This document shows positions 1 through 64,000 of a stretch of DNA of 64,000 nt, in pieces. Both the position numbers and the translations under genes were made by a program. The number at the start of each line of letters is the position of its first letter. Within the stretch, counting starts at the first letter, position 1. The notes beneath the pieces were generated by a model. It made no database searches. It was not told where the DNA came from and saw nothing but the letters and a program-made list of their open reading frames with translations. This stretch comes from Syntrophomonas sp. (lineage in GTDB: Bacteria > Bacillota > Syntrophomonadia > Syntrophomonadales > Syntrophomonadaceae): assembly GCA_016841875.1 (NCBI GenBank), contig JAENYG010000006.1:62001-126000 (forward strand), given 5' to 3'.

Positions 1-963
1 GGCAGCTTCCATATGATAGGGAAGACCGTTTTCCATCAAATAACAGCATTTGTATATGAGATTGGTGGCATTTTCTATTTCAATTAGCATGTCTGCCAGG
101 TAGTGCTGGAGCACCATGAATGAACCGATCGGTTTGCCAAAGGCATAGCGCTGCAGGGAATATTCATGTGCTGCCTGGTAGGCTGCCTTGGCAATTCCCA
201 AAGACAGCATAGCTGTACCAATTCTCTCGGGGTTAAGCACATCCACCAATTTATTCCATCCGTTGTTTTCCACGCCCAGCATGTTCTCGGCAGGTACAAC
301 CACATCTTCAAAGAAGATCTCGGTAGTTCCACAAGCATGGATGCATACCTTTTTGATTAGGTTGACTGTGATTCCGGGGGTTTTGGCATCTACCACAAAT
401 ACCGACATAGCCTTGGTGCGCTTGGTAGATTTGGGATCAGTTAACGCAACTACCAGCATGTAGTCAGCTACATTTCCGCCAGAGATGAACACCTTCTGCC
501 CGTTCAGGACGTAATTGTCACCTTTTTTTACCGCGATTGTCTTCATTGCATTAATGATATCAGTTCCGCCACCCGGCTCTGTTAAGGCCAGGCAATATTT
601 CGTTTCTCCGGCTGCCATTTTGGGGAGATGGAATCTCTTTTGTTCTTCATTTCCCATACCGCCAATGACTTTCGCGCCAAAAGAAACAGCCAATCCCGCA
701 CAGATAGCCGCAGCTACCGACGCCGTAGACAGTTCCTCCATAGCAATCATATAGTCGGTAAACGTCATCCCAGATCCGCCGTATTCTTCGGGAATGATCA
801 TTCCGAACAATCCCAAGTCAGCTAGCTTTTTATAGAGCTCGTCAGGAATAAAGTCACAGTTTTCATCCATCCAGGCTACATATTCCCTGGTGAGTTCCTT
901 TTCACAAAACTTCTTGAATGTTTGTCTTAGTATTTTCTGTTCATCGGTAAATCCAAAGTCCAT
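1..963 (-). CDS. acyl-CoA dehydrogenase, C-terminus cut off by the window edge
   Basis: FAD-dependent acyl-CoA dehydrogenase of beta-oxidation, oxidising acyl-CoA to enoyl-CoA and passing electrons to ETF. The visible 321 residues begin MDFGFTDEQK and carry the N-terminal helical domain, the flavin/substrate segment CLALTEPGGGTD (about 125-135), the beta domain with VFISGGNVADYMLVV (158-172) and the start of the C-terminal helical domain (PERIGTAML, then QRYAFGKPIGSF near 271-282). About 60 residues, including the usual catalytic Glu region, lie beyond position 1. The ATG at 963 is preceded by GAAAGGAA. Family assignment is firm; chain-length specificity cannot be read. With the CoA-transferases nearby it suggests fatty-acid or butyrate oxidation. 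Confidence 0.93.
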   Translation of the reverse strand, partial: MDFGFTDEQKILRQTFKKFCEKELTREYVAWMDENCDFIPDELYKKLADLGLFGMIIPEEYGGSGMTFTDYMIAMEELSTASVAAAICAGLAVSFGAKVIGGMGNEEQKRFHLPKMAAGETKYCLALTEPGGGTDIINAMKTIAVKKGDNYVLNGQKVFISGGNVADYMLVVALTDPKSTKRTKAMSVFVVDAKTPGITVNLIKKVCIHACGTTEIFFEDVVVPAENMLGVENNGWNKLVDVLNPERIGTAMLSLGIAKAAYQAAHEYSLQRYAFGKPIGSFMVLQHYLADMLIEIENATNLIYKCCYLMENGLPYHMEAA

Positions 964-1173
964 ATGTCTGTCACATTCCTTTCATCTAAATTGGCTCCTA
1001 TTAAGATCAGTCAAATCCACCTATTAATTGGGGAGTGTTTTTATGGGATAATGCATCCCCCCTTTTTTTGAAATAATAACGCTGCTACGGATCTTGAAAA
1101 GTAATAATGCAAAACATATGCCATATGAAAAAGCTCATTAATATACCACTTAATAACGCTGTTTTATTATGAT

Positions 1174-1191
1174 TGTGTATCAATTTTGAGA
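1174..1191. promoter_or_regulatory. enhancer-like repeat, distal copy
   Basis: TGTGTATCAATTTTGAGA. Its reverse complement differs at two central bases from the copy at 1417-1434. The pair lies about 100 and 340 bases upstream of the sigma-54-type promoter at 1516, which is the usual placing for activator (bEBP) sites. The binding protein is unknown. Confidence 0.45.
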
Positions 1192-1416
1192 TTATTTAAC
1201 ATTACATTATTGATTTAGGAGTAATGGGCAGTAAACCAAGTTCAAAGAGACCACATATGCGATTACACAGGGTGAGGAATGCGAAGAAAAACGGTGGAAC
1301 CCTTAATGAAAAAAGTACTTAACTAACGCCGTATACGAAAAAAGCTTATTGTCTTTAAAGCATATAGGGCTTTTATTTACTTGTTTCAGTATTGACAGTC
1401 CCTTGCACTTCTTCTG

Positions 1417-1434
1417 TCTCAATTTTGATACACA
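1417..1434. promoter_or_regulatory. enhancer-like repeat, proximal copy
   Basis: TCTCAATTTTGATACACA, in inverted orientation relative to the site at 1174-1191. A relative occurs at 10095-10112, followed by a perfect TGTATCA/TGATACA palindrome at 10125-10141. The bases just after it (ATTTCTG) are also shared with 10143-10149. It is a candidate upstream activating sequence for a sigma-54 activator. Confidence 0.45.
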
Positions 1435-1514
1435 TTTCTGCGTTAACCTTTCGCGAAAATAGCTTTGGTGTGTCCCCAGCAGAATATTCCCTTATCTATA
1501 GGGCGTTAATCCCA

Positions 1515-1531
1515 TTGGCACAAAAATTGCG
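1515..1531 (+). promoter_or_regulatory. sigma-54 (-24/-12) promoter
   Basis: TTGGCACAAAAATTGCG. The GG of TGGCAC and the GC of TTGC are separated by exactly ten bases, matching the sigma-54 consensus TGGCAC-N5-TTGC. Transcription would start near 1542 and run toward the small peptide frame, the cold-shock gene and possibly the CoA-transferase at 2302. Match quality is high; in vivo use is inferred. Confidence 0.7.
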
Positions 1532-1655
1532 TAACTAGTTCATTAACAATTAGTTTTGAAACCTCCATAATCGTTACTCAGATGTTCTCCGGAAGTGGGC
1601 TGATTATCCTTGACTGGTAAATCACGAATATAGGCGAAGGAAGGAGGGATAAAGT

Positions 1656-1768
1656 ATGAAGCAGTTTTGGTGTCCTATGTAATTATATGTGTTTTAGCAA
1701 TAGGTTTATTTATTATGGATAACCATCAGAGGCTTATTATGGTTTTGATATCAAGGCACCTTGTATGA
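1656..1768 (+). pseudogene. small membrane peptide gene interrupted by a one-base frameshift
   Basis: A strong Shine-Dalgarno (GGAAGGAGG, 8 bases before the ATG at 1656) opens a frame that stops after eight codons at 1680-1682. The +1/+2 related frame starting GTG at 1670 continues to a TGA at 1766-1768. It reads as one hydrophobic helix (VSYVIICVLAIGLFIM) followed by a short basic tail. One extra T in the TTTT run at 1665-1668 would fuse the two parts into a ~37-residue single-span membrane peptide. This may be a decayed gene, a slippage-controlled gene or a sequencing error. It lies just downstream of the sigma-54 promoter. I do not recognise the family. Confidence 0.4.
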
Positions 1769-1831
1769 GCTTTTATAGTCCAGTGTTGTAATTGGATTTT
1801 TGCCTCTCTAGTATAGAAAGGAGAAACAGGT

Positions 1832-2032
1832 ATGCAGGGAAAAGTTAAATGGTACGATAATGGTAGAGGATTTGGAGTTATTGAAACTGAAACGGGGGAA
1901 GAGGTCATTTTCACCCAAGTCGCAGTAGAAAATGCTGGTCGGATTTCTCTAAGGGCTAAAGAACAAGTAGAGTTCGATATTAAAAAAGGCCCTAAAGGCG
2001 AGGAAGCTACGAATATTCATGTACTGTCTTAG
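1832..2032 (+). CDS. cold-shock domain protein (CspA family)
   Basis: A 66-residue single cold-shock domain that binds single-stranded RNA or DNA as an OB fold in the cytoplasm. The start MQGKVKWYDNGRGFGVIE matches the family pattern, with an RNP1-like RGFGVI (residues 12-17). The RNP2 region reads VIFTQ where VFVHF is usual, so two conserved aromatic/His positions are altered. The ATG at 1832 follows AGAAAGGAG. Its position between a sigma-54 promoter and a CoA-transferase gene is unusual for a csp gene. It could be cold-induced or part of the fatty-acid regulon; the sequence does not decide. Confidence 0.9.
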   Translation: MQGKVKWYDNGRGFGVIETETGEEVIFTQVAVENAGRISLRAKEQVEFDIKKGPKGEEATNIHVLS

Positions 2033-2301
2033 TTGCCAAACCCGACCAAAATCTTTCTGTTGAGTTAGACGTTTTAAACCAGCCGGATAACTCAGTACCC
2101 CCCAAACAGATTAAAGACTTGTTGGGCGCCCTGTAAGTCCTAACGAATCTTTGCCCTCCCTGTAGTGAATACGGCTGCGTAAATGAGGAAGGAGCCGTCA
2201 GCTCCTTCCTACGCAATTTGGGTAAATCATATCTTAAAGACAATCTAACGTTACTATGGATCTAAATGGTAATGTAATCACATTAATTAAGGAGGAATAT
2301 C
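2033..2301 (+). other. spacer between csp and CoA-transferase with hairpin
   Basis: Right after the csp stop, another frame stays open to the TAA at 2134-2136 and reads like protein (ELDVLNQPDNSVPPKQ) but has no canonical start. After it lies a strong hairpin (2186-2210). The Shine-Dalgarno AAGGAGG for the next gene is at 2289-2295. No further gene is seen. Confidence 0.4.
2176..2215 (+). terminator. hairpin between csp and CoA-transferase
   Basis: AGGAAGGAGC (2186-2195) pairs perfectly with GCTCCTTCCT (2201-2210) around a five-base loop. An outer TGCGT/ACGCA pair extends the stem. No U-tract follows, so it may be an attenuator, an mRNA processing or stability element, or a weak terminator. 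Confidence 0.45.
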
Positions 2302-3657
2302 ATGGGTTTCTATAATGAAGAATATAAAAGAAAGCTTGTGACCCCAGAGCAGGCTGCGATGATGGTTAAATCGGGAGATTTGGTTGATTATGGACAAGCT
2401 GGAATCAAACCTATCGGCTTTGATATAGCTTTGGCAGCCAGGGTCGATGATCCTGACCTGAAGGATGTCATCGTACGAGTAACAAATGCCATACCTCCAG
2501 TTCCCCAGGTTCCGATCAAAGATCCGCAGCAAAAGACATTTACTTATATTAGTAATTTTCTAGGTATCATTGATAGAATGCTGTACCAAAAAGGTCTTTG
2601 CGGATTTATCCCTGCCAACTACCATCAGGTTTCCGATATACTAGTACAACAACCTCAAACTGCTGGTACAGTTTGGTGTGGGCAAGTAGCACCCATGGAT
2701 GAAAATGGCTTTTTCAGTTTTGGCATCACCAATTCTCACAACTATTTATACGGGAAAACTGCAAATATAAGAATCGTTGAAATAACTCCGGATATGCCCA
2801 GAGCTCTTGGCGGTTATCATGAGGGCTTTCATATTAGTGAAGTAGATGCCATTATCGAAACAAATAACTCCGTACCATGCTTACCGCCCCCGGCTGAGAG
2901 CGCACCCGAGATAAAGAAAATCGCTGCTTTTATTATGGAGGATATAAAAAATGGGGCCTGCCTACAATTGGGAATAGGCGATGTTCCTAACGAAATAGGT
3001 AGAATGATTTCAGAATCAGATTTGAAAGATCTTGGTCTTCATACCGAGTTATTTATGGACTCCATGATGAAAATGTATCATAACGGCCAAATTAGCAATG
3101 CCAGAAAGGCTTATGATCAGGGCAAAACAGCCTATACTTTCTGCTTCGGCAGCCGGGAATGCTATGATTTCATTAACAACAACCAACTGCTGTCTTCTTA
3201 TCCGGTATATTATACCAATCTTCCCGAAAGAATTGCGGCACACGATAATATGATTAGTATCAACAATATTTTGGAGATAGATCTATTAAGCCAGTGCTGT
3301 TCAGAATCGATTGGATATAAGCAGTTTTCTGGAACTGGAGGACAAGTTGATTTTGTATCTGGGGCACTAAAATCCAATGGAGGAAAAGCATTCCTTGCCT
3401 TCACTTCCACATATACGGATAAGGAGGGAAAAGTGCATTCCCGAATTAAACCGATGTTGACTCCGGGAGCAGTGGTAACTGTACCTCGCACATTGACGCC
3501 AACCCTGGTTACGGAGTACGGCAAAGCCAATCTATTCGGATTATCTATCTGGAAACGGGCTGAGGAGTTAATAAATCTGGCTCATCCAGACTTCCGGGAT
3601 GATTTGATCAAGGAAGCCGAGAAAATGCAAATTTGGAGACGATCCAGCAGAATATAA
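2302..3657 (+). CDS. acetyl-CoA hydrolase/transferase family CoA-transferase
   Basis: A 451-residue enzyme of the 4-hydroxybutyrate/butyryl-CoA:acetate CoA-transferase family, moving CoA between carboxylates. The first half (1-200) is the N-terminal CoA-transferase fold. The glycine loop LGIGDVP is at 223-229, the family catalytic-Glu motif HTE at 247-249 (E249 the likely thioester residue), and the SGTGGQVDF loop is in the C-terminal domain. AAGGAGG precedes the ATG. It is homologous to the gene at 13971-15317 and to the fragment at 4281-4388. In a fatty-acid oxidiser it probably activates butyrate or acetate equivalents; the exact substrate is not readable. The sigma-54 promoter upstream may drive it. 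Confidence 0.93.
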   Translation: MGFYNEEYKRKLVTPEQAAMMVKSGDLVDYGQAGIKPIGFDIALAARVDDPDLKDVIVRVTNAIPPVPQVPIKDPQQKTFTYISNFLGIIDRMLYQKGLCGFIPANYHQVSDILVQQPQTAGTVWCGQVAPMDENGFFSFGITNSHNYLYGKTANIRIVEITPDMPRALGGYHEGFHISEVDAIIETNNSVPCLPPPAESAPEIKKIAAFIMEDIKNGACLQLGIGDVPNEIGRMISESDLKDLGLHTELFMDSMMKMYHNGQISNARKAYDQGKTAYTFCFGSRECYDFINNNQLLSSYPVYYTNLPERIAAHDNMISINNILEIDLLSQCCSESIGYKQFSGTGGQVDFVSGALKSNGGKAFLAFTSTYTDKEGKVHSRIKPMLTPGAVVTVPRTLTPTLVTEYGKANLFGLSIWKRAEELINLAHPDFRDDLIKEAEKMQIWRRSSRI

Positions 3658-3803
3658 TTTCACGGCGCAGCCAAGTTTTAAATAGTATATGAAAGATCAT
3701 TCCACCAATCGGTGCTGCATTCGAATCTTAGATGCAACAAAAGAAGAAAGGGAGAGCATCTTTCATTGAACCCTGCTTTTTACCATACTTTTACCCAGGA
3801 AAA

Positions 3804-3834
3804 AGTGGAGGCCATCCTTTGGATAGCCTCCACT
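3804..3834 (+). terminator. terminator-like hairpin, copy 1
   Basis: AGTGGAGGC pairs with GCCTCCACT and CATCC with GGATA around a TTT loop. It is the likely end signal of the CoA-transferase transcript. The same hairpin recurs at 4037-4067, and a near-identical one (inverted context) lies at 10263-10293. Confidence 0.55.
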
Positions 3835-3838
3835 CAGA

Positions 3839-4036
3839 TTGTTGACAAAGTCAACAAGAAGGCAGACCGATGACAGGAGTGAAGATCAAGGCGCAAGAAA
3901 AGCCCGCGATTGAGGCGTACTCGGGTACGTTGATTGAGCGGGCTTCTTTATCCTTTGTGAGCTTTCGCGAACTCAAATTGTGGTCCTGTAAGGGCTTTTC
4001 GCAGTAACGCAGATATTCGCTTTTGTCATCGGTCTG
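3839..4036 (-). repeat. palindromic repeat element (full-length) with satellite mini-hairpin
   Basis: The core runs 3863-4036 and is bounded by the near-perfect inverted termini CAGACCGATGACA and TGTCATCGGTCTG. Internally it has a GCCCGC/GCGGGC stem around a GTAC-containing apex and shares long stretches with the reverse complement of 61108-61283 (AGATCAAGGC, TGAGCGGGCTTCTTTAT, TAACGCAGATATTCGC). A mini-hairpin TTGTTGAC/GTCAACAA (3839-3857) adjoins it, as in the other copies. It encodes no protein. The element lies between two copies of the same terminator hairpin. Confidence 0.75.
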
Positions 4037-4067
4037 AGTGGAGGTCATCTTTTATATAGCCTCCACT
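4037..4067 (+). terminator. terminator-like hairpin, copy 2
   Basis: AGTGGAGGT pairs with GCCTCCACT. It is a diverged duplicate of 3804-3834 on the other side of the palindromic element. Confidence 0.5.
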
Positions 4068-4081
4068 GGTTTTGATAAACT

Positions 4082-4283
4082 GGAAATTTCAGTTTAAGGG
4101 TTTTATTGGAGGGCAGATCTTATGGTTTTTTTCATATTCTATAGTCCAAACAGGTTATGACCTTCCGAATTGGTTTACAGCTTGTCATCTATTTTCATTA
4201 TTGGAAGATCACCTTAAGGTAGACCAATGTCAATACTGACACACAATAACGATCGGACAAATTGAATTCCCTTGATCACCAAG
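4082..4283 (+). repeat. long inverted repeat, left arm
   Basis: About 200 bases that recur in inverted orientation at 9847-10039 at roughly 80 percent identity by eye. Shared stretches include CTATAGTCCAAACAGG, TATTTTCATTATTGGAAGAT and CCCTTGATCAC. No coding frame is seen. Its inner end abuts the CoA-transferase remnant exactly where homology to that family begins. This suggests an element end or a recombination junction. Confidence 0.7.
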
Positions 4284-4388
4284 GTTCTTCTTAAAGGTAA
4301 ATCTACCTGGGAGCGTGCTGAGGCACTTATAAACATTGCTCACCCTGATTTCCGGGATGAGCTTATTAAAAATGAACATTTGGGGTAG
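4281..4388 (+). pseudogene. C-terminal remnant of a CoA-transferase
   Basis: The frame reads [18 protein letters not shown] then [12 protein letters not shown] and stops at TAG 4386-4388. It aligns with the C-termini of both intact CoA-transferases here (KGMSVWQRAEGLINISHP and SIWKRAEELINLAHP, each followed by NFRDDL or DFRDDL). Only about 34 residues remain and there is no start. Upstream homology ends at the long inverted repeat. It is a non-functional relic of a third copy. Confidence 0.8.
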
Positions 4389-4627
4389 AAGCAATAGGTT
4401 GGCTTAGAGCTGCTAATAAACTGATTATCGACCTTAATAAGCTGAATAAGGACTGGCACAGTTTTTTTGACACCTACCAAACTGAAGAGTTGCTTGGGGG
4501 AATGGTTTTCAATTCTATCTGGCTCGGACACTTGAATCCATTCCCAACACTCCATTGTTTTAAAAAGAGGAGGCTGCCCCCATTGGTAATCTATAATTAA
4601 GGGACAGCCCATAAGAAAGGAAGGAGT
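4389..4627. other. unassigned sequence before the AAA+ gene end
   Basis: A plus-strand frame stays open from about 4384 to 4599 (reads [20 protein letters not shown] near its start) but has no start signal and no family I recognise. It may be another gene fragment. The terminator of the minus-strand ATPase lies within it. Confidence 0.3.
4571..4611 (-). terminator. terminator of the AAA+ ATPase gene
   Basis: On the minus strand GGGCTGTCCC pairs with GGGGGCAGCC across a long loop. The sequence after it is CTCTTTTT. Confidence 0.5.
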
Positions 4628-5830
4628 TTACATATTTAAAGTTTTTTCGGTATTAAGCAGTTCGCCTCGATGCATATCTTTAAGAGGCCGGGCAGTATGC
4701 TGGAAGTAATCCTCATCTTGATCTCTGCTTCTATAGTTTTGACGATTTTTGAAGCTCAAGATGCCTTCCCGGCTCCCCTTGCTATCTGCCTCATTGATCA
4801 GCCGCACCAGGATATCCCCATCTATGCGATGTTTTAAGGCCACAGGGATCACCCGGTTCACATCGCTGATCATTACCTTTTCCCTGCCCTGGAGAACGGC
4901 ATGCAGGAGGGCCGCCTGCTGGATTGCTTCTATAGCCCGGATACTTTCCAGGTTATGTTTAAGGTAAAGCCTGGCGATATAATTGCGTAAAAAGTCAGGC
5001 ATATATAGGTGCTGATATTGCTCGGCCCAATTAATGACATCCTGTTTATACCGCTGATCATCTGATTTTAAAGGGCGTCTTTCTTTTCTGTGGGCATTTC
5101 GTGCCCGGTATGGATAAGAATTCTCCTCTAAAATGTTGGCCACGATATCTACCGAATCAGGACGACCCATATAGCATACCAGGTCAAAGCGGTCAGACAG
5201 CTGTCTCCTGATTTCCTCCAGAGGCCCTGGATCTTCGTCGGGATTGGAAGCTGCCCATACGGACACACTTACCTGTATATCTACCGCCGGCAGCCCCGCT
5301 TCTTCAATCTGCAGGTGTCCTGGTTTGTTTCCCATAACATCCAGCAGGATATCCGTTATTTCCGGCGAAGTATCGGCCAGCCGGTTTATTTCGTCAATAA
5401 ATATGATTCCGCGATGGGCCTGGGGTATTAAACCTGGTAATAAATGAGCTTCAGGTTTAGAGACATCTGTCAGCCTGGCCAGATCGATACTTCCGGCTAC
5501 CGTTCCTACTTTGGCTGAATGGGAGATCTCTAAAAAAGGCATCTGGATTTCTTCAGTGCCTATAGCTTCGATTTCCGAGGCACTGAGACCTCGGTGCTCC
5601 GGACAATGTGGTTTGAGAGGATCACAATTATAAATGCATCCTCTTATACGGGTGATGGTGGGCAGTATTCCGCGGGCGGCCCTCATGATAGTAGTTTTCC
5701 CCGTTCCTCGCAAGCCTTCTGCATGCAGATGCAGGGGTTCGCCTGCGTAACTGGAAACCACCGACATCATTAGCGTTTGAAAAAGGGCTTCGTTTCCCTC
5801 ATAGCGTTCTAACATTGAAAACGGGATCAT
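4628..5830 (-). CDS. AAA+ ATPase of the magnesium-chelatase ChlI/BchI type
   Basis: A 400-residue AAA+ protein. Counting from the chosen start, Walker A GLRGTGKTT is at 39-47, Walker B GIIFIDEI at about 141-148, and a sensor-1 region WAASNPDEDPG follows. A cysteine cluster (C65, C69, C76, in CIYNCDPLKPHCPEH) sits in the ChlI-type insert. The C-terminal helical lid follows the VWA-partner style of this family. I chose the ATG at 5830 because GGAG lies 8 bases upstream; the ATG at 5866 has no clear ribosome site. No VWA or BchH partner gene is adjacent, so a chelatase role is not supported. It is more likely a stand-alone remodelling ATPase. Two minor stretches are low in similarity to any family I know. 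Confidence 0.8.
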   Translation of the reverse strand: MIPFSMLERYEGNEALFQTLMMSVVSSYAGEPLHLHAEGLRGTGKTTIMRAARGILPTITRIRGCIYNCDPLKPHCPEHRGLSASEIEAIGTEEIQMPFLEISHSAKVGTVAGSIDLARLTDVSKPEAHLLPGLIPQAHRGIIFIDEINRLADTSPEITDILLDVMGNKPGHLQIEEAGLPAVDIQVSVSVWAASNPDEDPGPLEEIRRQLSDRFDLVCYMGRPDSVDIVANILEENSYPYRARNAHRKERRPLKSDDQRYKQDVINWAEQYQHLYMPDFLRNYIARLYLKHNLESIRAIEAIQQAALLHAVLQGREKVMISDVNRVIPVALKHRIDGDILVRLINEADSKGSREGILSFKNRQNYRSRDQDEDYFQHTARPLKDMHRGELLNTEKTLNM

Positions 5831-5866
5831 AAGATTCACTCCTGGCATGTATTTATTAAGCTTCAT

Positions 5867-6211
5867 GAGCTTTTAGTTCGTATGATTATACTAAATATTA
5901 TTACCTCGAATTATTTATTTAGAGGGGCTCCCTGAAGGCATCGTATAACCTTCTGGGAGCAGAATGTTTATTACTAGACCCAAGCTAGCTATTTGCACTA
6001 ACTATGCAATCCTAAAACAGTGTACTTTCAGGAAATTTCCGTGTAGAAACTCGGTTGAGCCGTAGGAATGGTAATATGTGAACATCCATGGGCCTAAGAC
6101 CATAATGGGGGCCTTACACCTTTTCTGAAAAAATATGACGAAAAAAAATATATTTTCATGTTTTAAAATAGTGGAAAGAGTAAAGACTCTTTTCGGCACT
6201 AACCATAGATA
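5867..6211. other. intergenic region with hairpin
   Basis: About 345 bases. It holds the hairpin at 5927-5960 and an AT-rich stretch with no supported gene. A minus-strand frame (6002-6199) has no ribosome site and odd composition and was not called. Confidence 0.5.
5927..5960 (-). terminator. hairpin downstream of the SDR-like gene
   Basis: GCTCCCTGAAGG pairs with CCTTCTGGGAGC with one mismatch. The minus-strand sequence after it is CCCTCTAAATAAAT, so the U-tract is weak. Confidence 0.4.
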
Positions 6212-6601
6212 TTATTCTTCATAGGAAGGAGATTTATCACAACTCATTACGTATGTGTAGATGAATCCGCCTTCCGGGTCCACCATATCTAATAGCCTAC
6301 TTTTTTCAACACTTTCCTCTCTGGTTAAATTAATCACCACAGTAAATTTTTTGCACTCATAGAGATAGTTATGCAGTACTTTACTTGCTTCGTTCTTATC
6401 ACATACGGTCCTGCAAATCGATGCATATCTTATTCCCATATCATTAAAATTTTCAATAATTAGTCTATTCTCCTGCAGTTCAATATTTGCAATCATTACC
6501 ATAGCACCTAGGTCGGTATAATGTCTTCCTAAATTACTGCTTATACGCTTATTGCCGTCTGATACTATTAAGACGTTAGGCTCTGCTATTCCAGAAATCA
6601 T
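6212..6601 (-). CDS. short Rossmann/SDR-like protein, half length
   Basis: A 129-residue protein whose layout follows the first half of a short-chain dehydrogenase/reductase: beta strand NVLIVSDG, helix with SSNLGRHYTDLGAMVMIANI, a second strand region IRYASICRTVCD, then KFTVVINLT where SDRs have the NNAG segment. The usual TGxxxGxG dinucleotide loop reads SDGNKRIS, so NAD(P) binding is doubtful. The catalytic Tyr-Lys half is absent. It may be a degenerate remnant or a small regulatory protein. The start at 6601 (ATG) has a moderate upstream GGGGGTAG. The family link is by pattern only. Confidence 0.55.
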   Translation of the reverse strand: MISGIAEPNVLIVSDGNKRISSNLGRHYTDLGAMVMIANIELQENRLIIENFNDMGIRYASICRTVCDKNEASKVLHNYLYECKKFTVVINLTREESVEKSRLLDMVDPEGGFIYTYVMSCDKSPSYEE

Positions 6602-6717
6602 TTTCTACCCCCATCAATCTTTTTCACCGATAACCAATTGATTGCAATTATCATGCCAGATTGTACTGAGTAATTTTTAGTATAGATGCATAGATAAAGC
6701 ATTGATGCATATGAGGA

Positions 6718-6891
6718 TTAAAGTGGTAAGTTGCTCTTCGATAAATTACATTTCTTGATGATTATTGAGTGTGTTATAGCGCATGTCATTGGTGTCATGT
6801 TGGCCAAAAACCAAATAATAACTAAAAGCAACAGCACCAAAAGAATGATCTTTTTACTTATTAAGCGATGTACTATGACTTTGCTTTTCAA
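6718..6891 (-). CDS. small single-span membrane peptide, TTG start
   Basis: A 57-codon frame read from TTG at 6891 with AAGGAGGG six bases upstream. It has a basic N-terminus (KSKVIVHRLISKK), one strong hydrophobic helix (IILLVLLLLVIIWFLA) and a polar, basic tail with two cysteines. This layout fits a small inner-membrane protein. It lies between the acetate transporter gene and the SDR-like gene on the same strand. I do not recognise a family. The ribosome site and the clear helix are the support; it could still be fortuitous. Confidence 0.55.
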   Translation of the reverse strand: MKSKVIVHRLISKKIILLVLLLLVIIWFLANMTPMTCAITHSIIIKKCNLSKSNLPL

Positions 6892-6965
6892 AGACCCTCC
6901 TTGAGCACTACAGGGATGCTTCCTCTTCTAACTTAAGCAAAAAAGCACTTCATTTCCTCGAGACC

Positions 6966-7003
6966 CCTTATGCCCAATAGAATCGAACCCTCTGGGCATA
7001 AGG
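6966..7003 (-). terminator. hairpin downstream of the acetate transporter gene
   Basis: CCTTATGCCCA pairs perfectly with TGGGCATAAGG across a 16-base loop. T-rich sequence follows at some distance on the minus strand. It is the probable end of the 7139-7735 transcript. Confidence 0.5.
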
Positions 7004-7138
7004 AAAACAAGAGGAATCTAGGAAGAGTAGAGAGTAATTCATGTGACCAGCACACTGGTATATAATTTGTATAGCATAAAGTCCTATTTATTCATGCTGA
7101 GTTTGAATACTCTCGTACTATTTCAAATTAAAATTTAC

Positions 7139-7735
7139 TTATTTAATTATCGGCCCATGTATTGGAATCACCGATTTTCCGAAGGCGATGTTAGTCATTA
7201 TGGCAGCCGACAAATAGAGTGATAAGCCTGTACAGATAAGGCACATATAGGCGATGGGCGCAGCAAATGAATGAGATAATATCCCAAGATTCATTAGGGC
7301 AACCATAGGAATACCTACATCTAACAGCAATACAAGGAGGCTCATAAACAATGGAGATGTTTTCAGGGTTGCTGGAGTCCATACAATGAGGGCTAAACCT
7401 AAAATCATCCACGCATAACCATCGATAGTTGGATCAAGCGGCCAATTATTGATGGCGGCAAAATACTTTAAAATGTATCCCATTCCGCTAACCAACATGA
7501 AGATGGCAGAGAAAAAGAGGAATGAATTACCTCCTTGCACAGAGCCATTTTTCAATTCTACTATAGCAACTATAAACTGGACCACAAATCCTCCTAAAAA
7601 CCATAATCCTATTAGGGGAGCTGCAGTCGCTTGTACATGTCCTGCTAATACAGCGTAAAAACAAAACAACGCTAACGCCAATGCAATCAATCCAGCTGGT
7701 GAAGGGTCCGCCCATCCGTGAGAATTTTCTGACAT
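7139..7735 (-). CDS. acetate/succinate-type transporter (SatP/YaaH, GPR1/FUN34 family)
   Basis: A 198-residue integral membrane protein with six predicted helices. It opens with the family signature region ADPSPAGLIALAL, a form of NPAPLGL. Members move acetate or succinate with protons, or act as acetate channels. I prefer the ATG at 7735, nine bases after AAGGAG; a GTG six bases earlier is too close to that site. Acetate is the end product of syntrophic fatty-acid oxidation, so export or exchange is plausible here (inference). It stands alone, inside the segment framed by the long inverted repeat. Confidence 0.9.
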   Translation of the reverse strand: MSENSHGWADPSPAGLIALALALFCFYAVLAGHVQATAAPLIGLWFLGGFVVQFIVAIVELKNGSVQGGNSFLFFSAIFMLVSGMGYILKYFAAINNWPLDPTIDGYAWMILGLALIVWTPATLKTSPLFMSLLVLLLDVGIPMVALMNLGILSHSFAAPIAYMCLICTGLSLYLSAAIMTNIAFGKSVIPIHGPIIK

Positions 7736-8342
7736 TTTCACACACTCCTTTTTAAAAATTATCTCTCATAGGTAACAGCTCTTTCCGTTATTTATCACCC
7801 CCCTTATAAACTTTCGCTTTCTTCCAATAAATCTTGTTATCAAAGTATTTCATTTCTTTCACAATCAATTTTTATTGCTAAATAGAATATTCTGGCTAAG
7901 AAACATTCCTTTGGTTATAACCCATCTACCGTAACGGTCTCCTTCTAATGCCTGTCAAAAATCCAGTTTAGTGCCCGGTTTTCCTGGGCAAGATCAAAAC
8001 AATTTCCTGAGCTAACAATTCTCTAGTTCTATTTTTAAGCGCCAGGTATCGTTACTCTGCGAGCCGTTATAATGGAATTGCTTCCGTACTCCATTTACAA
8101 ACTGCAACATTCATTCGACGTGCTTACGAAAGCATTATCGAGAATATTGTTTTTACTGGTTTATGGTGTCCAACGGACCAGGGATCAGCAGCAAACTAAT
8201 ATATTACTCTTCAGCTATACCCGATAGAGCCTCGTTCTTCCATTTATCAAGGATCCCGAGTATAACGCCGAGGATGAGTCCTTTTATTCACGTAAATTCG
8301 CACCGTTCAGGCCAACCTGCTAAATTACTACCCATGGAGTTC
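7736..8342. other. intergenic region with a possible gene fragment
   Basis: About 600 bases upstream of the transporter and downstream of the MCP gene. No intact gene is seen. On the minus strand at 8204-8287 a 27-codon open stretch reads IKGLILGVILGILDKWK then NEALSGIAEE and stops. It resembles the C-terminal helix and tail of a membrane transporter, preceded by a stop and with no start. It may be a relic. Confidence 0.35.
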
Positions 8343-9494
8343 TTATATTTCTCTGGCAATTTTTTCCAGGTGTTCTGCCATACTGGTTATCTCTTGAATA
8401 CTGGCAGTTACTTCTTCAGAAGCGGCTGCCTGCTCCTCGGTGGCCAGCATGGTACTTTCACTGTTACAGGTGGTTTCCTTAATTTTTTCCTTAATGCTAT
8501 CAGTTAGGACACGAATTTTACCTACGGTTCCTTTTGATTCATCGGAAAGTTCTCTGATTTCATCAGCCACCACTCCGAAACCACGACCCAATTCTCCAGC
8601 CCGAGCTGCTTCTATTGCCGCGTTTAGTCCCAGCATTTTGGTCTCATCTGCAATCTGTTTAATAAAGTCCAGCACCGCGTTAATATCTTCTGAAATAATA
8701 TCAATTTCCTTAATCTTCTGATTAAGTTGCCTCTCATTGTCGGTTATTTGTACAGATGACGCAGCTAATTGCTGCATGGTAGCAGAGATTTCCTCCAGAC
8801 CGCGGCATATATTATTGGATATCTCACGTAGATCAAAAGCAGTTTTCTTGGGTAGAACCAAACCCAATACTCCTACCATCTGATTTTGATCATCTTCATC
8901 GAAACACGGATAACACATAGTCATAACCGGAAAGCCATGTACACTGGTATCCATTTCTTCTACAACCATCTTTTTAGTGTTAATAGCCTTGTAGATAACC
9001 GGATTCTCTTTAAGCTTGTACCCAATTTGAATATCGGGCATATCGAATTTGTTCGAGGCCTGGCGAAGACCTATCATTTCCATGTCAGTTACGAACAGGA
9101 ATGCACCTTCAGGAAAAAGAGATGCTATCATCGGAGCGAAAACAGAGAATGCCGTTGCTATTGGGTGCAGGCGTGGCAGTATAACAATAATACTGCCAAC
9201 CACTGCATCATTTTCAAATACGGGATTGGCATGCATGATTAATCGCATTCCATAAACATTACGGGGAATTTTTTCAATAGCCTCACACTGGCCTTTTATA
9301 GCCTGGTCCGTTGCTCCTCCAGCTCTTACCTGCAAGCCAACTCTAATATCTGCTACATCAAATGTTTTAGAGGCTGTTTTCCAGGTAACCTTTTCAAGGT
9401 CAGTTATAGCAAAAACAACTCCACCGGGAAATATATCGCATAACGAAGTCACGGTTTCTTTCCATACTTCCAACTTACAAACGCTTATTGCCAT
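8343..9494 (-). CDS. soluble methyl-accepting chemotaxis-type protein with duplicated sensor domain
   Basis: 383 residues without a membrane span. Residues about 18-110 and 125-220 are two copies of one domain. Each starts (P)xGxxFxxTDxE, then a KFD/TFD segment with (A/P)DI(R/Q)xG, then an xxYGMxxxxxxPVF or HGFPVMTMCYPCF strand, and each ends xxGxxxxxLP(R/K). The C-terminal part is an MCP signalling hairpin with LGLNAAIEAARAGELGRGFG at its core, but it is shorter than in classical receptors. No HAMP is present. It should be a cytoplasmic sensor coupling a ligand to CheA/CheW or another partner; no che genes are in the window. The ligand is unknown. ATG at 9494. Confidence 0.85.
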   Translation of the reverse strand: MAISVCKLEVWKETVTSLCDIFPGGVVFAITDLEKVTWKTASKTFDVADIRVGLQVRAGGATDQAIKGQCEAIEKIPRNVYGMRLIMHANPVFENDAVVGSIIVILPRLHPIATAFSVFAPMIASLFPEGAFLFVTDMEMIGLRQASNKFDMPDIQIGYKLKENPVIYKAINTKKMVVEEMDTSVHGFPVMTMCYPCFDEDDQNQMVGVLGLVLPKKTAFDLREISNNICRGLEEISATMQQLAASSVQITDNERQLNQKIKEIDIISEDINAVLDFIKQIADETKMLGLNAAIEAARAGELGRGFGVVADEIRELSDESKGTVGKIRVLTDSIKEKIKETTCNSESTMLATEEQAAASEEVTASIQEITSMAEHLEKIAREI

Positions 9495-9593
9495 AGTAAT
9501 ATCGTCCCTTTCGTAATATGTTATAAACTTAAACTAATTCAAATGTCCTTCGGGAGTGAATAAAAATGGGATCATGATGTTCTGACTGAATGT

Positions 9594-9662
9594 ACCTCTT
9601 TTGCAACGTTGATTAAGCTTGCTTCCTTATATGAGCGACCAAGGAAGCAGCTCTAAAGAGGT
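9594..9662 (-). promoter_or_regulatory. nested hairpin in the MCP leader
   Basis: Outer stem ACCTCTTT/AAAGAGGT and inner stem GCTTCCTT/AAGGAAGC. It lies about 100 bases upstream of the MCP start and could fold in its leader RNA. It matches no riboswitch class I know. Confidence 0.3.
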
Positions 9663-9846
9663 CCTGTCTGAATAGTAACCGCAGAGCACTTCTCCGGTAG
9701 AATTGTTGTAATTTCTAGTTTTCCAACAAAACCAGCATCCCTTCGTTGTCATGAGTTATTAAGCCCTTTGGATACCATAATAACGATTATGCAAAAGGCA
9801 TGCCTACTGAAACGGGTCCAGAAAAACCGCCATTTAAAATTGTTTA

Positions 9847-10039
9847 CTTAGTGATCAAGGGAACTTAATTTGTCGATCTTCAATGTGTGTCAGTATAGAC
9901 ATTGGTCTATCTAAGGTAATCTTCCAATAATGAAAATAGCCGATGAGCTGTAAACCCATTCGGAAGGTAATCGCCTGTTTGGACTATAGAATAGGAAAAA
10001 AACCAGAAAAATTGCCCTCAAATAAAAACTGAAATGTCC
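9847..10039 (-). repeat. long inverted repeat, right arm
   Basis: The reverse complement matches 4082-4283 over almost its whole length (GTCCAAACAGG, TTTTCATTATTGGAAGAT, ATAGACCAATGTC, GACACACA). The two arms enclose 5.6 kb. No transposase gene is present. Confidence 0.7.
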
Positions 10040-10094
10040 TAATAAATGGGAAAGTTGTACTTCTAATGAAACCACTTAAGAAGCCCGCCGTTAG

Positions 10095-10142
10095 TCTCAA
10101 TTTTGATAAACGCTTCTAAGTGGCTGTATCATTATTGATACA
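10095..10142. promoter_or_regulatory. enhancer-like sites without an obvious target gene
   Basis: TCTCAATTTTGATAAACG (10095-10112) matches the site at 1417 in 15 of 18 positions. It is followed by the perfect palindrome TGTATCATTATTGATACA. No sigma-54 promoter or plus-strand gene follows within 2 kb, so this may be a displaced copy of the control region at 1.2-1.5 kb. Confidence 0.35.
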
Positions 10143-10262
10143 TATTTCTGAGTGAGGCTTCCACTATTATCTTTCTCTTATCCTAGGTAATAATGCTATT
10201 TTTATGGAAGCTTCAATCTGAACAATAAACATTTAATATAATTTCTGGTTATTAGAAAAACC

Positions 10263-10293
10263 AGTGGAGGCTATCCAAAGGATGGCCTCCACT
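10263..10293 (-). terminator. terminator-like hairpin, inverted relative of 3804-3834
   Basis: AGTGGAGGC pairs with GCCTCCACT and TATCC with GGATG. The reverse complement of 10263-10303 is almost identical to 3795-3834, including the flank CCCAGGA. It lies downstream of comEC on the minus strand and may end that operon. Confidence 0.5.
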
Positions 10294-10394
10294 TTCTCCT
10301 GGGTTGATATCGCAACTTTTGCCTGACAAACTTAAGTATTTTTTGGTTCAAAGAATCTCTTTATTTCAATTAGTCGAAATAGCCTGATTAAAAT

Positions 10395-12674
10395 TTATTT
10401 CTTAAAGCAGTCAATTTCCATGCTTTTGCCATCACTCTCTATACTTATAGCACCGTTATGGTCGGTTCGCAGGACTCGTATTCCTTGCTTTTGCAGGTAA
10501 TCCAGCAGCTCCTGACTAGGATGACCATATAGATTATTTTTCCCTACTGATATTACTGCCGCGTAGGGATTGAGCTCATCATAAAACTCCTCTGACAGAG
10601 AATCTCGACTGCCATGATGCGGTACCTTTACCAGCAGGGTTGCTTCCAGGGAGCCGTTTTCGGCAATATGCTGAAGTCCCTCTTGCTCTAAATCCCCTGG
10701 CAATATTAATGAAAACTCACCGAATTCACACCTTAATACCAGCGATTGATTATTATATTCTTCGGTATCCAAACCCGTCGGCGGGTACAGCACCTCCAGG
10801 TCCAGTCCTTCTTCGATATTGATATGCTGGCCAGCTGCTGCGGTAACAACTGCTGCCCCCTTAGTCTGAGCTATTGTTTTCAGTTCCTCATATTCTCCGG
10901 CATCGATAAGTGTTTCCGGCACCGCGGCATAACGGAAGGGAATTTGGGAGGCGGTTTCCATCAAGCCCTGGAGATGGTCGCCGTCTGGATGACTGTTGAT
11001 TATCATGAATAGTTCCCGAACTCCCCGGTGGTGAAGGTATGGAACCACCTTTTTCTGACCTACCGCATAATAATAACTCCCCCCTCCATCCAGGAGAATG
11101 AATTTTCCCCGCGGGGTCTTGATAAGTATACTATCACCCTGCCCTACATCAAGAAAAACCACTTCCAGAATACCGTACTTATAAAAGCCAACTGGCAGAC
11201 AGATAAATACCAGAGAAATTACCAGTAATGTCGTTGAACTCCAGATATACCTGCGAGGCCAGGAATAATACATCGCGGCCAGAAGCATAAGCAGGCCAAG
11301 ATAATAAAGAATCATAAGTCCTGGTCCGGGGGTTTTCACCCAGAGGTAACTTCCGGGGATCTGACTCACATAGGCTGCCAGCCCTTGCAACAGCTCGATC
11401 ATGAATCCGGCCGGATACAGGAAAAGTGACGTCAGGGGAGGAACAGAAATAGTAAGCAGAGCAGCAAACCCGGTAATTACTATACCTCCAACCAGGTAGC
11501 TGATTATGATATTGCTGATTAAGCCAGATGGGCTGAAAAGATTGAAATAGTAGGCCAGCAGCGGTACTACTGCCAGTTGTGCGCACAAGGGAATTAATAT
11601 TATATCCCACACGGGTTTTTTAAACTCAAAGTAATTCTTAATAGTAGGATATAAGCATACCAGGCCCCAGGTAGCCATAAAGGAAAGCTGAAATGAGGTG
11701 GTGAAAACAGCATACGGGTCCAGCAATACTATAATCATACCCGCCAGACCCAGGGAATTGCTCAGACCACCTTCCCGGCCCCGGTAGTGGGCCAGCAAAG
11801 CCAGCGAAGCCATGATTACCGCACGCTGAACCGAAATAGGCCAACCTATCAGACTGCCATAGAATAACAGGCATACCATCACACTAATGAATCGGGTTCT
11901 TTTGGAAACACCCAACAACGATGCGGCATAAGAAAAGAATAAGACCAGGAAGCCTATATGCAGGCCGCTGACCGCAAAAATATGTACTATACCAGTTTTT
12001 TGAAACATTTCATATTGACTTTCTTCCAGATTTTCCTTTTCTCCCAGCAGCATACCCAGAAACAGGTCAGCTTCCGATTCTGGCAGTAAATCAAGAACTG
12101 CTTCTTCCATCTTAGCCCGGTAGGAATTCAGCAGCCTGCACATTCCCTGACCGGGTATTATTTTCTTAATATCCTCCGCCTCGCTAAGAGACATTACATA
12201 GAAAACCTGCTTATTAAACAGGTAGGTGTAGTAATCGAATTCTCCCGGATTGCCTGGTTTATCAGGCACTTCCAGCTTACCCTGCAGAGTCACCTGATCC
12301 CCTTTGTTAAGTTCTGCTCTAAAATCGCAGTATACTTGAATATACTTCAAGTATGGATTGTTTTCATCAGTTCTTAGCAAGAATCCGGTTCTATCTTGCT
12401 TATGAGCGGGATAGTCAATGATCACCCCACTTACTATCTGCTCTTCTATATTACCTAAACCATCCGGCTCATCGATGCCCCGATATTGGAAATATGCAAA
12501 CCCCATTAACAATACTATAATACTGATAAGAATTTCCCGACCCCATCTGGGAACAAGCAGATAGGCTGACAGCAGCAGACCCAACAACAGCAGTACACCT
12601 GTCCACAGCTCATAATATTCTAAAATGATACCCATTGAAAATAGAATAAAAATAACTATCCACGAACTTATCAT
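10395..12674 (-). CDS. comEC: competence DNA-uptake channel ComEC/Rec2
   Basis: A 759-residue polytopic membrane protein that forms the channel for single-stranded DNA entry during transformation. The N-terminal membrane segments and OB-like domain (to about residue 190) lead into the competence helices (about 215-490, with FAVSGLHIGFL). A C-terminal metallo-beta-lactamase domain carries HPDGDH at 562-567 and a late GHPSQELLDYL segment. The length fits the family. It follows comEA on the same strand with a 47-base gap, the usual comEA-comEC order. No frameshift is seen, so the gene looks intact. Confidence 0.95.
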   Translation of the reverse strand: MISSWIVIFILFSMGIILEYYELWTGVLLLLGLLLSAYLLVPRWGREILISIIVLLMGFAYFQYRGIDEPDGLGNIEEQIVSGVIIDYPAHKQDRTGFLLRTDENNPYLKYIQVYCDFRAELNKGDQVTLQGKLEVPDKPGNPGEFDYYTYLFNKQVFYVMSLSEAEDIKKIIPGQGMCRLLNSYRAKMEEAVLDLLPESEADLFLGMLLGEKENLEESQYEMFQKTGIVHIFAVSGLHIGFLVLFFSYAASLLGVSKRTRFISVMVCLLFYGSLIGWPISVQRAVIMASLALLAHYRGREGGLSNSLGLAGMIIVLLDPYAVFTTSFQLSFMATWGLVCLYPTIKNYFEFKKPVWDIILIPLCAQLAVVPLLAYYFNLFSPSGLISNIIISYLVGGIVITGFAALLTISVPPLTSLFLYPAGFMIELLQGLAAYVSQIPGSYLWVKTPGPGLMILYYLGLLMLLAAMYYSWPRRYIWSSTTLLVISLVFICLPVGFYKYGILEVVFLDVGQGDSILIKTPRGKFILLDGGGSYYYAVGQKKVVPYLHHRGVRELFMIINSHPDGDHLQGLMETASQIPFRYAAVPETLIDAGEYEELKTIAQTKGAAVVTAAAGQHINIEEGLDLEVLYPPTGLDTEEYNNQSLVLRCEFGEFSLILPGDLEQEGLQHIAENGSLEATLLVKVPHHGSRDSLSEEFYDELNPYAAVISVGKNNLYGHPSQELLDYLQKQGIRVLRTDHNGAISIESDGKSMEIDCFKK

Positions 12675-12721
12675 ATCATCTAACCGTCATAATGCTCATA
12701 ATTGCCTTAGGCAAACTGCTT

Positions 12722-13342
12722 TCACCTTACACATATGCTTTCCTTTATATCGGCAAATTTTTTATCCCCAATGCCAGCCACCTTCTGAAGGTCTTCTGCC
12801 TTTTCAAAAGGTCCGTTTGCCAACCGGTAATCTACTATCCGCTGAGATAGAACCGGTCCAATTCCTGTAAGTTTACTGGCCATTTCATCAGCAGTAGCCT
12901 GATTGATGTTCACCCTGCCATTATTTATACTGACTGAAAATGTTGCCATAGTTGAAACACTGGAATCAGCAGCATCGATATCTCCCACTGCTGGAACTAC
13001 TATTGTCTCACCATCTAATAGTTCCCGTGCCATACCCAGATATCTTAACTCTGCATCTTCCAGTGCCCCGGCCAGTTCGATGACTTCATGCAGGCGGGCT
13101 CCCTCTTTAACCATGTATATACCCGGGGTTTGGACCTTCCCACACACATATACTTGTATCAAGCTTTCCGTTTCGTTTTCTGCATCTACATCTGCAGAGG
13201 TCAAATCGCTGATAATATCTTCAGCCGGTATTTCCTCTTCTCTGCCCGTGCTTTCATTAAGACCTTGATATTTTACTCCTCCAGCAAAAGCAAGCAGCAG
13301 CAGCAGAAACACCGCGGCTAAGATCCGGCGGTCAAAATTCAT
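12722..13342 (-). CDS. comEA: competence DNA receptor ComEA
   Basis: 206 residues: one N-terminal membrane anchor (about 7-25), a linker, an SLBB-type beta domain (about 62-118, IQVYVCGKVQTPGIY), and a C-terminal double helix-hairpin-helix with VNINQATADEM, LTGIGPVLSQRIVDYR and VAGIGDKKF. It binds double-stranded DNA at the outer face of the membrane and hands it to ComEC, encoded next. ATG at 13342 with AAGGAG five bases upstream. Confidence 0.95.
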   Translation of the reverse strand: MNFDRRILAAVFLLLLLAFAGGVKYQGLNESTGREEEIPAEDIISDLTSADVDAENETESLIQVYVCGKVQTPGIYMVKEGARLHEVIELAGALEDAELRYLGMARELLDGETIVVPAVGDIDAADSSVSTMATFSVSINNGRVNINQATADEMASKLTGIGPVLSQRIVDYRLANGPFEKAEDLQKVAGIGDKKFADIKESICVR

Positions 13343-13615
13343 AGTAACTCCTTCGGGAAATTGCTAACATTATTTTACTTATTTGTTAATAATTATACTA
13401 TATTTTCAAGGGCCAGGAAGTAAAAATAATGGAAATTAGATTGGCAAGTTGTTATAAGCATTATATTGGAAGGCATAGATATATTCAGTTACCGAGGACC
13501 TGGAAGAGCAGCTCAGACGTCTTCGAGCAGATAATGATATTGTGGTTGAATAATTAATGGGCTTAATAATATTCAAGGAGAAGCGGCAATAAATGCCGCT
13601 TCTCCTTGAATATTA
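13343..13615. other. short spacer with a possible transposase crumb
   Basis: A plus-strand stretch 13479-13553 reads TEDLEEQLRRLRADNDIVVE and stops. It resembles the coiled-coil end of IS3-type OrfA proteins but is too short to assign. Nothing else is seen before the DUF1540-like gene's terminator. Confidence 0.25.
13568..13614 (-). terminator. long perfect terminator hairpin
   Basis: A 21-base perfect inverted repeat (core AAGCGGCA/TGCCGCTT) with a five-base loop, directly after the stop of the small DUF1540-like gene. It may serve both strands. Confidence 0.75.
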
Positions 13616-13789
13616 CTATTCTTTCTTAACATAACTGTAGCACATGGTTTCATCCTCAGGTAAACCGGTAGTCATATTACTGACAGGCGAAACCTGAATT
13701 GACTCTAGTGTGCAAGCACCATCGCCATAATATTGGCAGCTGTTTATTGAACATTTGATAAACTGATTTCCCTGCTGTTCCAAACTCAT
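13616..13789 (-). CDS. DUF1540-like small cysteine-rich protein
   Basis: 57 residues, starting at ATG 13789 with GGAGGGATG context. The Cys pattern (FIKCSINSCQYYGDGACTLE, then ETMCYSYVKKE) matches the small DUF1540 family found in spore-forming and clostridial genomes: Cx5Cx(6-7)C, an I-x-V strand, then a final C. Four conserved cysteines suggest metal or redox binding; the function is unknown. It is monocistronic, with its own strong terminator. Confidence 0.8.
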   Translation of the reverse strand: MSLEQQGNQFIKCSINSCQYYGDGACTLESIQVSPVSNMTTGLPEDETMCYSYVKKE

Positions 13790-13885
13790 CCCTCCATTAA
13801 TATTTTCTTAATCTATTGTTTTCATTTCTCTCTGTCATTATTCCGAATATACTGTTGTTTGAAATAGACAGTTCTTTTTTTAATA

Positions 13886-13928
13886 AAAAGCAATCAGAAT
13901 CAGGGTTATCCCGATTCTGATTGCTTTT
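13886..13928 (-). terminator. terminator of the second CoA-transferase gene
   Basis: AAAAGCAATCAGAATC pairs with GATTCTGATTGCTTTT. A T-rich run (13873-13880 region) follows on the minus strand. Confidence 0.75.
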
Positions 13929-13970
13929 ATCCAAGGTCTTTATGATTGTAATGATATTTTTACTATTAAG

Positions 13971-15317
13971 TTATTTGGTTTTGTTGGTTTTTTTCCAGAT
14001 TCCCTGGGCTTCTGCCGCTTTTACCAGATCATCTCTAAAGTTAGGATGGGAAATATTAATTAAGCCCTCAGCACGCTGCCAGACTGACATGCCTTTCATG
14101 GCATACATACCAAACTCGGTTACTATATAGTCAGCAACTGATCTGGGGTCAGTAACGATGGCCCCGGTGGTAAGAGTAGGTACTATTCTCGATGATTTTG
14201 CTTCACCATTTGCTCCGTAATTGGCAGCTGGTGTGGCTACAAAAGATTTTCCGCCTTTTGATAACCATCCCGCCATTACGAAGTCCAGCTGCCCGCCGGT
14301 GCCGCTTATGTGACGCGTACCGTGTGATTCTGAACAGCACTGTCCATATATATCTATCTCAATTGCATTATTGATTGTCATCAATTTTTCATTTCGGGAT
14401 GCAATATAAGGTTCATTGGTGTAGTCAACCGGATAGACAGCACATTTGGGATTGTCATCGATGAAGTCATAGAGCATCTGAGTTCCCAGTGCAAAAGTAT
14501 ACACTAATTTACCAGGATCTATCCCTTTGTATTTCCCAGTCATCTTACCGGCCATGTCCATATACACATAAGCATCTACCAGCATCTCAGTGTGACAGCT
14601 CAGATCTTTAAGATCTGATTCGGCTATCATCATACCTACAGCATTTGGGATGCCCCCGATACCCAGCTGAACGCAGCTGCCATCACTCATTTCTGATATG
14701 ATATATTCGGCTATTTTCTTATCAATGTCGCTAATTGGTGGGGCAGGTATTTGAGCTAAAGGGAGGTTGCTTTCTACGATAAAATCAACTTCTGAAATGT
14801 GAACCTTCTCCTCATATCCACCCAGGCAGCGCGGCTGATGTTCATTTACCTCAACCATGATGACCTTAGCCCGATCACATACGGCCCTGCTGTGGGTAAC
14901 CTGGGGACCAAAGTTGAAATATCCATGTTTGTCCATGGGGCAAACCTGCAGCATCGCTACATCGAGGGGTTCAATCCTTTCTCTTACATAACGCGGCAGT
15001 TCGGAATATTTAATCGATGAATAATAAACTGGTTTTCCGGTCTTGGCTATTTTTCGATCAGCTCCAGAGGTATGCCAGCTCATCCAGACAAAAGAATCAC
15101 CTACAGGATCTACCTCGTTTACTTTGGTTGGATAAGGGTTTACGCAGGTCCAGATCTTAACATCTTCCAATTCATCTTTTCTCTTGGCCAGGGCTTCATC
15201 CAGAGCTCTGACCTGACCATTAAAGGATCCATAATCTAGCCAATCTCCAGATTTAACGACCTTAACGGCTTCATCCGGAGAAACCAGTTTGCTTTTGTAT
15301 TCTTCAATATAACCCAC
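13971..15317 (-). CDS. acetyl-CoA hydrolase/transferase family CoA-transferase, second copy
   Basis: 448 residues from a GTG start at 15317, eight bases after GGAGG. This start gives an N-terminus (GYIEEYKSKLVSPDEA) that aligns with the first copy at 2302. An upstream ATG at 15350 has no ribosome site. Glycine loop QLGIGGIP at 217-224, catalytic-Glu motif HTE at 242-244 (E244), and SGTGGQLDF in the C-terminal domain. It transfers CoA between short carboxylates such as butyrate and acetate. Similarity to the first copy is clear but moderate, so a distinct substrate is possible. It forms a single-gene unit with its own terminator. Confidence 0.93.
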   Translation of the reverse strand: MGYIEEYKSKLVSPDEAVKVVKSGDWLDYGSFNGQVRALDEALAKRKDELEDVKIWTCVNPYPTKVNEVDPVGDSFVWMSWHTSGADRKIAKTGKPVYYSSIKYSELPRYVRERIEPLDVAMLQVCPMDKHGYFNFGPQVTHSRAVCDRAKVIMVEVNEHQPRCLGGYEEKVHISEVDFIVESNLPLAQIPAPPISDIDKKIAEYIISEMSDGSCVQLGIGGIPNAVGMMIAESDLKDLSCHTEMLVDAYVYMDMAGKMTGKYKGIDPGKLVYTFALGTQMLYDFIDDNPKCAVYPVDYTNEPYIASRNEKLMTINNAIEIDIYGQCCSESHGTRHISGTGGQLDFVMAGWLSKGGKSFVATPAANYGANGEAKSSRIVPTLTTGAIVTDPRSVADYIVTEFGMYAMKGMSVWQRAEGLINISHPNFRDDLVKAAEAQGIWKKTNKTK

Positions 15318-15340
15318 GGTAAAATCCTCCTTCAATAAAT

Positions 15341-15355
15341 ATAGATGCACAGCTT
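15341..15355 (-). promoter_or_regulatory. palindromic operator-like site upstream of CoA-transferase 2
   Basis: TGCACA-GCT-TGTGCA, centred about 30 bases upstream of the GTG start. It is a candidate repressor site or leader hairpin; no regulator is identified. Confidence 0.3.
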
Positions 15356-15871
15356 GTGCACAACAGCGGGTATTATTAATTCTTTTTCCCTCAACCCACT
15401 TATCAGATGAATGATAGTATTAAGTTACAGATCCCCCCTTGTTTCCAAATTTCGGAGGAATTATGTTCAGGGAGATTTGAGTAGTAATATAAGGCTATTA
15501 AATTACGGTAAGTTTAATAAACTGTCCTATTAACGGGGTGTTAGTTTTTGTGATATCATATGTGGAAAAATGACTGCAGGCGTAATGCCTGATACAACGA
15601 AATTGTTTAAAGGTTAGCTGTGTGATTGGCTGCATTTTCTGAGATAGCAAAGATTTGTTGTTTAAAGGCTTACATTATTATGTTAAACCAGATATTTAAG
15701 GATATTACAAAATTCCTCCTGTTAAGATATTATACATTAATATCTTAATTCCTTCTTTTTATTTAAATATTATGACAATTTCGACTATTAGGGTTTATGC
15801 CCCTTATTATGATAATTATTCGTATAGATTGTCAAATAAACGCGGTTTCATAATCAATTCTATATCTTTTT

Positions 15872-15902
15872 TTGCTTAATAGTCTTTGAATCAAAATATA
15901 AT
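15872..15902 (+). promoter_or_regulatory. possible sigma-A promoter for the leuS leader
   Basis: TTGCTT then TATAAT with a 19-base spacer (17 is ideal), about 70 bases upstream of the T-box stem I. It is a plausible start for the leader; other AT-rich hexamers nearby are possible. Confidence 0.35.
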
Positions 15903-15971
15903 GAATAATTATGTTGCATTTGATGGTTTTTTTAATTATAATAAGTTTCGAGTCATTGAATTTCATACGAT

Positions 15972-16274
15972 AAAGCATTGAACCGGAGTAGTAGACAGGC
16001 GATTTTCAGAGAATCGTCGGATGGTGTGAGACGATATAAGGCCAGTTGAACTCACCGGTGAGCTTCACAGGTGATATTCAGCCTGTGACGGAAATTCCGT
16101 TATAATTCCGAGTGGACATGACGTGGGGCTATGGCGCAGTTGGGAGCGCGCTTGAATGGCATTCAAGAGGTCGTGGGTTCGAATCCCACTAGCTCCACCA
16201 TTATTGTATCTGTCAATAAGGGTGGTACCGCGGGAAAACATCTCTCGTCCCTTACCGGGGATGAGCTTTTTTAT
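15972..16274 (+). promoter_or_regulatory. leuS T-box leader, interrupted by a tRNA gene
   Basis: Stem I features appear in order: GGAGTAGTAGAC, AGAGAAT, GGATGGTGTGAG, then the specifier loop GAACTCACC with codon CTC (Leu) at 16051-16053. A GACGG/CCGTT stem and GAGTGG follow. The antiterminator motif AAGGGTGGTACCGCGGG is at 16218-16234. The terminator is CTCGTCCC (16244-16251)/GGGATGAG (16258-16265) and a T-run. T-box leaders read uncharged tRNA, here tRNA-Leu, to control the synthetase gene. Between stem I and the antiterminator, in the loop closed by GACA (16115-16118) and TGTC (16211-16214), lies a complete tRNA-Ala. Confidence 0.85.
16125..16200 (+). tRNA. tRNA-Ala (anticodon GGC)
   Basis: 76 bases including an encoded CCA. 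It folds with a 7-bp acceptor stem that contains the alanine identity pair G3-U70, a 4-bp D stem (GCGC/GCGC), a 5-bp anticodon stem CTTGA/TCAAG with loop ATGGCAT (anticodon GGC), and a 5-bp T stem GTGGG/CCCAC with loop TTCGAAT. Every stem pairs, so the gene looks functional. It sits inside the leuS T-box leader, with no promoter of its own seen in the 50 bases upstream. Confidence 0.95.
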
Positions 16275-16302
16275 TTTCTGATATTTTAACAAGGAGGTTA
16301 TT

Positions 16303-18780
16303 ATGAGCAGCAAGTATGATCACCGGTCTATTGAAGAAAAATGGCAAAAATACTGGGAAGAAAACCATTTCTTTAAAGTGAATGAAGATTCAAATAAGCC
16401 TAAATATTATGACCTGGAAATGTTTCCCTATCCTTCGGGCAATCTGCATATGGGACATGTACGCAACTATGCTATTGGCGATGTAGTGGCCCGTTTTAAG
16501 AGCATGAATGGCTATAACGTGCTGCACCCCATGGGTTGGGATGCCTTTGGTCTTCCAGCTGAAAATGCAGCTATCAAAAATGCAGTTCCCCCAGCTAAAT
16601 GGACCCATGCAAATATTGAGAATATGAAACAGCAGCTTAAAACTATGGGTATCAGCTATGATTGGGATCGTGAGCTGGCTACCTGTAAACCTGATTATTA
16701 TAAATTTACCCAGTGGATGTTTGTCAAGCTCTTTGAAAATGGCCTGGCCTATAAAAAGAAGTCAGCAGTAAACTGGTGCCCCTCCTGCCAGACGGTTCTG
16801 GCCAACGAACAGGTAGTAGATGGGGCCTGTGAACGCTGTGAGGCCGAGGTAGAGAAAAAGCAGCTGGAGCAGTGGTTCTTTAAAATAACCGATTATGCCC
16901 AGAGACTTTTGGATGACCTGGAAAAACTCCCGGGCTGGCCGGAAAAAGTTAAAACTATGCAGAAAAACTGGATCGGCCGCAGTGAAGGCTGTGAGTTTTC
17001 TATGCCCATAGAGGGTTTGAAAGATTCTATGACAGTATTTACCACTCGCCCGGATACTGTATTCGGGGTTACTTATATGGTCCTGGCCCCAGAACATCCG
17101 CTGGTAGAGATAATTTCCAGCGGCAGGGAGGAAGAATCAGCGGTAAAAACCTTTGTGCAGGGCATGAAGAGCCTGTCTGATCTGTCCCGTACTGCAACTG
17201 ATGCTGAAAAAGAAGGGGTCTTCACCGGCGCCTATGCTGTTAATCCTATGAACGGCGAAAGAATACCTATCTGGATTGCTAACTATGTCTTGATGGATTA
17301 TGGCACCGGAGCCATAATGGCAGTTCCAGCCCATGATCAGAGAGATTTTGAATTTGCCCGGAAATATGATATTCCCATCCGGGTGGTAATTAAAAGTGAT
17401 GATTCTCCTGCAGATGCTGAAGAAATGGCTGAGGCATACACCGGCGATGGTGTAATGGTAAACTCTGGAGTTTTTAACGGACTTGGTGTTCAGGATGGAA
17501 TATCATCAGTAATCAAATATATGGAAGAAAATAATATCGGCAGCGGAACAATAAACTTCAGGCTGCGTGACTGGTTGATATCCCGCCAGCGTTACTGGGG
17601 AGCACCTATCCCGGTGGTTTATTGCGAAAAATGCGGCATCGTTTGCCTCCCCGAGGAGCAGCTGCCGGTGCTCCTCCCGGAAGATGTAGAATTCAAACCC
17701 TCCGGTGAGTCACCGCTCAATTACGTGGAAAGCTTTACCCGTACCACCTGCCCTGACTGTGGTGGGGAAGCCCGTCGAGAAACTGATACTATGGATACCT
17801 TTGTGTGCTCCAGCTGGTACTTTGACCGCTACTGCAGTCCTCATGAAAAAGATGTCCCCTTCAGCAAAGAGGCAGTTGATTACTGGATGCCGGTTGACCA
17901 GTATATTGGAGGAGTAGAACACGCTATTCTTCATCTGATGTATGCTCGTTTTTTCACTAAATTCCTTTATGACATCAACATGCTGTCCTGCGAAGAACCG
18001 TTTACTAATCTGCTCACCCAGGGTATGGTATTGAAAGACAGCTCCAAAATGTCGAAATCCAAAGGCAATGTAGTCAGCCCCGAGGAAATTATTAAAACTT
18101 ATGGAGCTGACACCGCACGTCTCTTTATACTCTTTGCTTCCCCACCAGAAAGAGATCTGGAATGGAGCGATCAGGGAGTAGAAGGCGCATACCGATTCCT
18201 GAACCGCATATGGCGTTTGATAGCAGACTACGCCAGGTCCCTCCAGGACATAAAAATACCTGATGCTTTTGCTAACCTGGATAATAACTCCCGGGACTTG
18301 CGTTTTAAAACCCATGCCACCATCAAGAAAGTAAGCGAAGATGTAGGGGAACGTTTTAATTTCAATACGGCCATCAGTGCCATTATGGAGCTTTCCAATA
18401 CCCTTTACGCTTATAAAGATAAAAAACCGCAGAACCTGGAAGTAGTAAAAGAGGCCCTGCAGATGGTGCTCATACTGCTGAGCCCGTTTTCACCTCATAT
18501 CTGTGAAGAGCTCTGGCAGATCTGTGGAAACGAAGGAAGTGTTTGCCAGCAGCAGTGGCCGTCATATGACCCCGAAGCCCTGGTGCAAGATGAAATCGAA
18601 ATAGTCATTCAGCTCATGGGGAAAGTAAGAGACCACATTCGGATACCTGCTGATATAAGCGATGATGAACTGAAGGCCATGGCAGTCGAGTTACCAAAAA
18701 TCAAAGAACTTACTTCGGGAAAACAGATCAGCAAGATCATCGTAGTACCTAAGAAACTAGTCAATATCGTAGCCAAATAG
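16303..18780 (+). CDS. leuS: leucyl-tRNA synthetase
   Basis: 825-residue class I synthetase that charges tRNA-Leu. The HIGH motif appears as HMGH at 49-52 within [10 protein letters not shown], and KMSKS at 582-586. The CP1 editing domain lies between them, with the zinc-knuckle pairs CPSCQ/CERC (about 166-190) and CEKCG/CPDCGG. The anticodon-binding domain is C-terminal. AAGGAGG precedes the ATG. Regulation by the upstream CTC-specifier T-box is expected. Confidence 0.97.
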
Positions 18781-18793
18781 AGAGGATATTGCT

Positions 18794-19336
18794 GTGCGCT
18801 GGTATAGCTTTGAGACCATAAAGGGCAGTATGGCCGTACTCATGGAGGGCAATACCCTCTATCGGCTTATACTGCCATCGCTTTATTCAGATATCGAAGT
18901 ACTGCTGAAAGAATATAATAACGAAAATTTTGAAATCATTCACATCCGGGAAGGTGATATTTCTATCTCCCTGGTGAATAAGATACGGGATTATTTTACA
19001 GGAGGGGTAATAAACGACTGGGGAGTAAAACCGGACATCTCTAATCTGCCCCCTTTTTACCGCCGCAGCCTGGAATATGTTTATAATATACCCTATGGTA
19101 AGACCATGACCTATGGTGAAATTGCAAAAGCCATCGGCAGCCCCAGAGCCTCCCGGGCAGTAGGACAGGCTAATCGCAGTAATCCCATCCCCCTGGTCAT
19201 CCCCTGCCATAGAGTAGTAGGAGTTAATAACCCGGGAGGTTTTTCAGGTCCCGGGGGCATGCAGATGAAAATGGACATGTTACAGCTGGAAAAAGCAGAG
19301 CTTGGTAACATCAGCAGTAAAAATATCCTGGGCTGA
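18794..19336 (+). CDS. methylated-DNA--protein-cysteine methyltransferase
   Basis: 180 residues, an O6-alkylguanine repair protein that moves the alkyl group onto its own cysteine. The active motif VIPCHRVVG (Cys in PCHRV) follows the helix-turn-helix region IPYGKTMTYGEIAKAIGSP, RASRAVGQANRSNP. A poorly conserved N-terminal domain comes first. It starts with GTG at 18794, 13 bases after leuS, with AGAGGA as ribosome site, so it probably shares the leuS transcript. It could be named ogt. Confidence 0.93.
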   Translation: MRWYSFETIKGSMAVLMEGNTLYRLILPSLYSDIEVLLKEYNNENFEIIHIREGDISISLVNKIRDYFTGGVINDWGVKPDISNLPPFYRRSLEYVYNIPYGKTMTYGEIAKAIGSPRASRAVGQANRSNPIPLVIPCHRVVGVNNPGGFSGPGGMQMKMDMLQLEKAELGNISSKNILG

Positions 19337-19356
19337 TATCTTCCTGTCTAAACATA

Positions 19357-19797
19357 CTACATACTTCTGTAAAGAGATCGAACCAGGAAAATTCCACCCA
19401 GCATACTCAAAGCAGAACGAGTATAGGCTGATTCAAAGGTAAGGATTAGTATTCCGGAGTATGGTATGGTATGTATCATATTAACCATGGTCACATATGG
19501 AATCATCGGTATTATTACTAGTATTAAAGCGATAATAAAAAATGGATAATTCACCTGACGTCCCCCGGTAAATATACCGATTACCTTTCTCCATTCTACC
19601 AGAGTACCGATTAAGAAAAAAATAAACGCCAATACCACCCGATAAATATCTAATTCAGAAAACTGAAGTCTGTTTGCAGCGATCTGCAGCTTTTGATAAT
19701 ATACGCTCCCCAGGATTAGCAGGGTGAATCCAATTATGAACAGAGCGATTATAACCGCCGTTTCTTTAACATTTCTTTTCACAAATACCATCCTCAA
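19357..19797 (-). CDS. four-helix membrane protein of unknown function
   Basis: 146 residues with four hydrophobic segments (about 13-32, 50-66, 84-103, 117-140) and a basic N-terminus (VFVKRNVKE). No motif is recognised. It is convergent with ogt and divergent from the peptide/LytTR pair 600 bases away. Small four-span proteins often accompany LytTR regulators, but nothing here proves a link. The start could be 19797 or the second Met six bases on. Confidence 0.6.
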   Translation of the reverse strand: MRMVFVKRNVKETAVIIALFIIGFTLLILGSVYYQKLQIAANRLQFSELDIYRVVLAFIFFLIGTLVEWRKVIGIFTGGRQVNYPFFIIALILVIIPMIPYVTMVNMIHTIPYSGILILTFESAYTRSALSMLGGIFLVRSLYRSM

Positions 19798-20399
19798 AAA
19801 TGTTCTGTACCATTACTACCAAATGACAACTTCCTACCATATCGCCATTATGACATTTCCAGAATTACTTAATAAAACTCAGTGGTTATGCCGGGATGTT
19901 TTTAATCCCAATAGAACCAGGGTCATACTGATCTAGCGTTATGACATTGGTCTATCGCCCCCTGACATTAGTCATATACGACATATATTAATCCCCCATC
20001 GAGTAAACAATTTTTACCTTGTCAACTTATAACCGTTACAGTATGTTTGATTTTGCTTAAGCTATAATTACATAGTAATGTACTTCCATATTATTGTAAA
20101 TATTACCCAGCCGAAATCCCGAATTTAGCACTTGAAATCCTCTATAACTGATTATTCACCTGAGCAACGACCACTTCTAATATAATACAGCGATATCACT
20201 AGTCTACCCTCGATGTTCATATCATTTTTAGTGCATCCATATCGATTAGGCGCTCAGTTTTCTCCCCTTAATCTGTTACTTTAGTCCTAATTTGTAATAG
20301 GATCATTTTCCCTTTTTAAGTTTTATTAAAATCTATGGAACCTTTTGGGCTTCTTAACAGAGTATATTATGAGAGCTTTTTTTATAAGGAAGTGAAAAG
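19798..20399. other. intergenic region upstream of the peptide/LytTR pair
   Basis: About 600 AT-rich bases between divergent genes. It must hold promoters for both sides, but no confident hexamers or LytTR direct repeats were picked out by eye. No gene or stable RNA is seen. Confidence 0.5.
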
Positions 20400-20486
20400 A
20401 TGCGAAAGACATTTTCAGTAATTATAATCATTACAGTTTATTTTCTGATGAACGACGCTGGATCGGATAAAGGAGGCTGCATCTAA
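20400..20486 (+). CDS. short leader-like peptide coupled to the LytTR gene
   Basis: A 28-codon frame starting at ATG 20400 with AAGGAAG eight bases upstream. It encodes a basic start MRKTF, a hydrophobic core SVIIIITVYFLM and a polar end NDAGSDKGGCI. Its TAA overlaps the ATG of the LytTR gene (TAATG), and the ribosome site of that gene (GGAGG) lies inside it, so translation should be coupled. The layout (charged N-terminus, helix, short polar tail with a Cys near the end) resembles a secreted peptide-signal precursor. It may instead be only a leader peptide. No database family is claimed. Confidence 0.55.
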   Translation: MRKTFSVIIIITVYFLMNDAGSDKGGCI

Positions 20487-20863
20487 TGTATAACAGTATG
20501 CGGGAAATTGGTTTCAACTCAGAGAAAAACGAAATACTAACTAAACATAATAATCAAATACTCCGTTTAACTGAAGATGATATAATTTTTTGCGAAAAGA
20601 ATTCAGGACAATTACATATACATACACCTGCGGAAATATACCAGATTCATTGCAGTTTAATAGATATTGAAAAAGAATTCGGGTATCCTTTTTTTCGCAG
20701 CCATCGTTCATTTATTGTTAATCTGCAAAAGATCAAATCGATAAATAATACCGGTGACCGGGTTTATAAAATTCATTTTCATGGTTATGATAGGACCGCC
20801 TGGTCGAGCAGAGAAAGATATGAGGAATTAATTAACATAAATCCTGCGATTTTGAGATTATAG
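20486..20863 (+). CDS. stand-alone LytTR DNA-binding protein
   Basis: 125 residues, almost entirely a LytTR domain: LRLTEDDIIFCEKNSGQLHIHT, then the hallmark FFRSHRSFIVNLQKIKSI (about 71-88) and a final strand with AWSSRERYEEL. There is no receiver domain, so it is not a normal response regulator. Stand-alone LytTR proteins often control membrane-protein or peptide-signal genes. Coupled to the 28-codon peptide upstream. Targets unknown. Confidence 0.88.
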   Translation: MYNSMREIGFNSEKNEILTKHNNQILRLTEDDIIFCEKNSGQLHIHTPAEIYQIHCSLIDIEKEFGYPFFRSHRSFIVNLQKIKSINNTGDRVYKIHFHGYDRTAWSSRERYEELININPAILRL

Positions 20864-20891
20864 TTTCGTATACATAGCGATATACAAAAAA

Positions 20892-20917
20892 CCGTCCTGC
20901 TGATAACAGCAGGACGG
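20892..20917 (-). terminator. bidirectional terminator
   Basis: CCGTCCTGCTG/CAGCAGGACGG with a four-base loop. On the minus strand it is followed by TTTTTTG, so it best fits the end of the nadD-yqeK-rsfS group. It may also stop LytTR transcription. Confidence 0.7.
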
Positions 20918-21043
20918 CGTATGGTCTTTGTATATTGGAACTATATATGCGCGGCATCACTACCATGCATCTAATTTGTAATATCTAACTATGCACGGTA
21001 TATCGATGTTCACTTTCGCTATCAACTATTTATTGGCTATATG

Positions 21044-21409
21044 TTACGGCCGGGCCGCTTCTTCGTTTTCAAACTGCATTACCTGGGCATCTCCCCAGAG
21101 GTTTTCCAGGTTATAATATTCTCTTTCCTCCTGTCGGAAAACATGAAGCATTATGGAGCCATAATCCAGCACTACCCATTTCCCTTCGGTATGGCCGGCT
21201 CGGCGCAAAGGTACTACCCCATTTCCTTCCAAAACTTCTTCTACATGTTCCACTATGCTTTTTACTTGAATAATACTCCTGCCGCTGGCAATCACAAAGT
21301 AATCCACTAATACCGTAAGGTCGTGTACGTTTAGCACGGTTACATCTATAGCCTTTTCGTCCTCGCAAGCTTCGGCCATCAATTTTACCAGCTCTTTAAT
21401 CTTTTCCAA
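21044..21409 (-). CDS. rsfS: ribosomal silencing factor RsfS
   Basis: 121 residues of the RsfS/YbeB/Iojap family. It binds L14 on the 50S subunit and blocks subunit joining when nutrients are low. Conserved parts are DVTVLNVHDLTVLVDYFVIASG and the EGKWVVLDYGSIMLHVFRQEEREYY end. Starts with TTG at 21409, seven bases after GGAGGA. Last gene of the nadD-yqeK-HEAT-rsfS run. Confidence 0.95.
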   Translation of the reverse strand: MEKIKELVKLMAEACEDEKAIDVTVLNVHDLTVLVDYFVIASGRSIIQVKSIVEHVEEVLEGNGVVPLRRAGHTEGKWVVLDYGSIMLHVFRQEEREYYNLENLWGDAQVMQFENEEAARP

Positions 21410-21447
21410 TCACAGTCCTCCTCGTATACTTTTTTATTAATATTTGA

Positions 21448-22200
21448 TCAGTTATTATAAAGTTTTTTGCTGCATTTTTCCACCCAAATGGGATCTGACT
21501 TTAGTAAACGTTTCTTTTTTAGGTTTTCTTTCATAACCCATCTGACCTCACGGCTGCTGTTCTCCAACCATTTTTCAAAAACGGGTTGGCCTTCATAGGG
21601 AAACGCTGCTACTACGACGCTCCAGCCATACGCCAGACCCTTTTTCAAGACCCGGTATTCTTCAGTCGTGCTCAGTTGAGCATTATCCGCCAGCCACCGG
21701 GTAATATCATCCATGATCTTTAATACCCTATCGGCATCATTTCTGTTTTTCAGCAATTTGGGTTCGCACATGGCCGCAGCAGCAGCTCTTTTCTCCAGGG
21801 TGTTGCCCTCTTTAAGTATTTCTACCTCACTAAGCAGCATTTCGAAATCATGTTTCCCAATGATTTGGTAAGCTATGGCAACCGCCTCTCTTACCCTCCA
21901 TCTGCTATCCGAGGCTAAATTACGCAAGAACGGCAGAAGTTGATGATGACCTTCTGCTATCAGTCTACCATACCCCACTGTACCACACATAGCCAAAAAT
22001 TCTCCTGGGGAATTTCGGGGGGCCAGCGGCTCGACACAACCCAGGTAACGTTCAAAAATCTCTTTATCCCCCTCGTGTACTACTGCCATCATAAGTTCTA
22101 GATTGCCCCGGGGGCCGGGAAGACCTGAATTTTCCAGCAGGTAATCATCCCAATCTCTCATATTCCTTAATTTATCACGGTACATTTGTATCTTACTCAC
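21448..22200 (-). CDS. HEAT-repeat-like helical protein
   Basis: 250 residues, mostly alpha-helical. It has HEAT-like repeats (LPFLRNLASDSRWRVREAVA, then ITRWLADNAQ and EKWLENSSREVRWVMKENL) of the kind found in DNA alkylation repair-like proteins. There are no catalytic motifs. Starts with GTG at 22200, overlapping the yqeK stop by eight bases, so it is cotranslated. It sits between yqeK and rsfS, which are usually adjacent in Firmicutes. The function is unknown; a protein-binding scaffold is most likely. Confidence 0.7.
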   Translation of the reverse strand: MSKIQMYRDKLRNMRDWDDYLLENSGLPGPRGNLELMMAVVHEGDKEIFERYLGCVEPLAPRNSPGEFLAMCGTVGYGRLIAEGHHQLLPFLRNLASDSRWRVREAVAIAYQIIGKHDFEMLLSEVEILKEGNTLEKRAAAAAMCEPKLLKNRNDADRVLKIMDDITRWLADNAQLSTTEEYRVLKKGLAYGWSVVVAAFPYEGQPVFEKWLENSSREVRWVMKENLKKKRLLKSDPIWVEKCSKKLYNN

Positions 22201-22768
22201 TGATATTAACCTTCTGTAAAAAGCAGTTTCTTGCTTCTATGGTCTCCGGGTGAAGAATTTTCCCGGCTTCTAAACAATGCTCGATACTACTTTCCAATCC
22301 TAATAACATAGCCTCATCCAGATCTATTAAAGCTAGTTCTCTAAGTTCTGCTACCCCGGTATAGCTCCGGCCCGGTTCAATCATGTCAGCTAGAAAAATG
22401 ATTTTTTCCAGATCGCTCATCCCTACCGCTCCTAGCGTGTGGTGCTTGATGGCAGTTAATATCGCTTTATCTTTTAATGCCAGATCTTTCTCCAACAGTA
22501 AGGCGCCCACCGGTCCATGCAGCAGGTCTGGAACCTCTCTTTCAACCTGATGAGATATAAGGTGGTTCTTTTCCGCAATTTCTAACAATTCGACTGTCGG
22601 CAGATCCCTGGCATAATCATGCAGAAGTCCAGCCAGGTATGCCTGAGACTCATCAATACCGAATTTCTTAGCCATTTGTACTGCTGTATCCGCTACCTGG
22701 CGAGAATGCTGATACCTCTTTTTGCTAAGTCTTAATCTGACAATCTCCAGAGCTTTATCGGCCTCCAT
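22193..22768 (-). CDS. yqeK: HD-domain hydrolase YqeK (Ap4A hydrolase-type)
   Basis: 191 residues with HD-superfamily metal ligands: H21 in HSRQVADTA, HD at 50-51 in LLHDYARD, a HH pair in AIKHHTLG and a later D in IFLADMIEPGR. Members are symmetrical Ap4A hydrolases. ATG at 22768 shares a base with the nadD stop (TAATG). This nadD-yqeK-rsfS order is typical of Firmicutes. Confidence 0.93.
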   Translation of the reverse strand: MEADKALEIVRLRLSKKRYQHSRQVADTAVQMAKKFGIDESQAYLAGLLHDYARDLPTVELLEIAEKNHLISHQVEREVPDLLHGPVGALLLEKDLALKDKAILTAIKHHTLGAVGMSDLEKIIFLADMIEPGRSYTGVAELRELALIDLDEAMLLGLESSIEHCLEAGKILHPETIEARNCFLQKVNISE

Positions 22769-23388
22769 TAAACTCGCCCTTCCAGGTAAAGATTATTTTC
22801 ATGGATATAGCTTTCCACTTCTTCCGGCAGCATATATCTAATGGGTTTGCCGACGGATACCCTTTTTCTGATATCACTGGAGGATATATCCAGACCTGGT
22901 ATCTGTATGAAATCGCAATGCTCCCAGAATACTGGGGGCAGTTTATCCCGCATTTTTTCTTCATCATTAATATTATACCCCGGCCGGGTTACCACAATAA
23001 ATCGGCACATTCCCGCCAGACGTCCTGCATCTTTCCAGGTATCCATAATGAATAATGAATCCAAGCCCATGATAAAAAATATACGGCAGCCGGGATAGGC
23101 ACTCCGATAATACTCCATGGTATCTATAGTATAAGAAATACCTTCCCGTTTAATCTCCAGATCAGATACCTCAAAAGCTGGATTATTTCGCACCGCCATT
23201 TTGACCATTTCATAGCGTATATCTTCATCCAGTATCCCACTGGCATCCTTGTGCGGCGGGATTCGAGTTGGAATAAAAATAACCCGGTCCAAAGCAAACT
23301 CCATCCGGGCACATTCAGCAGCAATAAGATGCCCATAGTGTACGGGATCAAAAGTTCCTCCGAATATGCCCAGGGATGTAACATTCAT
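22768..23388 (-). CDS. nadD: nicotinate-nucleotide adenylyltransferase
   Basis: 206 residues. It joins ATP and nicotinate mononucleotide to make deamido-NAD in NAD synthesis. The nucleotidyltransferase signature GGTFDPVHYGHL is at 10-21 and the late ISSSDIRKRVSVGKPIRYM matches the (I/V)SSTxIR motif. Leads the yqeK-HEAT-rsfS operon and is divergent from the zinc/iron-cluster protein at 23584. Confidence 0.96.
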   Translation of the reverse strand: MNVTSLGIFGGTFDPVHYGHLIAAECARMEFALDRVIFIPTRIPPHKDASGILDEDIRYEMVKMAVRNNPAFEVSDLEIKREGISYTIDTMEYYRSAYPGCRIFFIMGLDSLFIMDTWKDAGRLAGMCRFIVVTRPGYNINDEEKMRDKLPPVFWEHCDFIQIPGLDISSSDIRKRVSVGKPIRYMLPEEVESYIHENNLYLEGRV

Positions 23389-23583
23389 ATCGCATTTCTT
23401 CCTTTATAAGCATAATATCTCAGCATCCAAGCTAAATAATAACCGTAAGACAACAAAAACGCAAATATTGATGGTACTGTATCCCCATCTTATCCGACTT
23501 TTATCTCACAAATCCCTTTTCTTCTGGTCTTTTGCCGGAACTATAATATAATAGAGTTATTGGCTATAAAAGAAGGTATTATT

Positions 23584-24204
23584 ATGACCAAAAATATTGA
23601 AGTGGTTTTCCATAATCAGGGTTTGCGCAGCTATATTGAAGTAGACTTGTGTATGGACTGTCCCCGACAGGATGGCAAGGGTTGCTGCGGCAATTATTCA
23701 CCGGTTTTTTATCCCAGTGATTTCGCCTATTTGCTCAAAAACCATCCTCAGATAGTCGATGATATTATGGCTATCGAGGGCGTTACTATCCTGGATGCTT
23801 CATTGACAGTTAATAATTCCATCGATGGTGATAGCTATAAATGCCATTTTCATGATAGTGAAAATGGATGCCGCCTGGAACAGCTGCAGCGGGAATCGAT
23901 CTGCCGCCATTTTGTGTGTCCTGGTATTGGCTGGGAAGACGAGGAAAACATGAAACAATGGCAAGGTTTTTTCAGTCAGCTAGCAGACTATGAAATCGAA
24001 CTAAATAATAAAATTGCCGCAGCTTTAAAAGCCCAGGGTCTTACCCTTAGAAATGAAGATCAAAGGCAGCGCTTTTTCACTGAACTTTTAAACATTTTTG
24101 AAAAAGAAACCCAACAGCTCCCAAATTTTCTATCATTATGTAAGCCAGTCGAACATTTTACCATTAGAAGGCAGATATATTTTAAACAAGAATGGCCGTT
24201 GTAG
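23584..24204 (+). CDS. YkgJ-like cysteine-cluster protein
   Basis: 206 residues with cysteines in the YkgJ pattern: CMDCPRQDGKGCCGNY near the start, then CHFHDSENGCRL and ICRHFVCPG. This family is annotated as zinc- or iron-chelating; the biochemical role is not established. I start at ATG 23584, seven bases after GAAGG; a TTG 24 bases earlier would overlap that ribosome site. Single gene. Confidence 0.8.
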   Translation: MTKNIEVVFHNQGLRSYIEVDLCMDCPRQDGKGCCGNYSPVFYPSDFAYLLKNHPQIVDDIMAIEGVTILDASLTVNNSIDGDSYKCHFHDSENGCRLEQLQRESICRHFVCPGIGWEDEENMKQWQGFFSQLADYEIELNNKIAAALKAQGLTLRNEDQRQRFFTELLNIFEKETQQLPNFLSLCKPVEHFTIRRQIYFKQEWPL

Positions 24205-24304
24205 CCAAATAATATGATAATATATTAAATGGCTCGACATTAATATTATTAATAATATAAATAACAGCAAATTAGACTATTCACTGGTAGGGAGGTAATG
24301 CAGT

Positions 24305-25339
24305 ATGAACTGGAGCTCAAAACAGAAAACATTGGATAATGTATTGGAGGCAATCGGATGTACTCCCATGATTCGGTTAAACAAAATATCTAAGGATATT
24401 AGTGCCGATATATGCGTGAAGCTGGAATATACCAATCCCAGCGGCAGCTTAAAGGATCGGGTAGTATATTCGATCGTAGAGCAGGCTGAAAAAAGGGGAG
24501 ATTTGAAGCCGGGCATGATACTCTTGGAAGGTACTACCGGTAATACCGGCATTGCTACTGCTATGGTGGGGGCAGCCAAAGGTTATCGGGTTATTATAGT
24601 CATGCCAGAGGGAATGAGCGAGGAACGCAAAAAGACTATTCGGGCTTACGGAGCCGAGTTGGTTCTGACGCCTGGAGCAGAGACAGACGTGGATCTGGTG
24701 CTGGAAGAAGTCGATAAAATCAAAGGCCGCTATGGGGACCAGATTTTTGAGATAGGTCAGTTCTTCCGTTCTGACAATGTACTGTCCCATTTTGATAATA
24801 CCGGTCCGGAAATATGGGAGCAGACGGATGGTAAGGTCGATGTATTCATTATGTGCCAGGGAACTGGTGGCACTATTACCGGTACCGCCAAATATCTAAA
24901 GGAAAAGAATCCCGCTATCAAAGTTTATATTTCTGAACCACTGGAATCGCCTATGCTTTCCAAAGGAACTATCGGCCAGCATAAGGTCCAGGGAATTGCA
25001 GACGGCCTGCTGCCTGTCATTCTGGAGTTGGAGTACGTAGACGGGATAGTATTGGTTAGTTCTGATGATTCCATTGCAACAGCCAGGGAACTGGCATCAA
25101 AAGAGGGTATTTTCTGCGGAATATCGTCAGGATGCAATGTTGGAGCCGCCAAAATGGTTTCCCATAAGCACCCGGAGAAAAAATGCATCGTTACCATGAT
25201 CAATGATAATGGTCTTCGTTACCTGTCTACAGTGCTTTGTGAAAGCGAGGATACTCGCACCATGCTAGACAGGGAATATAAGTTGAGCCAGGAAGACCTG
25301 GATAAGCTGTCCCAATATGATTTTGAAATAATAGAGTAA
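24305..25339 (+). CDS. PLP-dependent cysteine synthase/cystathionine beta-synthase family enzyme
   Basis: 344 residues, fold type II PLP enzyme. The PLP lysine is K50 in NPSGSLKDR. The phosphate/substrate loop reads EGTTGNTG (75-82), where cysteine synthases have EPTSGNTG. A PLP-phosphate cup GTGGTITG lies mid-protein and a SGCNVGAA segment follows. It makes or cleaves a thioether using O-acetylserine, serine or a related substrate; the altered loop leaves this open. GGAGG nine bases before the ATG. It ends right at a REP-like hairpin. Confidence 0.87.
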   Translation: MNWSSKQKTLDNVLEAIGCTPMIRLNKISKDISADICVKLEYTNPSGSLKDRVVYSIVEQAEKRGDLKPGMILLEGTTGNTGIATAMVGAAKGYRVIIVMPEGMSEERKKTIRAYGAELVLTPGAETDVDLVLEEVDKIKGRYGDQIFEIGQFFRSDNVLSHFDNTGPEIWEQTDGKVDVFIMCQGTGGTITGTAKYLKEKNPAIKVYISEPLESPMLSKGTIGQHKVQGIADGLLPVILELEYVDGIVLVSSDDSIATARELASKEGIFCGISSGCNVGAAKMVSHKHPEKKCIVTMINDNGLRYLSTVLCESEDTRTMLDREYKLSQEDLDKLSQYDFEIIE

Positions 25340-25350
25340 GTCAGTCTAAC

Positions 25351-25446
25351 GGTTCTGTCAATGGGGACGGTTCTATTTGACAACTTTATTCTTTTGGAAG
25401 TTGTCAAATAGAACCGTCCCCATTGACAGAACCGTCCCCATTGACA
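25351..25446. repeat. REP-like hairpin, GGGGACGGTTCT type
   Basis: Two perfectly complementary 34-base arms (25351-25384 and 25400-25433) around a 15-base loop, followed by a third GTCCCCATTGACA. The core GGGGACGGTTCTATTTGACA is of the type repeated in many anaerobe genomes. It may act as the convergent terminator between the PLP enzyme and proA. Confidence 0.85.
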
Positions 25447-25454
25447 ATTTCGTT

Positions 25455-26717
25455 TTACTTTCTGACCTGTCCGTCACCATAAACAATAAATTTAGTGGTG
25501 GTTAACTCGGTCAATCCCATGGGACCACGCGCGTGCAGCTTCTGGGTGCTGATACCCATTTCGGCTCCGAAACCGAAAACATTTCCATCGGTAAAGCGGG
25601 TAGAAGCATTGGCATAAACTGCCGCCGCATCAACTGCCGCCATAAACCTGCGTACATTACTGTAGCTCTCACTCACAATCGCTTCACTGTGGCCGGTTCC
25701 ATGGATATTAATATGTTCTATAGCTTCTTCCAGCTCATCTACTACCTTAACCGCTATAATCAGATCCAGGTATTCCTCATCCCAGTCTTCTTCCCGAGCC
25801 TGTTTAATATCCCCAACAATTTGAATGGTCCTGGCACAACCTCTGATCTCTACCCCGGCTTCCTGGAGATCTGCCAGCATCAGGGGGAGGAAGTCTTCAG
25901 CGACTTCACTGTGCACCAGGAGGGTTTCGGCCGCATTACAAACGGAAGGACGCTGCACTTTGGCATTAAAGACTATCTGGCGAGCTTTTTCCAGATCAGC
26001 AAACTGATCTACAAATACATGACAATTACCCATGCCGGTCATAATATAGGGAACCCGGGCATTTTCAATAACTGCATTTTTCAAGCCTTTACCTCCCCGG
26101 GGGATGAGTACATCCAGGTAATCACTCATTTTCATCATGAATATGGCTGCTTCTTTATCCTCACTGTCCACCAGCTGTATAGCCCCTTCAGGCAGTCCAC
26201 ATTTTACAGCAGCAGCGGATATAACCCGGGCAATTACCCGGTTCGAATTTAAGGCCTCTTCACCACCCCTTAGAATAATGGCATTACCTGATTTTAAACA
26301 TAATCCAGCCGCATCGGCGGTTACATTGGGACGTGATTCGTAGATGATACCTACAACTCCTATAGGAGTTCTTATTCGCCCTACTTCTAGTCCATTAGGC
26401 CTCCGGGTCATACCCAGCACTTCTCCTACCGGATCAGGGAGTGCGGCTATTTCTCTCAAGCCCTGGGCCATATCCACAATTCTCTGTTCATTTAACATAA
26501 GTCTTTCTAAAAGAGCCGAAGTTAAACCCATCACTTGCCCATTTTCCAAATCCACTTGATTGGCGGCTATAAGTTCAGTGCTGTTTTCAACCAGAGCATC
26601 TGCCATCTCCATTAAAGCCTGATCCTTTAATGAAGTTGGGGTAGTAGCAAGTATCCTGGCAGCCTGTCGTGCTCTTTTCCCCTGTTCAATCAACACCTTT
26701 TGTAATTGAATATCCAT
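25455..26717 (-). CDS. proA: gamma-glutamyl phosphate reductase
   Basis: 420 residues, NADPH-dependent reduction of gamma-glutamyl phosphate to the semialdehyde in proline synthesis. Aldehyde-dehydrogenase fold with the catalytic Cys in QRPSVCNAAETLL and the usual IYESRPNVTADAAGLCLKSGNA region. Full length. Downstream of proB with a REP-like hairpin between the genes. ATG at 26717 with AAGGAG nine bases upstream. Confidence 0.97.
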   Translation of the reverse strand: MDIQLQKVLIEQGKRARQAARILATTPTSLKDQALMEMADALVENSTELIAANQVDLENGQVMGLTSALLERLMLNEQRIVDMAQGLREIAALPDPVGEVLGMTRRPNGLEVGRIRTPIGVVGIIYESRPNVTADAAGLCLKSGNAIILRGGEEALNSNRVIARVISAAAVKCGLPEGAIQLVDSEDKEAAIFMMKMSDYLDVLIPRGGKGLKNAVIENARVPYIMTGMGNCHVFVDQFADLEKARQIVFNAKVQRPSVCNAAETLLVHSEVAEDFLPLMLADLQEAGVEIRGCARTIQIVGDIKQAREEDWDEEYLDLIIAVKVVDELEEAIEHINIHGTGHSEAIVSESYSNVRRFMAAVDAAAVYANASTRFTDGNVFGFGAEMGISTQKLHARGPMGLTELTTTKFIVYGDGQVRK

Positions 26718-26736
26718 CGATCATCGCTCCTTAATA

Positions 26737-26810
26737 GGGACAAGGGGACAGGTTCCTTGTCCCAGTTTCCCTTTAATATAAATGGGACAAGGAACCTGTC
26801 CCCTTGTCCC
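26737..26810. repeat. REP-like hairpin, GGGGACAGGTTCC type
   Basis: Perfect 28-base arms (26737-26764 and 26783-26810) around an 18-base loop. The core is GGGGACAGGTTCCTTGTCCC. Its right end touches the proB stop codon, so it lies inside the proBA operon. Confidence 0.85.
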
Positions 26811-27928
26811 TACTCCACCCAGAGGTTGTTCCGATGTATGATCTCATCGTAATCTTTTTCCCCCAGTATATCTTTGATCTGGGAAGACTTCTTCCCCTGG
26901 ATCTTAAATATATCTGCTGAGCTGTAATTAGTGATTCCCCTGGCTATTTCATTCTTTTCGCTATCGATTACCGCAACTACTGCTCCCCGCTCAAATTCTC
27001 CGTCTATACCAACTACTCCAGAAGGCAGCAGGCTTTTCCCTTTTTTTATAAGAGCATTGCTGGCTCCCGAATCTATAATAATCTTACCCTGCACTAGCCG
27101 CCCGAAGGCTATCCATCTATCCCGGGCATGCATTTTCTTTTCTCGGGGGACAAAAAAGGTCCCCAGTTCCTCCCCGGCTACTATCCGCCGAATAACATTT
27201 CTTTCTTCACTGTTGGCTATGACCATCGATGCTCCTGATGCCATACACATGCGGGCTGCTTTAAGCTTGGTGAACATACCTCCGCTGGCAAAACTGCTCC
27301 CGCGATTAGTTGAGTTCTGTTCCATCTCCGCGGTTATTTCTTCTACCTGGCTTATAAGCACCGCCTTTTCATCTTGCCTGGGATCGGAGCTGTATAGTCC
27401 ATCCACATCAGACAGTATTATAAGCAGATCAGCGTCTACCAGTCCAGCCACCATCGCCGAGAGGGTATCATTGTCACCAAATTTGATTTCTTCAACTCCT
27501 ACTGTATCATTTTCATTGATAACCGGAATAACATTCATATTTAGCATAGCCAGGAGTGCATTAGTGGCATTCAAGTAACGAATGCGGTCATCCATATCTC
27601 CTCTGCTCAAGAGCACTTGAGCAACTGTTTTGCTGTATTCTGAAAATAATTTCTCATAAAGCTGCATCAGAGCACCCTGACCTATGGCTGCCAGAGCCTG
27701 TTTTTCCGGAAGGGTATTCGGTATGTTTTTCATTCCCATCCTATTTGCCCCCACTCTGATAGCACCAGAAGTGACTAGAAGAACTTCTATATCCCTATTA
27801 TGTAAGTCAGCTATTTCTCTGACTAGCCTTTCAATTCTCTGTAAATTCAACTGACCGTTAGCATAGGTCAGGGTGCTGGTTCCCACCTTTACAACTATCC
27901 GACCGGCATGGGTAATTCGTTTTCTCAT
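26810..27928 (-). CDS. proB: glutamate 5-kinase
   Basis: 372 residues: an amino-acid kinase domain (GRIVVKVGTSTLTY at the start, VIPVINENDTV mid-way) and a C-terminal PUA domain (about 275-372). It makes gamma-glutamyl phosphate, the first step to proline, and is normally feedback-inhibited by proline. ATG at 27928. Operon with proA, probably also with obg upstream (41-base gap). Confidence 0.97.
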   Translation of the reverse strand: MRKRITHAGRIVVKVGTSTLTYANGQLNLQRIERLVREIADLHNRDIEVLLVTSGAIRVGANRMGMKNIPNTLPEKQALAAIGQGALMQLYEKLFSEYSKTVAQVLLSRGDMDDRIRYLNATNALLAMLNMNVIPVINENDTVGVEEIKFGDNDTLSAMVAGLVDADLLIILSDVDGLYSSDPRQDEKAVLISQVEEITAEMEQNSTNRGSSFASGGMFTKLKAARMCMASGASMVIANSEERNVIRRIVAGEELGTFFVPREKKMHARDRWIAFGRLVQGKIIIDSGASNALIKKGKSLLPSGVVGIDGEFERGAVVAVIDSEKNEIARGITNYSSADIFKIQGKKSSQIKDILGEKDYDEIIHRNNLWVE

Positions 27929-27968
27929 TATCCACCTCTCACCCTGTTAATACTGAATCTACTCTACT

Positions 27969-29231
27969 TTATTCATTGTAATCAAATTCAAAATCCATTA
28001 TTTTCACCGTGTCGCCCTCTTTAATCCCTTTTTCCCGGAGAGCTTCCTCCAAACCCATTTTCTCTATAGTTCTCTGAAACCTGCTCAAACCTTCATCGCT
28101 ATTAAAATTGGTCATTACCAGTAGTTTTTCGATTCTTTTTCCGCTTACTTCCCATACTCCATCTATCAAATCGATCTGGAAAGGCTCCTCCTCTTCATAG
28201 CGGGTGATAACTGCTTGTTCCCCAGTTGGGACGCTTTCTATGGGCAGTGCCATTAGCATCTCGTTAATTTTTTCGATCACCATATCTATACCCTCTCCGC
28301 TTACTGCTGATATACAATACAGTTTTTCGCCAAAGGCCTGTCGGAGTTTATCAATATTTTCCCTGGCTTCAGTAAGGTCCATTTTATTAGCTGCAATGAG
28401 ATAGGGCCGGTCCAGAAGGCTCGGATTAAATTTTTCCAGCTCGTAACGCAAGGTACGGTAATCTTCCATGACATCTCGGCCTTCAGTTTCAGCTGCATCC
28501 AGTATAAACACTAAAACCCGGGTGCGTTCGATATGCCGCAGGAAATCGTGGCCCAGTCCGGTACCTTCACTGGCCCCTTCTATCAAACCAGGAATATCTG
28601 CTATTACAAAGGAATCTTTATCCCTGGTCACTACCACTCCCAGGTTAGGAACCAGAGTGGTAAATGGATAATCTGCTATCTTGGGGCGAGCCGCAGAAAC
28701 CCTGGATATAAACGTAGATTTGCCAGCGTTGGGAAAACCAACCAGGCCCACATCAGCCAGCAATTTTAGTTCCAGCCGCAGCCACCGTTCTTCACCAGGT
28801 TCACCATTTTCCGAATATGAGGGAGCCTTATTGGTAGAATTAGCAAATCGGGCATTCCCTCGACCTCCTCTGCCTCCCCGGGCTACTGTGACATCCTGCC
28901 CAGGTCGGGTAAGGTCTGCCACTACCTCTCCGGTGTCATCGTCATAAACCAGGGTACCTACTGGGACCTTGACCAGCAAGTTTTCGCCCCAGGCACCGTG
29001 CATATTCTTACCCTGTCCATGTACACCGCGGTCAGCCTTAAAATGTTTTCGGTATTTAAAATCCATTAAAGTTTTCAAACCTTCATCAGCGATAAATAAT
29101 ACATTTCCGCCCCGGCCTCCATCACCACCTGCCGGGCCCCCTTTGGGCACATATTTTTCGCGTCGGAAAGCTACGATTCCATTGCCCCCGTCGCCGCCTT
29201 TGACATAAATCTTAGCATGATCAACAAACAT
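27969..29231 (-). CDS. obgE: GTPase Obg/CgtA
   Basis: 420 residues: glycine-rich Obg fold (1-158, KGGPAGGDGGRGGNV), GTPase domain with G1 GFPNAGKS at 165-172, G3 ADIPGLIEGA and G4 ANKMD, and a C-terminal OCT domain. It acts in 50S assembly, stringent response and, in spore formers, sporulation control. The Firmicutes order rpmA-spo0B-obg is preserved. Start ATG after GGAAGTGAG. Confidence 0.97.
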   Translation of the reverse strand: MFVDHAKIYVKGGDGGNGIVAFRREKYVPKGGPAGGDGGRGGNVLFIADEGLKTLMDFKYRKHFKADRGVHGQGKNMHGAWGENLLVKVPVGTLVYDDDTGEVVADLTRPGQDVTVARGGRGGRGNARFANSTNKAPSYSENGEPGEERWLRLELKLLADVGLVGFPNAGKSTFISRVSAARPKIADYPFTTLVPNLGVVVTRDKDSFVIADIPGLIEGASEGTGLGHDFLRHIERTRVLVFILDAAETEGRDVMEDYRTLRYELEKFNPSLLDRPYLIAANKMDLTEARENIDKLRQAFGEKLYCISAVSGEGIDMVIEKINEMLMALPIESVPTGEQAVITRYEEEEPFQIDLIDGVWEVSGKRIEKLLVMTNFNSDEGLSRFQRTIEKMGLEEALREKGIKEGDTVKIMDFEFDYNE

Positions 29232-29235
29232 ATAC

Positions 29236-29691
29236 TCACTTCCTGACTTCTATCAGTATGGAGCCTTCCTTCATACTTTCACAACTGTAAAGTAGATCGA
29301 CACCATCTGCTGTTTCGTAAATCTCCAGGTACACTACCAGGTCTTCATCACTGTTCTCGTTTTCACACCTGCCCAGCAGCTGCTCCAGACTGTGCAGCGG
29401 CTCATTATTTTCTATCAGCATTTGTTTTGATTTAAGCTGTATCTCATCATATCTTAGTATTACTCTTAAATCCCGTGATAATAACAGCTGATCATATAAA
29501 TACAAAGCTATTTCCGAATCAGTGCGTTCGAATATCACTCGCTCGGCAGCCATTTCATTTACCATGTTTATTATGTACTGTCTGGCCTGGGCTGGGTTCC
29601 CCAGGTCTATATATCCAAGCATTACCTGCAGATGATTGCCAAAATCATGTCTAATTCTTCGTAAAAGATTCAGCGTTTTTTCCTCGTCCAA
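29236..29691 (-). CDS. Spo0B-like sensor-kinase-type phosphotransferase
   Basis: 151 residues. The N-terminal helix LLRRIRHDFGNHLQVMLGYI has the Spo0B/DHp pattern with candidate phospho-histidine H15. The C-terminal half resembles a degenerate kinase domain. Spo0B passes phosphate from Spo0F to Spo0A; whether it does so here is inferred from the position between rpmA and obg, its place in Bacillus. TTG start at 29691 with GGAGG seven bases upstream. Confidence 0.8.
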   Translation of the reverse strand: MDEEKTLNLLRRIRHDFGNHLQVMLGYIDLGNPAQARQYIINMVNEMAAERVIFERTDSEIALYLYDQLLLSRDLRVILRYDEIQLKSKQMLIENNEPLHSLEQLLGRCENENSDEDLVVYLEIYETADGVDLLYSCESMKEGSILIEVRK

Positions 29692-29725
29692 TGCTCTTCC
29701 TCCTCAGTTAACTAATAATAGCAAA

Positions 29726-29749
29726 AACCCCTGAAAAACTCCAGGGGTT
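29726..29749 (-). terminator. terminator after rpmA
   Basis: AACCCCTG pairs with CAGGGGTT; on the minus strand it is followed by TTTTTGC. It would separate or attenuate the spo0B-obg genes from the ribosomal operon. Confidence 0.75.
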
Positions 29750-29773
29750 CAACTATACCAGGTTATATTTGAA

Positions 29774-30076
29774 CTAGGCCTGAGCACTCACCATTTCTTC
29801 CAGAGGATATACGCTGACCTGCTTTTTGTCCCGGCCTTTTCTCTCAAATTTAACTTTACCATCAACAACTGCAAACAGGGTGTCATCTCCACCCCTCATA
29901 ACATTGTTGCCGGGATGAATTTTGGTACCTCTCTGTCTGACCAGGATATTTCCTGCTCTGACTACCTGTCCATCATATCTTTTAACTCCCAGCCGTTTTG
30001 ATTCGCTGTCTCTTCCATTCTTGGAACTTCCAACACCTTTTTTATGAGCAAATAATTGTAAATCAAATTTAAACAT
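29774..30076 (-). CDS. rpmA: ribosomal protein L27 with cleavable N-terminal extension
   Basis: 100 residues. The N-terminus [14 protein letters not shown] carries the extension LQLF|AHKKG found in Firmicutes, cut after F9 by Prp, whose gene is next upstream. The rest is a standard L27 ([18 protein letters not shown]). Part of rplU-prp-rpmA. Confidence 0.97.
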
Positions 30077-30077
30077 C

Positions 30078-30407
30078 TTAAGACCTCCTAACCAGCACTT
30101 TCATGTAACCTGCATAGGCCTGCTCCATAGACAACAAGCCTTTTTCCATAGTTGAAAGAATTACCTGTGCCTTTTCCCGGTCTTCCTTACCTAACCCGGC
30201 AGGCAGCTCACAATTCATCCAGCCTTTTTCGATCTTGTATTCAGGTTTTTCAGTCATATGCTCTATCAGCCCGAGTACCGCAGTCTGTGTAACCGCCGAT
30301 ACTCCTGCACAGTAAATATCTTTACCCTCTGAGCTGAACCCTGCATGACCTGCAACTGAAAAAGATTGAATATATCCCTGATGATATTTTATTTCAACCT
30401 CTAACAT
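30078..30407 (-). CDS. prp: ribosomal-processing cysteine protease Prp
   Basis: 109 residues, the protease that removes the N-terminal extension of L27. The catalytic pair is H21 (in [11 protein letters not shown]) and C33 (in [11 protein letters not shown]). It lies between rplU and rpmA with one-base spacings, as in other Firmicutes. Formerly ysxB. Confidence 0.95.
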
Positions 30408-30721
30408 TATCCTTCAATCTTCTCAATAAGCAGCCGGGTATAGGGCTGCCGATGTCCCTGTTTTCTGCGGTAGTTCTTTCTCTTTTTATATTTATATACT
30501 ATTATTTTTTTGTTTTTACCCTGTTCCAGTATCCTGGCGGTAACTGTGGCGTTTTCCAGCAGGGGACTGCCTATCTTTACGCCGCCATTCTCATCGTTTA
30601 TCATCAGCACTTGATCTAGAACTATATTTCCCCCTGCTTCTCCATCTACTTTTTCAATTTTAACTATGGTTCCTTCACTTACTTTATACTGTTTTCCACC
30701 TGTTTGAATCAACGCATACAC
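30407..30721 (-). CDS. rplU: ribosomal protein L21
   Basis: 104 residues, 50S subunit protein bound to 23S rRNA. Starts [16 protein letters not shown] and ends with the basic [17 protein letters not shown] segment typical of L21. GTG start at 30721. The leader upstream resembles the L21 leader RNA. Confidence 0.97.
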
Positions 30722-30724
30722 TTT

Positions 30725-30830
30725 TTTATAAGCACCTCCATGTTTATTAAGACTCGCCAGTTTGCAGGTAGGCCGAAGCCATTTATAAAACCTGAACTGA
30801 GCGGTTGCAAAACATGCAACCCAAATGCAA
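30725..30830 (-). promoter_or_regulatory. L21 leader-like RNA
   Basis: On the minus strand the leader contains CTACCTGCAAACTGGCGAGT, then CTTAATAAACATGGAGGTGC with the rplU ribosome site. It resembles the Firmicutes L21 leader, thought to mediate autogenous control. Assigned from memory of the motif; no covariance search was run. Confidence 0.6.
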
Positions 30831-30881
30831 ATTTAACATATCTAACCTGTTAAGTCAAGTGAACTCTACTCCAAGGGAATT

Positions 30882-32309
30882 TTAATACGCAGATGTAGAG
30901 ATGTTGTATTCAGCAGTTCCATACTTTGATTTGGGAGTCAGTTTAAGCTTTTTGCCAATCCGTTTTTCTATGTAATCTAGGTCGCCCTTATCTTCAGACA
31001 AAACTTTGATAAGATCTGGGTTAGCCTCGCAAATAATTTCGTCATGTTCTATATAATCCATGTTTATCAACTGCCTCTTAATCTCGCAGCACACGGCAGC
31101 CAAATTAATAGTACGACCCCGGCCATTACAATGACTGCAGTCATCGGCAAAAAACTCGCTTACTCCATAGCGAGACTTCTTCCTGGTCATTTCGAGAAAT
31201 CCCAATCCAGTCATACCTACTATTCTAGTATTAGCCTTGTCTTTGGTGAGTTTTGTTCTGAGAGTATCGATGACTTGCTCCTCGTTTTCTTTGTTTTTCA
31301 TATCTATAAAGTCTATTAATACTATACCCCCTATACTTCTCAGACGCAGCTGCCTGGGAATCTCTATGGCTGCTTCCATATTCAACCTAAAAACGGTATC
31401 CTCGAAATCATTGTTACCTGTAAATTTGCCGCTGTTAACGTCTATTACTGTCATAGCCTCAGTCTCATCAATTATCAGGTAACCGCCGTTTTTGAGCCAC
31501 ACCTTTCGGCGCAGGGTCCTCTTAACATCTTTTTCCAGTCCGTATTTTTCAAAAAGGGCTCCCTCTTCAAATATTATTTCTCGGCAGGAAGCATGCTTCT
31601 TGTCCACATAGGCGCTTATCCGATCTTTCAGCTTTTTATTATTAATAACGATCCTGGATATCTGAACATCCAGATATTCTCTCAGGGTCCTCTCCAGAGT
31701 GTCTATATCTTCATATATCAGACTGGGGCTGCGGGCCCTATCATAACGTTCTTTGATATCCAGCCATACCTGCAGAAGTTCTTCTAGCTCGGAAACAATT
31801 TCCTCATCCTTCGTTTCCATACATGCAGTTCTTACTATTACTCCCATATTATCAGGTTTATACAGCTCAATAATGGTGCGCAGATATTCACGGCGTTCAT
31901 TATTGGTTATCTTTCGTGAAATTGATACCTCGTTTTGAAAAGGAAGTAAAACCAGGTAATGACCTGGAATAGTCATGTTTCCCGTTACCCGAGCTCCCTT
32001 ATCTGAAAAGGCCTCCTTTTTCACTTGTACCATTATGTCCTGTCCACTTGCTAAGAGGTCAAAAATATTGCTGCCCCTTTTTAAACCAGGGACTATAATA
32101 TCTCCCTTATAAAGGAAGGCATTCTTTGCCAGACCTATATCTATAAAAGCACAGGATAGACCAGGTATTATGTCTTTTACCCGGCCCTTATAAATATTAC
32201 CTACATTATCATTCTGGTCGGCCCAGAATATTTCGGCCAGGCGACCATTTTCAACAATAGCCACTCTTGACTCCCAGGGATATATCTCAACAATGATTTC
32301 TCTTTCCAA
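30882..32309 (-). CDS. rng: ribonuclease G/E family protein
   Basis: 475 residues. N-terminal S1-type domain (about 35-115), then the RNase E/G catalytic core with DVNSGKFTGNND and IVLIDFIDM, whose aspartates bind the catalytic metal. A zinc-link DDCSHCNGRG lies near residue 400. Lacks the long RNase E tail. Processes rRNA and mRNA 5' regions. TTG start directly after the stop of the DUF2344 gene, so it is cotranslated with it. Confidence 0.94.
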   Translation of the reverse strand: MEREIIVEIYPWESRVAIVENGRLAEIFWADQNDNVGNIYKGRVKDIIPGLSCAFIDIGLAKNAFLYKGDIIVPGLKRGSNIFDLLASGQDIMVQVKKEAFSDKGARVTGNMTIPGHYLVLLPFQNEVSISRKITNNERREYLRTIIELYKPDNMGVIVRTACMETKDEEIVSELEELLQVWLDIKERYDRARSPSLIYEDIDTLERTLREYLDVQISRIVINNKKLKDRISAYVDKKHASCREIIFEEGALFEKYGLEKDVKRTLRRKVWLKNGGYLIIDETEAMTVIDVNSGKFTGNNDFEDTVFRLNMEAAIEIPRQLRLRSIGGIVLIDFIDMKNKENEEQVIDTLRTKLTKDKANTRIVGMTGLGFLEMTRKKSRYGVSEFFADDCSHCNGRGRTINLAAVCCEIKRQLINMDYIEHDEIICEANPDLIKVLSEDKGDLDYIEKRIGKKLKLTPKSKYGTAEYNISTSAY

Positions 32310-32990
32310 CTACCTCACCTTTTCAAACGGAGAATAAAATACATTTCCAGCTCGCATGAAATTTTCACTGCGGAATATATCTAACACCTCTTCGTGTTTT
32401 ACACCCTGATCTTTTAATAAATCCAGCAGTTCATCATAGCGAACATTTATTGGCTCCCCTACATTCACCCATATACCTATCATAACAGACTGCTCATAGT
32501 AGTTAACAGTAATTTTGAAAATTCCTGGACGCAGATCCTTATCGATCCCCTTCTGCTTTCCCCTGCTTTTTACCAGCAATTTATCTTGACTCATAAGTCT
32601 ATCGGGCAGGGCTGAATAATCATAATCACTAGGTTTTAGTACAAAAGTATAGCTGGCCGCATTAATGATCTTCATCAGAGCATCCTGTTTATCATCTAAT
32701 TTAATACACTGCTGGATTTCCATCCCCAGGGGCAGGACTCGATTCATCTTTTCGATAAAATCACCTGGATGCATCTCCTGTATCAATTCCAGATCAAAAT
32801 ATTCCTTTTTCCCCCATACTCCTACCGGCAAAACGGTTCCCATAGACAACTTGACATGGGGATTAAATCCTTCACTCAAGGCAAAGGGAATAGCAGCCCG
32901 CCGCAGAGCTCTGGTCATGAGATTCATCATATCCAGATTGCCCAAAAATTTTAAGTTGCTCTCCACCCGGTACTCTGCTCTCAACCTCAT
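32310..32990 (-). CDS. DUF2344 (radical SAM-linked) protein
   Basis: 226 residues of the TIGR03936/DUF2344 family: LRAEYRVESNLKFLGNLDMM, then SEGFNPHVKLSMGTVLPVGV. I start at ATG 32990, which overlaps the radical SAM stop (ATGA) and has GGAGG ten bases upstream; the longer frame to 33071 runs back into the neighbour. Partner of the radical SAM protein next door; function unknown. In some lineages the two are fused. Confidence 0.88.
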   Translation of the reverse strand: MRLRAEYRVESNLKFLGNLDMMNLMTRALRRAAIPFALSEGFNPHVKLSMGTVLPVGVWGKKEYFDLELIQEMHPGDFIEKMNRVLPLGMEIQQCIKLDDKQDALMKIINAASYTFVLKPSDYDYSALPDRLMSQDKLLVKSRGKQKGIDKDLRPGIFKITVNYYEQSVMIGIWVNVGEPINVRYDELLDLLKDQGVKHEEVLDIFRSENFMRAGNVFYSPFEKVR

Positions 32991-34828
32991 CCCCCAAATT
33001 CCTCCTTGATATCGAGATCTATGGCAAAAGCAGGACATATCCCACATCCGGTACAGCCATCCCAGCGGCAATCTCCGGTAGTGATCCCTGTGGCTGCTTT
33101 TTCATTCTCATCCTGTAAATAAGCTTTGCTTACTCCAGTATCTATAAATTCCCAGGGCAGCACCTCGTCATAAGGACGCAGGCGGGAAGTGTAGAAATCC
33201 GGTTTAATGTCAGACTCTCTAAAAGCCTCCATCCAGCGGCTGAAATTAAAATATTCCGACCACCCATCAAATTTACTTCCCTTCTGCCAGGCTAAATAAA
33301 TTGAAGAGGATAATCGCCTGTCCCCCCGCGAAAAAACTCCTTCCAGATAACTGGTCCTACTATCGTGAAAACTCATTTTGATTCTTTTCATTCTATTACG
33401 GCTTAAGACTCTCCTTTTTTCCTCCAGTTCCTCGATAGTATTCTGGGCATGCCACTGGAATGGAGTATGGGCTTTGGGAACAAAAGAGGCAATACTAGCC
33501 CGTATCTCAACTTTCTTCCTGGCATTCTCATCTCCCATGGTCCTGATTTTCTTAAGCAATTCCAGGATCCCTTCCAGATCTTCTTCCGTCTCCCCGGGAA
33601 GACCATCCATGAAATACAACTTTATAGACAACCAGCCTGATTGAAAAGCAGCTTTTACTGCTGCCAGCAGCTGTTCTTCGGTCACATTCTTATTGATAAT
33701 ATCCCTCATTCTCTGGGTACCTGCCTCTGGTGCCAGGGTGAGGGTAGTTTTACGTACTTTCTGTACCTCATTCGCCAGTTCAATAGAAAAAGCATCTACT
33801 CGTAATGAGGGTAACGAGACTCCAGTACCCTGCTCACGGTATTCTTTAACCAGATCCTTCACCAGGCTATCTACTCCAGAATAATCCAATGTGCTGAGGG
33901 AAGTAAGACCTATCTCATCATAACCAGTACTAGCCAGTTGCTCGCTGGCCTGTTTTTTAAGCGTCTTAATACTCCTCTCTCTAACCGGCCGGTATACCAC
34001 ACCAGCATGGCAAAAACGGCAGCCACGCTGACATCCTCGCATAACTTCCAAAACTGCCCGGTCATGAACAATACTCATATAGGGCAATACTGGTTTATCC
34101 GGGAAATAGGCATCATCCAGGTCAGCTACTACTCTCTTTTTTATGGTATCAGGTACTGATTCGTAGAGAGGAATCATTTTATTAAAGGTCCCATTTTCAT
34201 TATAGTAAACGCTGTATAAGGAAGGCACATAAACGCCTTCCAGCAAGGCTAGTTTTAGTAATTGCTCCTGTCTCTTCAGGTGCCGGTTTTCCCAGCAGCA
34301 ATCCAGAAATTCGAGCAGCACCTCTTCTCCATCCCCTACAATAAACACATCAAAGAAATCTGCGTAAGGTTCTGGATTGAAAACAACTGGGCCTCCGGCA
34401 ATTATCAGTGGGTATTGTTCATTTCTATCTTTGGACCACAATGGTATATCACTCATATCGAGCATATTCAATACATTGGTAATTGCCAATTCATACTGCA
34501 GGGTAAAACCTACCACATCAAATTCGTTCACTGCTTTAAAAGATTCCAGGGTGAAAAGCGGAATTTCATGGCTGCGCATTTCCTTTTCCATGTCCGGCCA
34601 GGGAGCATATACCCTCTCCAAGAGGTGATCGCTCTTTTCATTAACCAAACCATACAAAATCTTACTGCCCACATGTGACATGCCTACTTCATAAACATCA
34701 GGAAAAGCGAAGGCCATCTTGGTCCGGCATTTGTCCCAGTCTTTGCATATAATATTTACTTCACTGCCGGTATAACGCGCAGGTTTCGATACATTGGGCA
34801 ATATATCTCTAAAAATCTTATCTTTCAT
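32987..34828 (-). CDS. B12-binding-type radical SAM protein (TIGR03960-like)
   Basis: 613 residues. N-terminal cobalamin-binding-like region, then a radical SAM domain with CQRGCRFC as the CxxxCxxC [4Fe-4S] motif. The C-terminus has a second cysteine cluster (CRWDGCTGCGIC). I prefer ATG 34828 with GGAGG six bases upstream over 34849. Always next to the DUF2344 gene and near rng/rplU in clostridia. The substrate is unknown. Confidence 0.9.
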   Translation of the reverse strand: MKDKIFRDILPNVSKPARYTGSEVNIICKDWDKCRTKMAFAFPDVYEVGMSHVGSKILYGLVNEKSDHLLERVYAPWPDMEKEMRSHEIPLFTLESFKAVNEFDVVGFTLQYELAITNVLNMLDMSDIPLWSKDRNEQYPLIIAGGPVVFNPEPYADFFDVFIVGDGEEVLLEFLDCCWENRHLKRQEQLLKLALLEGVYVPSLYSVYYNENGTFNKMIPLYESVPDTIKKRVVADLDDAYFPDKPVLPYMSIVHDRAVLEVMRGCQRGCRFCHAGVVYRPVRERSIKTLKKQASEQLASTGYDEIGLTSLSTLDYSGVDSLVKDLVKEYREQGTGVSLPSLRVDAFSIELANEVQKVRKTTLTLAPEAGTQRMRDIINKNVTEEQLLAAVKAAFQSGWLSIKLYFMDGLPGETEEDLEGILELLKKIRTMGDENARKKVEIRASIASFVPKAHTPFQWHAQNTIEELEEKRRVLSRNRMKRIKMSFHDSRTSYLEGVFSRGDRRLSSSIYLAWQKGSKFDGWSEYFNFSRWMEAFRESDIKPDFYTSRLRPYDEVLPWEFIDTGVSKAYLQDENEKAATGITTGDCRWDGCTGCGICPAFAIDLDIKEEFGG

Positions 34829-34924
34829 GTTCTGCCTCCAACACAGCAATATCCAGTAATATATATATTACCATAAAAATCACTAGATTAACCTGCTCGC
34901 TGTAATGTGGACGTTTCTTTAACA

Positions 34925-34959
34925 GGGACGCGGGGACAGGTCCCTGTTCCCCGCGTCCC
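34925..34959. repeat. REP-like hairpin, third copy
   Basis: GGGACGCGGGGA (34925-34936) pairs with TCCCCGCGTCCC (34948-34959), with an inner CAGG/CCTG. It shares the GGGGACAGGT core with the element at 26737. Intergenic between spoIVFB and the radical SAM gene. Confidence 0.8.
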
Positions 34960-34966
34960 CGTGTGC

Positions 34967-35824
34967 TTAGCAGTCCCTGATACAGGCCGCAGGTCCTTTT
35001 TCCAGCAGGCACTCTATCAGTTCAGCTTCGCTCCTTATTCCTATCACCGATTCATCAGCACCTATGATCAATACCGTTAAAAAATGCGAAGGACGGCTGC
35101 TATCAAGTATTTTCTTGACCAGGGTATCCTGAGTTGCTACTATCTGCTGACAATCCATAAAGCCACGCCGGGTAAGCTGGCCCTTTTTATTAATCAGAAA
35201 TCGCATAAAAGCAAAAGCCAGCAGGGTTTTTTCCCTGCTGGCAGCCCAATACATGAGTACGCCTATGATAATTAGATTAGCTCCTGACATGGTAGTGTAG
35301 GTTAAATAAACTCCACCCCCACCAACTAAAACTGCAGTTAATTTACCCATAAATGCTGCTGTTAGAGTCGCTTTCCGGTAACCAAATCTCCGGGATAGAA
35401 CGGCCCGCAGCACCCTCCCGCCATCCAGTGGCAGAGCCGGAAGGAGATTAAAAAACCCTAGAAATAAGTTGATGTTAATAAATAGCTTGGTTAAATCTCC
35501 CCTATCCGGCAGCAAAAAAAAGAATGCCGCTGCCATGGACAGGCTCATCAACGGACCTGCCAGCGCGACATAGATCTCTTTTTCCGGTTCCAGTCCGGTA
35601 AAATCTTCAACTTTGGCCTGCCCTCCGAAAGGCAGCAGTTCAACTTCAGAGATTTTGACTCCCAGAGTGAAGGCAACCATGGTATGAGCCAATTCATGTA
35701 CCAGGACGGCCGTGGTAATTAACAAGACTTCCTGCCCCAGGCCCAGCAAAATATAAGCCAGACACAAGAGCAGGAAAAACGCATTCATCTTGAAGTCTAT
35801 ACCTGCTACCCTGGCCAAACGCAT
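34967..35824 (-). CDS. spoIVFB: site-2 protease, SpoIVFB-like
   Basis: 285 residues, membrane zinc protease of the M50 family. The HELAH zinc motif is at 43-47, and LDGG (133-136) gives the third ligand D134. About six membrane helices, then a cytoplasmic CBS-like tail (about 225-285). In Bacillus, SpoIVFB cuts pro-sigma-K in the mother cell. Start overlaps the SpoIVFA stop (TAATG). Name rests on position before rplU. Confidence 0.88.
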   Translation of the reverse strand: MRLARVAGIDFKMNAFFLLLCLAYILLGLGQEVLLITTAVLVHELAHTMVAFTLGVKISEVELLPFGGQAKVEDFTGLEPEKEIYVALAGPLMSLSMAAAFFFLLPDRGDLTKLFININLFLGFFNLLPALPLDGGRVLRAVLSRRFGYRKATLTAAFMGKLTAVLVGGGGVYLTYTTMSGANLIIIGVLMYWAASREKTLLAFAFMRFLINKKGQLTRRGFMDCQQIVATQDTLVKKILDSSRPSHFLTVLIIGADESVIGIRSEAELIECLLEKGPAACIRDC

Positions 35825-36402
35825 TATTGTTCAAATAATTTGTTAGGGTTGAGGGGCCCATCCTTGCTGGTCATCTGAAAATACAGCTCCTGGCTGGTCC
35901 TGCCGATAATGGTATCTTTATCAACTTCATGGCCTTTCTCTGCCAGCACTTCCCTTAAGCCCCCATAAGACGAATATAAACTTCCACCGTGATCGATCAA
36001 CACCGTTTTTCCTCTTTCATCACTGGATATATCCGCTACCCTGCCTTCATAAATCGGTTTTACCTCCGAGTTATCCTCAACATTTATCAATACCGCTGGA
36101 AAAAATTCTTGCTGCTGGGATTCCTCATTCCAATGCCAGCCATATTCACGTTCTATATCTGCAAATTCACAGGGCTGCTGCAGGGTAGTAGTGTTTGATA
36201 CCGGTACGGTCTCGGCATTCTTATTGATCTTTAGTTCAGACCAATACTGGACAATATTTTCCTGTACCCCATAGTCTTTCATTACATACCTAATTACAGG
36301 TTCAACTATTTTTTTGCTGCTGTGTTCTGACTGCATAGACAGGCCAGCCAGAGCAGCAATAACTATTACTACCAGCATTCTTATTCTGAAGCTTCCCAGC
36401 AT
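35824..36402 (-). CDS. spoIVFA: SpoIVFA-like membrane-anchored LytM/M23 protein
   Basis: 192 residues with an N-terminal membrane helix (RMLVVIVIAALAGL) and a C-terminal M23/LytM-like fold (KTVLIDHGGSLYSSYGGLREVLAEKG, then GRTSQELYFQM). The metal ligands look incomplete, as in SpoIVFA, which tethers and inhibits SpoIVFB. Translationally coupled to it. ATG after AGGGGG. Confidence 0.82.
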   Translation of the reverse strand: MLGSFRIRMLVVIVIAALAGLSMQSEHSSKKIVEPVIRYVMKDYGVQENIVQYWSELKINKNAETVPVSNTTTLQQPCEFADIEREYGWHWNEESQQQEFFPAVLINVEDNSEVKPIYEGRVADISSDERGKTVLIDHGGSLYSSYGGLREVLAEKGHEVDKDTIIGRTSQELYFQMTSKDGPLNPNKLFEQ

Positions 36403-36684
36403 TAGAATTGCCCCCTTTAAGATGAACTTCTAGAGCTTAACGAATGGGCAGAATCTTATTCTCTTAAAATATATATCTTTACTCCGCATTTTATGACATA
36501 ACAGGTGGATACTTTTTCCTTTTATAATAAGTTGATGAGAAAAACAAAACTAAGAAGTGAGATGGAATTATCTTACTTATAAATAAAATGGCTGCTGCAA
36601 ATAACAAGCGTTGCTTACAGCAGCATTAATGAGCTGAATAATAGACAGAGAATAAAATTGGACAGATGTGCCATGCAGTTTGAT
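36403..36684. other. spacer with terminator
   Basis: About 280 bases between ykvA-like and spoIVFA. The only structure seen is the hairpin at 36591-36624. A promoter for spoIVFA probably lies here but was not identified. Confidence 0.5.
36591..36624 (-). terminator. terminator after the YkvA-like gene
   Basis: GCTGCTG pairs with CAGCAGC, extended by AA and CAA pairs. CATTTTATTT follows on the minus strand. Confidence 0.55.
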
Positions 36685-37125
36685 CTATTGGGCATCAAAA
36701 TTCAAATCAGCAAAACCTGCCGGTCGTGCCTTTTTCACCAGCTTTCTATAGAGACCTGGAGGAAGCAGCAGCGTTGAATAACTCAAGACTTTATCGAGGG
36801 TTTCCAGCAATTCGTCATTTCCTTCCCAGTATTCTTCCAAAACCTCATAGCTGACACTATCGGTTAGTCTTTTAATGACCAGTGCCATGAGCAGCAGGTC
36901 ATCTACCTTACCAAGAAATGGTATCATATCAGGGAAGAAATCCAGCGGGGATAAAACATAAGCTACTGTGCCCAGCATCATCGCTTTGTCTGTTGCCGGG
37001 ACATCTTTATCCTGCATAAGCCGGTAAATAAGCTTTAATAAGTTTGGAATCAGCATCAATAATTCACTAATACCATTCCTGACCGTTGACAGAAGTTCTT
37101 CTCGGGTGTTGACTTCTTCTCTCAT
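36685..37125 (-). CDS. YkvA-like DUF1232 membrane protein
   Basis: 146 residues. The DUF1232 core YVLSPLDFFPDMIPFLGKVDDLLL is at about 54-77 and is preceded by a helix with MLIPNLLKLIYRLMQD. Function unknown; likely membrane-associated. I prefer the second ATG (37125), seven bases after GGAGG, over 37128. Follows rodA by about 35 bases and may be the operon's last gene. Confidence 0.88.
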   Translation of the reverse strand: MREEVNTREELLSTVRNGISELLMLIPNLLKLIYRLMQDKDVPATDKAMMLGTVAYVLSPLDFFPDMIPFLGKVDDLLLMALVIKRLTDSVSYEVLEEYWEGNDELLETLDKVLSYSTLLLPPGLYRKLVKKARPAGFADLNFDAQ

Positions 37126-37159
37126 CATATCCCTCCTTTATGCTATTATGCCTGAATCC

Positions 37160-38296
37160 TCAGAAAACTATTTTCTTACCACGAATGTTCACATTTAAGA
37201 TTAAGGCAACTGCAAGAAGGTTGGTGATCATAGAACTCCCTCCATAGCTGATAAACGGTAAGGGAATACCGGTAATAGGCATTAACCCTATAGACATACC
37301 GATATTTTCAAATATATGAAACAGCCACATAGCCGTGACTCCTATCACAACCAGGGTTCCGAAAAATTCTCGGGATTCCGAGGCGATATATAAGGAGCGC
37401 ATTATCAATATTCCATATAATATGATCAAAAAGGCTGCCCCTATAAATCCAAGTTCTTCTCCAATGACTGCGTATATAAAATCGGTATGGTGTTCGGGAA
37501 GAAAATTCAGCTGTACCTGAGTACCATTATGCAGTCCTTTTCCTGTAAACCCGCCTGAGCCTATAGCTACCAGTGACTGTATGGTGTTCCAGCCTGCTCC
37601 GCGCCCGCCCTGTCCATCATTATAGGGATCTAAAAAAACAATCAGGCGTTTAAGCTGGTAATCTTCCAATGGAATAGCTATGCCCAGGTTAAAGTGTAAA
37701 AATAGGATCAGCCCTGCTAGAAATATACCTCCTCCGACTAATGCTAAGAGTACCCTGATATTTGCTCCAGCGGCAAACATCATTATAACCGTAATAGCTA
37801 TATATACTAGAGCTGTACCCAGATCCGGCTGCATCATTATTAAAATAAAAGGCAGTCCCATGTACAAAAAACACGGCAACATCTTGATCAGAGTATCAAG
37901 TTCCCCTCTCCTGCGGTTTACGAAATCAGCAAATGCCAGGATCAGCATGACCTTGGTGAACTCTGCCGGTTGGATGGCCGGGAGGGGGCCTAATGAGATC
38001 CACCCGGTAGTACCTCGGAGTTCTGTTCCGAAAACCAGCACCGCTATCAATAGTACCACCGATAAAATGTAAAGCAATATGCCAAAATTCTTGAACTCAG
38101 TAAAGTCATAACGGATGATAATAATAACCCCGATAAGGCCCACCGCTAGCATAAAGAGCTGTTTTTTCACATAATAAAGCGAATCACTTGATATTCCACT
38201 GCTGGCACTGCTTTGAATGATGATGCCAAAGGCCAGTATAATCAAGAGGGTAACTATAAATGGTTTATCAATAAATTTTAAACGTTTCAGATTCAA
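37160..38296 (-). CDS. rodA: SEDS peptidoglycan polymerase RodA/FtsW family
   Basis: 378 residues with about ten membrane helices. Family segments: WISLGPLPAIQPAEFTKV, MQPDLGTALVYI and GMSIGLMPITGIPLPFISYGG. It polymerises lipid II, probably with the PBP2 encoded upstream. I start at TTG 38296 with GGGAGG eight bases upstream; the frame extends to 38353 without a ribosome site. Confidence 0.93.
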   Translation of the reverse strand: MNLKRLKFIDKPFIVTLLIILAFGIIIQSSASSGISSDSLYYVKKQLFMLAVGLIGVIIIIRYDFTEFKNFGILLYILSVVLLIAVLVFGTELRGTTGWISLGPLPAIQPAEFTKVMLILAFADFVNRRRGELDTLIKMLPCFLYMGLPFILIMMQPDLGTALVYIAITVIMMFAAGANIRVLLALVGGGIFLAGLILFLHFNLGIAIPLEDYQLKRLIVFLDPYNDGQGGRGAGWNTIQSLVAIGSGGFTGKGLHNGTQVQLNFLPEHHTDFIYAVIGEELGFIGAAFLIILYGILIMRSLYIASESREFFGTLVVIGVTAMWLFHIFENIGMSIGLMPITGIPLPFISYGGSSMITNLLAVALILNVNIRGKKIVF

Positions 38297-38518
38297 AACG
38301 CTTACCTCCCAATACATTATAAAGCTAACGAAAATGGCATGTAAAGATGGCAAATATAGGTTGTCTTTTATTTATCCGGCAGAAAAAAGACAAACCCGGG
38401 GGTGGGCTGCCCGGATTCATCTTTTTGACAGAGCTCAAGGAAAATTGTATTGTGGAGTTTTTATATCATTATTGGAAAACTTTTTAAAACCCAGATTCAT
38501 CACTCTCACTAACTTCCA

Positions 38519-38809
38519 TCAAGTAGAAGCCGTCCCGTTAACTTTTCGTTTAAACCCTTTAACCGGTATATTAGCTATCAGTGCAATAGAATTCTCCTCA
38601 TTTTCTAGGTTTACCTGCAGCGCTTCCTCATCTATATCTAAATAATCGCGTATAACTTTTATCAAGTCTTCTTTCAACGAATTCAAGAACTCGGGAGATA
38701 CTGAAGCTCGGTCATGAACCAGGACCAGGCGCAGCCTTTCCCTGGCGATATCCTTACTGGGCACACTTTCCCTTGAAAATATCCGGCTGAGTACATCTAA
38801 CAAAGTCAT
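38519..38809 (-). CDS. minE: cell-division topological factor MinE
   Basis: 96 residues. The N-terminal MinD-binding region is ARERLRLVLVHDRAS, followed by the C-terminal dimer domain. It drives MinCD oscillation. Follows minD in the same operon. Spore formers more often use DivIVA alone, so MinE is informative, though it is present in many clostridia. Confidence 0.94.
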   Translation of the reverse strand: MTLLDVLSRIFSRESVPSKDIARERLRLVLVHDRASVSPEFLNSLKEDLIKVIRDYLDIDEEALQVNLENEENSIALIANIPVKGFKRKVNGTAST

Positions 38810-38821
38810 CCCCTCCCTCTT

Positions 38822-39622
38822 TTACCTGGCCAGCTTTAACATTTTCTTAAATTTGTCCATTATATTTTCCGGATCATCTAATGAGTACATGGGGACCTCT
38901 TCTCCATTCAGCCTGCGTGCAATACGGCGGTAAGCCGCCCCGGCCCTGGATATGTTTTCCAGCACGGCCGGTTCCCCTCGATTGGTAGATACTACTATGG
39001 CCTCGTCTTCAGGTACCACTCCCAGCAGCTCAATTGCCAGTATATCGTTAATATCACTGATATCCATCATATCTCCCCGTTTTACCATTTTGCTGCGTAT
39101 CCTATTTATTATCAATTTCGTCTCAGTGAGTCCGGCTGCCTCCAGAAGACCAATTATCCTATCTGCATCTCTCACTGATGATACTTCCGGGGTAGCAACG
39201 ACTACCGCTTTATCAGCTCCAGCGATGGCATTCTTGAAACCCTGTTCAATGCCGGCCGGACAATCAACCAGTATGAAATCAAAATCTTTACGCAGCTCAT
39301 TAGTCATATTTTTCATCTGGTGTGGCGACACGGCAGTCTTATCTTTGGTTTGAGCCGCAGGCAGAAGATAAAGGCCATCAAATCGTTTATCCTTTATTAA
39401 AGCCTGCTTCAATTTGCAATGCCCATTAACCGCATCTACGATATCAAAAACAATGCGGTTTTCCAAACCCATGACTACATCAAGGTTCCTAAGTCCGATA
39501 TCAGTATCTATCATTACCACCTTTTTGCCCATCATAGCCAGAGCAGTTCCTAGATTAGCTGTAGTTGTAGTTTTTCCCACCCCACCTTTTCCTGACGTAA
39601 TTACTATAACTCTACTCTTCAT
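38822..39622 (-). CDS. minD: septum-site-determining ATPase MinD
   Basis: 266 residues, ParA-type ATPase. The deviant Walker A GKGGVGKT is at 11-18 and a C-terminal amphipathic helix (DKFKKMLKLAR) binds membrane. It activates MinC and is displaced by MinE. I start at ATG 39622 after GGGGG; the frame opens six codons earlier. Confidence 0.96.
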   Translation of the reverse strand: MKSRVIVITSGKGGVGKTTTTANLGTALAMMGKKVVMIDTDIGLRNLDVVMGLENRIVFDIVDAVNGHCKLKQALIKDKRFDGLYLLPAAQTKDKTAVSPHQMKNMTNELRKDFDFILVDCPAGIEQGFKNAIAGADKAVVVATPEVSSVRDADRIIGLLEAAGLTETKLIINRIRSKMVKRGDMMDISDINDILAIELLGVVPEDEAIVVSTNRGEPAVLENISRAGAAYRRIARRLNGEEVPMYSLDDPENIMDKFKKMLKLAR

Positions 39623-39636
39623 CCTTAAGCCCCCTA

Positions 39637-40266
39637 TCATATTTTTAACTTCTCAATTATTACTCTTCCCTCGCGAATCCGGGCTACTTCGGGGTAATCA
39701 ACCGCATTTCTTTCCCCATCCGGAGGTCGGGTAATATGAGTAGCAATCCTGAGCTGGGTTGGATTCAAGCGATAAGCAGCTATTATTGCGCCTTCATCGC
39801 CAAAAACTCCCGCATGTGCCAGTCCCCGCAAGGACCCCATGACCAATATATTACCACCTGCCACCACTTCAGCTCCCGGGTTGATATCCCCCAGGACTAC
39901 TATATTTCCCTGCACAAATCTTTTCTGTCCGGAACGAATATGTTTGCATATTAAGGCAGTATCATCATAATGGGTCATACCTTCAATGACAGGCTCCTCA
40001 TCTAAATCCTCCTCGACATCCGGCAGCCTTCCTGACATGAGTTCCTCTAGATGCATGCCGTAATCCAGAAGAGTATCTTCCAGTTCTCTGACTTGTTTGT
40101 TACTTAAGATTTTTTCCCCGATATCGATACTTACCTTGCTGCCGATTGGCAAATCGGCTACTGAAGTGAGCTTCTTCTCCAGTCCCTTTTTCATCTGAGC
40201 AAAGGTATGGTACGCTTTCAGGTCTATCAGCATTCCGCCACTGGCCTGTTTAATTGCTGTGCTCAC
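39637..40266 (-). CDS. minC: septum-site-determining protein MinC
   Basis: 209 residues. N-terminal FtsZ-antagonist domain and C-terminal beta-helix MinC_C (GDINPGAEVVAGGNILVMGSLRGLAHAG). GTG start after GGGGGG. Heads the minCDE genes. Confidence 0.95.
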   Translation of the reverse strand: MSTAIKQASGGMLIDLKAYHTFAQMKKGLEKKLTSVADLPIGSKVSIDIGEKILSNKQVRELEDTLLDYGMHLEELMSGRLPDVEEDLDEEPVIEGMTHYDDTALICKHIRSGQKRFVQGNIVVLGDINPGAEVVAGGNILVMGSLRGLAHAGVFGDEGAIIAAYRLNPTQLRIATHITRPPDGERNAVDYPEVARIREGRVIIEKLKI

Positions 40267-40378
40267 CTATTTAGCCCCCCATTCCATAAAAAGCCCTTGA
40301 TAACAGATAGCTATAAATAATTCATATTGTCATGTAATTCTATATCTAACAATATTTCCCTTCGATGAAAAAAATAAA

Positions 40379-40410
40379 AATAGGGGTGATATTCTCTAAT
40401 CGCCCCTATT
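40379..40410 (-). terminator. terminator between pbp2 and minC
   Basis: AATAGGGGTGAT pairs with ATCGCCCCTATT. On the minus strand a TTTTATTTTTTT run follows. It separates the mre-pbp2 transcript from min. Confidence 0.75.
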
Positions 40411-40441
40411 TAAGTCGGCTCCGGTCAAGAAATTTCTCTAA

Positions 40442-42511
40442 TTATTCGCCAGCGTTATTCGACTCCGAAATGCTTGTTTTCGACTCATCTACCGCCAGAT
40501 AATTACTGATTCCAAAATACTGCTTAAATACATCCCTCGCTATTAATCCAGCCGATTCACCACCACTATAACCATATTCAACCACCCCGGCAAAGGCGAT
40601 CTCAGGGTCATAAAACGGGGCAAAGGCAACAAATACTCCGTGGTAGTCCTTTAACGGATCGTCCCCAACTCTGCCGGGCTCAGCAGTACCCGTCTTGGCG
40701 CATACCTTGATTTCTTCTGGAAAGTCATAAAAAAGAAAATGGGCCGTCCCTCCAGGCTGGGTTACTGCCAGCATGGCCCTCTTGGTCTCGGAAATAGTTT
40801 CGGGCTTAATATCTACTTCCTTACTTATTTGTGGCTCAAATTCTTCTATAGTGTCTCCATTCTGGGAAACGATCTTACTCAGCAAATAAGGCTGCATACG
40901 ATAACCGCCATTGGCAATGGTAGCCACATAGTTAGCCAGCTGTAATACTGTATAATCATTATATCCCTGTCCCATAGCCATGTTAAAGGTATCATAGGCC
41001 TGCCAGGTAGTATCCCAATTATAATCAATTTCATACTGCGCTTCTAACTTAATTTTTTCATTTTCCTTTTTCTTATTTAAGCGGTCTATCTCTTTTTCAT
41101 CCACCGTCTCTTTCAACAACTCATCATATTTTTCTTCCAGTTCCTGACGCAGCTGCTCATATTTATTGTCGATTAATTTTGCACTTATTTCGCTTTTCCA
41201 CTCTGGTGTCGGCAACAAACCTTTTCCTTCATAAGGGAGATCGACACCCGTTTTTGACCCCAATCCAAATTCCCTGGCTACACGAATGAGTTCTTCCTGT
41301 CCTGCTCTCCGGCCCATTTCTTGAAAGTATACATTACAGGAGCCAGCTAAAGCCGAGTAGTAGTTTACATTGCCATGAACACTCCAGCATCTTATGAATG
41401 GAGCAATCCAGTACTTACCAGTACAATTGACATAATCCTTAGCCGGATCGACCACTCCACTATCCAGAGCAGCCATGCCGGTTATCATTTTAAAGGTGGA
41501 CCCCGGAGGGTAAGTAGCCTGTATACTGCGGTTGCTTATAGCGCCAGGCTGCATCGGATCATAAGCTTCGGTCTGGGGAAAGTAATATTCCGCTCGCTTG
41601 GAACTAATATTACCTTTCCAATCATCGGGATACATGGATGGACTGCTGCACATGGCCAGAATTTCTCCGGTCTTGACATTAATTACTACCGCCGAGCCTA
41701 CCCGAGCCTTGGGATATTTCTCCTGCAACTGGGCAAGGGTATTTTCCATGCTTTCCTGCATTACCTGCTGCAGCTCTATATCCAGGGTCAGATATATATT
41801 GTTACCCTGTTCCGGCTCTAGAGTTACCAGGTCCCGAATCGGCCTGCCCTGTGCGTCCACTTCCACACTGCGAGCCCCATCCGTGCCTTTCAGAATTTTT
41901 TCATATTGCTTCTCAATTCCTGATTTTCCAATCAGGCTGTTTATGCTGTATTCCCCATCTTCAGAGTTCTCCAGCTCACTCTCGTCAATAGAATGAATAT
42001 AGCCTAAAACATGTCCTGCCAGTGACCCCTGGGGGTAGCTGCGAAGGGGTTCCACCAAAATGGTAACCCCAGGTAAAACCTGCCGATTCTCTTCTAGTTT
42101 TACTACCAGATCCCAGGGTATATCACGTATAAGCGTAATCGGTTCATATAAACGATATTTTTGTAGTTCCACTTTTTCTTCAATAAATTCCCGGGTTATT
42201 TCCGGGTAATAATCCTTCAGTATAATCAACAGGTTATCAATAACCGTTTCCTGCTTGCTGACTCCCAGATAGGTAAGGCTCAGAGAGTATACGATTTCAT
42301 TAGTTGCCAGAACCTCACCGTCTGAAGCATATATTTCACCCCGGGGCGCCTTTATAGGAAGCAGTCTTATGCGGTTTTCTTTGGCCTGAGTTTGGTAAGT
42401 TTCATTGTTAAATAACTGAACTACTGCCAACCTAAACCCCAATACGGTTAAAAGCAGAATTACAATATAAGCATAGGCTTTTAATTTTTTGTCTAGTTCT
42501 TCAGCTTTCAT
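40442..42511 (-). CDS. mrdA: penicillin-binding protein 2 (elongasome transpeptidase) with a coiled-coil insert
   Basis: 689 residues: one N-terminal helix, a PBP dimer domain, then the transpeptidase with STFK at 338-341, SCN at 391-393 and KTG in CAKTGTAEPG. It cross-links side-wall peptidoglycan with RodA. Between the SCN and KTG motifs (about 437-495) is a highly charged helix, LRQELEEKYDELLKE and NKKKENEKIKLEAQ, absent from textbook PBP2. ATG follows the mreD stop directly. Confidence 0.94.
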   Translation of the reverse strand: MKAEELDKKLKAYAYIVILLLTVLGFRLAVVQLFNNETYQTQAKENRIRLLPIKAPRGEIYASDGEVLATNEIVYSLSLTYLGVSKQETVIDNLLIILKDYYPEITREFIEEKVELQKYRLYEPITLIRDIPWDLVVKLEENRQVLPGVTILVEPLRSYPQGSLAGHVLGYIHSIDESELENSEDGEYSINSLIGKSGIEKQYEKILKGTDGARSVEVDAQGRPIRDLVTLEPEQGNNIYLTLDIELQQVMQESMENTLAQLQEKYPKARVGSAVVINVKTGEILAMCSSPSMYPDDWKGNISSKRAEYYFPQTEAYDPMQPGAISNRSIQATYPPGSTFKMITGMAALDSGVVDPAKDYVNCTGKYWIAPFIRCWSVHGNVNYYSALAGSCNVYFQEMGRRAGQEELIRVAREFGLGSKTGVDLPYEGKGLLPTPEWKSEISAKLIDNKYEQLRQELEEKYDELLKETVDEKEIDRLNKKKENEKIKLEAQYEIDYNWDTTWQAYDTFNMAMGQGYNDYTVLQLANYVATIANGGYRMQPYLLSKIVSQNGDTIEEFEPQISKEVDIKPETISETKRAMLAVTQPGGTAHFLFYDFPEEIKVCAKTGTAEPGRVGDDPLKDYHGVFVAFAPFYDPEIAFAGVVEYGYSGGESAGLIARDVFKQYFGISNYLAVDESKTSISESNNAGE

Positions 42512-43015
42512 TTATCTCTCCCCAGTTAAGCTGAGTACTCCCTTTTGGGTAGAATTATAGTACCAGATGTAAATCGGAACTGCCAGGATCACATTATATA
42601 TACTCTGGTATATTGCACCGCTGATAATGGAAGTATCCAGGTTGAATACACTAAAAACACTCCAGCCCAGAATGAACATAAAGAGGGAATTTAGTATTGT
42701 TCCCATAAAGACTATCATTAACCCTACCAGTAGGTTTTCATTAAAAAATCGCACCTGCAGCCGGCCGATAATATATCCGGTTAACGCTTTGGATAAGGCG
42801 CTGACTCCTATAAACCTGCCCAGATATAAGTCTTCAAATAAACCGCATAGAAAACCGTATCCTGCTCCCTTTCTTTCTCCATTAAGAAAGGCGAAGAAAA
42901 CCACGAATATTAAAACCAGGTCGGGTAGTGCATCATTTATACTATAAGTGCTGAAGAATGTCGATTGTAAAAATATTGCCATAAAAGGAAGCAGGCCAAG
43001 TACAAAATATCGCAA
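42512..43015 (-). CDS. mreD: rod-shape-determining protein MreD
   Basis: 167 residues with about five membrane helices and the MreD segment GYGFLCGLFEDLYLG. Membrane part of the MreBCD elongasome. TTG start after GGAGGG; 18 bases after mreC. Confidence 0.92.
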   Translation of the reverse strand: MRYFVLGLLPFMAIFLQSTFFSTYSINDALPDLVLIFVVFFAFLNGERKGAGYGFLCGLFEDLYLGRFIGVSALSKALTGYIIGRLQVRFFNENLLVGLMIVFMGTILNSLFMFILGWSVFSVFNLDTSIISGAIYQSIYNVILAVPIYIWYYNSTQKGVLSLTGER

Positions 43016-43033
43016 AATATTTTACCCTCCAAT

Positions 43034-43912
43034 TTATTCGACATCATTAACCTCAGGTGATAAAGCTTCCGGATAATAGTGGATAACTACCAACACTTCT
43101 TCCAGTTTATCAAAACTGACGGCCGGTTCTACCAGAGCTGATAATAGTATTCCATCCGGCTGCAGCTCAACTTCTTTTACTATCCCGATATCAATACCTT
43201 TAGGATAAGACTCTGATAATCCTGAAGTAATGATGTTATTACCCGGTTTGATAGTTGAATAGTAAGGTATATTAACCATTCTTAAAAGATTACTGTTACC
43301 CAGACCCTCAACAATACCCTGGGTCTCCCTGTTCTCCTGCACAATAGCACCCACTGCTATTTCCCGGTGGGTAATCAAATCAATGTGAGCCGAATCCCGG
43401 CTAACACTTGCTACCCGGCCTACCAGTCCCACAGGACTTATAACTGCCATGTCTTTCTCAATACCACTGTCCGACCCTTTATCAATGACTATATTCCGGT
43501 ACCAGTTATTAGGGCTGCGAGCAATTACCCGTGCTGCAACCATCTCGTATTTTTGCAGGCTGATATCCTGGAAGCCCAGCAGACTTCTTAACCTGCGCAC
43601 TTCCATTTTGTCTTCCCGAAGCAGCTGATTTTCCATAGTCAGTTCCTGATTCTGTTCTTTGAGACTATCCAATTCCTGCTGCAACAGCTGCTTGCTGCTG
43701 AAATAGGCATTAAAACTACCGAAGCGGTCTTTAAACTCGACTACCCCGCTTTGCAGCGGGGTATAAGCATCCCTGATGAGTTTTTCCAGCAGGCTAATAT
43801 TGGTTCTTTCTGACGAGGTATTATTTATAAGTATTAGAGTTCCTATAAATAGTATAAGGACCACCCAGAAATATTTGTTTTTAAGATATTTTTTCAAATC
43901 TCCCTCACCCAA
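43034..43912 (-). CDS. mreC: rod-shape-determining protein MreC
   Basis: 292 residues: an N-terminal membrane helix (YFWVVLILFIGTLILI), a coiled coil (about 70-105) and the extracytoplasmic beta-barrel domain. Couples MreB to PBP2/RodA. The start is uncertain: TTG at 43912 or a TTG at 43897 nearer to GGTGAGG. Confidence 0.93.
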   Translation of the reverse strand: MGEGDLKKYLKNKYFWVVLILFIGTLILINNTSSERTNISLLEKLIRDAYTPLQSGVVEFKDRFGSFNAYFSSKQLLQQELDSLKEQNQELTMENQLLREDKMEVRRLRSLLGFQDISLQKYEMVAARVIARSPNNWYRNIVIDKGSDSGIEKDMAVISPVGLVGRVASVSRDSAHIDLITHREIAVGAIVQENRETQGIVEGLGNSNLLRMVNIPYYSTIKPGNNIITSGLSESYPKGIDIGIVKEVELQPDGILLSALVEPAVSFDKLEEVLVVIHYYPEALSPEVNDVE

Positions 43913-43919
43913 ATAATAT

Positions 43920-44942
43920 CTATTTTTTCGGTGATATCAGCACCTTCTTAAGTATATCGATATTTTCCAATACTTTCCCGGTCCCTCTGGCTACTGCCAA
44001 CAGTGGATCTTCACACACATAAACCGGCATATTGGTTTCAGTACTTATCAGTTTGTCCAATCCCTTTAATAGGGCACCCCCCCCGGCCATTACAATACCC
44101 CGGTCCATAATGTCTGCAGCCAGTTCGGGAGGAGTTTTTTCCAAACATATTTTTATCCCATCAACAATCTGATCCACAGTCTCTTTGAGAGCTTTCTGTA
44201 TTTCAGTGGATGATACCTGTATAGTCTTAGGCAGACCTGTTACCAGGTCTCGTCCGCGGACCTCATAGAACTCTTCCTCTCCCTCCCATACTGCTGATCC
44301 TATCAACATCTTTATGGCTTCTGAGGTTCTCTCTCCAATAAGCAGGTTGTAGTTCTTTCTCAGATGACTTATTATGGCATCATCCATATCATCCCCTGCT
44401 ACCCGTATGGACCTGGAAGTAACTATCCCACCCAAGGATATTACCGCAACTTCAGTAGTACCCCCACCAATGTCCACTATCAAGTTACCGGTAGGTTCAT
44501 GAACCGGCATGCCTGCACCGATGGCTGCAGCCATCGGTTCCTCAATCAGGTAGGCTTCTTTAGCTCCACCCGCCACCGTGGCTTCTCTCACAGCTCTTTC
44601 CTCAACCGTCGTACAGCCAGTTGGTATGCTGACAATCACCCGGGGCCGTATGAAAGGATTCTTTTGCCCTATAGCGCGAGCAATAAAATACTTGATCATC
44701 GCCAGAGTTACATCATAATCTGCTATTACTCCATCCTTCATAGGCCTTATAGCTACTATATTACTGGGAGTCCTCCCAATCATCTGCTTGGCTTCCTCAC
44801 CTACCGCCAACACTTTACCACTGTCAGTTTCTATCGCTACCACAGAAGGTTCACGCAAAACCACACCTTTGCCTCTTACATGCACCAGTGTATTTGCAGT
44901 ACCCAGATCTATTCCCAAGTCTTTTCCGAAAACCAATATCAT
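43920..44942 (-). CDS. mreB: actin-like cell-shape protein MreB
   Basis: 340 residues of actin fold. Phosphate loops [10 protein letters not shown] near the start and [13 protein letters not shown] mid-protein. Polymerises beneath the membrane and directs side-wall synthesis. ATG after AAGGAGG. First of mreBCD, downstream of radC. Confidence 0.97.
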
Positions 44943-44957
44943 TTGCCTCCTTAGAAT

Positions 44958-45614
44958 TTAGATTAAACCCTTTGATTTAAGACTGCAGTATGTATTATCC
45001 CCTATTATTATATGGTCAAGCACGGTTATTCCCATAATATTACCTGCTTCTATCAAACGCAGTGTTATCTCCACATCTTCCTGGCTGGGAGTAGGATCCC
45101 CGCTGGGATGATTATGTACCAGTATTAATGATGCTGCACTTTTTTTTACTGCTACCTTAAATACTTCCCGGGGGTGCACGATAGAACTATGCAGTCCTCC
45201 TACCGATATATCCTGCATTTCCAGCATACCACCTTTACGATCAAGATATATCACGCGAAAGTGCTCCCTATCAAAATACCTCATCTCTTCCATGACTATA
45301 TTTTTCACATCATCAGGTGATTTTATCTGGTTTTTTTGCTGACTATCCTGGGCCATACGCCGTCCCATCTCTATGGATGCTTTGACGCTAACTGCTTTGG
45401 CAGGACCAATTCCCTTCTCTTCCAGCAGTTCTTCCAGACTGGCGTCTTTTAAATGCCGCAGAGATTTATATTTAAACATTAACAACTGAGCTAATTCCAG
45501 CGCGCTGAGCTCTTTAGTTCCCTGACCTAGTATAATGGCTAATAGCTCTGCATCATCCAGATTTTTTTCACCTTTAAGCATTAATTTTTCCCTTGGTCTC
45601 ATATCTTCAGGCAT
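44958..45614 (-). CDS. radC: RadC/JAB-domain protein
   Basis: 218 residues. N-terminal helix-hairpin-helix (EEKGIGPAKAVSVKA) and a C-terminal JAB metalloprotease-like domain with HNHPSGDPTPSQED as zinc motif. The role in DNA repair is doubtful in the family. Sits between maf and mreB as in Bacillus. Confidence 0.94.
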   Translation of the reverse strand: MPEDMRPREKLMLKGEKNLDDAELLAIILGQGTKELSALELAQLLMFKYKSLRHLKDASLEELLEEKGIGPAKAVSVKASIEMGRRMAQDSQQKNQIKSPDDVKNIVMEEMRYFDREHFRVIYLDRKGGMLEMQDISVGGLHSSIVHPREVFKVAVKKSAASLILVHNHPSGDPTPSQEDVEITLRLIEAGNIMGITVLDHIIIGDNTYCSLKSKGLI

Positions 45615-45648
45615 ATCTTTGATACCAGTATGATAAAAACTCAGAGCC

Positions 45649-46230
45649 TTACACCTCCAGCAGACTTACCCCTTGCCTTTTAAGCATTAAATACAAATTT
45701 TTTAAAGGCAATCCTACCACATTGAAATAACATCCCTCTATTTTTTCAATGAACACTGCCCCGGTTCCCTGTATTGCATATGCTCCTGCTTTATCCATCG
45801 GTTCTCCAGTTAGTATATAAGCTCTTATTTCATCATCTGTCATATCTCGAAAATATACCTTGGTTGTCTCATCCTGAACTTCATAGATGCCGCTTTGTGC
45901 ATCTGTAACACAAATGGCAGTGATTACTTCATGTTTTCTCCCTTTGAGTATAGACAGTTTATCAAAGGCATCTTGTGCATCGCATGGTTTGCCTAGCATC
46001 TGTCCATCACATACGACCACTGTATCAGCAGCAATTATTATACCACTTTCAACCTGTTCCCGGACCTGTTCCGCTTTACTCTGCGCAATCCTTCTCACAG
46101 CATCCCGAGGTTTTTCTCCCGATAAGAAAAGTTCATCAATATCAGCTGGACAGCATTCAAACTTAATATGCAGCAACTCCAGCATGGTCCTGCGGCGGGG
46201 GGATTGAGATGCAAGAATAATTCTCTTCAA
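45649..46230 (-). CDS. maf: Maf nucleotide pyrophosphatase
   Basis: 193 residues. Opens IILASQSPRRRTMLELL, the Maf signature, followed by the AADTVVVCDGQMLGKP and GEPMDKAGAYAIQGTG motifs. Hydrolyses dTTP/UTP or modified nucleotides and is linked to division arrest. TTG start with GGAG seven bases upstream. Confidence 0.95.
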   Translation of the reverse strand: MKRIILASQSPRRRTMLELLHIKFECCPADIDELFLSGEKPRDAVRRIAQSKAEQVREQVESGIIIAADTVVVCDGQMLGKPCDAQDAFDKLSILKGRKHEVITAICVTDAQSGIYEVQDETTKVYFRDMTDDEIRAYILTGEPMDKAGAYAIQGTGAVFIEKIEGCYFNVVGLPLKNLYLMLKRQGVSLLEV

Positions 46231-46245
46231 ATCTTATCTCCACTC

Positions 46246-46512
46246 TTATAATCTCTTGTATACGATATAAGCTATTATAAAACCAAATATAGTAAAAAGA
46301 TTGATATGCATCATTAAGCCTAATGTAAAACTTATAACTCGAAGATCCAGACTAAAAGTTGGAATCCCGACACTCTGCGTTTCTCCCAGTAAATTCGCAG
46401 CAGGCCATAATGTTACAATAGCGTCCCCTATCCAACCGCCAATAATACCGCCAAGCACCAGCAGCAAAATAAATATCTGCCAGCCAGGATAGGTGCGCGT
46501 TCTACTTGTCAA
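46246..46512 (-). CDS. DUF4321 membrane protein
   Basis: 88 residues with two or three membrane segments (ILLLVLGGIIGGWIGDAI and INLFTIFGFIIAYIVY). It matches the small DUF4321 family that commonly precedes maf in Firmicutes. TTG start after GGAGGGAG. No function known. Confidence 0.82.
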   Translation of the reverse strand: MTSRTRTYPGWQIFILLLVLGGIIGGWIGDAIVTLWPAANLLGETQSVGIPTFSLDLRVISFTLGLMMHINLFTIFGFIIAYIVYKRL

Positions 46513-46587
46513 TGCACTCCCTCCACAACCACCTATTTTTTTTCAAGTGTAGCATTACTACCCCCTAAACACAAGTTCGTTAAAAAA

Positions 46588-46616
46588 GGAGAATTCTCTT
46601 TTCAGAGCATTCTCCT
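46588..46616 (-). terminator. terminator after rex
   Basis: AGGAGAAT pairs with ATTCTCCT; minus-strand TTTTTTAACG follows. Confidence 0.75.
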
Positions 46617-46670
46617 AGCTTATTTCATTTTCTTCCCTAGGTAATAACTGACTCCTGATAGTAATCCTGA

Positions 46671-47300
46671 TTATTTATTCTGTACTAGATTGAAACTCAA
46701 AACTTCCAGATTGACTGATAGATCAACATTTCTCAAAACAACCTCATTAGGAACCTTGAGCACCCGGGGGGAAAAGTTTAATATGGCCTTAACCCCTGCT
46801 TCCACCATTTCATCTGTAACCTTCTGGGCTTCTGCAGCGGGAACCGTAACCACGCCTACATGCACATCATTATCCCGGACCTTATTTTTAAGTTCTGCCA
46901 GAGACTCCACCTGCAGTTGACCTAATTTGGTACCTATTTTGTTATCTGCCACATCCAGAATAGCTTTCACTACGAAACCGCGTTCTCGAAAGCCCTGATA
47001 GAGTGCCAGGGCAGAACCCAATTTACCTGCCCCTACAATTATTACATTCCATTCATGGTCAAGACCCAGGATCTCCATTAAATAACCATATAATTCATCA
47101 ACCTTATAGCCAACTCCTCTAGTTCCAAACTCTCCAAAGTAAGCCAAATCCTTTCTGACCTGAGCCGAACTAACTCCTACACCGCAGGCAATTTGGCCAG
47201 ATGATACTGTATCTTCCCCTTCGTCCATCAACTGATGAAGAAATCTAGAGTATATAGAAAGTCTCTGCACGGTTGCTTCCGGTATTTTAAATGCTTTCAC
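46671..47300 (-). CDS. rex: redox-sensing repressor Rex
   Basis: 209 residues: N-terminal winged helix (GVSSAQVRKDLAYFGEFG, 42-59) and a Rossmann domain with VGAGKLGSALA (89-99). Represses fermentation and NADH-reoxidation genes when NADH is low. GTG start. No Rex operator was found in the window by eye. Confidence 0.95.
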   Translation of the reverse strand: MKAFKIPEATVQRLSIYSRFLHQLMDEGEDTVSSGQIACGVGVSSAQVRKDLAYFGEFGTRGVGYKVDELYGYLMEILGLDHEWNVIIVGAGKLGSALALYQGFRERGFVVKAILDVADNKIGTKLGQLQVESLAELKNKVRDNDVHVGVVTVPAAEAQKVTDEMVEAGVKAILNFSPRVLKVPNEVVLRNVDLSVNLEVLSFNLVQNK

Positions 47301-47390
47301 TTTTCCACCCCTTCATGGCAGTTTATTTGTCCATGTTACCATTTGCACTATCTTGTATTACTATTGTACATAAAAATTGGCATAAAAATA

Positions 47391-47413
47391 AGCTCTTTCT
47401 TTGCGAAAGAGCT
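47391..47413 (-). terminator. terminator after the PiT transporter
   Basis: AGCTCTTTC pairs with GAAAGAGCT; minus-strand TATTTTTA follows. Confidence 0.75.
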
Positions 47414-47418
47414 GGAAT

Positions 47419-48417
47419 TTATAAAACTAGGTCTATTATCTTAAAAATATTATACGTCAAGATGGCAACTACAGCCGAAGAAGGAATAGTTACAAACCAG
47501 GCTACAATAATCTGTCGGGCTATATTCCATCTTACTCCCTTAAGTCGTTTGGCGGCCCCAACCCCCATTATGGCAGATGAAACTACATGAGTAGTGCTTA
47601 CCGGAGCCCCCAACAGACTTGCTGAGTAAATAACCAGCGCTGAAGTAAAATCTGCAGCAAAACCATTAATAGGCTCTATGCGAAAAATTTTTCCTCCCAT
47701 GGTCTTGATTATTTTCCATCCTCCCACTGCAGTACCCATACCCATGGATGCAGCACAGACAATCTTTACCCATAGGGGAACATCAAAAACCCCTATAATT
47801 CCTCCACCCAGCAGCACCATGGTAATTATTCCCATAGATTTTTGAGCATCGTTTGATCCATGCGCAAAAGAAGCCATGCAGGCAGATATGATTTGTAGTT
47901 TGCGAAAGCTGTTATTGATTCTGGAAGGAGCAGCGGGCTTAAAAATCCAAAAAAGAATAGTCATGACGATACTACCCATCGCCCCCCCAACAATTGGAGC
48001 TATAATCAATCCGGCCAGTATTTTCAAGAAACCGCTCCATAAAACGGCATTAAAACCGAAGCCAGCTATAACTGCTCCGGTTAACCCTCCGATCAAGGCA
48101 TGGGAAGAACTGCTGGGTATGCCAAAATACCAGGTAATAAGGTTCCAGAATATAGCAGCCATCAAAGCGGCTACCATTACCGATGCGGTTACCATTTCGG
48201 GTGCCACTATGCTTTTTCCAATAGTAGCCGCAACTGCCGTGCCACTCAAAGCCCCAGCAAAGTTTAAACTGGTAGCAATAATAATTGCATTTCGGGGTGA
48301 CAGGGCTTTGGTTGAAACAGAGGTAGCTATGGCATTGGCTGTATCATGAAATCCATTAATGAAATCAAAAATCAGAGCTAATAATACTATTGCAACGATC
48401 AGGCCAATGCTAAACAT
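47419..48417 (-). CDS. pit: inorganic phosphate transporter, PiT family
   Basis: 332 residues with about ten membrane helices. The two PiT signature repeats are FINGFHDTANAIATSVST and ASFAHGSNDAQKSMGI. Low-affinity metal-phosphate uptake or export. Overlaps the end of the DUF47 gene by eight bases, a common PiT/DUF47 pair. Confidence 0.95.
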   Translation of the reverse strand: MFSIGLIVAIVLLALIFDFINGFHDTANAIATSVSTKALSPRNAIIIATSLNFAGALSGTAVAATIGKSIVAPEMVTASVMVAALMAAIFWNLITWYFGIPSSSSHALIGGLTGAVIAGFGFNAVLWSGFLKILAGLIIAPIVGGAMGSIVMTILFWIFKPAAPSRINNSFRKLQIISACMASFAHGSNDAQKSMGIITMVLLGGGIIGVFDVPLWVKIVCAASMGMGTAVGGWKIIKTMGGKIFRIEPINGFAADFTSALVIYSASLLGAPVSTTHVVSSAIMGVGAAKRLKGVRWNIARQIIVAWFVTIPSSAVVAILTYNIFKIIDLVL

Positions 48418-49045
48418 ATTTTACTGCGACTCCCTTAAGGATATTACTTACATTCTCGCAGTAGTCGAGGGTAGTCTCCAGGTGCTCGTATATTTCTTTC
48501 CATTTGATGATATCTACCACATTCTCTGTGTTTTCAAAAAGAAGGGCAATGCCTGCTCGATACAGGTAATCGCCCTCATGTTCATAAGCTCTTATTTTTT
48601 CACTGGATTCCACTACCTCTTTATGTAGCTCTCTAATATCTGGAAGCTTTGATACGGCTGCTTTTATTTCTTGAGCAGCCTCTTCCAATACATTGGCCAG
48701 TTTTAGTATATAAATTTCTTTTGGTTGGCCAGCTTTATAAATAACGATTTTTTCCATGGTACCCTGGGTATGGTCTACAATAGAGTTTAATCCTCTGGCT
48801 AGTTGGAGTATATCTTCCCGGTCAAAGGGAGTTACAAATGAACTGTTAATCTGGGACATAATCTCCAATAGGATACTGTCTCCACGTTCTTCTACTTGAT
48901 TGATTAATTCCAGGTTCTGTGCTGGATCACCCCCAGGCTGTTCTATAAATTGCTTCAGCAAGCTGGCCGCTTCAGCTATAGCATCAGCTAATTGTTCAAA
49001 GTAAGTAAAAAACAGGTCATTACGTGGCTTCAGTTTAAAAACCAC
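48410..49045 (-). CDS. DUF47 (PhoU-like) phosphate-transport accessory protein
   Basis: 211 residues, all-helical PhoU-like fold. FTYFEQLADAIAEAA at the start and RGDSILLEIMSQINSSFVTPFDREDI mid-way are DUF47 hallmarks. Likely regulates the PiT transporter with which it overlaps. GTG start after GGAGGTG. Confidence 0.92.
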   Translation of the reverse strand: MVFKLKPRNDLFFTYFEQLADAIAEAASLLKQFIEQPGGDPAQNLELINQVEERGDSILLEIMSQINSSFVTPFDREDILQLARGLNSIVDHTQGTMEKIVIYKAGQPKEIYILKLANVLEEAAQEIKAAVSKLPDIRELHKEVVESSEKIRAYEHEGDYLYRAGIALLFENTENVVDIIKWKEIYEHLETTLDYCENVSNILKGVAVKYV

Positions 49046-49111
49046 CTTGACACCTCCTCAATTCTGCACCCTATACTGTCCCTTAATTGTAATTATAACA
49101 ATAATAATATT

Positions 49112-49144
49112 AAGGCTTTGTTAATAATTTGTTAACAAAGCCTT
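49112..49144 (-). terminator. terminator overlapping the folC stop
   Basis: AAGGCTTTGTTAA pairs perfectly with TTAACAAAGCCTT around seven bases; the folC stop lies inside one arm. Confidence 0.7.
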
Positions 49145-50456
49145 AAGCATTCGTAAACTTCCGTCGCGCTCTATCCAGCAGGTAAAAGGATCCGGTGATC
49201 AACAGATATTCATCCCCAGTAAGCAGCTCCAGTCCTAATTGAACCGCATTTTCAATGTTTTCCTGCCTATAGCATTCTATTCCCGGATATATTTTATTCC
49301 ACACCTCAGCTACTCTATTCCAATTTCTTGCTCGTTCTCCCTCCGGCCTGCTTACAATGCATTTACTGGTGTTGATCCCCAGAGGCAATAAAGCCTCTTG
49401 AGCGTCTTTATCATCCAAATAACCACAGAGCAGGACTTTTTTTCGTTCCCCTAAGATATTATTCAGAGAACCCGACAAGGCTCGTGCAGCCTGTGGATTA
49501 TGACCTGCATCAACGATAACCAGGGGATCCTGGGAAACAACTTCCAGCCGACCCGGGAATTTCATCTGGGTAAGAGCAATTCTTAGGTCCGGGATAGGTA
49601 CTTGAAAAGCATAATTCTCTAATAAACGAATTATAGCCAGAGATATACGCAGGTTGTCCAGCTGATGATCACCGGGAATTCCAAAATGAACCTTAGCTAT
49701 TTCCAGGCCGGCAAAATCGATATCGATATCCTGCCCCTCAATTCCTGGCTGCCCATTTGGGGTTACCTTAATAGTATCCAGATCAAAGCAGGGAGCATCT
49801 TCTATATGCGCCTTTTCCTGGATGACTTTCCTGGCTTCCTCACTCATTGCTCCTTGAACAACAGGTATCTTAGCTTTAATAATACCCGCCTTATTTTCAG
49901 CAATTTCAGCCAGAGTTTTTCCCAGAACTCCGGTATGATCGTAGTCAATTCCGGTAATAGCTGATACCATCGGTATAATAACATTGGTGGAGTCATAGAC
50001 TCCACCTAATCCAACTTCTATTACTGCCAGGTCTACCTCACTATCCTTAAAATACTGGAAAGCCAGGGCGGTCATCACCTCAAATTCGGTCGGATGTTCT
50101 TCCCCCGCGGCCACCATTTTATCTGCCAGGCTTTGAATATGATCCAGATACTCTTTGAACTGTCCGGCATTTATTTCCCGACCATCAATAGTGAAACGTT
50201 CCAGGTAAGAATGCAAATGGGGGGAGGAAAACCTGCCTACCCGATATCCCGCAGCACTTAATAGAGACGCGGTAATGAAAGTAACCGATCCTTTGCCATT
50301 GGTACCTGCAACATGTATAAATTTTAGGTCCTTTTCCGGACTGCCCATGAGCTCCAGCAGTTTCCTTATTCTTGCCAGACCTGGTCTGCTTCCGAATACA
50401 CTGAATCTTTCCAGGTGCTCAGCTATTGCTCGCTGAATATTCGCAGCCGTTGTAAT
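49143..50456 (-). CDS. folC: folylpolyglutamate/dihydrofolate synthase, non-canonical start
   Basis: Adds glutamate to (dihydro)folates. P-loop HVAGTNGKGSVTF and the Mur-ligase-type DYDHTGVLGKTLAEIA are present. The first ATG (50348) cuts inside the conserved N-terminus. The frame continues upstream as AIAEHLERFSVFGSRPGLAR then IRKLLELMG, which matches FolC. No ATG, GTG or TTG exists between this and the in-frame stop in valS; ATT at 50456, after AAAGAGGG, is my best guess and gives 437 residues, a normal length. The gene overlaps the valS end by 34 bases. Confidence 0.88.
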   Translation of the reverse strand: MTTAANIQRAIAEHLERFSVFGSRPGLARIRKLLELMGSPEKDLKFIHVAGTNGKGSVTFITASLLSAAGYRVGRFSSPHLHSYLERFTIDGREINAGQFKEYLDHIQSLADKMVAAGEEHPTEFEVMTALAFQYFKDSEVDLAVIEVGLGGVYDSTNVIIPMVSAITGIDYDHTGVLGKTLAEIAENKAGIIKAKIPVVQGAMSEEARKVIQEKAHIEDAPCFDLDTIKVTPNGQPGIEGQDIDIDFAGLEIAKVHFGIPGDHQLDNLRISLAIIRLLENYAFQVPIPDLRIALTQMKFPGRLEVVSQDPLVIVDAGHNPQAARALSGSLNNILGERKKVLLCGYLDDKDAQEALLPLGINTSKCIVSRPEGERARNWNRVAEVWNKIYPGIECYRQENIENAVQLGLELLTGDEYLLITGSFYLLDRARRKFTNA

Positions 50457-53077
50457 ATACCCTCTTTCTTGGTTTTTGCCTCTTCTACTTTGAATTTTTC
50501 TTTAGCGATAACTTCCTCGGGAGCCCTGGATAGGAAAGATTCATTCTGCAGCTTGGCTTCAGCCTTACTTAGATCAGACTGCACATTTTTAAGCTCTTTG
50601 TTCAGCCTGGCTATTTCCTTTTCGATATCAATGATACCTTCCAGGGGAACATATATTTCCATGAGCGAACTAACCGCTGAAACTGCTTGTTCTAGCTTTT
50701 TATCCAGTTGTTCAACTACATCCAATTTCCCTACATTAGCCATCTGGGCCAGGTAGGACTGATTGTTCATAAATACCTGCCGAAGACCAGGATCTGGTAT
50801 AAGCATGAGAACGTCAATGGGCGAACCTGGTGAGATATTGAATTCAGCCCTTATATTCCGGATAGACCGGATGGCATTCATTATCTGTTTCATGTTCTCT
50901 ACTGCTTCAGGCCATATCTTCGTTTCATCCATCCCTGGCCAAGTATCCATCATGATGCTCTGACTATGACCGGGCAGGTTCTGATAAATCTCCTCGGTAA
51001 TAAAAGGCATAAAAGGATGCAGGGTTCTTAATATAGTCTGCAGTACGTCATTCAATAGGTTTTGTACTACCAGTTTTTCACGTTCATCGCGGGGATTAAA
51101 CAACCGGGGTTTGGCAATTTCAATATACCAATCACAGAACTCGTCCCGGATAAATTCATATAGTTCTCGTGCGGCTTCACCCAGATCGTATTTGCGCAGA
51201 TGATCTGTAACCTCCTGCACCATGAGATTCAGCCGGGCCAAAATCCAGCAATCTACCAACTGCAGCTCTTCATCAGCTACATCGATCTTCTGGTAACCCT
51301 GCAGGTTCATCATGGCGAAGCGGGAAGCATTCCATATCTTATTGGCAAAGTTTCTGGTGTTCTCAACTTTCTCCCAGTTGAAACGCACATCATTACCCGG
51401 AGTAACTCCGGTGATCATAGAAAACCTCAATGTATCCGCACCATATTTATCTATTACTTCTATGGGATCTATTCCGTTTCCGAGTGACTTGCTCATCTTC
51501 CGACCCTGACCATCGAGAATCAAACCATGTATGTTTACATCGTAAAAAGGCACTCGGCCAGTTTGTTCAATACCTGAAAATATCATGCGTGCAACCCAGA
51601 AAAAGATGATATCCCTCCCGGTTACCAGTACGCTGGTAGGATAATAATATTCCATATCTTTAGTGGGATCCGGCCAGCCCAGGGTGGAGAAAGGCCACAA
51701 AGCACTGCTGAACCAGGTATCCAGAACATCCTCATCCTGTATCAGGCTGCTAGATTCACAAGCGCTGCATTTTTCCGGGTCCGTTCGGCTGCAGATTACT
51801 TCTCCACAATCCTGACAGTACCATACCGGTATACGATGTCCCCACCACAGCTGTCGTGATATACACCAGTCCCTAATATTTCCCATCCAGTTAATATAGA
51901 TCCTGGTAAACCTTTCGGGAACAAATCTTATCTCTCCATCTAATACTTTCTGTATTGCAGGTTCAGCCAGCGGTTTCATCTTCACAAACCACTGCATGGA
52001 TATCATAGGCTCGATTATAGTTGCACAGCGCTGGCATTGACCAACGGCATGACGGTGGTCGGTTATCTCCAGCAGCAATCCCTGCTTTTCCAGGTCTTGC
52101 ACTACCCTGGAGCGCGCTTCTTCTCTGGTCAATCCCTGATATAAACCGGCATTTTCGTTCATGTTACCATTATTATCCATAACCACGACCTGATCTAAAT
52201 TGTGCCTTAAGCCCATTTCAAAGTCATTAGGGTCATGAGCAGGAGTAACCTTAACCGCACCGGTACCAAATTCCTGGTCTACATAGCTGTCAGCAAATAT
52301 AGGAATCGCTCGATTCATCAATGGCAGTATTACCTTCTTCCCAATCAGATGACTATATCTCTCATCCTCAGGATGAACAGCAACTCCAGTATCACCCAGC
52401 ATAGTCTCCGGTCTAGTAGTTGCTACTACCAGGTATTCATCAGAATCTATGACCGGGTATTTGATATGCCACAGATGCCCATCATGATCTTCATGTTCCA
52501 CTTCGATGTCTGAAATGGCAGTGTGGCATTTGGGACACCAGTTGACTAAATAGTTGCCCCGGTATATTAATCCTTTTTCGTAAAGATTAACAAAAACTTC
52601 CCGTACCGCTTTAGAACAACCTTCATCCATAGTGAAGCGCTCTCTGCTCCAATCACAAGATGAGCCCAAGAGACTTAACTGATCGGTGATAGTATTTCCA
52701 TATAAATGCTTCCACTCCCAGACTTTCTCCAGAAACTGCTCTCTACCCAGATCATGTTTGCTTATTCCCTGCTGGGCCAATGATTCTTCTACCCTGGCCT
52801 GGGTAGCTATACCGGCATGATCAGTGCCCGGCAGCCAGAGGGTATTATAACCCTGCATCCTGTGCCAGCGAGTCAGGATATCCTGTATAGTATTGTCCAG
52901 AGCATGACCCAGATGCAGTGCTCCGGTTACGTTGGGTGGTGGCATTACAATAGAAAACATCTTTTTGCTATAATCAGGTTCCGGAGTAAAGTATCCATTA
53001 TCCTTCCAGTAATGGTACCATTTGCGCTCCACCTGATCCGGACTGTACACGGTGGGCAAATTATTGGCTGTACCCAT
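50423..53077 (-). CDS. valS: valyl-tRNA synthetase
   Basis: 884-residue class I synthetase. HIGH as HLGH at 55-58 in PPPNVTGALHLGH, KMSKS at 527-531, CP1 editing domain between, and a C-terminal coiled coil (about 815-880). Charges tRNA-Val and edits Thr. ATG after AAGGAGG. Unlike leuS, no T-box motif is seen upstream. Cotranscribed with folC. Confidence 0.97.
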   Translation of the reverse strand: MGTANNLPTVYSPDQVERKWYHYWKDNGYFTPEPDYSKKMFSIVMPPPNVTGALHLGHALDNTIQDILTRWHRMQGYNTLWLPGTDHAGIATQARVEESLAQQGISKHDLGREQFLEKVWEWKHLYGNTITDQLSLLGSSCDWSRERFTMDEGCSKAVREVFVNLYEKGLIYRGNYLVNWCPKCHTAISDIEVEHEDHDGHLWHIKYPVIDSDEYLVVATTRPETMLGDTGVAVHPEDERYSHLIGKKVILPLMNRAIPIFADSYVDQEFGTGAVKVTPAHDPNDFEMGLRHNLDQVVVMDNNGNMNENAGLYQGLTREEARSRVVQDLEKQGLLLEITDHRHAVGQCQRCATIIEPMISMQWFVKMKPLAEPAIQKVLDGEIRFVPERFTRIYINWMGNIRDWCISRQLWWGHRIPVWYCQDCGEVICSRTDPEKCSACESSSLIQDEDVLDTWFSSALWPFSTLGWPDPTKDMEYYYPTSVLVTGRDIIFFWVARMIFSGIEQTGRVPFYDVNIHGLILDGQGRKMSKSLGNGIDPIEVIDKYGADTLRFSMITGVTPGNDVRFNWEKVENTRNFANKIWNASRFAMMNLQGYQKIDVADEELQLVDCWILARLNLMVQEVTDHLRKYDLGEAARELYEFIRDEFCDWYIEIAKPRLFNPRDEREKLVVQNLLNDVLQTILRTLHPFMPFITEEIYQNLPGHSQSIMMDTWPGMDETKIWPEAVENMKQIMNAIRSIRNIRAEFNISPGSPIDVLMLIPDPGLRQVFMNNQSYLAQMANVGKLDVVEQLDKKLEQAVSAVSSLMEIYVPLEGIIDIEKEIARLNKELKNVQSDLSKAEAKLQNESFLSRAPEEVIAKEKFKVEEAKTKKEGILQRLRIFSEQ

Positions 53078-53405
53078 CTAGATAACCTCCTTGTAGTATC
53101 TATCCATAAGTAGTAATTAATGTCTGCTTATACATTCTAAATTGTACTTAAATTTTGCCTTGTTTTGCAAGTAATATGAAGATTATTACCGATAATTAAA
53201 TATTTTAAGTATATTTCAATCTTTAGTCCAGTTTATCCATAGAATTTCACTGCCATTCTTGATAGTAAATTGCCCAAAAAAGCAAAGGCAATGGATATTG
53301 TACCTGAAGATTAATCTCTTTTTCGAGGGATTGGCTGTATTTTAACCTTAAATTGTAGTAACCTTTGTTTATAGAACACTAGAAACAAAGGTTATAGGGG
53401 GAATA
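53078..53405. other. divergent promoter region between valS and SEC-C gene
   Basis: About 330 AT-rich bases. It holds no T-box motif and no gene. An 11-base inverted repeat lies at its right end, listed separately. Confidence 0.6.
53360..53393 (+). promoter_or_regulatory. inverted repeat in front of the SEC-C gene
   Basis: AACCTTTGTTT pairs perfectly with AAACAAAGGTT around 12 bases, two bases before the ribosome site AGGGGG. It could be an operator or a leader hairpin affecting translation. Confidence 0.4.
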
Positions 53406-54677
53406 ATGAAATTGACCAGGAAGCTTAAATTAGGTCGCAACGACCCATGTCCGTGCGGCAGCGGCAAAAAATACAAAAATTGCTGCGGACTGATGAGTGA
53501 TATCACACCTTCATTCGATGATCCCTTCGCCCATTACAACCAGCTGGCAATATCGACCAAGCTAAAACTGGATCGTTTTTTTTCAGCTGATTTAAAGAGA
53601 CACCGTCAGGCAGTTAAATCACGTTTCACCAGGTTCAGCGTAAGTAAGAGTATCAGGCCGGAGCACGAATCGATTTTTTCGGATTGGTTGTGGTTCGATC
53701 TTGAGGACGATGAAAATGTAAGTATGGCCGGAATATATTTAGCTGAAAATCAAGATTATATGGAACTTCCGCTGCGCGAGTACTTAAAAGCCCTGGATGA
53801 TTCTTATCTGTCTGTATATCGCATAACCGGCTCTGAGGGAGTTTTACTGGATGTCACAGATATTTTTCTTGATACCAGCCATCAAGTGATAATAAAAGAG
53901 CCCCTGACTCTAAAGGAAGAAGACCCGCAAATGCTGCTGCTGGCTAGAATGGTTAGCTTGCCCCAAGCCACCCTTTTTTCCGGTATGGTTTTAATGTTGG
54001 AAAACAATCTTTTACAGGAAGAGTTTATCAAAGAGCATCTAGATTATCTTAAAGATTTATACCAGGAAGAGATTCCCCATATACTGAAAAAGTACGGAGA
54101 AATTATTTACGGCATATTTGACCATGCGGGCCAGAAAATGCTGGTCAACTTAAACGATATGCGCATTAGGCTTATAAATGAAAGTGAAAGAGAGCTGCTG
54201 CTGGAAAAATTGTTAACAGAGCAGGATTATGTCCTGCAGCATAAGACCGCAGGTTTATCCTGGTTCAAAGCAGCCGCAGAGATAGCCGGTTATTCCCGAG
54301 TAATCGTGGGAGACGATTTAGTTTTGAGCTGTTCGGATGTGCTGGAAGATGTGATAAAACATTCCAACTTTATTGACTCCATATTACCTGGTAAACCGGT
54401 ACAGGTCATTAACAGCCTGATGTTGCAGACTCCCCCTGACCCCAAGTATACATGGCTGTGGTTCATAGTGTTAAAAGACCGGGAAAGCGAAAAATGGCTC
54501 AATACTCCGCACCTGGAATTAAATGCCAAAACTCCCCAGGAAGTTTTAATGGAAGACGGAGGAGCAGAAAAAATCATAGCTATGCTGGATGATTATATGT
54601 CATCTATCGTAATAGCCGAAGAAAAAGAAGTAGTGGAGTATATTAAACTGAGGTGCCAGTCATTATTGCCGGAGTAG
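53406..54677 (+). CDS. SEC-C motif protein of unknown function
   Basis: 423 residues. An N-terminal SEC-C zinc motif [19 protein letters not shown] (10-28) like that at the end of SecA, followed by about 390 residues with no recognised domain: mixed alpha/beta, acidic. SEC-C proteins often bind zinc and ribosomes or SecB. It may be a translation- or export-linked factor. Monocistronic. Starts at ATG 53406 after AGGGGGAAT. Confidence 0.8.
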
Positions 54678-54694
54678 GTTTCAAACCTGCTCCG
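54670..54694 (+). terminator. terminator of the SEC-C gene
   Basis: CGGAGTAGGTTT pairs with AAACCTGCTCCG with one G-U. The stop codon lies in the left arm. The palindromic repeat begins exactly at its end. Confidence 0.65.
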
Positions 54695-54905
54695 CAGACC
54701 GATGACAGAAGCCCCCTTTGGGGATTACCCCGTACCGGGGCAACTGATGGATTGTAAGCAATAACACCTATAAAGGTACTTCGCAAGGGCTCACAAGTGA
54801 TAAAGAAGCCCGCTCAAACAACAACGTACTCAGCTCATATATGAAGGGCAAATAAAAGGCTTTAAGCAGATGATTCCTCTATCCGATGGGGGTCATCTTT
54901 TTGAC
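54694..54905 (+). repeat. palindromic repeat element, diverged copy
   Basis: Starts CAGACCGATGACAG as at 3863. Its centre GGGCTCACAAGTGATAAAG then AAGCCCGCTCAAAC matches the 61.2-kb copy. It ends near GTCATCTTTTTGACTTCGTC, the usual mini-hairpin region. A GC-rich CCCCGTACCGGGG hairpin is inserted. More degenerate than the other copies; only one terminator copy remains. Confidence 0.6.
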
Positions 54906-54920
54906 TTCGTCTATAATCTG

Positions 54921-55532
54921 TTATTGTTCTTCAGGTCTAACTGATTCATACTTTAGAATTTCCTGCAGGGCTTCGTTAATTTCATCTACCCCTTCACCGG
55001 TCTCCGCTGAAAAACAAATAGGCAGCTGTTCCGGTGGAACCTTTAATTCTCTTCGTATTACTGCCAGGTGTTTAGCCCTGGCCCCCCGGGATATTTTATC
55101 GGCTTTTGTAGCTACTAGCAGAACCGGTATTTCGTGATGACTGAGCCAGTCCTTCATCATTATATCGTCACTGCTGGGAGGGTGTCTTATATCAAGGATC
55201 TGCAGAACGCCCTTTAATTGCTGGCGCTGGCTTAAATAGGATTCAATCATCTTCCCCCATTTAGCTCTTTCCAGCTTGGATACTTTGGCATACCCGTAGC
55301 CAGGCAAATCTACCATATGCCATTCATCATTGAGCAGGTAGTAATTTATGGTCCTGGTCTTGCCCGGCGTAGAACTGGACTTGGCTAGTTTTTTACGGTT
55401 TACTAATTTATTGATTAAAGAAGATTTGCCTACATTGGATCTTCCCACCAATGCGATCTCAGGTAAGTCCCCTTCTGGAAGCTGTTTAATGTCTACAAAT
55501 ACTCCTTTGAATTCCGCGTTCTTTATCTTCAT
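54921..55532 (-). CDS. engB: ribosome-assembly GTPase EngB/YsxC
   Basis: 203 residues. G1 GRSNVGKS at 30-37, G3 DLPGYGYA, G4 TKADK. Acts late in 50S assembly. Classic neighbour of lonA, here separated by a threonine aldolase gene. Confidence 0.96.
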   Translation of the reverse strand: MKIKNAEFKGVFVDIKQLPEGDLPEIALVGRSNVGKSSLINKLVNRKKLAKSSSTPGKTRTINYYLLNDEWHMVDLPGYGYAKVSKLERAKWGKMIESYLSQRQQLKGVLQILDIRHPPSSDDIMMKDWLSHHEIPVLLVATKADKISRGARAKHLAVIRRELKVPPEQLPICFSAETGEGVDEINEALQEILKYESVRPEEQ

Positions 55533-55609
55533 TTTTATCCAATCCCTATTTCATTTTCGATTTCCCGTTACCATCTTTCTACATGTGAAATTCAGATTCA
55601 AAATATATC

Positions 55610-56638
55610 TCAAGCAATGATACTTTTAATGCTTTCCACTACATAATATATATCTTCACGGGTTACTCCTTGATTTGTTACTAATCGCATCATGCCATCT
55701 TCTGCACCATTAACTTTTATTCCTTTTTCCAACATTCTGCCAATGAATTTATCTTCCTCTACATCAAAGCTGCTCATATCAAAAAATACCATGTTTATAT
55801 GTATATCAGCGAGATCGATTTTAATGCCCTCGATACTGGCCAGTTCCTTGCCCAGCACCTGGGCATTATCATGATCTTCTGCCAATCGATAACGCATCTT
55901 TTCAAGAGCTACTAATCCGGCACCGGCTAATATTCCAGCCTGTCTTAATCCACCTCCCATTAGTTTGCGGCCTTTCCTGGCCTTTTCTATAAAATTACTG
56001 TTTCCGGCTAGTATAGACCCTACCGGGGCACATAATCCTTTAGACAGGCAGAACATTACAGAATCACAATTAACTGCCAATTCAGCAGCATCTACCCCCA
56101 GGTATAATGCAGCATTAAAAATCCTGGCCCCATCGAGATGTACCGGTAAACCATGCTTACTGGCGATACTATATATCTCCTGCATATATTCCAGCGAGCC
56201 CACCATGCCATTTGAATGAGCATTTTCAATACAAATCAACCCTGTGCTTGGATAATGTACATCATCCTGGTTACGAATACTTTTATCTACCGCTGCTGTA
56301 TCCATCATCCCCCTGGAATCCTGCAAAGTTCTTAACTGCACCCCGGCTATGACCGAAGATGCTCCCACCTCGTGCTGAACTATGTGGCAACGATCCCCAA
56401 GGATTATTTCATCACCGCGTTGACAATGGGTCAGAAGCGCCAGTTGATTCCCAAATGTTCCACTGGGAACGAATAACGCCGCCTCTTTGCCTAATAATGC
56501 CGCGGCATATTCTTCCAGTCTTTTCATGGTAGGATCTTCCCGGTATACATCATCACCTACTATGGCATTGTATATCGCCTCACGCATCTCCTGGGTAGGT
56601 TGGGTTACAGTATCACTTCTTAAATCGATATGTTTCAT
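55610..56638 (-). CDS. low-specificity L-threonine aldolase
   Basis: 342 residues, fold-type I PLP enzyme cleaving threonine to glycine and acetaldehyde. PLP lysine K200 in CLSKGLCAPVGS, HLDGAR at 167-172, and HIVQHEVGAS. Also beta-eliminating lyase-like. Inserted between lonA and engB; AAGGGG nine bases before the ATG. Could be called ltaE. Confidence 0.92.
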   Translation of the reverse strand: MKHIDLRSDTVTQPTQEMREAIYNAIVGDDVYREDPTMKRLEEYAAALLGKEAALFVPSGTFGNQLALLTHCQRGDEIILGDRCHIVQHEVGASSVIAGVQLRTLQDSRGMMDTAAVDKSIRNQDDVHYPSTGLICIENAHSNGMVGSLEYMQEIYSIASKHGLPVHLDGARIFNAALYLGVDAAELAVNCDSVMFCLSKGLCAPVGSILAGNSNFIEKARKGRKLMGGGLRQAGILAGAGLVALEKMRYRLAEDHDNAQVLGKELASIEGIKIDLADIHINMVFFDMSSFDVEEDKFIGRMLEKGIKVNGAEDGMMRLVTNQGVTREDIYYVVESIKSIIA

Positions 56639-56724
56639 AGAACTAATCCCCTTTTAACCAGTATAATTAAACAAGCAGGATATACCTGCCCGTTTTCTTG
56701 TCTAGTCAATTTGCTCTTACCTTC

Positions 56725-59067
56725 TTAGTTTAGAGGGATATCTGCTTTTTCCATCGTCATTGCTAATACTTGATCCATATGAGACACCAGTTGGAAATTC
56801 ATTTTTTTCCTGACCTGCGCAGGTATCTCCTGGATGTCCTTTTTATTATCCTCGGGTAATAAGATGGTCTTAATCCCAGCCCGGTGAGCTGCCAGTACTT
56901 TTTCTTTTACGCCCCCAATGGGAAGAACCCGACCCCTTAAGGTAATCTCTCCGGTCATAGCTATATCGCTTCTAACCGGTCTGCCTGACAAAGCTGATGC
57001 CAGTGCACTGGCTATAGTTATCCCCGCTGATGGACCATCTTTGGGAATGGCTCCTTCCGGCACATGCAGATGTATATCGTTGTCATCCAGGGTCTCCTGA
57101 GCAATGCCCAGCTCTCCCGCTCTGGATCTTACATAAGTTAAGGCCGCCCGGGCTGATTCTTTCATAACATCCCCCAGTTTCCCGGTTAGAATCAACTTAC
57201 CCTGACCTTTGTACAGCGCTACCTCAATAGCCAGTATATCTCCCCCGGTCTCAGTCCAGGCCAGGCCTGTAGCTACCCCCACCTGATTCTCGGTTTCTGC
57301 GACACCAAAGCGGTAACGTTCTTTACCAAGATAGCGTGCCACTACACTGGCAGTTACATTAACATGAACATTTTTGTCCTCCACTACCTGACGGGCTACT
57401 TTGCGGCACATTGAGGCTATTTCTCTTTCCAGGTTTCTTACTCCTGCTTCACGGGTGTAGTTACGAATTATCTTCCTTATGGCACCCTCAGAAAAGCTTA
57501 TATTTTTTCCCTTTAATCCATGTTCATCCACCTGCTTGGGAACCAGATAGCCCATAGCGATATGAACCTTATCTTCTTCGGTATAGCTGGTGATTTCAAT
57601 TAATTCCATTCTATCCAGTAAGGGACGGGGAATGTTATAAGCTGAATTGGCAGTGGTTATAAACATCACCTTGGATAGATCGAAGGGTATTTCCAGATAA
57701 TGATCACTAAACGAAAAATTCTGCTCTGGATCAAGAACTTCCAACAGTGCGGAAGCCGGATCTCCGCGAAAATCCATAGTCATTTTATCAATTTCATCGA
57801 GTAAGAAAACCGGATTCTTAGAACCAGCCTGTTTCATCCCCTGCAGTACTCGACCCGGCATAGAACCCACATAGGTCCTGCGATGGCCTCGAATTTCTGC
57901 TTCATCACGTATTCCACCCAGTGACATACGCACAAATTTGCGTCCTAATGATCTGGCAATTGATTTACCCAGAGATGTTTTACCGACCCCGGGGGGCCCT
58001 ACCAGGCACAGGATGGGTCCTTTCATCTTCTTAGCCAGCTTACGGATGGCAAGGTATTCTAAAATCCTTTCTTTCGGTTTTTCCAGCCCGTAGTGGTCCT
58101 CTTCCAGTATTCTCTCAGCCACTTTCAAATCAAGCCTATCCTTGGTTTCGCTTGACCAGGGCAGCGATAGCATCCAGTCCAAATAGTTACGGACCACAAC
58201 TGCTTCAGCTACCATAGGAGGCATCTTTTCCAGCCTTTCCAATTCTTTATAAGCTTTTTCGTGAGCATCCTTGGGCAGTTTGGCCTCTTCTATACGTCCC
58301 TTGAGTTCTTCAACTTCAGCAGTTCGCTCGTCTTTTTCTCCCAGTTCCTTCTGTATAGCTTTCATCTGCTCGCGCAGATAATATTCCTTCTGGGTCTTTT
58401 CCATCTGTTTGCGTACCCGGATGTTTATCTTTCGTTCAAGTTCCAGTACTTCCATTTCTTTGGCTAGAATATCACACATATATTCAAGTCTTTTAGATGT
58501 ATCACGCGCTTCTAGTATTTTTTGTTTCTCATTGATCCTTAAGGAAAGATGAGAAGCCACCACGTCAGCCAATCTACCCGGCTCTTCTATAGCTACTACT
58601 GATACCACCGTTTCCGGGGGTATCTTTTTACTGACCCGAACATACTGCTCAAACTGTGATACCAGGGTTCTCATCAAAGCCTCCAGTTCAGCTGGTTTAT
58701 GCTTTGGATCATCCTCATATTCTTCGATTTCAACCACAATATAAGGGTCATGAGTTACATAGCTGCGTACTTCTGCACGGTGCAGGCCCTCAACCAGAAC
58801 CCGCATGGTACCGCCAGGCATTTTTAATATCTGCCTGATTTCAGCTACCGTCCCCACATGGTAAATATCTGCTTCTTCCGGGTCATCATCTTGAGCCTCC
58901 TTTTGGGTGGCCAGAAAAATCTCCTTACTTTCCAACATAGCTTCTTCTATTGCATTTATTGATTTTTTCCTGCCCACATCAAGATGAATAACAGTATATG
59001 GAAAAACCAGCATTCCCCTCAAAGGGAGCATAGGTATTACTCTAAATGTGTCATTATTTGACTGCAA
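56725..59067 (-). CDS. lon: ATP-dependent protease LonA
   Basis: 780 residues: N-terminal substrate domain, coiled coil, AAA+ with [13 protein letters not shown], and the Ser-Lys protease domain with KDGPSAGIT. Degrades misfolded and regulatory proteins. I start at TTG 59067, eight bases after GGGAGG; the frame opens 16 codons earlier with no ribosome site. Confidence 0.96.
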
Positions 59068-59222
59068 AAAAACACCTCCCAGGCAAATTAATTCTACTAT
59101 ATGACTGACACTCAAGCAAGTTTAGGATTACAGTCATCAGCAAATACTTTTCTATTATGCTGGCTGCTGGTATTATGTGATATCAAATTATATTACTGAT
59201 TATATAATATGTGTCAACCTTA

Positions 59223-60848
59223 TTAAACAAATGCCCTTTCCAGCACCTCTTTCAAATCATTTACGGGAATAACTTCGATATCGGAAAGATTTTCGAATAT
59301 ATTTAACCAGTTATCACTGGGAATGATTATTTGCTTAATTCCCGCCTTCCTGGCCGCATCAACTTTACTCATCACTCCCCCTACCGGTTTCACCTGGCCA
59401 TGAACTGATATTTCCCCGGTCATGGCCAGTAAGTTATAAACTGCCTGATTAGTAATAGCAGAATATATAGCGGTAGCGATGCTTACTCCTGCCGATGGAC
59501 CATCTACCGGGGTTCCTCCCGGGAAGTTGAGGTGCAGATCGTAATCAGATATTTTGAGTCCATACTCGGAACGTAATACGGTAAGAACATTTTCCACCGC
59601 ACCCCGGGCCATACTTTTACGGGTTAATTTTCTTCCCTCGGTTCCTACTTCTTCCTGATCAATAACCCCGGTTACAATCCAACTGCCGGTGCCTTTATCG
59701 ACCGGAATTGCTTTAGCTTCAACTTCGATCAGCATTCCCACATTGGCCCCGTATACCGCTAGACCGTTTACAACTCCTACAGCCGGGTTTTCTTTAGGTC
59801 GAACTTCGGCCCGAGGCGAAAAACGGCCATTATTTAAAACCTTTTCTATTGTTTCCAGGGTTATCCGGGACGAATGCTCCACCTGGGCAATTCCTGCCGC
59901 CAATTGTACGATGTTGACAGCTTCACGACCATTCCCAGCATATTTCACTATCTCATTAACCGCATCTTCAAATACCTCTATGCCAACCTTGTTGATTGCA
60001 TTTATCACAATTGATTTTATGTCCTCTTTATCCAGGGGTTTAAAAAACACCTCCATACACCTGGAACGAAGCGGGGGAGATAGTTCGTTCGGCATCCTGG
60101 TAGTAGCTCCTACCAATCGAAAATCAGCCGGCAGACCATTTTGAAATATATCGTGTATATGACCCGGAATATTTTTATCATTTTCGCTATAATAGGCACT
60201 CTCCAGCAGAACTTTTCGATCCTCCAGTACTTTTAACAGTTTATTCATCTGCATGGGATGCAGTTCGCCGATTTCGTCAACAAACAATACCCCTCCATGT
60301 GCTTTGGTGCATGCACCTGGTTTGGGTTGAGGTATCCCTGCCGATCCCATGGACCCTGCTCCCTGGTAAATAGGATCGTGTACCGACCCAATCAAAGGAT
60401 CAGCAATATTTCTTTCATCAAAACGGGAGATAGATGCGTCAATTTCCACAAATTTGGCGTCTTTGTTAAAGGGTGACATTTCCACCCGCCTGGCCTCTTC
60501 CAGAACTAATCTGGCCGCCGCGGTTTTCCCAACCCCGGGAGGACCATAGATTATGACATGCTGAGGATTGGGCCCGCACAGAGCAGCACGGAGCAGGTCC
60601 ACCCCCTCCTCCTGCCCGATGACATCCTTCATGTCTGCAGGACGAGTCAGACTGGACAAAGGTTCGGTAAGCCTAACATTACGCATTTCTTTTAATTTAC
60701 CGTTTTCTTTCTCAGACTCCCTTACCAGGCCATGTTTTTTAGTCTGCTGGTTCTTTAAGAGATTCCAAAAATAAACCCCTATTACTATTGCAAAAAATAA
60801 TTGTACCATATACAAGATAGGACCATAATTCATGAATATATTGTTCAT
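59223..60848 (-). CDS. lonB: ATP-dependent protease LonB (membrane-anchored type)
   Basis: 541 residues. One N-terminal membrane helix (YMVQLFFAIVIGVYFW), an AAA+ domain ([13 protein letters not shown]) and a Lon-type protease domain (VDGPSAGVSIATAI). In Bacillus, LonB is forespore-specific. I start at ATG 60848 with AAAGGA nine bases upstream. Between lonA and clpX, as in Bacillus. Confidence 0.95.
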   Translation of the reverse strand: MNNIFMNYGPILYMVQLFFAIVIGVYFWNLLKNQQTKKHGLVRESEKENGKLKEMRNVRLTEPLSSLTRPADMKDVIGQEEGVDLLRAALCGPNPQHVIIYGPPGVGKTAAARLVLEEARRVEMSPFNKDAKFVEIDASISRFDERNIADPLIGSVHDPIYQGAGSMGSAGIPQPKPGACTKAHGGVLFVDEIGELHPMQMNKLLKVLEDRKVLLESAYYSENDKNIPGHIHDIFQNGLPADFRLVGATTRMPNELSPPLRSRCMEVFFKPLDKEDIKSIVINAINKVGIEVFEDAVNEIVKYAGNGREAVNIVQLAAGIAQVEHSSRITLETIEKVLNNGRFSPRAEVRPKENPAVGVVNGLAVYGANVGMLIEVEAKAIPVDKGTGSWIVTGVIDQEEVGTEGRKLTRKSMARGAVENVLTVLRSEYGLKISDYDLHLNFPGGTPVDGPSAGVSIATAIYSAITNQAVYNLLAMTGEISVHGQVKPVGGVMSKVDAARKAGIKQIIIPSDNWLNIFENLSDIEVIPVNDLKEVLERAFV

Positions 60849-61082
60849 GTACTCTTTCCTTTCTCTGCAGGTTGGTTCCGGCAGCAAACCGCCGCTGTAG
60901 GCAGAGGGTACCAACTATAAATACAGCTAGGTTTATATTCTACCCCATTTTAAGCGGCTCTATTGTTATGGACCCGATAGGATTTTCTAAATCTCATATG
61001 AGATGACGTTTATGAGAATTATAGACTATTGATTATATTATTCCCTGCAAAGTCAGTTGAATAAGGTAAAATGAGCAGTAAA

Positions 61083-61106
61083 AAAAGGCAGTTTTCACTG
61101 CCTTTT
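61083..61106 (-). terminator. terminator hairpin, distal copy
   Basis: AAAAGGCAG pairs with CTGCCTTTT, loop TTTTCA. Same hairpin as at 61485-61510. Confidence 0.65.
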
Positions 61107-61107
61107 C

Positions 61108-61307
61108 CAGACTAATGACAACGGCGAATATCTGCGTTATTTCAAAGAGCCCTTTACAGGACTACAATTTGAGGTTCGACCAGGCTCACAAAAAATAAAG
61201 AAGCCCGCTCAATCATCGTACTTAGGTACGATTCAATCCTGGTCTCTTTTCATGCCTTGATCTTCACCGTTGTCATCGGTCTGACATCTTGCCGACTTCG
61301 TCGGCAA
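61108..61307 (+). repeat. palindromic repeat element, full-length copy
   Basis: Core 61108-61283 has termini CAGACTAATGACAACGG and CCGTTGTCATCGGTCTG. The mini-hairpin TTGCCGAC/GTCGGCAA (61289-61307) follows. It matches the reverse complement of the 3.9-kb copy along its length. Confidence 0.75.
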
Positions 61308-61312
61308 TATAC

Positions 61313-61336
61313 AAAAGCCACTTTTCACTGCCTTTT
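61313..61336 (-). terminator. terminator hairpin, middle degenerate copy
   Basis: AAAAGCCACTTTTCACTGCC then TTTT: a mutated duplicate of the flanking hairpins; the stem is interrupted. Confidence 0.4.
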
Positions 61337-61337
61337 C

Positions 61338-61484
61338 CAGACCTATGTCAACAGCGAATATCTGCGTTATTTCAAAGAGACCACTCAATCATCGTACTTA
61401 GGTACGATTCAATCCTGGTCTCTTTTCATGCCTTGATCTTCACTGTTCTCATAGGTCTGACATATTGCCTTTGTCGGCAATATG
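61338..61484 (+). repeat. palindromic repeat element, internally deleted copy
   Basis: Core 61338-61459 with termini CAGACCTATG and CATAGGTCTG. It lacks about 55 internal bases (the GAAGCCCGC...CCCTTTAC part) of the preceding copy. Terminal changes are paired: ACAG/CTGT here versus ACGG/CCGT in 61108-61283. Mini-hairpin CATATTGCC/GGCAATATG at 61461-61484. Confidence 0.75.
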
Positions 61485-61510
61485 AAAAAGGCAGTTTTCA
61501 CTGCCTTTTT
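61485..61510 (-). terminator. terminator of clpX
   Basis: AAAAAGGCAG pairs perfectly with CTGCCTTTTT, 24 bases after the clpX stop. Copied twice further downstream. Confidence 0.8.
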
Positions 61511-61533
61511 GAAGTTCAATTGATTGTTTATTA

Positions 61534-62784
61534 TTAATTTACTCTCCGTCTGGCATCAACAGTTACCAGCAGCGGTTTTTCCTTCTTGGCAATCACATCT
61601 CTGGTTACTAGCACTTTCGTAATATCTATGCGGGAAGGTACCTCATACATAACTTCCAGCATGACATCTTCAATGATAGCCCTGAGCCCCCGGGCCCCGG
61701 TATTCCTGCGCAGTGCCTCTTCAGCAATTGCGTCCAGAGCGTCATCCATAAATTCCAGGTCTACTCCATCTAGTTCCAATAATTTCTTATATTGTTTCAC
61801 CAGAGCATTCCTGGGTTCGGTGAGTATTTTTATCAAGGTTTCCTTATCCAGAGCATCCAGAGTTACTATTATCGGTACTCTGCCTACAAATTCAGGAATA
61901 AGCCCATAGCGCAGAAGATCCTGAGGTAATATCATTTCCAGGATTTCTCCTATTTTCTTTTCCTCTTTGGCTTTGATGTCTGCACCAAAACCCATAACCT
62001 TTTGCCCTATGCGGTTTTGTATGATCTTATCGATACCTTCAAAGGCTCCTCCACAGATAAAAAGGATGTTGCTGGTATCTATTTGTATGAACTCCTGATG
62101 AGGATGTTTTCTTCCACCCTGAGGAGGAACACTGGCTACCGTACCTTCCAATATCTTAAGCAGAGCCTGCTGTACGCCCTCGCCGGAAACGTCTCTGGTG
62201 ATGCTTGGATTATCGGTCTTACGTGCTATCTTATCAATTTCATCGATATATACGATACCTTTTTCGGCCTTTTCGATATCATAATCAGCAGCCTGGATAA
62301 GTTTCAAAAGAATATTCTCAACATCTTCTCCCACATAACCAGCCTCTGTAAGTGAGGTGGCATCTGCAATAGCAAAAGGCACATTCAATATTCTGGCTAG
62401 AGTCTGGGCCAGTAGCGTCTTTCCACTTCCAGTCGGGCCCAGCATCATGATGTTGCTTTTCTGTAGTTCTACATCATCCAGTTTCATGCCCAGATTGATT
62501 CTTTTGTAATGATTGTAAACTGCAACCGCGAGAGATTTTTTGGCAGTATCCTGACCAATTACATAATCATCCAGAGTTTCCCTGATTTCCAGGGGCTTAG
62601 GAATGTCACCCAGTTCCAGACCAAGATCTTCCGCTAGTTCTTCCTCAATTATCTCATTGCATAGTTCGATGCATTCATCACAAATATAAACACCTGGGCC
62701 AGCCACCAGCTTTTTTACCTGATCCTGGGTTTTTCCACAGAATGAACACTTTAATTGTCCTTTATCGTCCCCGTATTTATGCAT
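61534..62784 (-). CDS. clpX: ClpX unfoldase
   Basis: 416 residues. N-terminal zinc domain C13/C16/C35/C38, AAA+ with GPTGSGKT at 116-123, and an IGF-type ClpP-binding loop region ([12 protein letters not shown]). Unfolds substrates for ClpP, encoded upstream. ATG after GAGGGGTGA. Confidence 0.97.
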
Positions 62785-62810
62785 TTATTCACCCCTCTTC
62801 CAAGGTAGCA

Positions 62811-63416
62811 TTATTTTTTCTTACTAATGCCCTTTGGATGGCCCATTACTTCATCAATAATACCATATTCTACAGCTTCCTGGGCAGTCATAAAGTAATC
62901 CCTTTCGGTATCCTGCTCGATTCTTTCCAAAGGTTGACCAGTTCTTTCCGCCATAATCCTATTCAAAGATTCTCTCATTTTTATTATTCTTTTGGCATGT
63001 ATTTCAATATCTGTGGCCTGACCCTGGGTACCACCACTGGGTTGATGAATCATGATCTCGGCATTAGGCAAAGCATAACGTTTTCCCTTTTCGCCGGCTG
63101 CCAGCAAAAATGCCCCCATACTGGCTGCCAGACCAACACAGATAGTTGATACATCGGCCCTTATATGCTGCATGGTGTCATATATGGCCATCCCAGCACT
63201 GATCGAACCTCCCGGACTGTTGATGTAAAGAGCGATATCCTTGTCGGGATCTTCTGCTTCTAAAAACAACAGCTGAGCTATTACCAGATTAGCAACCGTA
63301 TCGTCTATAGCGCTGCCAAGAAAAATAATTCTGTCTTTTAATAAGCGAGAATATATATCATATGATCTTTCTCCTCGATTAGTCTGCTCTACTACCATAG
63401 GTACTAAATAAGACAT
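62811..63416 (-). CDS. clpP: ClpP protease subunit
   Basis: 201 residues. Catalytic S99 (GLAASMGAF), H124 (IMIHQPSGG), and the Asp in the ERDYFM segment region. I start at ATG 63416 after GAGGTGA; the frame opens nine codons earlier. Works with ClpX, encoded 26 bases downstream. Confidence 0.97.
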
Positions 63417-63466
63417 GCAATTCACCTCTTTAAAACTATTCACTAATTTAACCCACTAGTATTTTT

Positions 63467-64000
63467 TTATTCTTCAGCTTCAATTTCGTCTGCTGGGTTC
63501 TCAATATTTTCATTGTTATTGTCATCCAGCTCTGCTGCTGTAGGATCCTGGATGGTAACTACAGCATGATCGATCAGATAATCTACCGCTTTATCCATCT
63601 TAAGATTATATCGGATATTTTCTATCATACCTTCTATATTCTTACGGACTTCTTCAACTTCCATACCCATTTTTTCAGCCATATCATTAATATATATATC
63701 TAATTCTTCATCATTAATCTCTATACCTTTTTCATCAATTAATTTTTCCAACACAAAATTAGATTTCAACTGTTTTTCTGCTTCCGGCATTAATGAAGTG
63801 ACCAAAACCTCAATACTACTGTTAGTTATAGCCAGATATTGTTCCAGGGTTATTCCCTGAGATGCGAAGCGCTGCTCAAGCTGCTGGGTCATAAGCGCAG
63901 CCTGTGATCTTATCGCTGATTCTGCCAGCACCACCTGACATTTTTCCAAGGCTTTTTCCAAGGCTCCCTGGCGCAGTATGTCCCGACGATTATTTTCATT
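63467..64000 (-). CDS. tig: trigger factor, C-terminal part only
   Basis: 178 residues of the C-terminal helical domain, open to the window edge (the frame continues through 64000 as NENNRRDILRQGALEKALEK). The segment EQRFASQGITLEQYLAITN and the acidic tail EIEAEE are typical. Ribosome-bound chaperone. The PPIase and ribosome-binding domains lie outside. Upstream of clpP, as expected. Confidence 0.93.
   Translation of the reverse strand, partial: NENNRRDILRQGALEKALEKCQVVLAESAIRSQAALMTQQLEQRFASQGITLEQYLAITNSSIEVLVTSLMPEAEKQLKSNFVLEKLIDEKGIEINDEELDIYINDMAEKMGMEVEEVRKNIEGMIENIRYNLKMDKAVDYLIDHAVVTIQDPTAAELDDNNNENIENPADEIEAEE

Follow-up and report, generated by a model that had tools for sequence, protein, structure and literature searches.

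The region between clpX and lonB in a Syntrophomonas sp. genome raises the question of how a gene can come to be followed by several copies of one terminator with palindromic DNA between them. In the 64,000-nucleotide stretch analysed here (contig JAENYG010000006.1, positions 62,001 to 126,000; hereafter the window), the clpX terminator hairpin occurs in three direct copies that enclose two elements having in common their termini (CAGAC.../...GTCTG), an inverted repeat of 25 bp and, at the right end, a small hairpin (Table 1). This arrangement had been described in an earlier annotation made from the DNA letters (the sequence-only reading), and we could reproduce it with all coordinates agreeing to within one or two bases. 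The two elements are 93% identical along a 92-nt stretch and the first exceeds the second by an internal segment of ~54 nt. The first is also the orthologue of the single element present at this site in the genome G002.

Table 1. Coordinates of the clpX–lonB array and of further element copies in the window
Feature	Position	Strand	Remarks
clpX, gene whose terminator was the target	61534..62784	-	assigned from translated sequence and clpP/tig/lon neighbourhood
clpX-proximal clpX terminator hairpin	61485..61510	-	AAAAAGGCAGTGAAAACTGCCTTTTT on - strand; single ancestral copy in ~20 related genera
Element copy 2 (short form)	61338..61484	+	palindromic body 61338-61459; right-end small hairpin 61465-61484; sister of copy 1 (86/92)
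Middle clpX terminator copy	61312..61337	-	degenerate (GCCA.../...TGCC)
Element copy 1 (long form)	61108..61311	+	palindromic body 61108-61283; right-end hairpin 61289-61309
Distal clpX terminator copy	61082..61107	-	native T-tract (TTTTTTTACTG) and downstream sequence retained
lonB-type protease gene, downstream of array	59223..60914	-	
Terminator copy beside second intact element	3804..3834	.	31-bp duplication
Second intact element (long form, opposite orientation)	3835..4036	-	
Other terminator copy of the 31-bp pair	4037..4067	.	
Terminator hairpin adjoining decayed element	54670..54694	+	
Decayed one-sided element	54695..54970	+	left end intact; right boundary approximate

A genome-wide search, as the sequence-only reading had proposed, revealed ~45 or more copies of the element in the host genome (54 matches with the array as query and 95 matching pieces with a 151-nt consensus). 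Its distribution is patchy, with carriers among 19 of 61 relatives and 26 of the 63 genomes of the class, while no copy was found in 15 sampled genomes from other families of the phylum and no match in plasmid and phage collections. The element measures ~150 bp (variants of 80-390 bp) and consists of a long imperfect palindrome and a small right-end hairpin between the ends CAG...CTG; it has no coding capacity and no open reading frame spans it. The consensus of 37 short copies reads CAG[AG]CCGATGACA..AAGCGAATATCTGCGTTATTTCAAAAAGCCCGCTCAATCAACGTACTCAGGTACGCCTCAATCGCGGGC...CATGCCTTGATCTTC.CTTCTGTCATCGG[CT]CTG, followed by the right tail GCATCTTGCCGACTTTGTCGACAA.CTG. Its left end (CAGRCCGATGACA) and inverted right end (CAGRTTGTCGACA) agree at 9 of 13 positions; on the right side, the 25-bp inverted repeat occupies a sub-terminal position. 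Such an element has features of a MITE: it is short (<600 bp), multicopy and non-coding, with a target-site duplication and empty sites in relatives. A search of Rfam with the region 60900-61700 of the window returned only one match, at chance level. RNAalifold attributed a covariation term of only -0.54 kcal/mol to the 37-copy alignment, and the double changes seen in seven pairs could equally stem from palindrome correction, so that we do not claim an RNA function.

Several forms exist beside the typical one. A second subfamily with the ends CAGACCGTCAAAAAAGG...CCTTTTTTGCTCGCTCTG (L067, L081, L085, L134, L221 and L289) occupies the same kind of target, and duplicated terminators are seen at L085 and L221. 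Long forms (L008, L010, L021, L048, L054, L101 and L235) contain nested palindromic modules, such as CCTTACAGGACCACAATTTGAGTTCGCGAAAGCTCACAAAGGATAAAGAAG and GATGTACCTTCATTTCATTGCGGTAC, which are also present elsewhere. Among orthologous copies, the internal content changes fast and the junction between left end and terminator stays.

Both ends could be located in 65 copies from the host and related genomes, and 52 of them are flanked by a strong direct repeat. These repeats are locus-specific intrinsic terminators (for example AGCCGTGGGCTGGACCCACGGCT, AACCCCCTGTTTTGGCAGGGGGTT and AAAGGAGCCTTTCGGCTCCTTT) that have structure but not sequence in common. The alignment score between left and right flanks has a median of 41 versus 13.4 for swapped flanks, and the flank repeat of each of the 52 positive copies exceeds every swapped-flank control. 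Since it recurs with a different hairpin at 52 of the 65 scorable copies, the hairpin-element-hairpin pattern seen at clpX is far above chance. Orientation is moderately biased, as the right-end hairpin points toward the upstream gene at 27 sites and away from it at 9 (our own count).

The position of the cut could be deduced from these repeats, which begin directly after the last CTG of the element and stop directly before its first CAG. The element's own ends were taken as the boundaries of the duplication and the palindrome centre was given by a symmetry measure, used instead of a whole-window RNA fold of the reconstructed sites, whose spurious outer pairs made it misleading for locating stem feet. 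The duplicated segment corresponds to the terminator palindrome and ranges from 18 to 33 bp according to the locus (43 bp in one case), with a mode at 22-24 bp. Its centre coincides with that of the palindrome in 34 of the 46 measured copies and lies within 2 nt of it in 39. Beyond the duplicated segment, no pairing is added to the stem in 21 of 36 clean cases, and 1-6 bp more are found in the other 15. The hairpin is thus cut symmetrically, in most but not all cases at the very foot of its stem; "foot of the stem" is only an approximate description because the stem outruns the duplicated segment in 15 of 36 cases.

Empty sites were looked for in congeners by using the joined C-terminal segments of upstream genes as query and inspecting the intergenic regions. 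At ten or more sites, species that lack the element display one terminator of matching sequence at the same position, as illustrated by AAACCTATCGCAGTAAATAAACCGGGCAGCAGTCCGGTTTATCGTATC in G002 versus AAACCGGGCAGCAGTCCGGTTT-element-AAACCGGGCAGCAGTCCGGTTT in the host. Such sites were found behind a holin-like gene (G002, G003), asp23 (G003, G004), ireB-ruvX (G001, G003, G004), the L031 gene (G001), the L113 gene (G000), the L118 gene (G000, G001) and a gdhA-like gene (G001, G000), as well as at clpC-radA and the L010 gene (G003, G004 for both). For clpX, the interval up to the next gene holds a single hairpin (typically GGAAAAGGTAGCGTAAGCTACCTTTTTTTACT) and no element in ~20 genera of the family. 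In contrast, no fewer than two clpX hairpins (two or three) are present in each of the five host-genus genomes, the distal one retaining the native T-tract; in G003 and G004, both hairpins are still present and the element has decayed past recognition. These single-hairpin empty sites in relatives indicate that the hairpins are the host genes' own and were duplicated on insertion. The comparison of occupied and empty sites shows that insertion turns one pre-existing terminator into a pair of direct copies with the element between them. The sequence-only reading had already attributed the hairpin to clpX and proposed a hairpin-directed long target duplication. Both ideas are borne out by the single-terminator sites that it had suggested looking for, by the native context of the distal copy, and by the same outcome at ten or more other loci; homologous loci, which could have revealed the hairpins as parts of the element, instead spoke for clpX ownership.

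The same terminators are targeted repeatedly, in independent events. Sister species carry the element in opposite orientations at the same terminator, both for L054 (G000) versus L111 (G002) and for L087 (G000) versus L058/L077. The clpC-radA terminator is occupied by one subfamily in G000 and G002 and by another (CAGACCGTCAAAAAAAGG...) in G001, and is empty in G003 and G004. In G073, which belongs to another genus, a copy of the CAGACCGTCAAAAAAAGG... subfamily is located just behind the clpX terminator.

The two clpX elements themselves probably have a different history from the one first put forward, in which each was a separate arrival. They are mutually closest relatives (86 of 92 positions identical, against 75/92 for the next-best copy in the case of copy 2 and 77/92 in that of copy 1) and have in common substitutions absent from the other aligned copies (ATCGTACCTAAGTACGAT replacing GGCGTACCTGAGTACGTT). 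A single element, of the long form, is found at clpX in G001 and in G002, that of G002 also displaying the ATCGTACCTAAGTACGAT-type changes, and identical tandem units of element plus terminator occur at other loci (L002, L003, L022 and L025). Because the copies are sisters, G001 and G002 have a single element and tandem units exist elsewhere, the second clpX element is best read as the probable product of a tandem duplication of element and terminator, after which an internal segment was deleted; the sister relationship and the single element of G001 and G002 disfavour two separate arrivals. Tandem units of this kind may result from later recombination between flanking hairpins.

Other copies have lost parts, and we treat them as decay. 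In at least ten one-sided copies (L008, L010, L052, L104, L048, L121, L211, L214, L215 and others), the left end adjoins a terminator, and the right-end hairpin and the terminator next to it are missing; the loss is often on the right-end side. Those at clpC-radA go back to old insertions and have lost their other half. The window contains a decayed one-sided copy at 54670-54970, behind the terminator of a gene for a SEC-C-motif protein and converging on engB. Reverse remnants made of a terminator and the small right-end hairpin only (L152 in G000:C72, L153 in G002:C34 and L150 in G000:C44) are apparent footprints left after loss of the element body.

How could a whole terminator be copied during insertion? 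We favour, with a probability of about 0.6, a non-autonomous MITE-like family mobilized by a trans-acting transposase that would recognize the terminator extruded as a cruciform. The element ends would be joined to the 5' feet of the cruciform, which are 18-33 bp apart on linear DNA and would be neighbours at the four-way junction. Gap filling would then copy the whole stem-loop and leave a hairpin on both sides of the element. Since upstream gene and element would both end up with a terminator, the insertion may be nearly harmless. A fixed stagger is disfavoured because the duplicated segment shares its centre with the palindrome and differs in length between loci. We count against the cruciform model the at least ten copies with a terminator on one side only, for which it offers nothing but later loss.

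Alternative explanations were weighed against the same data. That the hairpins belong to the element and travel along with it would be in line with their presence at the borders of every intact copy, but they differ wholly among loci, and each matches what relatives have at the corresponding empty site, which leaves virtually no room for this view. Duplication of the hairpin after insertion, through slipped replication or unequal exchange and not by the insertion enzyme, is also very unlikely: the tandem arrays with identical units must form in this way, yet one hairpin per end at dozens of unrelated loci, cut precisely at the element termini, would be left unexplained. Even less probable is a Cas1-like integrase that duplicates a whole palindromic repeat per integration, as in CRISPR adaptation or casposons. 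Its outcome would be equal, with a palindrome of 22-33 bp duplicated per insert and arrays alternating unit and hairpin; however, there is no sequence-specific leader or repeat here, and inserts of 80-390 bp are found at many unrelated sites.

Two readings that involve other enzyme classes deserve somewhat more credit, even if both are unlikely. In an RNA- or ssDNA-mediated integration, a reverse transcriptase or an HUH/RAYT enzyme could insert the folded element next to the terminator hairpin, the second hairpin copy arising from second-strand repair. In favour of this are the strong folding of the element, some bias in how it is oriented toward the upstream gene (27 sites against 9), the eight RAYT-like Y1 genes of G000 and the apparent group II intron lying in this genome after a terminator that the element uses in G002, as group IIC introns home to terminators. 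However, insertions of group IIC introns and of IS200/REP elements leave no target duplication, both orientations of the element occur at the same terminator, and Y1 genes (PF01797) are missing from G009 and G037, which carry copies, and found in G007 and G025, which carry none, a mismatch in distribution for which we rejected them as the source. Just a shade less probable is a DDE transposase of the IS1202/IS481 kind, acting on linear DNA with a long fixed stagger (15-29 bp) and a preference for palindromic or terminator regions. Members of the IS1202 group, whose target is not known, do make duplications of this length (PMC10132070, PMC10045372), and the modal duplication of 22-24 bp falls in that range. 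Nevertheless, the size of the duplication follows that of the hairpin (18 to 33 bp) and its centre stays on the hairpin, and the element ends in CAG...CTG instead of TGT...ACA.

Returning to a transposase that would act in trans on a cruciform, the sequence-only reading had expected an enzyme gene with matching termini elsewhere. The five genomes searched (G000, G001, G002, G035 and G014) yielded neither a transposase nor an autonomous relative bounded by matching ends at a distance of 0.6-3 kb, although such a partner may have diverged, been lost or lie elsewhere; a scan of the loci examined gave no hairpin pairs 0.6-3.8 kb apart as expected for autonomous elements with the same insertion mode. 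Several of these genomes contain IS1182-type transposases, among them a group with the ends CAG[AG]CTGTGTGAAAA, which share only CAGRYYG with the element ends CAG[AG]CCGATGACA and CAG[AG]TTGTCGACA. The resident copies that we examined lie inside palindromes, with duplications of 3-9 bp where readable and not of whole hairpins. In addition, genes of this type are abundant in the S. wolfei-like G025, which has no element copies, and undetected in the copy-bearing G014 and G027. Distribution and insertion mode thus both speak against these genes (PF05598, PF13751) as the source. An IS1182-like enzyme is still, with low confidence, the likeliest class. A transposase outside the described IS families that works by a distinct, structure-directed chemistry, takes a cruciform as target and turns its stem-loop into the target-site duplication is a tentative idea that we hold to be possible but doubtful; if true, it would be the DNA-transposon counterpart of CRISPR repeat duplication.

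Compared with known systems, the element resembles bacterial MITEs (RUP, Chunjie, QMITE, ERIC) in being short, non-coding, palindromic, multicopy and intergenic, with a short terminal inverted similarity, target duplications and no need for an autonomous copy nearby. The target duplications of known MITEs amount to a few bp (often TA, or as many as ~10), whereas an entire terminator of 18-33 bp is duplicated here. Insertion at intrinsic terminators is a trait of group IIC introns, one of them apparently at a shared target in G000; these are retroelements, much larger than the present element and with a catalytic RNA, and insert 3' of the hairpin without target duplication. REP/BIME with RAYT, SPRITE and BOX are likewise palindromic intergenic repeats, some of them linked to terminator-like sequences, but they lack target duplication, and our element is devoid of GTAG-type tags and mismatched in distribution with Y1 genes. 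The IS1202 group of the IS481 family resembles the element in having duplications in the range of 15-29 bp (PMC10132070, PMC10045372), but differs in their discrete fixed lengths, in having no reported hairpin target and in its TG(T)...(A)CA ends.

The closest parallel comes from IS1272, an element of the IS1182 family with a DDE transposase, which inserts at terminator hairpins irrespective of their sequence (PMC4923244, PMC5678879). IS1272 and TnSha1 share with our element the use of inverted-repeat targets, including terminators, with no primary sequence preference, and the repeated targeting of one hairpin in both orientations. TnSha1 removes the stem-loop as IS1272 does, and terminators are targeted in both orientations (Furi et al. 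2016, PMC4923244). Unlike the element described here, which duplicates the whole stem-loop and encodes nothing, IS1272 removes all or part of it without duplication and has a transposase of ~550 aa (548-aa form) (PMC5678879). Duplication of the whole stem-loop was drawn for IS1272 as a hypothetical alternative branch ("6b", pathway b) by Wan et al. 2017 (PMC5678879), and our family looks like this missing branch of their stem-loop transposition model. We found no earlier report of terminator-duplicating MITEs in the open-access papers that we covered, and what is new here by comparison with these is a MITE whose insertion is directed by structure and duplicates the whole terminator.

Copying a whole terminator makes for an almost harmless landing site, as the gene retains its stop signal and the element acquires one. 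Dozens of natural examples are thereby available for an outcome drawn only hypothetically by the IS1272 authors. They also provide a testable claim, namely that terminators in the chromosome form cruciforms in vivo and that a transposase recognizes them by their shape. If the enzyme is found, it might allow sequence-independent insertion of DNA behind genes.

A few further observations concern palindromes and terminators in the same bacteria. In other genera, palindromic bodies form head-to-tail arrays (L082 in G024:C227, L083 in G027:C26, and G068:C128) whose units have neither the small right-end hairpin nor clear terminators between them. Another palindrome family, whose core is GGGACGGTTC/GAACCGTCCC, harbours IS1182-type transposons, which show either 3-9 bp duplications close to the palindrome centre or no duplication (L189, L191, L192, L196-L200 and L207 in G000, G002, G005, G008, G025, G028 and G033); these insertions represent further palindrome targeting. 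Finally, an apparent group II intron (GTGAAAGTCCCTAACACACCC...) directly follows the gdhA-like terminator at L145 (G000:C32:18800-20000), which is the target of the palindromic element in G002 (L115), so that two unrelated mobile elements share one target.
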